Of a stretch of DNA of 23,692 nucleotides, positions 1 to 23,692 are shown piece by piece; the stretch's first letter is position 1; each line of letters starts with the position of its first letter. A program made the position numbers and the translations under genes. The notes beneath the pieces are model-generated. The model was not told where the DNA came from, searched no databases, and was given only the letters and a program-made list of their open reading frames with translations. The DNA lies in IMG/VR virus record IMGVR_UViG_3300032223_001045, positions 1-23,692 of that record. One strand, given 5' to 3'. The DNA comes from a virus.

Positions 1-1
1 C

Positions 2-895
2 ATCACAAGCCCACCGTATTATGGTCTTCGTGACTATGGTCATTCTGGTCAGATAGGTCTTGAAGAATCTCCTGAAGAATTCATTGAGAATTTGGTTGAT
101 GTGTTTCGACATGTCCGAGAAATTCTTGCTGATGATGGTATCATATGGGTTAACATTGGTGATAGTTATTACAACTACAGACCTGGTAAAGGTCAAGCAT
201 TGGTAAAACAATCTGTTGCTAGTAACGATCAAGACTTACCACAAACCTGTGCACGAAGAGGTAACAAGCTTGAGGGTCTAAAGGAAAAAGATTTGATTGG
301 TATTCCTTGGATGCTTGCGTTTGCTCTTCGTGCTGATGGTTGGTATCTACGCCAAGATATTATTTGGCACAAACCAAATCCTATGCCCGAATCAGTTCGT
401 GATCGTTGCACTAAAGCACACGAATATATTTTCTTGTTATCAAAATCAAAGAACTATTACTACGATAATGAAGCAATTAAGTATGATGCTACCAGCACAG
501 ACAACACAGATCGTAATCGAGATGAGACACGATTAAACAACACACCAGGTCGTACACGTATGGGTGGTTTAAAAAAGAATGACTACACTAAAGCTAATAA
601 ACGCAGTGTGTGGACAGTCAACACCAAACCATATAAAGGTGCACACTTTGCAGTCTATCCACAGGAACTAATCGAACCTTGTGTATTGGCAGGTTCACGT
701 GAAGGTGATATAGTGCTCGACCCATTCATGGGTTCGGGTACCACCGCAGCAGTTGCTATCAAGAATCGTAGGCAATATTTGGGATGCGAACTTAATCATG
801 ATTATCAAGCACTTCAGCAAGAAAGAATTAATGCTGAAGAAAAGATAATTGAAGAAGAGAATAACCAAACAACTCTTGAAGAGTTTTTTAATTAA
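2..895 (+). CDS. Beta-class DNA methyltransferase (N6-adenine or N4-cytosine), 5' truncated
   Basis: The reading frame is open from base 2, so the true start lies before the window. The first residues are ITSPPYYGLRDYG, the catalytic motif IV (TSPPY), and the SAM-binding motif I, DPFMGSGTT, is near the C-terminus (about 719-745). Motif IV before motif I is the order of beta-class amino methyltransferases, which methylate the exocyclic amino group of adenine or cytosine. The middle part probably holds the target-recognition region. The protein ends QTTLEEFFN (866-892), a canonical PIP-box (Q-x-x-L-x-x-F-F), so it may be recruited by the sliding clamp and methylate newly made DNA. A partner restriction nuclease is not visible. 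Methylation of the phage's own DNA against host restriction is the likely role, by inference. The gene ends 23 bp before gp44. Family assignment is firm; base specificity is not. Confidence 0.93.
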   Translation: MTSPPYYGLRDYGHSGQIGLEESPEEFIENLVDVFRHVREILADDGIIWVNIGDSYYNYRPGKGQALVKQSVASNDQDLPQTCARRGNKLEGLKEKDLIGIPWMLAFALRADGWYLRQDIIWHKPNPMPESVRDRCTKAHEYIFLLSKSKNYYYDNEAIKYDATSTDNTDRNRDETRLNNTPGRTRMGGLKKNDYTKANKRSVWTVNTKPYKGAHFAVYPQELIEPCVLAGSREGDIVLDPFMGSGTTAAVAIKNRRQYLGCELNHDYQALQQERINAEEKIIEEENNQTTLEEFFN

Positions 896-918
896 TATGA
901 TTTATGTGAAAGGTTTTC

Positions 919-1848
919 ATGGAACATCTCTTGTGGACAGAAAAGTATCGTCCAATGAAAGTGGAGGATTGCATCCTTCCAGACAGATTGAAGAAGGTAT
1001 TTCAGGAATTCGTAAACCAAAAAGAGATACCCAATCTGCTGTTGTCGGGTGGGGCGGGAGTAGGCAAGACAACAATAGCCAAGGCGATGTGCAACGAAGT
1101 CGGCTGCGACTTCATGATAATCAATGGTTCTGATGAGAATGGTGTTGATACAATTCGTGTCAAGATAAAGAACTATGCATCATCATTAGCATTCTTTGGT
1201 GGCAGGAAAGTTATCATCATCGATGAAGCTGATTACCTGACTGCTAATGCACAAGCTATTCTACGTAATGCCATTGAAGAGTTTGCCAACAACTGTTCAT
1301 TCATCTTTACATGCAACTACAAAGCAAAGATCATCGAACCACTGCATTCACGTTGCGCCGTTGTAGATTTTAATCTCAAGGCTGATGAGAAGACACAAAT
1401 GGCATCTGGATTCTTTAAACGAATTGAGTATGTACTAGACTCAGAAAAAACTGAATACGACAAAAAAGTTGTTGCCGAACTCATCAAGAAACATTTTCCA
1501 GATTTCCGTCGAGTCATCAATGAACTACAACGATATGCCAAGTTAGGTAAGATCGATGTAGGTCTTTTATCTCAAATTGCTGACATATCGATTGCTGATG
1601 TGGTTAAGTATCTGAAGACTAAAGACTTTACAGCTATGCGTAAGTGGGCAGCAACATCTGATGGTGATCATACAACAATCTATCGTAAGCTTTATGATGG
1701 AATGTATGAATTCTTAAAGCCACAATGTATTCCACAGATCGTAGTAATTCTTGCTGACTATCAATACAAACAAGCATTCGTTGCTGATCGTGAAATCAAT
1801 CTGGTCGCATGTCTGACTGAGATTATGGCGAATGGGGAATTTGTTTGA
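919..1848 (+). CDS. 44: Clamp loader large subunit (T4 gp44-like AAA+ ATPase)
   Basis: 309 aa, close to T4 gp44 (319 aa). Walker A is GGAGVGKT (residues 44-51) and Walker B is VIIIDEAD (98-105). A sensor-1-like segment (FIFTCN) and an SRC arginine-finger motif (LHSRC) follow, as in replication factor C-type loaders. The gp44/gp62 complex uses ATP to open the gp45 sliding clamp and load it on primer-template DNA. The start ATG has an AAAGG element 6 bp upstream. The stop overlaps the TTG start of the next gene (TTGA). In T4 the order is 45-44-62-regA-43; here gp44, gp62 and RegA keep their order, with a nuclease gene between 44 and 62. Codons near Walker A (about 1020-1110) are more GC-rich than in the rest of the gene. 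Confidence 0.96.
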   Translation: MEHLLWTEKYRPMKVEDCILPDRLKKVFQEFVNQKEIPNLLLSGGAGVGKTTIAKAMCNEVGCDFMIINGSDENGVDTIRVKIKNYASSLAFFGGRKVIIIDEADYLTANAQAILRNAIEEFANNCSFIFTCNYKAKIIEPLHSRCAVVDFNLKADEKTQMASGFFKRIEYVLDSEKTEYDKKVVAELIKKHFPDFRRVINELQRYAKLGKIDVGLLSQIADISIADVVKYLKTKDFTAMRKWAATSDGDHTTIYRKLYDGMYEFLKPQCIPQIVVILADYQYKQAFVADREINLVACLTEIMANGEFV

Positions 1849-2252
1849 AAGTACGAAACCTTTTTGGGGAAGAGAAAGTACTTGCAAAAACATGTTCATA
1901 CTGTAGCACCGAGAAACCTTTGTTCGAGTTCCCTAAACATAAGGGATGCTATGATGGATATGATACCAGATGTAGATCATGTATTAAAGAGCGTTCAAAA
2001 CAAACGAACCATATACGAAAGACAGCACCACCTAAAACAGAGGTGTGTGACTGCTGTGGTAAGCCGCCAGTAAATCAGGCTGGCAGAAGAAAAGTTAGCT
2101 TGGCTATGGATCATGATCCAGAAACTCTTGCCTTTCGTGGATGGCTTTGTAATGCCTGTAACGTTGCCTTTGGATTGCTTGGAGATAATGAAGAAGGCAT
2201 TAAAAAATTGCTAGAGTATCATAGGAGATACAAGAAAAGGAAAAAGAAATGA
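1845..2252 (+). CDS. Endonuclease VII-like HNH nuclease with N-terminal zinc finger
   Basis: 135 aa. Residues 85-115 match the recombination endonuclease VII core: D89-H90-D91, then RGWLCNACN, then LLGDN. Four cysteines as two CxxC pairs (C68/C71 and C102/C105) would hold the structural zinc. A second set, C17/C20 and C43/C46, forms an extra N-terminal zinc finger that T4 gp49 lacks. Endonuclease VII resolves Holliday junctions and trims branched DNA before packaging; this protein may do that, or it may be a free-standing HNH nuclease of the same fold. The start is TTG, chosen because it overlaps the gp44 stop (TTGA) and precedes the first cysteine pair; no upstream ATG fits. The stop overlaps the ATG of gp62 (ATGA), so it is embedded in the clamp-loader operon. 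The C-terminus is strongly basic. Confidence 0.85.
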   Translation: MKVRNLFGEEKVLAKTCSYCSTEKPLFEFPKHKGCYDGYDTRCRSCIKERSKQTNHIRKTAPPKTEVCDCCGKPPVNQAGRRKVSLAMDHDPETLAFRGWLCNACNVAFGLLGDNEEGIKKLLEYHRRYKKRKKK

Positions 2253-2635
2253 GCAGCCCATTTGATTATGTTAAAGAGATTCTTCAGGGTAAGAAGAATC
2301 TTATGGTGGATGAACTTACAGAGAAAGAATACAAGCCATTCATAGTGAATAAAGGTCTGTCTTTCTACAAGGATTGTGTATACTTTGCAAACCAGATGAA
2401 TCAACGTCCCCATTTAGATAAAAAGTTGCAGAATGATTTTTTACTAAATACTATCAGGTCTATGAAAAGACCCTATGCGAAGTGGGAAAAGTCGGAAGAA
2501 AATGATGATATAGAATGTGTAAAGCTAGTCTATGGATTCTCCGACACCAAGGCACTCGAAGCCTTGCGCCTACTAACCAAAGAACAAATCCAACAATTAA
2601 AAGAAGAAACCCTGACGGGTGGATTGGGAAAATGA
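2249..2635 (+). CDS. 62: Clamp loader small subunit (T4 gp62-like)
   Basis: 128 aa, shorter than T4 gp62 (187 aa) but typical of the marine T4-like version. The N-terminal pattern SPFDYVKEI...KKNLM and the central LNTIRSMKRPYAKW are characteristic of phage clamp loader subunit A. It forms the one-copy subunit of the gp44(4)/gp62(1) loader; it has no nucleotide-binding motif, as expected. The ATG overlaps the stop of the preceding nuclease gene (ATGA), with an AAGGAAAA purine stretch upstream as ribosome binding site. RegA starts one base after the stop. The position directly before regA is as in T4 and supports the call independently of sequence similarity. Confidence 0.88.
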   Translation: MSSPFDYVKEILQGKKNLMVDELTEKEYKPFIVNKGLSFYKDCVYFANQMNQRPHLDKKLQNDFLLNTIRSMKRPYAKWEKSEENDDIECVKLVYGFSDTKALEALRLLTKEQIQQLKEETLTGGLGK

Positions 2636-2636
2636 T

Positions 2637-3041
2637 ATGGTTGATTTATCGAAATTTGTTGAAGTCACTCTGGTAGAACAGGATGACTTCCTGAAGGTCA
2701 GGGAAACGCTAACACGGATTGGGGTTTCTTCTAGGAAAGAGAAAGTGTTGTACCAATCTTGCCATATACTGCACAAGCAAGGTAAATATTATATTGTACA
2801 TTTCAAAGAACTATTTGCTTTAGACGGTAAACTATCTACGATTACCGAAAATGATATTCAAAGACGTAACGCAATCGCTAATTTATTAGAAGAATGGGGT
2901 TTGTTAAAAATTATCAATTATGATATAGTTGAACATAACATGGCACCAATTCATCAAATTAAAATCATTGCTTTCAAAGAAAAGGATGACTGGGAATTGA
3001 TTGCTAAATATAACATTGGTAAAAAGAAAAACGAATACTGA
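2637..3041 (+). CDS. regA: RegA translational repressor
   Basis: 134 aa from this ATG (T4 RegA is 122 aa). Similarity to T4 RegA is strong: DDFLKVRETLTRIG, KEKVLYQSCHIL and KYYIVHFKELF match the T4 protein nearly word for word, and the C-terminus WELIAKYNIG matches WKLVPKYTIGN. RegA binds AU-rich sequence around the start codons of early mRNAs and blocks ribosome access, including its own message and those of clamp-loader genes. The start is uncertain: GTG at 2619 would add six residues and overlap gp62, while the ATG at 2637 lies one base after the gp62 stop. I prefer the ATG because T4 RegA begins even further in. Neither start has a good Shine-Dalgarno, which fits autorepression. The N-terminal codons (including AGG twice) are richer in G/C than the C-terminal half. 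Confidence 0.95.
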   Translation: MVDLSKFVEVTLVEQDDFLKVRETLTRIGVSSRKEKVLYQSCHILHKQGKYYIVHFKELFALDGKLSTITENDIQRRNAIANLLEEWGLLKIINYDIVEHNMAPIHQIKIIAFKEKDDWELIAKYNIGKKKNEY

Positions 3042-3055
3042 AATGGTGAATGATC

Positions 3056-3238
3056 ATGTACAAAGCGAAAAACAATTTGGTCAAACTTGTCAACAAGTAT
3101 ACCAAAGAAGAAGTATTTACCAGAGATTACGATGATGTGATTAGAGAAGGCTCTAATGAATTTGTTCGAGTCTTTACCCAATCAAATCCTCAAAGAACTT
3201 ATCTTGTCAATCGTCAAGCATTTGAGATTGTCAAGTAA
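3056..3238 (+). CDS. Small protein of unknown function
   Basis: 60 aa, not recognised. It is mixed-charge, with KAKNNLVKLVNKYTKEEVF at the N-terminus and a hydrophobic end YLVNRQAFEIVK. It has no membrane segment, cysteine pair or known motif. Two in-frame ATGs exist, at 3050 and 3056. The GGTGA at 3045-3049 is 6 bp before the second but abuts the first, so 3056 is preferred. It follows regA by 14 bp and is closed by a UUCG hairpin, so it is probably the last gene of the clamp-loader/regA transcript. Coding status rests on the open frame, the ribosome site and its fit between neighbours. Confidence 0.7.
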   Translation: MYKAKNNLVKLVNKYTKEEVFTRDYDDVIREGSNEFVRVFTQSNPQRTYLVNRQAFEIVK

Positions 3239-3240
3239 GT

Positions 3241-3261
3241 CGTGATGCCTTCGGGGTCACG
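3241..3261 (+). terminator. C(UUCG)G tetraloop hairpin, probable terminator or mRNA 3' end
   Basis: CGTGAT and GTCACG pair around CC-TTCG-GG, with one bulged G, giving a stem of about eight pairs capped by the very stable cUUCGg tetraloop. It is followed by TATTTTAACTT, a broken T tract. It starts two bases after the stop of the 60-aa gene and ends 29 bp before hsp20. T4 is known for such UUCG hairpins between genes. Termination may be partial because the T run is interrupted; it may also protect the mRNA 3' end. Confidence 0.55.
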
Positions 3262-3290
3262 TATTTTAACTTGCTTAATAGGAGAAATGT

Positions 3291-3815
3291 ATGACACGTA
3301 TTTCATTTGGACCGTTGTTCCATCAAACACTTGGTTTTGAAAATTTTATTCGTGATGTTGAGAAAATTCTTGATAGTGAAGTCAAACAATCAACTTTCCC
3401 ACCACACAACATCATCAAAGCAGATGATAATAAGTATGTTGTAGAACTTGCTGTTGCGGGTTTTGCGAAAGATGAAATTGATATTCAAGTTCAAGAAGGT
3501 AACTTGACTATCAAAGGTGAGAAAAAAGATAAAGATGAGTTAGATTATCTACATCGTGGTATTGGTACCCGTGCTTTTACTAAAGTAATCACAATTGCTG
3601 ATACTATTGAAGTGAAGGGTGCTGAAATCAAAGATGGTATTCTTCGTGTTGGACTTGAGAACATCATCCCTGAACACAAGAAACCACGCAAGATTGAAAT
3701 CGGTAATGAGTTCTTTTTAAATCGTGTAGGTTTTTATAATAAAGAACCTCAACTTCTACAAGAGAAACAAAGACATTTAGACCCGTCAACTTACGCTGAT
3801 AATATGGCATCATAA
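3291..3815 (+). CDS. Small heat shock protein, Hsp20/IbpA family
   Basis: 174 aa. Residues about 37-135 form an alpha-crystallin domain: NIIKADDNKYVVELAVAGF, then DEIDIQVQEGNLTIKGEK, a variable loop, then IKDGILRVGLE, the A-x-x-x-G-x-L type signature. The C-terminal anchoring I-x-I motif appears as KIEIG. The N-terminal arm FGPLFHQTLGFENF resembles IbpA (F-x-x-L-F/TVGFD). Small heat shock proteins are ATP-independent holdases that keep unfolding proteins soluble, and they are frequent in cyanophages and other marine T4-like phages. About 35 residues continue past the I-x-I motif, longer than usual. A good ribosome site (AGGAGA) lies 6 bp upstream. It is flanked by a hairpin on each side, so it probably forms its own unit. 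Aid to virion protein folding or host stress is inference. Confidence 0.95.
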   Translation: MTRISFGPLFHQTLGFENFIRDVEKILDSEVKQSTFPPHNIIKADDNKYVVELAVAGFAKDEIDIQVQEGNLTIKGEKKDKDELDYLHRGIGTRAFTKVITIADTIEVKGAEIKDGILRVGLENIIPEHKKPRKIEIGNEFFLNRVGFYNKEPQLLQEKQRHLDPSTYADNMAS

Positions 3816-3843
3816 AAAGGTGGGGCTTTATGCCCCACTTTCT
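3816..3843 (+). terminator. Rho-independent terminator after hsp20
   Basis: An A run (3814-3818) leads into a perfect 7-bp stem, GTGGGGC (3820-3826) with GCCCCAC (3832-3838), around a TTTAT loop, followed by TTTCT. The stem is much more GC-rich than its surroundings and begins right after the hsp20 stop. A-tract, GC stem and T-tract are the standard intrinsic-terminator layout. Confidence 0.88.
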
Positions 3844-3855
3844 GAAAGGTATATT

Positions 3856-4419
3856 ATGGATAGAAATATAGAATCATATTTAAAAATTTACAAAGTTCTT
3901 TCCGAAGAAGATTGTGTCAAAACAGTCAATTCTCTTGAGGAAAAAGAAGAAGCCTTTTACACCCACGAATTTTACAACTATCAAGATAGTTCATATCATT
4001 CATATGACAATGAACTTTCAGTAACTTACACAGAAGTTGAAACCAAAACATTAATTATGAAGGAAATCTGGAAAACATTACAGACCTATCATAGAGAATT
4101 GAAATTTGATTGGTATCAAAGTTGGGCAGGTTATTCACAAATTAGATTTAATCGGTATCGTACTGACACGCAGATGAAACTTCATTGTGATCACATTCAT
4201 TCGATGTTTGATGGTCAACGCAAAGGTATTCCAACACTAAGTATTCTTGGTGCTTTGAATAATGATTATAAAGGTGGTGAACTTGTATTTTGGAATGACA
4301 AAGTTGTTGAATTAAAAGCAGGTGAAATAATGATATTTCCTTCAAACTTTTTATATCCACATGAGGTCAAACTGGTGACTGAAGGCACACGGTACTCATT
4401 TGTTTCTTGGGCATGGTAA
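3856..4419 (+). CDS. 2-oxoglutarate/Fe(II)-dependent oxygenase (prolyl-4-hydroxylase-like)
   Basis: 187 aa. The iron-binding triad is visible: H110-C-D112 and H169 (in YPHEV), with R179 (GTRYS) placed to hold the 2-oxoglutarate carboxylate. GGELVF lies between them, as expected for the double-stranded beta-helix fold. Such enzymes hydroxylate or demethylate a substrate while converting 2-oxoglutarate to succinate. They are common in T4-like aquatic phages, mostly with unknown substrate. The start is the ATG at 3856 with AAAGG 6 bp upstream; the longer GTG-started frame from 3820 would begin inside the terminator stem and is rejected. The stop overlaps the next small gene (TAATG). Protein, nucleotide and sugar substrates are all possible. 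Confidence 0.9.
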   Translation: MDRNIESYLKIYKVLSEEDCVKTVNSLEEKEEAFYTHEFYNYQDSSYHSYDNELSVTYTEVETKTLIMKEIWKTLQTYHRELKFDWYQSWAGYSQIRFNRYRTDTQMKLHCDHIHSMFDGQRKGIPTLSILGALNNDYKGGELVFWNDKVVELKAGEIMIFPSNFLYPHEVKLVTEGTRYSFVSWAW

Positions 4420-4577
4420 TGAAACCTAATTCAAATTTTAAAATGACAAAACCATTGAAGGTCATGTTGGCCAATATGGAACGTGAACGTAAAAAAGATT
4501 TTAGTGATGCGATGATATCAGCAATTATTGCACCGAAGATCGAGTTTAAGAAGAAAAAGGAGCAACCAAGTGAATGA
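4419..4577 (+). CDS. Small basic protein of unknown function (52 aa)
   Basis: An open frame beginning MKPNSNFKMTKPLKVMLANM and ending KKKKEQPSE. The ATG overlaps the 2OG oxygenase stop by one base (TAATG), and the TGA overlaps the GTG start of the next gene by eight bases, so it fills exactly the space between two real genes. A second ATG at 4443 could be the real start (44 aa). The middle ERERKKDFSDAMISAIIAPKIEF looks like an amphipathic helix and the tail is lysine-rich. There is no known domain. Coding status is inferred from the fit with neighbours. Confidence 0.62.
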   Translation: MKPNSNFKMTKPLKVMLANMERERKKDFSDAMISAIIAPKIEFKKKKEQPSE

Positions 4578-5388
4578 TATATTGATGTTAAGTCACTTTC
4601 ATAAGGACTTTCCATTCAATCATAATTCATCGTGGATGAGAGCAGCATATGCTGGAGGTACAGGCGCATATGAATACTATCCACCAAGCAAAGAAGGTGT
4701 TTGGATTAATACCTCACGCGAACCGAATCGAATTCAAGAATATCATCACCATTATCGTGGCGTATCTGAACTTGATTTTCTAAAAGCTATGGGTCAACAA
4801 GCATCCGAGTATTGGTTGTGGAAGTATGGTAAAGCAGACTACATTGGTTGCACAACTTATCGTCGGTATCTATTGCTTGATGACATTACACAGCCAGCAC
4901 CGAAAATTGGCATGGCAGCAAATCAAATAACTGCTGACTATCTATCATCAGACCGAATGGCAAATGCAGCACTATACATGCTTCAAAATCATGATGTAAT
5001 TACCAACATTCAAACTGAATTACCATGCTCAATCAAAGAACAATACTTACAATCACAACCTCCAGAGTATTGGGAACTATTTGAAAAAGCAATTACTGAC
5101 TTGATGCCTGACTATCGTGATAAACTAGATTGGTTTAACGGTAACAAAATCAGTTTTGAAACGTGCTACATCATGCGTAAGCAATTATTCAAAAAGTATG
5201 TCAGTGAGTTGTTTGAAATCTATGAGTATATCTGGACATATGCCAAGACAGCGTACCCAACACAACAGACCACACCAGAACCACTGCCTTGGCGGTATCC
5301 TGGCTTCTTGGGTGAAAGATTCTTGCCATTCTTCATTGCGATGAATGCCAAGGCTCCAATCCATGTGCCATTAGTGATTTTGGAATAA
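4570..5388 (+). CDS. DUF4422-type protein, probable glycosyltransferase
   Basis: 272 aa from a GTG start. AAGGAG (4557-4562) sits 7 bp before this GTG, much better than any other start; an upstream TTG at 4528 is rejected. The signature DYIGCTTYRRYL (compare YIGxxHYRRYF) and the N-terminal YEYYPPSKEGVWINTSRE region match DUF4422, a domain of capsule and glycan loci thought to be a glycosyltransferase. MRKQLFKKYVSELFEIYEYI and the GFLGERFLPFF segment near the C-terminus are also typical of that family. No membrane segment is seen. It lies away from the main sugar cassette (14083-20526) but could act in the same pathway. Donor and acceptor are unknown. Confidence 0.8.
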   Translation: MNDILMLSHFHKDFPFNHNSSWMRAAYAGGTGAYEYYPPSKEGVWINTSREPNRIQEYHHHYRGVSELDFLKAMGQQASEYWLWKYGKADYIGCTTYRRYLLLDDITQPAPKIGMAANQITADYLSSDRMANAALYMLQNHDVITNIQTELPCSIKEQYLQSQPPEYWELFEKAITDLMPDYRDKLDWFNGNKISFETCYIMRKQLFKKYVSELFEIYEYIWTYAKTAYPTQQTTPEPLPWRYPGFLGERFLPFFIAMNAKAPIHVPLVILE

Positions 5389-5419
5389 TCGCGGAAGAAA
5401 TCGCCCAAAAGCTATATGT

Positions 5420-5437
5420 GAAGTGAGTACTTACTTC
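5420..5437. promoter_or_regulatory. 18-bp dyad in front of the deaminase gene
   Basis: GAAGTGAGTACTTACTTC is an inverted repeat with one non-matching pair (G opposite T, a wobble in RNA). As RNA it folds to a 7-bp hairpin with a GUAC loop; as DNA it could be an operator. It lies 13 bp before the ATG of the dCMP deaminase gene, which has no clear Shine-Dalgarno. No T tract follows directly, so a terminator is unlikely. The rest of the 62-bp gap shows nothing else. Confidence 0.4.
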
Positions 5438-5450
5438 TAATGATAATATT

Positions 5451-5957
5451 ATGAAAACTAAGTTTATAAACGCCCATATGAAGGCAGCAGAGGTATATGC
5501 TGAACTTTCTACCGCAAGAAGATTACAAGTAGGTTGCGTAATCGTCAAAGACAACACAATTATTGGTATTGGATATAATGGTATGCCATCAGGTTGGGAC
5601 AATGATTGTGAGGAAATTTTATATGTCCTGAAAGATGAATGTTACTATACCGAAAAGCAAATGAAAGAAAACGGTTATAATGAAACTTCTCATGGATGGT
5701 CTAAAATGCGATCCAAGCGTGAAGTACTCCATGCCGAAACTAATGCTATTGCCAAAGTTGCACGTTCTACCAATTCTACCGAAGATGCTGCATTATTCGT
5801 AACACACGCACCATGCTTGGATTGTGCCAAAATCATTCATCAGGCAGGAATCACAGAGGTATACTATAAAAACACATATCGCACTGAAGAAGGAATTTAT
5901 TTTCTAGACAAGTGTGGAATTCGTGTACATAAAGTTGACAGTCCATTAGAATCTTGA
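5451..5957 (+). CDS. dCMP deaminase (cytidine/deoxycytidylate deaminase family)
   Basis: 168 aa. Zinc ligands are H94-A-E96 (with E96 the proton shuttle) and P121-C122-L-D-C125, the classic HAE...PCxxC signature. The N-terminal VGCVIVKDNTIIGIGYNGMPSG matches deoxycytidylate deaminases, including the T4 enzyme. It converts dCMP to dUMP, feeding thymidylate synthesis during phage replication. An insert between residues 50 and 90 with C53, C64 and H81 may bind a second zinc, as in the T4 enzyme. The last eight codons and the stop contain a consensus sigma70 promoter for the next operon. The start ATG lacks a purine-rich ribosome site. Confidence 0.95.
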   Translation: MKTKFINAHMKAAEVYAELSTARRLQVGCVIVKDNTIIGIGYNGMPSGWDNDCEEILYVLKDECYYTEKQMKENGYNETSHGWSKMRSKREVLHAETNAIAKVARSTNSTEDAALFVTHAPCLDCAKIIHQAGITEVYYKNTYRTEEGIYFLDKCGIRVHKVDSPLES

Positions 5958-5963
5958 TATAAT
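5935..5963 (+). promoter_or_regulatory. Consensus sigma70 promoter (TTGACA-17-TATAAT, extended -10)
   Basis: TTGACA (5935-5940) and TATAAT (5958-5963) are perfect matches separated by exactly 17 bp. The TGA directly before TATAAT also supplies the TGn of an extended -10 element, and that TGA is the stop codon of the deaminase gene. Transcription would start near 5970, 12 bp before an AAGGAG ribosome site for the gene at 5993. This is the best promoter in the window and probably an early promoter driving the small-protein/polymerase operon. Confidence 0.88.
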
Positions 5964-5992
5964 TTTCAAAGTTTTAATTATAAGGAGTTTGC

Positions 5993-6223
5993 ATGAGTTC
6001 AACTACAAAAGTCGCAAAACAAATCGCAGAAACAAATCCAAAATATCCTAAAGCATACAAATATGATGTTGTACTGCGTGAATTCGACAATATGGTTGAG
6101 TTGATCGGTCTTGTTGACGATCCCACATACAACATCGCAGACTTCCGTGGTCGTGAGATGCTATTCCCTAAAAAATGGGTGACACTTGATGTCCTCGAAA
6201 CTTCTATGAAAGTAGCCATATGA
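5993..6223 (+). CDS. Small protein of unknown function, first gene of the polymerase operon
   Basis: 76 aa, unrecognised. Ribosome site AAGGAG lies 5 bp before the ATG, about 23 bp downstream of the predicted start of the consensus promoter. The sequence is soluble in character, with a basic N-terminus (TTKVAKQIAETNPKYPKAYK), an acidic middle (LVDDPTYNIADF) and REMLFPKKWVTLDVLE near the end. The stop overlaps the next ATG (ATGA). The strong promoter and ribosome site suggest high early expression. No function can be given. Confidence 0.8.
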   Translation: MSSTTKVAKQIAETNPKYPKAYKYDVVLREFDNMVELIGLVDDPTYNIADFRGREMLFPKKWVTLDVLETSMKVAI

Positions 6224-6528
6224 TTAAATTAGTAACGCTTAGAACTGGTATATCCCTTATTGGTGATTATACTGAAAACGATGATAGTTTTTATTTAAAA
6301 ACTCCAGTACAGGCAATACCTATGCCGCCAAAAGGAACAAATGATCCTGGTGCAATTGCTTTTGCTCCATATTTGCATTATACTGAAGAGTTTTCAAAAG
6401 GCATAAAATTTGACCAAAAAGAAATTTTAACTGTTAACACTCCAATTAATAGTATTCTTGAACAATATGATAAAGTGTTCGGTAAGGGAGTAGATATTGT
6501 TAAACCAGGAACGATATCCGTAGGTTAA
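6220..6528 (+). CDS. Tandem paralogue A, small beta-rich protein (possibly Sm-like fold)
   Basis: 102 aa. It is clearly related to the next gene: both share IKL(V/I)T, a PVQ(A/V)I motif, MPPK/VPPK followed by N-DxG, FAPYL-Y-EEF-KGI and a TP(I/V)N...EQY-K-F end. The first 60 residues look like short beta strands split by a proline- and glycine-rich loop. The pattern reminds me of Sm/LSm-like proteins of T4-like marine phages, but this is tentative. It is translationally coupled to the upstream gene (ATGA) and lies just before the polymerase, so a role in replication or mRNA handling is possible. Confidence 0.75.
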   Translation: MIKLVTLRTGISLIGDYTENDDSFYLKTPVQAIPMPPKGTNDPGAIAFAPYLHYTEEFSKGIKFDQKEILTVNTPINSILEQYDKVFGKGVDIVKPGTISVG

Positions 6529-6546
6529 ATTGAGGAGAGTACATAT

Positions 6547-6855
6547 ATGAGTAACATTAAACTAATCACTTTCAATACACAACAAACAATTATTGCCGAA
6601 ATTATTGAAGATACGGGCATTGATTATCTGGTAATACATCCAGTTCAAGTAATTGCAGTTCCACCCAAAAACGCAAACGATACTGGTGGAGTAGGGTTTG
6701 CTCCATATCTTGCTTATTCAGAAGAATTTGATAAAGGAATTACTATCAAAAATGAAAATGTATTTTGTATCACAACTCCAGTTAATGATTTAACAGAACA
6801 ATATCGTAAAATGTTTAGTCGAATTGAACTTGCACCTGCGGGTTTAAGACTGTGA
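6547..6855 (+). CDS. Tandem paralogue B, small beta-rich protein (possibly Sm-like fold)
   Basis: 102 aa, the same length as the gene upstream and similar along the whole chain (about 45% identity by eye), which indicates tandem duplication. It differs most at the N-terminus (NTQQTIIAEII) and C-terminus (RIELAPAGLRL). It has its own strong ribosome site (GAGGAG, about 9 bp upstream), unlike paralogue A, which relies on coupling. The stop TGA is followed directly by TATAAT, so the end of this gene may carry an extended -10 promoter for the polymerase. Divergent copies could form a hetero-oligomer; this is inference. Confidence 0.78.
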   Translation: MSNIKLITFNTQQTIIAEIIEDTGIDYLVIHPVQVIAVPPKNANDTGGVGFAPYLAYSEEFDKGITIKNENVFCITTPVNDLTEQYRKMFSRIELAPAGLRL

Positions 6856-6861
6856 TATAAT
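6853..6861 (+). promoter_or_regulatory. Extended -10 element (TGATATAAT) before the polymerase gene
   Basis: A perfect TGn-TATAAT, with the stop codon of the upstream gene as the TGA, as at 5955-5963. No good -35 lies 16-18 bp upstream (CACCTG at 17 bp), so it would depend on the extended -10. Transcription would start about at the polymerase ATG (6868), which would give a leaderless or near-leaderless message. This arrangement makes the promoter uncertain. Confidence 0.4.
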
Positions 6862-6867
6862 AATTTA

Positions 6868-9411
6868 ATGAGTAAATACTATACCAGTGTTGCTGTACAT
6901 GGTAATCATATTTTGTACAGAGGTATCAACAATGGTCGGAGAGTCAAGGAAAAAGTCCAATACTCTCCGACTTTGTTTTTGCCATCCAAGAAAGCCACAG
7001 AGTGGAAAACATTATTTAATGAACCACTGGAGGCGATGAAATTTGAAAGCATTCGTGAAACAAGAAATTTTGTTAAACGTTATGAAGATGTTGCAAACTT
7101 TAAAATTTATGGTAATACTCGGTATGAATATGCTTTCATTGCAGATACATTTAGAGGTGTTGTCGATTGGGATATTAATGATCTATCAATCCTCATAATC
7201 GATATTGAGGTTGGTTCTGAGAATGGATTTCCTGATCCAACTAAGGCAACTGAACCAATTACTGCTATTGGTGTTCAGCAGTTAAATGGCGGGGTTACTG
7301 TTTACGGTTGCGGTGAGTATAAAGTGAAAGGTAATGAAACCTATGTCTTATGTGAAAATGAAGTCGATTTGTGTAAACGGTTTCTTGCTGATTGGTCAAA
7401 TAGCTATCCTGATATCGTCACTGGTTGGAATGTCAAGCTTTTTGATATTCCTTACATTATCAATCGCTTCACACGTATACTTGGCGAAGATAACCTAAAG
7501 AAACTTTCACCTTGGGGATTTTTAAGTCAACGTGAAACTAATTTCAAAGGTAAAACGCAAGTAATCCATGAGATTATTGGTGTACCTGTACTTGACTATT
7601 ATGAATTATATCAATGGTACGCTCCGAATGGTAAGTCACAAGAATCCTATAAACTGGATAATATTGCCAGTGTAGAACTTGGTGAGAATAAATTGTCATT
7701 CGATGAATATGACAATTTGAATCAATTGTATAGATTGAATCATCAAAAGTTTATTGAGTACAACATCAAAGACGTTGAACTTATTCTGAAGCTTGAGGAT
7801 AAGTTGAAGTTGATTGAGTTGGCATTAACTTTGGCATATGACACTAAAACAAATTATGAGGATGTTTTTGCACAAACTCGTATGTGGGATGCATTAATAT
7901 ATAACTATCTTCATGAAAAACATATTATTGTTCCACCACGGGTAATACAGAACAAAACAGCGGCATTTGAAGGTGCATATGTCAAAGACCCACAGGTTGG
8001 GTTGCACAATTGGGTAGCATCGTTTGACTTGAATAGTCTATATCCACACTTGATTATTCAATATAACATTTCACCGGAAACATTGCTTGAGTCTGAAGAT
8101 TATACTGATGAGATGCGAGAGGTTCTTTCGCAAGATGTCTCTGTTGATGCTTTGTTAGTTAAGCGTATAAACACTTCAGAACTCACTAATGTTACAGTGA
8201 CACCTAATGCACAATTCTTCCGTACAGACAAGCAGGGTTTCTTACCGAAAATGATGCTTGAAATGTATGAAGATCGTAAGAAGTACAAAAAGCTGATGCT
8301 CAAAGCACAGCAAGAGTATGAAGATGAAAAAGATGATTCAAAGAAATATGAAATCGAGAAGTTAATTGCACGTTATAACAATCTGCAACTAGCCAAGAAG
8401 GTTTCATTGAACTCAGCATACGGTGCAATGGGTTCACAGTATTTCAGGTTCTATGATTTACGCATAGCACTAGCTGTAACATCAGCAGGTCAATTGTCTA
8501 TTCGTTGGATTGAAAATAAACTAAATGAATATTTAAACAATTTACTAAAGACTGAAACAGATTATGTTATCGCCTCTGACACAGATTCGATTTATCTCAA
8601 ACTTGGCCCACTGGTTGAAAAAGTGTATGGCGCGGGAGGCAAAGTATCGATGCCTACCGATAAAGTTATCGAGTTTATGGATAATGTATGTGAAAAGAAG
8701 TTGCAACCGTTTATTGATGAAAGTTATAAAGAACTTGCTGAGTATGTACATGCGTTTGACCAAAAAATGATCATGAAGCGTGAGGCACTTGCAGATAAAG
8801 GTATCTGGACTGCCAAAAAACGTTACATTCTTAATGTTTATAACAACGAAGGTGTTCAATACAACGAACCACATTTAAAAGTTATGGGTCTTGAGATGAT
8901 CAAATCTTCGACACCATATGCTGTACGTGAGAAGATGCGTCAACTAATTAAGTTGATCATGGTTTCGAATGAATCTGATATACAGGATTTTATTTCGGAG
9001 TTTAGAGATAAATTCAAATCATTACCTGCGGAAGACATTTCGTTCCCACGTGGATTGAATGGTTTACAGGAATACTCTGATTCAGTAACTCTTTATAGAA
9101 AAGGTACACCGATTCATGTTAAGGGTGCCATACTCTATAATCATTATTTGAAACAATTAAATCTCACTAATAAGTATCCTTTGATACAAGAAGGTGAGAA
9201 GCTGAAGTTTACGTATTTGCGAACACCAAATCCGTTTAAGGATTCTGTTATATCGTATCCAGCACGTTTACCTAAAGAGTTTAATCTACAGGAATACATT
9301 GATTATGATACGCAGTTTGAGAAAACATTCTTGGAGCCAATTCAAGTTATTTTAAATTGTTTGAATTGGAAAGCTGAAAAGCAAGCAACTTTAGAAAGTT
9401 TCTTCGGATGA
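6868..9411 (+). CDS. 43: Family B DNA polymerase (T4 gp43-like)
   Basis: 847 aa (T4 gp43 is 898). The 3'-5' exonuclease residues are D112 and E114 (Exo I, IIDIEVGSE), D193 (Exo II, NVKLFDIP) and D302 (Exo III, YNIKDVELI). The polymerase has motif A at 387 (DLNSLYP), motif B KKVSLNSAYG at 510-519 and motif C DTDS at 571-574. It replicates phage DNA with proofreading. The last residues QATLESFFG form a canonical PIP-box that replaces the T4/RB69 C-terminal clamp-binding peptide. There is no Shine-Dalgarno before the ATG, only TAATTTA, so translation may be weak or controlled, as T4 gp43 expression is by autoregulation. It is separated from regA by nearly 4 kb of other genes, unlike in T4. The stop overlaps the next gene (ATGA). 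Confidence 0.98.
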   Translation: MSKYYTSVAVHGNHILYRGINNGRRVKEKVQYSPTLFLPSKKATEWKTLFNEPLEAMKFESIRETRNFVKRYEDVANFKIYGNTRYEYAFIADTFRGVVDWDINDLSILIIDIEVGSENGFPDPTKATEPITAIGVQQLNGGVTVYGCGEYKVKGNETYVLCENEVDLCKRFLADWSNSYPDIVTGWNVKLFDIPYIINRFTRILGEDNLKKLSPWGFLSQRETNFKGKTQVIHEIIGVPVLDYYELYQWYAPNGKSQESYKLDNIASVELGENKLSFDEYDNLNQLYRLNHQKFIEYNIKDVELILKLEDKLKLIELALTLAYDTKTNYEDVFAQTRMWDALIYNYLHEKHIIVPPRVIQNKTAAFEGAYVKDPQVGLHNWVASFDLNSLYPHLIIQYNISPETLLESEDYTDEMREVLSQDVSVDALLVKRINTSELTNVTVTPNAQFFRTDKQGFLPKMMLEMYEDRKKYKKLMLKAQQEYEDEKDDSKKYEIEKLIARYNNLQLAKKVSLNSAYGAMGSQYFRFYDLRIALAVTSAGQLSIRWIENKLNEYLNNLLKTETDYVIASDTDSIYLKLGPLVEKVYGAGGKVSMPTDKVIEFMDNVCEKKLQPFIDESYKELAEYVHAFDQKMIMKREALADKGIWTAKKRYILNVYNNEGVQYNEPHLKVMGLEMIKSSTPYAVREKMRQLIKLIMVSNESDIQDFISEFRDKFKSLPAEDISFPRGLNGLQEYSDSVTLYRKGTPIHVKGAILYNHYLKQLNLTNKYPLIQEGEKLKFTYLRTPNPFKDSVISYPARLPKEFNLQEYIDYDTQFEKTFLEPIQVILNCLNWKAEKQATLESFFG

Positions 9412-10322
9412 TACACGCTATATTACCATTTTTGACTGCTATTGCTTTATCTGCAATTGCAGCGTACTATTCTGTAATTGGTCTTGCACAAATATTTCCT
9501 GGTTCATACTGGCCAATTATCATTATGGGTTCTGTGCTCGAAGCAGCAAAATTGGTAACAGTATCATGGGTATATAATAATTGGAAAACTACATTTTCTG
9601 CATTGAAGGTGTATTTTTTAATTGCTGTTGTGTTGCTCATGGGTATCACATCGATGGGTATTTTTGGTTATCTGTCCAAAGCACACATTGAACATTCATC
9701 AAGCATTTCACCATTAGTTGAAAAGGAAATGATTTATGAGGAGAAGATTAAAACCCTCAAAGAGGGTATCGAGGCTAATCGCAAAAATGTCCTCCAGTTG
9801 GATGCGGCGGTTGATCAAGTCATGGCAAGGTCAACGGATGAAAGGGGCGCGGAAAGGGCGAATCAAATCCGCAAAACCCAACAGAAGGAGCGCACACGAC
9901 AGGCTGATGAGATTGCTAGGGCGCAGACCGAAATACAGAAAATTACGGAGGAAAAGTCTCCTATATCCTTGGAAATTAAAAAGGCTGAGTCGGACTTGGG
10001 GCCTATAAAATATGTGGCAGATGTAGTTTATGGGACGCAAGACCGAGACTTGATAGACAAAGCAGTACGACTAGTTATATTTGTAATTATTGTGGTATTT
10101 GATCCACTTGCGGTATTGTTGCTGATTGCTGCCAATCAAACTTATCGTAGATTGAAACAAGATAAACAAACAAAACCTGAACCAATAAAGGTAATTAAGA
10201 AAAAGAAAATTGACAAGGCAACAACGCCTAGTTTAGAATCATTCTTTGTAGACGATAGCCATACCGTTATTGCCAAAGATAAAATAGCTGATATGAATGG
10301 AGATATGAATGAGCGTTCTTGA
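9408..10322 (+). CDS. Four-pass membrane protein with coiled coil and PIP-like tail
   Basis: 304 aa, no known enzyme motif. Hydrophobic segments at about 5-28, 35-56, 67-88 and 219-243 are membrane helices. Between helices 3 and 4 lies a long, highly charged coiled coil (about 105-195). Basic residues between helices 2 and 3 and in the tail (KVIKKKKIDK) fit an N-in/C-in topology, with the coiled coil outside the inner membrane and the tail in the cytoplasm. The tail holds TPSLESFF (273-280), a near match to the PIP-box ending the polymerase directly upstream. Similar proteins sit between polymerase and uvsX in other marine T4-like phages, as far as I recall. The coiled-coil part (9740-10040) uses AGG, GGG and GCG codons much more than the flanks. 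A replisome-membrane tether is my inference. Confidence 0.85.
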   Translation: MIHAILPFLTAIALSAIAAYYSVIGLAQIFPGSYWPIIIMGSVLEAAKLVTVSWVYNNWKTTFSALKVYFLIAVVLLMGITSMGIFGYLSKAHIEHSSSISPLVEKEMIYEEKIKTLKEGIEANRKNVLQLDAAVDQVMARSTDERGAERANQIRKTQQKERTRQADEIARAQTEIQKITEEKSPISLEIKKAESDLGPIKYVADVVYGTQDRDLIDKAVRLVIFVIIVVFDPLAVLLLIAANQTYRRLKQDKQTKPEPIKVIKKKKIDKATTPSLESFFVDDSHTVIAKDKIADMNGDMNERS

Positions 10323-11367
10323 TAGATTAAAAAAGGGATCGACAATTAAAGATTCGTCGATACTTGCAAAGTCACAGTTCTTTACAGAAAAAGACATGAT
10401 ACAAACTGAGGTGCCTATGATAAATGTGGCACTGTCTGGTAATCTGGATGGTGGTCTGACACCAGGATTGACTATGTTTGCGGGTCCATCCAAACATTTT
10501 AAAACTGCATTTGCTTTGTTGATGGCTTCTTCTTATATGAAGAAGTATCCTGATGCTGTAGTTCTGTTCTATGATTCTGAGTTCGGCACACCACAATCAT
10601 ACTTTGATACGTTTAACATTGATACTGATCGTGTTCTGCATACACCAATTACTGATGTTGAACAGTTGAAGCATGACATCATGGTACAGATGCAAGAAAT
10701 TGGCAAGGACGATAAGGTTATTATTATTCTTGATTCGATTGGTAATCTAGCATCCAAGAAAGAAGTTGACGATTCTATTGAAGGTAAGACTGTAGCAGAT
10801 ATGAGTCGTGCCAAACAAATCAAAAGTTTGTTCCGTATGGTGACACCACATTTGACAATCAAAGATATTCCGATGATTGTTGTAAATCACACATATAAAG
10901 AAATTGGTTTGTATCCTAAAGACATCGTTGGTGGTGGTACAGGTTCATACTATTCAGCAGATACAATTTGGATTCTTGGTCGCCAGCAAGAAAAGACCGG
11001 AACCGAAATTACAGGATACAACTTCATCATCAATGTTGAAAAGTCACGATTTGTTCGTGAGAAGTCAAAGATTCCTGTAGCCGTTTCATTTGATGGTGGT
11101 ATTCAAAAGTATTCTGGTCTGATGGACATTGCACTCGAAGGTAACTTTGTAAATAAACCATCGAATGGTTGGTATGCAAAGGTTGACCAAGAGACGGGTG
11201 AAATTGGTGATAAGAAACGATTTGATGATACACAGAATGCAGAATTCTGGAATGATATTCTTGCTAGTGAGAAGTTTAAAGAATATGTAAGGAAGCAATA
11301 TGAGATCACGTATAGTAGCATTCTTGGACAAGATGACGTTCTGGAAAAGGAAGCAAGTGGGTTATAA
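10309..11367 (+). CDS. uvsX: UvsX, RecA-like strand-exchange ATPase
   Basis: 352 aa (T4 UvsX is 391). Walker A is GPSKHFKT at 59-66, the unusual UvsX form (GPSKxFKx). Walker B is VIIILDSIGN, and VVNHTYKEIG and GGGTGSYYSADTIWIL follow as in UvsX. It coats ssDNA and drives homologous pairing for recombination-dependent replication and repair. The ATG overlaps the end of the membrane-protein gene by 14 bp. The N-terminal MSVLDRLKKGSTIKDS and the C-terminal acidic region (about 290-352) are also UvsX-like. It is followed by a small gene and the gp41 helicase, so recombination and fork enzymes are encoded together. Confidence 0.97.
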   Translation: MSVLDRLKKGSTIKDSSILAKSQFFTEKDMIQTEVPMINVALSGNLDGGLTPGLTMFAGPSKHFKTAFALLMASSYMKKYPDAVVLFYDSEFGTPQSYFDTFNIDTDRVLHTPITDVEQLKHDIMVQMQEIGKDDKVIIILDSIGNLASKKEVDDSIEGKTVADMSRAKQIKSLFRMVTPHLTIKDIPMIVVNHTYKEIGLYPKDIVGGGTGSYYSADTIWILGRQQEKTGTEITGYNFIINVEKSRFVREKSKIPVAVSFDGGIQKYSGLMDIALEGNFVNKPSNGWYAKVDQETGEIGDKKRFDDTQNAEFWNDILASEKFKEYVRKQYEITYSSILGQDDVLEKEASGL

Positions 11368-11671
11368 AGAAGGAATAGATTACCAATTTATACCATCTGA
11401 TGATGAACAAATTACAGCACTCGGCATACTAAAAGGAAAGTATGCTGGTGTTCTATATCATTATGGTAAAGCAAGAGTAATTGAAGAGGGTGAGTTTGCT
11501 CGATTGTATTTTGATTATACAATTGAGCATTCTCCAAATTTCACCGTTCATGATTTGACAATTGATCAAGAATTTCATACAATGATTGGTGATATACTTA
11601 CAGACATTCTACTGAAACAATCCAATGAAACGATTAGAAACCACGATTCTCAAGAATTTGATATACAATGA
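11333..11671 (+). CDS. Conserved-looking small protein between uvsX and helicase genes, unknown function
   Basis: 112 aa from ATG 11333 (MTFWKRKQVG). A longer version from ATG 11300 has a better ribosome site (AAGGA) but would overlap uvsX by 68 bp; start choice is open. The sequence GIDYQFIPSDDEQITALGIL, KGKYAGVLYHYG and YFDYTIEHSPNF suggests a compact beta-rich fold, and the C-terminal half is acidic and helical (FHTMIGDILTDILLKQ). It is encoded between UvsX and the replicative helicase and overlaps both. I suspect a replication/recombination accessory factor, but nothing in the sequence proves it. It is not recognisable as UvsY, the T4 mediator. Confidence 0.72.
   Translation: MTFWKRKQVGYKEGIDYQFIPSDDEQITALGILKGKYAGVLYHYGKARVIEEGEFARLYFDYTIEHSPNFTVHDLTIDQEFHTMIGDILTDILLKQSNETIRNHDSQEFDIQ
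11555..11583 (+). promoter_or_regulatory. Probable sigma70 promoter inside the small gene, upstream of helicase
   Basis: TTGACA (11555-11560), a 17-bp spacer and TACAAT (11578-11583) match 11 of 12 consensus positions. Transcription would start near 11590, about 35 bp before the helicase ATG. It lies wholly within coding sequence, so chance cannot be excluded, but the exact spacing and location are favourable. Confidence 0.5.
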
Positions 11672-13022
11672 GGCATTTGCACGTAAGATTTTACCGTTCA
11701 TCAAACTAGAATATTTTTCGGATTCTACAGAAAAAAATGTGTTCACGGAAATAAACGAACATATTAATCAATATAAACATTTACCCACATACGAATCACT
11801 TGTAATCAATTTTACAGAATCCAAGACATTAACAGAGGATCAAGTTCGTGGTGCAGTCGAATTGATTCGTGAAATTAATGCAAACAAAGATGAGCCAACC
11901 GATACGGAATGGTTAACCGATCAAACTGAAAAGTTTTGTCAAGATAAGGCAATCTATAATGCTATCATGGAATCAGTTCGTATTCTTGATAATAAAGTAG
12001 ATAAGCAAGCCAAAGGTTCCATACCAAAACTCTTGAGTGATGCGCTTGGCGTTTCATTTGATTCCTCTGTAGGACATGATTACATTGATGACTACAGCAG
12101 TCGATTTGACTTCTATCATCGGCACGAAACAAAAATACCATTTGACTTAGACATCTTCAATAAGATCACTAAGGGTGGTATACCAAACAAAACATTAAAC
12201 ATCGCACTTGCTGGTACTGGCGTAGGTAAATCTTTGTTCATGTGTCACGTGGCTGCATCAGCAATGTCACAGGGGTTGAATGTTTTGTACATCACTATGG
12301 AAATGGCAGAGGAACGAATTGCTGAACGAATTGATGCTAATTTATTAAACATTGATATATCTGATTTACATACAATGAGTAAGACAGATTATGATCGTAA
12401 GTTTACAGCGTTGTGTACAAAAACACAGGGTAAACTTATCATCAAAGAATATCCAACAGCATCTGCATCGGCATTACATTTTCGTGCACTATTAAATGAA
12501 TTGCAATTAAAGAAAAGTTTTAAACCAAATATCATTTTTATTGATTATTTGAATATATGTTCATCTGCACGAATTAAAGCAGGTGCCAATGTAAACTCAT
12601 ACAGCTACATCAAAGCTATTGCTGAAGAGTTACGTGGTTTGGCAGTAGAATTTAATGTGCCGATTGTCTCTGCCACACAAACTACTCGTTCAGGTTTCAC
12701 CAGTTCTGATCCTGGTCTTGAAGATACATCAGAATCGTTTGGATTACCAGCAACAGCAGATTTCATGTTTGCTTTAATTTCAACTGAAGAGTTGCAACAA
12801 ATGAATCAAATAATGGTAAAACAATTAAAGAATCGCTACAATGATCCTAATTATTTTAAACGGTTTGTAATTGGAATTGATCGTGCCAAAATGAAGCTTT
12901 ACGATGTTGAACAAGTGGCACAGGAAGACTTGGTAGATGCTGGACAAGTAGATGACAAGCCTTTGAATACTTTTGGTGAGCGTGAACGCCGAACTAAAAA
13001 CTTTGGTGGGTTTAAAGTATAA
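11625..13022 (+). CDS. 41: Replicative DNA helicase, DnaB family (T4 gp41-like)
   Basis: 465 aa (T4 gp41 is 475). The N-terminal helical domain (1-140) is followed by a RecA-type motor: Walker A AGTGVGKS at 196-203, the YITMEMAEERIAERI region (DnaB motif 1a) and Walker B IIFIDYLN. The SATQTTRSG segment is the Q-containing H3 motif and KNRYNDP the arginine-finger region. It forms a hexamer on the lagging strand, unwinds the fork and works with primase and polymerase. The ATG overlaps the preceding gene by 47 bp. The last codons overlap a TATAAATA late-promoter motif. Primase (gp61) is not in the window. Confidence 0.97.
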   Translation: MKRLETTILKNLIYNEAFARKILPFIKLEYFSDSTEKNVFTEINEHINQYKHLPTYESLVINFTESKTLTEDQVRGAVELIREINANKDEPTDTEWLTDQTEKFCQDKAIYNAIMESVRILDNKVDKQAKGSIPKLLSDALGVSFDSSVGHDYIDDYSSRFDFYHRHETKIPFDLDIFNKITKGGIPNKTLNIALAGTGVGKSLFMCHVAASAMSQGLNVLYITMEMAEERIAERIDANLLNIDISDLHTMSKTDYDRKFTALCTKTQGKLIIKEYPTASASALHFRALLNELQLKKSFKPNIIFIDYLNICSSARIKAGANVNSYSYIKAIAEELRGLAVEFNVPIVSATQTTRSGFTSSDPGLEDTSESFGLPATADFMFALISTEELQQMNQIMVKQLKNRYNDPNYFKRFVIGIDRAKMKLYDVEQVAQEDLVDAGQVDDKPLNTFGERERRTKNFGGFKV

Positions 13023-13025
13023 ATA
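13018..13025 (+). promoter_or_regulatory. T4-type late promoter motif TATAAATA
   Basis: An exact match to the T4 late -10 sequence, which is read by host RNA polymerase carrying gp55 and activated by the sliding clamp. It overlaps the helicase stop codon and lies 17 bp before the ATG at 13043. Transcription would begin near 13031, at the AAGGAG ribosome site, so the leader would be very short. It is the only exact copy I found in the window; an 8-bp AT motif can occur by chance. Confidence 0.45.
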
Positions 13026-13042
13026 AAATAAAGGAGTAGTGA

Positions 13043-13315
13043 ATGGCATACGACATCAATAAGATACTAACGGAATACGGAGAAGATGATTTTGGTTTTT
13101 CTGCTGTATCAGAAGCAGAATATAATGCAGTTATTAATGAAACCGCAGACACAGCAGAAGCTTACAAGCATAAGCTGGCTGAAGTGGAAAAACTTGTTTT
13201 ACCATTTTTCACTAAATTGTTAAAAACAGCAGACAAAGAATACATCTACTGGCCTAATCGTAAAACGTTAGTTGAAGCGCAAATTCAAAAAATACTTTCA
13301 CTAACAAGAGGATAA
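13043..13315 (+). CDS. Small protein of unknown function, aquatic T4-like phage type
   Basis: 90 aa. AAGGAG lies 6 bp before the ATG. The sequence DDFGFSAVSEAEYNAV, a helical middle (HKLAEVEKLVLPFFTKLL) and the end YIYWPNRKTLVEAQIQKIL look like a small protein found in other T4-like marine phages with no assigned role; that recollection cannot be checked here. It is acidic at the N-terminus, without cysteines or membrane segments. The stop overlaps the next ATG (TAATG). The late-promoter motif directly upstream suggests a structural or assembly role, by inference. Confidence 0.8.
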   Translation: MAYDINKILTEYGEDDFGFSAVSEAEYNAVINETADTAEAYKHKLAEVEKLVLPFFTKLLKTADKEYIYWPNRKTLVEAQIQKILSLTRG

Positions 13316-13593
13316 TGAGCGACGAACAAGAAGACTTTAAGAAAAAGTTAGATGCATTAAAACCCAAAAAGAAAAAACTTTCAGTACCAGAAGAATTTTT
13401 AGATGGTGCTAAAAGTTACGAATCTAAATTGGAAGCAGTTAAGATAATAACTGAAAGAGAAAAAGATAGAGTTGTTTTAATGTTTAAAGGTATGCTCAAA
13501 CCAGAACCACCGAAAACAGTAGAGTCGTATAATAAAGAAAAAACACCAGCTAAACCAGCAGAAAAAACAAAAAGATTTTTGGGTAAAACATGA
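13315..13593 (+). CDS. Lysine-rich small protein of unknown function
   Basis: 92 aa, with alternating acidic and basic blocks: KKKLDALKPKKKKLSVPEEF near the start, a helical middle (KLEAVKIITEREKDRVVLMFKGML) and a proline/lysine tail. The N- and C-termini are probably disordered. It is translationally linked on both sides (TAATG with the gene before, ATGA with the Fe-S carrier gene after). No domain is recognised. Phage scaffold or core proteins have similar composition, but this is only a resemblance. Confidence 0.75.
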   Translation: MSDEQEDFKKKLDALKPKKKKLSVPEEFLDGAKSYESKLEAVKIITEREKDRVVLMFKGMLKPEPPKTVESYNKEKTPAKPAEKTKRFLGKT

Positions 13594-13913
13594 TCACTAT
13601 TACACCAGCAGCAGCAAATAAAATCAAAACCATCATTGATGCCGAAGACCCATCACTTAAACTACGTGTGTTTGTTGAAGGTGGTGGTTGTACAGGATTT
13701 AAATATGGATTCTCGATTGAAGAACAAGCACCAGCCGAGGATGATTTTACATTCGAAAAAGATGGTGTTGGTGTTGTTATAGATAGTGTCAGTATGCAAT
13801 ATATGACTGAAGCAGAAATAGATTATACAGAAAGTATGATGGGTTCTAATTTTACTATCCGTAACCCAAATGTTAAAGCAACTTGTGGTTGCGGTTCATC
13901 TTTTGCTGTATGA
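13590..13913 (+). CDS. A-type iron-sulfur carrier (HesB/IscA/ErpA family)
   Basis: 107 aa, the normal family length. The three conserved cysteines are present: C34 in GGGCTGFKYGF, and C99 and C101 in the C-terminal CGCGSSF. The N-terminal ITITPAAANKIK and the central DSVSMQYM region also match. A-type carriers receive Fe-S clusters from the assembly scaffold and pass them to target proteins. Related genes occur in other aquatic T4-like phages, where their use is unknown. The gene overlaps both neighbours (ATGA on each side). A Fe-S target in this phage is not visible in the window. Confidence 0.95.
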   Translation: MITITPAAANKIKTIIDAEDPSLKLRVFVEGGGCTGFKYGFSIEEQAPAEDDFTFEKDGVGVVIDSVSMQYMTEAEIDYTESMMGSNFTIRNPNVKATCGCGSSFAV

Positions 13914-14068
13914 AATCGTTCAAAGAATATATCAAAGACTTAGAAGGCAAACAAGAATTTGTCTCTAAAGCAGGTGCTGGCGAATGGGGTAGACCAGAAT
14001 CTGTTGAGAAGTATGTAAAAGATACTCCTGGTCAAAGTATAGAACTATATAAGAAACATACAAATTAA
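13910..14068 (+). CDS. Small protein with T4 capsid-targeting-like N-terminus
   Basis: 52 aa; ATG 13910 overlaps the stop of the Fe-S carrier gene (ATGA). It begins MKSFKEYIKDLEG, resembling the capsid-targeting sequence of T4 internal proteins IPII and IPIII (MKTYQEFIAEA), which directs proteins into the prohead core and is cut by protease gp21 after a glutamate. The remainder (FVSKAGAGEWGRPESVEKYV) is small and charged. I infer that it is an internal head protein or part of one. The same kind of start recurs at 22237 and inside two proteins near the window end. An alternative is simple similarity of a short amphipathic helix. Confidence 0.72.
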   Translation: MKSFKEYIKDLEGKQEFVSKAGAGEWGRPESVEKYVKDTPGQSIELYKKHTN

Positions 14069-14082
14069 TTATTGGAGTTGTT

Positions 14083-14925
14083 ATGAAAGATTTGATAGTG
14101 GGTTGTGCGACCAACTACGATTGGTCGAAATTAAAGTATTGGGTTAATTCTATCAATGATTCAGGCTTTACTGGTGATAAATGCCTGATTCTCATGAACT
14201 GCGATAAAGAAACTGTCGAAAAAATTTCGAACTCAGGTTTTTCTATCGTAGCATTCAATCAAGATGAACAAGGTAATCTTTCGTATAATTCCAATATGAT
14301 GGTACATGTTGAAAGATTCTTTCATCTATATCATATTCTTAAAGCAAATGATTATCGATTTGTAATTACCACTGACGTTAAAGATGTTATCTTTCAAAAG
14401 AATCCATCTGAGTGGATAGAAAAGAATTTACCAGAAAATGAAGATTTGATATTTTCTTCTGAAAGTATGAAATATAAAGATGAGCCATGGGGTAATCAAA
14501 ATCTCATGGAAACATTTGGTACACAAGTATACGACGAATTTAAAAATAATACCATATTCAATGTGGGCGTTCTTGCTGGTCGTGGACATGCTATGAAAGA
14601 TTTGTGTATGAATATTTTTACCTCATGCATACATCGTCCAATTAAAATCTGTGATCAATCAACATTTAATTTCCTAATTGCACAACATCCATATTTAAAA
14701 ACTTCCTTGTATACAAAATCGGAAGATGGATGGGCATGTCAGTTAGGTACAACTGCTGATCCAAGTAAAATAGAACAATTCCGTCCATTCTTGCTCGAAC
14801 CAACACCAAAAATGGAAGATGATAAAGTTGTAACATCCAGAGGAATAGAGTATACTATCGTTCATCAGTATGATCGAGTACCAGAATGGAAAAAAATAAT
14901 TGAGGCGAAATATGATGACAAATAA
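14083..14925 (+). CDS. Putative GT-A type glycosyltransferase
   Basis: 280 aa. The start (KDLIVGCATNYDWSKLKYWVNSI) forms a first beta strand and helix as in nucleotide-sugar transferases. RFVITTDVKDVIFQKNPSEW carries a D-x-x-D-type acidic motif where the metal-sugar nucleotide would bind, and FNVGVLAGRG and CDQSTFNFLIAQHP are typical of glycosyltransferase families that use NDP-sugars. A ribosome site (TTGGAG) is 5 bp upstream. It opens a run of eight overlapping sugar genes that ends at 20526. The donor may be a product of the cyclase/kinase/nucleotidyltransferase genes downstream; the acceptor is unknown. Confidence 0.8.
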   Translation: MKDLIVGCATNYDWSKLKYWVNSINDSGFTGDKCLILMNCDKETVEKISNSGFSIVAFNQDEQGNLSYNSNMMVHVERFFHLYHILKANDYRFVITTDVKDVIFQKNPSEWIEKNLPENEDLIFSSESMKYKDEPWGNQNLMETFGTQVYDEFKNNTIFNVGVLAGRGHAMKDLCMNIFTSCIHRPIKICDQSTFNFLIAQHPYLKTSLYTKSEDGWACQLGTTADPSKIEQFRPFLLEPTPKMEDDKVVTSRGIEYTIVHQYDRVPEWKKIIEAKYDDK

Positions 14926-15592
14926 TCTAAAAGAAATCTTCTGGAATCTGGACAAAGGTTGCACTAAATGGTCTGGATACTTTGATGTGTATGAGCGACA
15001 TCTAGGCAAGTTTGTTGGTAAGAAACCACGCATACTTGAGATTGGTGTTCTCGGTGGTGGTTCGATTGAGATGTGGTTGAAATACTTTGGTGAAGGCACA
15101 GAAGTTATCGGTGTCGATATCAATGAAGAATGTAAAAATTATATGTATGATGGTAAAGTAGAAATTGTCATGGGTGACCAAGGTAATCCACAATTTTGGG
15201 ATCAATATCTAGCAGGTAAAAAAGGTTTTGATATTGTGATTGATGATGGTTCACATGTAATGAATCATCAGATTACTACACTCAATGCACTATTTCCGAG
15301 ATTGAATGTAGGTGGTGTCTATATTTGCGAAGATACTCATACAAGTTATTGGCCACAACCTTGGGGTGGTTCTTTCCGTGGTGCTGGTACATTCTTAGAA
15401 CATTCTAAACGTACTACAGATGTTTTGAATCAACAGCATTTTCAAGGCACACCAATTATGGCAGAAGTTCTATCAAATTATCATTGTCTTTATTCTGTAG
15501 CATTCTATAACAGTATGGTTGTATTTGAGAGAGAAGCATTAAAAACATTTGGTATTGTGGACAACAAAGCAAACGTGGGGCGTGATCTATGA
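14912..15592 (+). CDS. Class I SAM-dependent methyltransferase (sugar/macrocin O-methyltransferase-like)
   Basis: 226 aa from ATG 14912 with GAGG about 6 bp upstream; a TTG at 14900 would add four residues. The SAM-binding motif I is ILEIGVLGGGSIEMWLKYFG, followed by VIGVDI (motif II with its acidic residue), a GDQGNPQFW segment and IVIDDGSHVMNHQ. The DDGSH region and LNVGGVYICED match methyltransferases such as TylF/macrocin O-methyltransferase, which modify sugars. It overlaps the glycosyltransferase before it by 14 bp. Likely it O-methylates a sugar of the phage-made glycan, but this is inferred from context. Confidence 0.87.
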   Translation: MMTNNLKEIFWNLDKGCTKWSGYFDVYERHLGKFVGKKPRILEIGVLGGGSIEMWLKYFGEGTEVIGVDINEECKNYMYDGKVEIVMGDQGNPQFWDQYLAGKKGFDIVIDDGSHVMNHQITTLNALFPRLNVGGVYICEDTHTSYWPQPWGGSFRGAGTFLEHSKRTTDVLNQQHFQGTPIMAEVLSNYHCLYSVAFYNSMVVFEREALKTFGIVDNKANVGRDL

Positions 15593-16305
15593 AGATAGCA
15601 TTATGCTTGTCTGGTCAAGCACGAAGCGTGAAAGCTGGCTATGAATTTCACAAGAAGAACATTCTTGATGGTAATGATGTAACTGTATTCTTTCACACGT
15701 GGACTCAAGAAAACATGGAGTTCTATCAGGAAATTATAGATTTGTATAAGCCTGAACTTGCTATTGCAGAAGACCCACTCGAAGAAGATTTGTCAAGATA
15801 TACTAGAACACCACCACCATCACCGAATTGGAAAGTGAAAGATGGTCGTATGTCAACGTTTGCACAGTTGTATGCTATTCAAGGATGCAATCAGATAAAG
15901 GTTCAGTATGAATTGGAAAACAACATAGAATTTGATTGGGTTGTTCGTTCACGATTTGATTTTGCCATCAATGCAAAAATACCATTTGATGAATTAGACA
16001 ACAGCAAACTCTATATTCCAAATTGCCGCATGGTGCCGACAAGAGATTTTGGTAACGATCAGTTTGCTTTCTCTTCATCCAAAAACATGGATAACTATGC
16101 AGAGTGTTTCAATCACATTGATGAGTTTTATAATGCTGGTGTGCAATACATGTGTGAAGATTTCATGAGTGCCAACTGGAAAAAATATAATCTGATTGGT
16201 GAGAATTTGGTGTATTGTGATGTCAACCATCCATTCCCACCAGGTGAGTACAACGGAACACCACATTCTTTAATTAGGGAAGATTTTGAACAATGGCTGA
16301 AGTAA
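15589..16305 (+). CDS. Putative glycosyltransferase-like protein (LSGQARS family)
   Basis: 238 aa. It begins KIALCLSGQARSVKAGYEF, a start typical of a family found in cyanophages and capsule loci and regarded as glycosyltransferase-like. FFHTWTQENMEFY and FDWVVRSRFDFAIN are further family features; RSRFD may be the acidic metal site. The end contains LIGENLVYCDVNHPFPPG. The ATG overlaps the methyltransferase stop (ATGA), and the end overlaps the nucleotidyltransferase by 13 bp. No biochemical activity is established for the family as far as I know. Confidence 0.75.
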   Translation: MKIALCLSGQARSVKAGYEFHKKNILDGNDVTVFFHTWTQENMEFYQEIIDLYKPELAIAEDPLEEDLSRYTRTPPPSPNWKVKDGRMSTFAQLYAIQGCNQIKVQYELENNIEFDWVVRSRFDFAINAKIPFDELDNSKLYIPNCRMVPTRDFGNDQFAFSSSKNMDNYAECFNHIDEFYNAGVQYMCEDFMSANWKKYNLIGENLVYCDVNHPFPPGEYNGTPHSLIREDFEQWLK

Positions 16306-17024
16306 ATCTAATTATCTGCATGGCGGGTTATAACACCCGCTTTCATGATGTTGGTTTTGACATCCCAAAGTATCTGTTGCCTTGGAATAATTCAACTATT
16401 ATCCATGACATTCTAAAAAACTTTGGTGAAGTGCAGCAGACTGTTCTAGTTGCAAACAAACGTGATATTTATTTCAAAGATCAATTGCTAGAAACAATTA
16501 AACCACTTGGAATGAATGAACATGATATATTATATATCGGCGACACTAAAGGTCAAGCACACACAGCAGCAGTTGGTATCGGTCAATTATATAATCCAGA
16601 AATGCCAACATTCATTCATAATGCAGACACCATCGTTAAAGGACGCACTTTAGAAACGATTGGCAACTCTTTGAATGATGAATACGATGCTTACATTGAT
16701 GTGTTCGTTGGCAACTCACCAAAGTATTCATATGTCCGTGCATTTGAAGAAACTGTATTGGAAATTGTTGAGAAGAAACAAATCTCTCCTTATGCATCAT
16801 CCGGACTCTACGGATTTCTGACAGCAAGTATGTATATGAGTTATTACGATTCTCTGATACAAAAAAATGATGAGTTGTATGTAGCAGATGTAATTCAAAG
16901 TATGATTGCTGTGGATAGAAAAGTATTCATGAATGGTCTTAGTAACAGTCAAGAAACGATTGTGCTAGGCAGTCCACAAGAATATGGTATCGAGATAGCA
17001 CGACAAACTTTAGGTGCAAAATGA
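16293..17024 (+). CDS. Sugar-phosphate nucleotidyltransferase
   Basis: 243 aa. The signature MAGYNTRF...PKYLLPW gives R16 and K26, the residues that bind NTP phosphates. GDTKGQAHTA binds the base, and FIHNADTIV (D112) is the metal-binding N-A-D motif. The fold is that of enzymes joining a sugar-1-phosphate to an NTP to make an NDP-sugar, as in capsule and aminoglycoside pathways. It is the first of four coupled genes (nucleotidyltransferase, kinase, cyclase, dehydrogenase). With the cyclase, the natural reading is activation of a cyclitol phosphate, but an ordinary hexose phosphate cannot be excluded. The ribosome site is GGGAAGA. Confidence 0.88.
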   Translation: MAEVNLIICMAGYNTRFHDVGFDIPKYLLPWNNSTIIHDILKNFGEVQQTVLVANKRDIYFKDQLLETIKPLGMNEHDILYIGDTKGQAHTAAVGIGQLYNPEMPTFIHNADTIVKGRTLETIGNSLNDEYDAYIDVFVGNSPKYSYVRAFEETVLEIVEKKQISPYASSGLYGFLTASMYMSYYDSLIQKNDELYVADVIQSMIAVDRKVFMNGLSNSQETIVLGSPQEYGIEIARQTLGAK

Positions 17025-17983
17025 TAGTCAAAAAACTGAAAGGTGGTTCTCTCAGTTCCACTTATTATCTCAACGCAAAAAATCATGAATATATCAGTAA
17101 AGAGATTCTTCGTGATGAGAATCGTGAGTATGGTTTTGTTCGTTGGTATTCACAACTAAAGAAACTACAGCGATACAATACACTGTATCCCAATCTATTC
17201 CCACAAGTTATTGATGTTGGGGTTGATCATAATAAAGCATACTTCAAGATAGAATACATGAAGGGTTTTCGTGACATCAAAACCATTCTATCTAATGATA
17301 CGCTGACAGATGAGCAAATCTTCCATATGAGTCAGGCAGTGTGGAAAGGATTAAATCAACTTCATTCAGTTACACACGATCCAATATCAGGTGCGGGTAA
17401 ATTATATTTTGAGGAAGAAGTTCAGCAAAAGATAATTGATGCACTTGCCGAACCAAAGTTTGCTGAATTCTATGCTCATGGAACATATGAATACAATGGT
17501 AGAATTGTTCAAGGTATTGGTGCATCAATAATTGATTTAGAGAATTTCTTCTCAGAATTAACTTTGATACAAGAAGAAAATATTCATGGTAATCCTACAC
17601 TAGAAAACATTTTGTATTCGTTTGATGAGGATCGTGTAGTGTTTATTGATGTGTATGATGAAAGCATGATTGATACCAGATTTTTGGATTATGCACAAGT
17701 TCTACAATGTTCACGCAGTCACTATGGTTATATAAATGACAATCAGGTAGATATAGGTGGTGTTTCTGTAACTCATAGGTTGCAGATACCACAGAATTTT
17801 GAAACCTTTAACTATCATTTTGAGTCTGGAATTACCGAACCAAGAACGAAAGAGATTGTGGACATTTTTGAGGCAACGCAGTTCATTCGGATGCTGCCAT
17901 TCAAGGTGCTGGCAGGTGACATAGATAAGGCAAAGTTCTTTTATGTTCATGCGTGTTATTTGTTGAGTAAGGTGTTTAGATGA
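17021..17983 (+). CDS. Aminoglycoside phosphotransferase/choline kinase-like protein
   Basis: 320 aa. A glycine-serine loop (KGGSLSSTYYL) and a lysine at about 27 fit the N-lobe of the APH fold. The catalytic loop reads H189-G190-N191-P-T-L-E-N196-I-L, and the metal-binding Asp is D210 in VVFIDVYDES; DTRFLDYAQ follows, as in APH-like kinases. The unusual point is N191, where most active family members have the catalytic Asp (HGD). It may be a divergent kinase, use another base, or be inactive. Position between nucleotidyltransferase and cyclase genes, with ATGA overlaps on both sides, suggests phosphorylation of a cyclitol or sugar at the anomeric-like hydroxyl. Confidence 0.78.
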   Translation: MIVKKLKGGSLSSTYYLNAKNHEYISKEILRDENREYGFVRWYSQLKKLQRYNTLYPNLFPQVIDVGVDHNKAYFKIEYMKGFRDIKTILSNDTLTDEQIFHMSQAVWKGLNQLHSVTHDPISGAGKLYFEEEVQQKIIDALAEPKFAEFYAHGTYEYNGRIVQGIGASIIDLENFFSELTLIQEENIHGNPTLENILYSFDEDRVVFIDVYDESMIDTRFLDYAQVLQCSRSHYGYINDNQVDIGGVSVTHRLQIPQNFETFNYHFESGITEPRTKEIVDIFEATQFIRMLPFKVLAGDIDKAKFFYVHACYLLSKVFR

Positions 17984-19164
17984 ATGATTTTATGATGGAT
18001 TACGACAAGTTCAAACGAACTTGGACAGTCAAAACAGAATTACCAGTAGAGTTTAAACTAATGTACTCTGCTGATATTTTCAATCCTGCAAACCATGATT
18101 TGATATCATACAAGACCAACGATAGAGTGGTGATTGTTATTGATCAGAATGTTCATAAGTTTTACACTGTAGAATTAATGAATTATTTTAATTCCCACAA
18201 TGTGAAATACTGTATGTTGGTTATCGATACCAATGAAGAGAGTAAAACATGGGAAGATGTAGATTATATTTTACAATTTTTTGAAGATGAGGGAGTGCTA
18301 CGCCGTGAACCGATTATCGCCATTGGTGGTGGTGTCCTGCTTGACATTGTTGGCTTTGCTTGCAGTATATATCGTCGTGGAATCCCATACATCAAAGTCC
18401 CAACTACTCTACTGGCCATTGTTGATGCTTCCGTAGGTTCAAAAGTAGCAGTCAATCACTTTGAAAGACGCAATCGACTTGGTGCATACTATCCACCAAT
18501 CGCTACATTGATTGACAAGAAATTTATCAAGACACAGAGTAAACGTGAGATTGTTAATGGTATTGCTGAGATATTCAAGTTAGCGATTATTAAATCACCA
18601 GAACTGTTTGCTCTGCTCGAAGAGAATGCTGAACTATTGATTGAAGAAAAGTTTCAACATGGTGCTGTTCCTGTTCGTGTCATTAATCTTGCTATCACAG
18701 ACATGATTGCTGAACTTGGTCCGAATCTATGGGAAAGAAAATTAGATCGTTGTGTAGACTTTGGTCACACATTTAGTCCTGTAATTGAGATGAAGAATGT
18801 GGCAGATTCATTTGACCCTGACAATCCACCATACTTTAAAAAAGATAATATGTTACTGCATGGTGAAGCAGTAGCACTTGATTGTCTGTATAGTTCATGT
18901 ATTGCATGTCTACGTGGTTATATTGATACATTAACGCTTTCTAGAATATTTGATTTAGCGACAAGATTAAAATTAAAAACATACCATGAAGATTTCACGA
19001 AGATAGAATTGCTTCAACAAAGTTTGACAGATGCAACCAAACACCGTAATGGTAATCAGTTTGCACCGTTGCCAATAAGTATAGGTAATTATAGAATCGT
19101 GAATGATATCACGAAAACGGAAATGGAATATGCTATTTCATTGTTTAGGACTTATCATGCGTAA
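17980..19164 (+). CDS. Sugar phosphate cyclase, 2-epi-5-epi-valiolone synthase-like (dehydroquinate synthase fold)
   Basis: 394 aa. NAD-binding GGGVLLDIVGFA is at 116-127 and KVPTTLLAIVDASVGSK follows. Zinc ligands are E197 (GIAEIFK), H263 and H294 (LLHGEAVALD). Two features point away from dehydroquinate synthase and toward the valiolone-synthase class: NRLGAYYPP at 165-173, and GHTFSPVIE at 262-270, where dehydroquinate synthases have GHTFGHAIE with a second catalytic His. Enzymes of that class turn sedoheptulose 7-phosphate into a C7 cyclitol using bound NAD. Exact product (2-epi-5-epi-valiolone, 2-epi-valiolone or desmethyl-4-deoxygadusol) cannot be read from sequence alone. It overlaps the kinase gene (ATGA) and the dehydrogenase gene (8 bp). 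Confidence 0.9.
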   Translation: MNDFMMDYDKFKRTWTVKTELPVEFKLMYSADIFNPANHDLISYKTNDRVVIVIDQNVHKFYTVELMNYFNSHNVKYCMLVIDTNEESKTWEDVDYILQFFEDEGVLRREPIIAIGGGVLLDIVGFACSIYRRGIPYIKVPTTLLAIVDASVGSKVAVNHFERRNRLGAYYPPIATLIDKKFIKTQSKREIVNGIAEIFKLAIIKSPELFALLEENAELLIEEKFQHGAVPVRVINLAITDMIAELGPNLWERKLDRCVDFGHTFSPVIEMKNVADSFDPDNPPYFKKDNMLLHGEAVALDCLYSSCIACLRGYIDTLTLSRIFDLATRLKLKTYHEDFTKIELLQQSLTDATKHRNGNQFAPLPISIGNYRIVNDITKTEMEYAISLFRTYHA

Positions 19165-19831
19165 AAATGCTGTGGTGACAGGTTGCAGTTATGGTTTAGG
19201 TGAAAAGATATGTCGTAAATTAATGGAAGATGGTTATCATGTCTATGGTTTATCACGCAGTCGTCCACCAGAAAGTTTCATGAGATTTCCATCTGATTTT
19301 ACATGGATTGAATGTGATATATCAAAAGCAGATGAAGTTCAATTAGCATTCAAACGAATAGATCAATACACTGATATTCTAGTCAATAATGCTGGTGTAT
19401 TTACTGGTGGAAAGTTTGCAGCACAAAATCATGAAACGATTGATAAGGTAATTGATGTCAATGTGAAGGGTGCGATGTATGTAACCAATGAAGCATTGAA
19501 GTGGATGCCATCAGGGTCACGTATATTTTTTATCAATTCTGTTTCTGGATTGTATGAGATAGAATATGAAGCAATCTATGGGGCATCCAAACATGCACTC
19601 ACTGCATTTGCAGGTGTGTTGGGTAAAGAGTTGCAGAGTCGTGGCATTTCTGTTACAAGCATTCATCCTGGAAGTATTCAGACACCAATGCAGCGAACCA
19701 ATCCAAACAATGCACCAGGTAAGTTTTTGAAACCAGAAGAAATTGCTAATCTGATTTCATTTATTTGCAAAACTGAAAAAGTAGAATATAAAACAATCAA
19801 ACTATTTCCGAATACCGAATGGCACCAGTGA
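19157..19831 (+). CDS. Short-chain dehydrogenase/reductase (SDR)
   Basis: 224 aa from ATG 19157; a longer frame from 19103 is rejected because the Rossmann strand starts right at this Met (MRKNAVVTGCSYGLG). The cofactor loop is TGCSYGLG (8-15), NNAG is at 77-80, and the catalytic residues are S128 (INSVSG), Y141 and K145 (YGASK). The S33-R34-S-R36 stretch after the second strand suggests NADP(H). SDRs interconvert alcohols and ketones. Beside a cyclase that makes a keto-cyclitol, reduction of that ketone is the simplest role, inferred from context. The ATG overlaps the cyclase stop by eight bases and the end overlaps the next gene by 13. Confidence 0.93.
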   Translation: MRKNAVVTGCSYGLGEKICRKLMEDGYHVYGLSRSRPPESFMRFPSDFTWIECDISKADEVQLAFKRIDQYTDILVNNAGVFTGGKFAAQNHETIDKVIDVNVKGAMYVTNEALKWMPSGSRIFFINSVSGLYEIEYEAIYGASKHALTAFAGVLGKELQSRGISVTSIHPGSIQTPMQRTNPNNAPGKFLKPEEIANLISFICKTEKVEYKTIKLFPNTEWHQ

Positions 19832-20526
19832 AAGATAAAACATTATTCATAGTAACATCTGCTTTGAATCCTGAGATGGGTATCATAAATCGAGAAGATC
19901 GATTCAACCAAACCATGGACGGATTAAAATCACTTCGTGAGAAAATGCCTGATGCCATAGTATTGATGGTGGATGGATCACCCAACAAGATTGAAGAAGA
20001 GAAAGTCAAAGCACTTCAAGAATATGTAAATTTTTTTGCAGATTTTTCACACGACAAAGAAATACTTCAGTTTTCCACCACAGGCAGAAAGAGTGAAGCC
20101 GAGAATGTTCTACTCTTTAAGACTATGTTGCTGTTAAAACAAGATGAAGTAATTGATGAAATCATGCAGTCGGTTAACAGGATTGTAAAATTATCTGGTC
20201 GTACTATTCTGACTGATGGATTCGATATTGCTGAACATAATCATTCCGGTAAATATGTGTTCAAAACACGTATGCCAACATGGATAGCAGATTCGCGTAA
20301 AGAGTTTGCCACAGACCTGCTGATTACTCGTATGTATTCCCTCTGTCCAACCCTGATAGAGGACTACATGAATCTGTGTGCTATCAATATTAACTTAATC
20401 AACCAGACCCATATTGACACAGAACATGCCCATTTTGTCAATATAAATAAGGACTTACTGGTGGAACTGGACACGATCCATTGCCAAGGCATAATGGCAG
20501 GTACTGGTTTGACCGAAATTTATTAA
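19819..20526 (+). CDS. Putative glycosyltransferase-like protein of unknown family
   Basis: 235 aa. The start LFIVTSALNPEMG, the QTMDGLKSLREKMPDAIVLMVDG segment and the later RIVKLSGRTILTDGFDI resemble a class of virus and phage proteins that look like sugar-nucleotide transferases (GT-A-like: strand, helix, strand with acidic residue). I recognise no certain catalytic motif. It is the last gene of the eight-gene sugar run, overlapping the dehydrogenase gene by 13 bp. The 3' quarter (about 20290-20480) uses more CTG, ACC and GCC codons than the 5' part. A glycosyl transfer role is likely from context, not proven. Confidence 0.68.
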   Translation: MAPVKDKTLFIVTSALNPEMGIINREDRFNQTMDGLKSLREKMPDAIVLMVDGSPNKIEEEKVKALQEYVNFFADFSHDKEILQFSTTGRKSEAENVLLFKTMLLLKQDEVIDEIMQSVNRIVKLSGRTILTDGFDIAEHNHSGKYVFKTRMPTWIADSRKEFATDLLITRMYSLCPTLIEDYMNLCAININLINQTHIDTEHAHFVNINKDLLVELDTIHCQGIMAGTGLTEIY

Positions 20527-20548
20527 TGACTAAATATAAAAAACTGCT

Positions 20549-20623
20549 ATAGAGGCAGATCAATACAAATTCGGTAAACGAATTTCGTCCAAATATCCTG
20601 TCTCTATTTTATAACGTAGAGAC
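20549..20623 (+). promoter_or_regulatory. Structured leader with two mutually exclusive hairpins before the kinase-fusion gene
   Basis: GTCTCTA (20600-20606) pairs perfectly with TAGAGAC (20617-20623), which ends at the base before the ATG and contains the only Shine-Dalgarno-like bases. The same GTCTCTA, extended as CTGTCTCTAT (20598-20607), pairs over 10 bp with ATAGAGGCAG (20549-20558), with one G-U. The two folds cannot coexist. A third perfect 7-bp hairpin, AAATTCG/CGAATTT (20567-20585), lies between. This looks like a translational switch, thermometer or attenuator-type leader. No ligand class is recognised and no T tract is present. The region 20527-20548 also has an AT-rich block (TAAATATAAAAA) but no clear promoter. 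Confidence 0.5.
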
Positions 20624-22240
20624 ATGGATTCAAAATTAAATATTAATCAGATTTTAGAAAATACGCTTTTTGAGGGTGTCCACGACAAGGGCATTTTCAA
20701 AGCAATCTTTTTGGCTGGTGGTCCAGGTTCTGGTAAAGATTATATCCTTAATAAAACGTTAGATGGTCATGGCCTTGTAGAAATTAATTCCGACAAGGCA
20801 CTTGAGTATTTAATGGATAAGGAAAAACTTGATAAAAAAATGCCAGACAATGAAGAGGCGCAGCGTAATGAAGTCCGTAAACGTGCCAAAAATGTTACCG
20901 AACTCCGTCAACGATTAGCACTTCATGGTCGTAATGGTTTAATTATTAATGGCACAGGTGATGATCCCGAAAAGTACATGAAAATCAAGAAGACTCTTGA
21001 GAAAATGGGATATGAAACAACGTGTGTAGTGGTAAATACTGATGATGAAGTATCAAAAAAAAGAAATATAGAACGTGGTCAACGTGGTGGTCGCACTGTT
21101 CCTGAAAATATTCGTAAACGAAAATGGGATTCTATACAAGCAGCAAGACCTGAACTAGCAAAAATGTTTCGTAATAACTATGTTGAGTTCGATAATTCTT
21201 TTGATGCTAGAAACATAGATCAAGCAACAAAAAATGAAAAAGATAAAGAACTACAAGCAATTTATAAAAATGTTGCTAAATTTGTAAATACTAAACCAAA
21301 GAACAAACAATCTAAAGAATGGGTTGCAAATGAGATGTCTCGTAAAGACACAGCACCCATCAATAAGAAAGCTGAACCACATCCCAATTCGAATGCTGGC
21401 GATAAAGCCCGTGAGTTGGGATTAGAATATTATGGTTTTGGACGTTATGGTAAGAATGGTAAAGTTACTCATCGTTCTGTTCATGACAGTTTAGTAGAAA
21501 TTTCTAATGAAAAACCACATACACCAAATGTTCCAATTAATGGAAGTTCTGGTAGTAATGTTGGAATGAAATCAAAAGATGTTAAGAAAGAAAATTTTGA
21601 TTCGGAATTCCAAAGTTTCTTAAACGAGAGCATTTCGAAAGAGAAGCATATCACCGATAGGAATGGAAACATTCGTGTATTTGTTTTACGTAATTCAGCA
21701 GCAAAAGAAGCTCATGTGAAAAACGGTGAGGTTCACAAACATCCAAAAGGCTACATTGTCAAACTTAAAGAGGAAAACATAAATGAACTCTATGCTAACG
21801 AATTTAACTCAATGGATTCAGTCTATTCTCAAACTGTTCCAGCCACTACCGCCGCAGAGTTATCAAAGGGTAGAACCAACTCTAAACGAAGAGAAAAGCC
21901 AGCCCTCGACAAACCCTACAGCGAATCTTACAGAAGCGGAAGTGAAACCAGAACCAAAATCACCTTCAACCAAATCAAAGAGAACTGGCGCAAGAAAATC
22001 GAAGAGTCAATCGACAAAGGCATAGAGCCAGGTCTTTCTATGGCAGGTGCGGGTGAATCTCCTGCACGTGACATGGGTGAGAAGAATAGTAAAAAAGGTA
22101 AAGCTACACAAGTTGTTCCATCATCTATCACTGAATTGACAGGTGATGAAACCGGAGCATCAATTGGGGATCAAAAAGAAGATGAGTTGAAGAAAAAAGG
22201 TATTAGTTTACTTTCATTTAAGAAAAAGAATTACGTATGA
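20624..22240 (+). CDS. Zeta-toxin-like P-loop kinase fused to a long linker and internal-protein-like region
   Basis: 538 aa. Residues about 24-200 form a P-loop kinase: GGPGSGKD at 32-39, NGTGDDPEKY, a strand VVVNTDDE and then RNIERGQRGGRTVPENI, which resembles zeta-toxin/UDP-sugar or polynucleotide kinases. The Walker A ends K-D rather than K-S/T. After a charged linker, a second part starts at FQSFLNES (329-336), like a capsid-targeting motif, and runs through ELTGDETGASIGDQKEDEL to a basic end. Its start codon lies directly after a hairpin with no clean ribosome site. It overlaps the next gene (ATGA). It may be a DNA/nucleotide kinase, a toxin or a packaged protein; kinase fold is fairly sure, role is not. 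Codons around 21830-22010 differ from the flanks. Confidence 0.8.
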   Translation: MDSKLNINQILENTLFEGVHDKGIFKAIFLAGGPGSGKDYILNKTLDGHGLVEINSDKALEYLMDKEKLDKKMPDNEEAQRNEVRKRAKNVTELRQRLALHGRNGLIINGTGDDPEKYMKIKKTLEKMGYETTCVVVNTDDEVSKKRNIERGQRGGRTVPENIRKRKWDSIQAARPELAKMFRNNYVEFDNSFDARNIDQATKNEKDKELQAIYKNVAKFVNTKPKNKQSKEWVANEMSRKDTAPINKKAEPHPNSNAGDKARELGLEYYGFGRYGKNGKVTHRSVHDSLVEISNEKPHTPNVPINGSSGSNVGMKSKDVKKENFDSEFQSFLNESISKEKHITDRNGNIRVFVLRNSAAKEAHVKNGEVHKHPKGYIVKLKEENINELYANEFNSMDSVYSQTVPATTAAELSKGRTNSKRREKPALDKPYSESYRSGSETRTKITFNQIKENWRKKIEESIDKGIEPGLSMAGAGESPARDMGEKNSKKGKATQVVPSSITELTGDETGASIGDQKEDELKKKGISLLSFKKKNYV

Positions 22241-23148
22241 AAAAATTCAATGATTACATAATTGAAACTGGTGGTTGTTGGCCAGGATATAAACGAGTTT
22301 CAGGTAAAAAGAAATTCGAAAAAGGTTCTTGTGTTAGAGAAGAAACTAAATCTGGAGATTCGTCTTTACATGATTGGTTCACCAAAAGTAAATCATCGGA
22401 TGGTAAACCAGGATGGGTTCAGTTAGGTGGACGATATGCAGGTAAGTCGTGTGCAAAACAACCAGGTCAAACTACAAAACCTAAATGTGGTAGTTCAAAG
22501 ATGGCAGCAAACATGTCGGATAAAGAAGAAGATGCCGCAGCAAGGAGAAAAAGAATGAAAGACCCAAATCCGAATAGGAGCGGTAAAGCAATCAATGTTG
22601 CTACCGAAGAATTTGTAAATGAAGATGCATGTACAACCAAAGTCAAATCGAGATACTCTGTATGGCCAAGTGCATATGCTTCTGGCGCATTAGTAAAATG
22701 CCGTAAAGTTGGTGCAGCCAATTGGGGCAACAAGACAAAAAAAGAATCAACTCAAATAATGTCTTTTGGAACATTCATTGCTGAAGATGCAAATGCTGCA
22801 CGACAAGCAGCGATTGCAATTAATATGAAGAGAAGGGGAATCAAGCCTAAAAATGAAGAAGTTGAACTGGACGAAGTTGCTGCATGGCAACGCAAAGAAG
22901 GCAAAAATCCTGAAGGTGGTTTGAATCGTAAAGGCGTAGAATCATATCGCGCTGAACATCCCGGTTCACATTTATCTACCGCAGTGACAACAAAACCAAG
23001 TAAATTAAAAGCTGGTTCCAAAGCAGCGAACCGAAGAAAATCATTCTGTGCCAGAATGTCCGGAATGAAGAAAAGATTAACATCTGCAAAGACAGCACAT
23101 GATCCGAATTCACGGATCAATAAATCTTTGCGGAAATGGAATTGCTAA
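22237..23148 (+). CDS. Multi-module basic protein, probable internal head protein or polyprotein
   Basis: 303 aa, rich in Lys, Arg, Gly and paired Cys. It starts MKKFNDYIIETGG, like T4 internal-protein targeting sequences. Four modules can be seen: (A) GGCWPGYKRVSGKKKFEKGS; (B) DWFTKSKSSDGKPGWVQLGG with CGSSKMAANMS and DPNPNRSGKA; (C) KVKSRYSVWPSAYASGALVK with CRKVGAANWGNK; (D) AAWQRKEGKNPEGGLNRKG with RRKSFCARMSGMKK and a final RKWNC. Boundaries carry protease-like E motifs: IIE10, FVNE129, FIAE183 (in SFGTFIAEDANA) and ELDE213. I recall modules C and D as separate small proteins in other aquatic phages, of unknown function. The ATG overlaps the previous stop (ATGA). A packaged, cleaved polyprotein is inference. 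Confidence 0.75.
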   Translation: MKKFNDYIIETGGCWPGYKRVSGKKKFEKGSCVREETKSGDSSLHDWFTKSKSSDGKPGWVQLGGRYAGKSCAKQPGQTTKPKCGSSKMAANMSDKEEDAAARRKRMKDPNPNRSGKAINVATEEFVNEDACTTKVKSRYSVWPSAYASGALVKCRKVGAANWGNKTKKESTQIMSFGTFIAEDANAARQAAIAINMKRRGIKPKNEEVELDEVAAWQRKEGKNPEGGLNRKGVESYRAEHPGSHLSTAVTTKPSKLKAGSKAANRRKSFCARMSGMKKRLTSAKTAHDPNSRINKSLRKWNC

Positions 23149-23167
23149 AAAATAATAGGAGACTTAC

Positions 23168-23692
23168 ATGTCAATTTTCAACGATAAATCACTGAAAAGT
23201 GTAGCAGAAGCAGCAGCCAAAATCATGGGTGAAGCTGCACAAAAGAAAGCCAACAAGGACTACGATGGCGATGGCAAAATCGAAAGTCCCAAAGATGAAG
23301 TTTGGGGTAGTCGTTTAAAAGCAGCCAAGCTTGCTGGTAAGCTGAAAGAAGATAAAGAACAGTTGGATGAAAAGAATTGGATCGCTGGTGCTATCAAGAA
23401 ACCTGGTGCATTGCATCGTAAACTTGGTGTACCTGAAGGTGAAAAGATTCCTGCATCTAAAGTTGCAGCCGCAGCTAAAAAGGGTGGGACTTTAGGTAAA
23501 GAAGCTCGTCTGGCACAAACATTGAAAAAATTACCACGCCATCACGGTACACAAAATGAAGCAGTTGAGTTGGATGAAGCAAATGGTGATGTTCGTGTTC
23601 GTAACAAAGCTTCTGGTAAAGAGTTGATGATTCCTGTTACAGCCGTAAAAACATATGAAAAGCATGGTTACTTTCCAGTTCCTGGTAGTGTA
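23168..23692 (+). CDS. Basic modular protein with EF-hand-like loop, 3' truncated by window end
   Basis: 175 codons are visible and the frame is still open at the last base. Ribosome site TAGGAG is 7 bp before the ATG. An EF-hand-like loop D31-Y-D33-G-D35-G-K-I-E39 lies in KANKDYDGDGKIESPKDE, though the usual Glu at loop position 12 is Lys (K42), with D43-E44 after it. Two LDE motifs (E68 and E137) bracket a module NWIAGAIKKPGALHRKLGV...KKGGTLGKEARLAQTLKK, a basic, DNA-binding-like stretch. A third part (VRVRNKASGKELMIPVTA) begins after the second LDE. It shares this LDE punctuation with the preceding gene. Structural or internal head protein is the likely class; it is not proven. Confidence 0.82.
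   Translation, partial: MSIFNDKSLKSVAEAAAKIMGEAAQKKANKDYDGDGKIESPKDEVWGSRLKAAKLAGKLKEDKEQLDEKNWIAGAIKKPGALHRKLGVPEGEKIPASKVAAAAKKGGTLGKEARLAQTLKKLPRHHGTQNEAVELDEANGDVRVRNKASGKELMIPVTAVKTYEKHGYFPVPGSV

Follow-up and report, generated by a model that had tools for sequence, protein, structure and literature searches.

A four-gene block in a T4-like phage glycosylation locus that probably makes an NDP-activated C7-cyclitol

The window analysed here, the whole 23,692-nucleotide stretch of virus record IMGVR_UViG_3300032223_001045, carries at positions 16293-19831 of its plus strand a block of four genes encoding a nucleotidyltransferase (NTP), an APH-fold kinase, a sugar phosphate cyclase and a short-chain dehydrogenase/reductase (SDR) (Table 1). 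The genes are tightly packed, with an ATGA overlap at both the NTP/APH and the APH/cyclase junctions, 8 nt shared by cyclase and SDR, and 13-nt overlaps between the upstream gene and NTP and between SDR and the next gene; since SDR homologues are 222-226 aa long, the SDR start is probably 19157 and not 19103. A first-pass annotation had described four translationally coupled genes of these enzyme classes, which the reading frames and the Pfam and fold identities bear out, and the cyclase motifs (NRLGAYYPP and GHTFSPVIE) and three zinc ligands (E197, H263 and H294) are seen as it quoted them. All four genes are under purifying selection, with dN/dS values of 0.08-0.15 in the valid comparisons of the window with close relatives, a range that excludes one L008 SDR comparison affected by a bad extraction.

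Table 1. Genes of the block and its flanks in the window, with the evidence for each assignment.
Feature	Position	Strand	Evidence
gtA: glycosyltransferase-like, conserved flank	14083..14925	+	PHROG 1579 glycosyltransferase, E 6e-7; GT_PLOD below cut-off
SAM-dependent methyltransferase, flank in most relatives	14900..15592	+	Methyltransf_24, 29.3 bits
DUF7796 protein, probable glycosyltransferase-like, conserved flank	15589..16305	+	Pfam DUF7796, 30 bits
NTP: sugar-1-phosphate-type nucleotidyltransferase	16293..17024	+	Pfam NTP_transferase, 30.3 bits (cut-off 21.2); PDB 4evw, NDP-sugar pyrophosphorylase, E 2e-13; synteny
APH-fold small-molecule kinase, HGN replacing HGD	17021..17983	+	AF2 model; invariant K27, N196, D210
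Sugar phosphate cyclase, EEVS type (sedoheptulose-7-phosphate cyclase superfamily)	17980..19164	+	PDB 4p53 ValA; tree; active-site columns
SDR: short-chain dehydrogenase/reductase	19157..19831	+	Pfam adh_short, 140.7 bits, E 5e-41; TGxxxGxG and YxxxK visible in sequence; AKR substitution in cells
orf8: GT-A-fold glycosyltransferase-like, conserved flank	19819..20526	+	AF2 + Foldseek

Among the flanking genes, the DUF7796 product shares 24% identity with a cyanophage region whose annotation is capsular polysaccharide biosynthesis protein. The AF2 model of orf8 (pLDDT 93.4) has alpha-1,3-GalT, glycogenin and the PBCV-1 capsid GT as its top Foldseek matches, and on this model orf8 is a candidate transferase; its donor is not fixed, because the gene also accompanies the other module described below. 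Elsewhere in the window lie a B-family DNA polymerase gene, whose product is about 51% identical to cyanophage ones, and a RecA/UvsX-like gene. By gene content the phage group conforms to T4-like myoviruses, the T4 capsid gene gp23 being found in 8 of 18 relative contigs (6 of those longer than 100 kb) and the T4-type replication genes being seen in the window, which is a fragment. A cyanophage assignment was dropped, given the moderate identity of the DNA polymerase and the lack of any match to the psbA photosystem gene family in 17 relative contigs.

The cyclase belongs to the Pfam families DHQ_synthase (122.5 bits) and DHQS_C (56.8 bits), and a PDB search returns ValA (4p53) as the top match (E 5e-79, 269 bits), followed among solved relatives by the Anabaena DDGS (207 bits) and then by true dehydroquinate synthase (DHQS, 140 bits). 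Fourteen EEVS-type fingerprint sites have been published, in a list cited in PMC4426668; at the smaller set of positions checked here, D260, P267, F265, W251 and H355 are the residues of ValA. DHQS has N and H at positions 260 and 267, and two DDGS references have A, W, H and T at 260, 265, 251 and 355, the window enzyme differing from them at all four. The single departure from ValA among these positions is R164, which corresponds to DHQS K161, is Lys in ValA, DDGS and DHQS, and is conserved as Arg across the APH-linked cyclase clade.

In a maximum-likelihood tree of 69 sequences that includes DHQS, EEVS and DDGS, DHQS is split from the cyclase at 100/96 support and the phage cyclases fall among the sedoheptulose-7-phosphate cyclases, in a separate clade next to the branch containing ValA as well as DDGS. 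The characterised EEVS and DDGS enzymes lie in this sister branch, not in the clade of the phage enzymes. The cyclases of phages L199 and L200 group with archaeal and fibrobacterial sequences, which hints at two independent phage captures of the gene, but a single phage clade was not rejected (AU p 0.16) and this idea was set aside; a strict APH-linked cyclase clade is compatible with the data (p 0.416 for holding the clade together).

Compared with its EEVS-type relative, the window cyclase is alike in the zinc ligands and the diagnostic residues checked, with 42% identity over the aligned region; it differs in its separate clade, in the Arg at the DHQS K161 position and in an insert of 15 residues that follows the GHTFSP motif and precedes the last zinc ligand, which L001-L003 share and the other relatives lack. 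As a best call, the enzyme is of the EEVS type with a predicted product, as had been proposed from a first reading, and the ValA match, the tree and the residues other than R164 uphold this; the contrary outcome named at that stage, a grouping with true DHQS, is not what the tree gives. If the cyclase made another product within its enzyme class, either a different valiolone epimer or one derived from another ketose phosphate, this would also accommodate the position of the clade apart from the ValA branch and the Arg conserved in it; the residue comparison was with ValA, DHQS and DDGS, not with EVS. The pathway would in that case still end in an activated cyclitol; the remaining active-site positions checked are nevertheless those of ValA, and we consider this product unlikely, though the least unlikely of the alternatives.

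The kinase scores 20.2 bits against Pfam APH, under the cut-off of 23.2. Its AF2 model, from an alignment of 37 relatives (pLDDT 94.5), superimposes on APH(4)-Ia (3w0n) with a Z of 19.3 and an rmsd of 3.1 over 264 residues, and reaches a Z of about 19 with both a choline-kinase family protein and 5-methylthioribose (MTR) kinase; judged by this model, the protein has the APH/choline-kinase fold (PF01636). K27, N196 and D210, which correspond to the lysine and metal-site positions for ATP and metal in the APH fold, are invariant in the family, but N191 occupies the position of the catalytic Asp and is Asn in 37 of 37 aligned kinases, phage and cellular, so the HxD motif is lost. Because this replacement is family-wide, kinase activity of the HGN family is not assured, and either catalysis works without the catalytic Asp or the kinase step differs from our proposal. 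The protein might then be a pseudokinase or another nucleotide-handling protein, with the C1 phosphate coming from a host enzyme, and it is in keeping with this that HGD is retained in gp311 of phage G and in the kinases that replace the block in sister phages; the three invariant residues and the strong APH-NTP linkage speak against such a role, which we also hold to be unlikely.

Cyclase-seeded scans gave 80 viral contigs and a kinase-seeded scan 11 further ones, and the four-gene block is present in about 90 viral contigs; because it is syntenic in so many, it is not a chance assembly, and the first-pass annotation's second test, a lack of synteny in related phages, likewise came out in its favour. 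In 180 cyclase-bearing viral loci (from about 90 contigs, repeatedly sampled), APH and SDR lie beside the cyclase wherever the flank is sufficient, and NTP adjoins in all except L259 and L260, which have no recognisable NTP. The order in the main phage group is largely fixed as gtA-(methyltransferase)-DUF7796-NTP-APH-cyclase-SDR-orf8; in L168, L183, L184, L188, L199 and L200 the four genes are together and most of the main-group flanks are absent. Some relatives carry extra NDP-sugar genes (epimerase, DegT aminotransferase, UDP-galactopyranose mutase), and no dedicated transferase is common to all block contexts. The annotated phage collection INPHARED holds no convincing phage relative of the cyclase: its matches, all at 23-30% identity, look like bacterial aroB, and those with an annotation are AroB on contigs of bacterial type. 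The literature searched on valiolone with phage or virus likewise yielded no viral pathway of this sort.

The nearest cellular cyclases in a genome scan come from a woesearchaeote, a fibrobacterium, a myxobacterium, two Prochlorococcus single cells and Holophagaceae. The woesearchaeote and fibrobacterium loci have all four genes; in the other four, APH and NTP lie near the cyclase and an aldo/keto reductase (AKR) takes the place of the SDR, a change of reductase class that is expected if the step is reduction of the cyclase ketone. Several cellular loci adjoin surface-polysaccharide genes (flippase, GT61, FkbM methyltransferase, cytidylyltransferase). Halomonas L051 has a cyclase and no kinase, and the kinase family is rare in cells, with one strong match across the 200 Prochlorococcus, 371 woesearchaeote-phylum, 168 fibrobacterium-phylum and 386 Prochlorococcus-phylum genomes scanned.

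The cyclitol could instead be a free small molecule (a gadusol/MAA-like sunscreen, an osmolyte, a signal or an inhibitor), the kinase and NTP serving an unrelated sugar. DDGS feeds MAAs, and the cyclase has a methyltransferase gene 2.4 kb upstream. EEVS feeds gadusol in animals (PMC4426668). Against this, none of the viral loci examined separates the cyclase from the kinase, no MT-Ox was recognised, the MAA genes adjacent to the Nostoc DDGS have no counterpart beside the block, and the methyltransferase persists in L305 and L306, where the cyclase was not found; a free product is thus improbable, and DDGS/sunscreen identity itself was rejected on residues 260, 265, 251 and 355 and on the gene context, which differs from that in Nostoc. 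That the cyclase is a dehydroquinate synthase boosting host aromatic amino acid synthesis, as automatic annotation as AroB would have it (TIGR01357, 199.9 bits), is scarcely credible, given a score far under the AroB cut-off of 305, the replacement of DHQS H275 and N268 in the GHTxGHAIE region by P267 and D260, the split in the tree and the NTP/APH linkage throughout, and the residues mark the enzyme as distinct from DHQS.

Among contigs with a related gp41, 22 extend more than 7.5 kb downstream, and 2 of these have the cassette. In L305, L306, L309, L310 and L329, gtA and DUF7796 are kept, as is orf8 where the contig reaches it, and in the readable interval of L305, L309, L310 and L329 a shorter APH-like kinase stands instead of the block; the L306 and L329 contigs stop short of the full swap interval. 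A nucleotidyltransferase-like gene follows the swapped-in kinase in L305, L309 and L310; in L305 and L310 it carries a fused HAD domain, and L310 also has an epimerase. Against L006, synonymous sites have diverged by 0.48-0.73 in SDR, cyclase and APH, by 1.9 in orf8 and to saturation in gp41, and this low divergence of the block genes relative to orf8 and gp41 is consistent with module exchange. Since the flanks are kept and the block is replaced, the block appears to serve as an exchangeable source of an activated (pseudo)sugar. Bacillus phage G has a counterpart of the swapped block that lacks a cyclase: its gp306-gp313 include, side by side, the APH-like gp311, the HAD gp310 and the nucleotidyltransferase gp309, lying between two annotated glucosyltransferases; gp311 has the canonical HGD and is 23% identical over 92% of the query.

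Taking into consideration the gene identities, the fold class of the kinase and orf8, the EEVS-type residues checked, the co-conservation, the module swap and the purifying selection, we hold it probable that the four genes constitute an exchangeable module for the synthesis of an NDP-C7-cyclitol within a phage glycosylation locus. The substrate, step order, nucleotide, product stereochemistry and acceptor are those that we infer. The cyclase would close host sedoheptulose 7-phosphate to a phosphate-free 2-epi-5-epi-valiolone-like ketone, the SDR would reduce this ketone, the APH-fold kinase would phosphorylate the new C1 hydroxyl, and the nucleotidyltransferase would, as the last step, convert the cyclitol-1-phosphate to NDP-cyclitol. 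The flanking gtA, DUF7796 and/or orf8 proteins would then transfer the cyclitol, with a virion or host-surface glycan as the most likely acceptor. On balance we lean towards a more general reading, in which four enzymes suffice to turn a heptulose phosphate of central metabolism into an NDP-activated saturated carbasugar; this route would exist in phages and in rare cellular surface-polysaccharide loci, and would serve the phages as a swappable donor module at a glycosylation locus, building carbocyclic pseudosugars into virus or host glycans.

If this is true, phages make compounds of a class whose examples to date are actinomycete drugs (acarbose, validamycin) and animal sunscreens, probably as a glycan building block, and hydrolases or receptors for ordinary sugars may not handle such a pseudosugar. 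The block would also be a four-gene toolkit for activated carbasugars and would hint that Prochlorococcus and other bacteria have carbasugar glycans that have gone unseen. The role of phage-borne glycosylation loci would become testable, and the module swap in the sister phages offers a natural comparison.

Among known systems, T4-like phages that make their own sugar donors for glycosylating DNA, such as those with RB69-type arabinosylated DNA, resemble the present ones in combining phage-borne donor synthesis with glycosyltransferases. The gp23-positive block-bearing contigs differ from them in having no match to the thymidylate synthase/dCMP-hydroxymethylase families, weak negative evidence that leaves a DNA hypermodification of the glucosyl-hmC type unsupported.

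The closest chemical parallel is with the acarbose (acb) and validamycin (val/vld) pathways of actinomycetes, which share with the block an EEVS-type cyclase, a reductase, a 1-kinase (AcbU), a GDP nucleotidyltransferase (AcbR/VldB) and use by a (pseudo)glycosyltransferase (PMC9200736). In the acarbose route the cyclase product is 7-phosphorylated, epimerised, converted to valienone phosphate and reduced; AcbU then phosphorylates C1, the 7-phosphate is removed and AcbR carries out the GDP transfer (PMC9200736). The route needs a ROK 7-kinase, of a different fold class from the phage APH-fold kinase, an epimerase, AcbL and a phosphatase. The four-gene phage block has no counterparts of these, and no ROK 7-kinase, epimerase or further valienol-phosphate steps were found in the module or its immediate neighbours. 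The analogy drawn in the first-pass annotation therefore stands for the core logic and fails for the full pathway, and its "valienol-type" unit is unsupported; because the block has only part of the acarbose route, a saturated C7-cyclitol fits better than valienol as the predicted product. The chemistry class is thus one known from actinomycetes, and its phage setting is new within the collections and literature searched: acarbose and validamycin are products of a secondary-metabolite cluster, whereas the phage block lies in a glycosylation locus.

When the stretch spanning window positions 17021-20526 was compared with the loci L003 and L006, synonymous divergence in the APH-fold kinase, cyclase and SDR genes was far below that of gp41, and it climbed again in orf8, the glycosyltransferase-like gene just 3' of the SDR gene. 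We take this pattern as a sign that phages have exchanged the cyclitol block. In sister phages, the site of the block is instead occupied by a different APH-like kinase (HGD) and a nucleotidyltransferase-like gene, the latter fused to a HAD domain in L305 and L310. Among the relatives compared, the 15-residue cyclase insert is common to the window and L001-L003 only.

Coordinates of the compared features
Feature	Locus	Position	Remark
Cyclase insert, 15 residues	window	about 18799-18852	between GHTFSPVIEM and LLHGEAV
Replacement kinase/nucleotidyltransferase-like block	L305	9726-11488	
Replacement kinase/nucleotidyltransferase-like block	L310	17533-20296	
Replacement kinase/nucleotidyltransferase-like block	L309	17971-19400	
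Extended related-phage locus	L034	6495-16226	
Extended related-phage locus	L199	4733-13660	
DUF4422 protein	window	4528-5388	75 bits
APH-like protein, HAD hydrolase, nucleotidyltransferase (gp311-gp309)	L206 (Bacillus phage G)	5965-8394	

Genes added in related phages' loci encode an epimerase, a DegT aminotransferase, a 2OG-Fe(II) oxygenase, a UDP-galactopyranose mutase and an aldehyde dehydrogenase. Phage contig L259 (3998-8694) has APH, cyclase and SDR genes with no recognisable nucleotidyltransferase within its available stretch; an NDP-sugar epimerase/decarboxylase-like gene lies upstream. The DUF4422 gene is distant from the cassette in the window; a relative in L173 and L176 is within the cassette region.

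Cyclase, kinase and nucleotidyltransferase are also present, accompanied by an aldo/keto reductase and amid surface-polysaccharide-type genes, in Prochlorococcus single cells (L053, 200-13505, and L056); the kinase family has a strong match in one of 200 Prochlorococcus genomes. In Bacillus phage G, gp311-gp309 possibly represent an uncharacterised donor pathway. These three genes sit between two genes annotated as alpha-glucosyltransferases.
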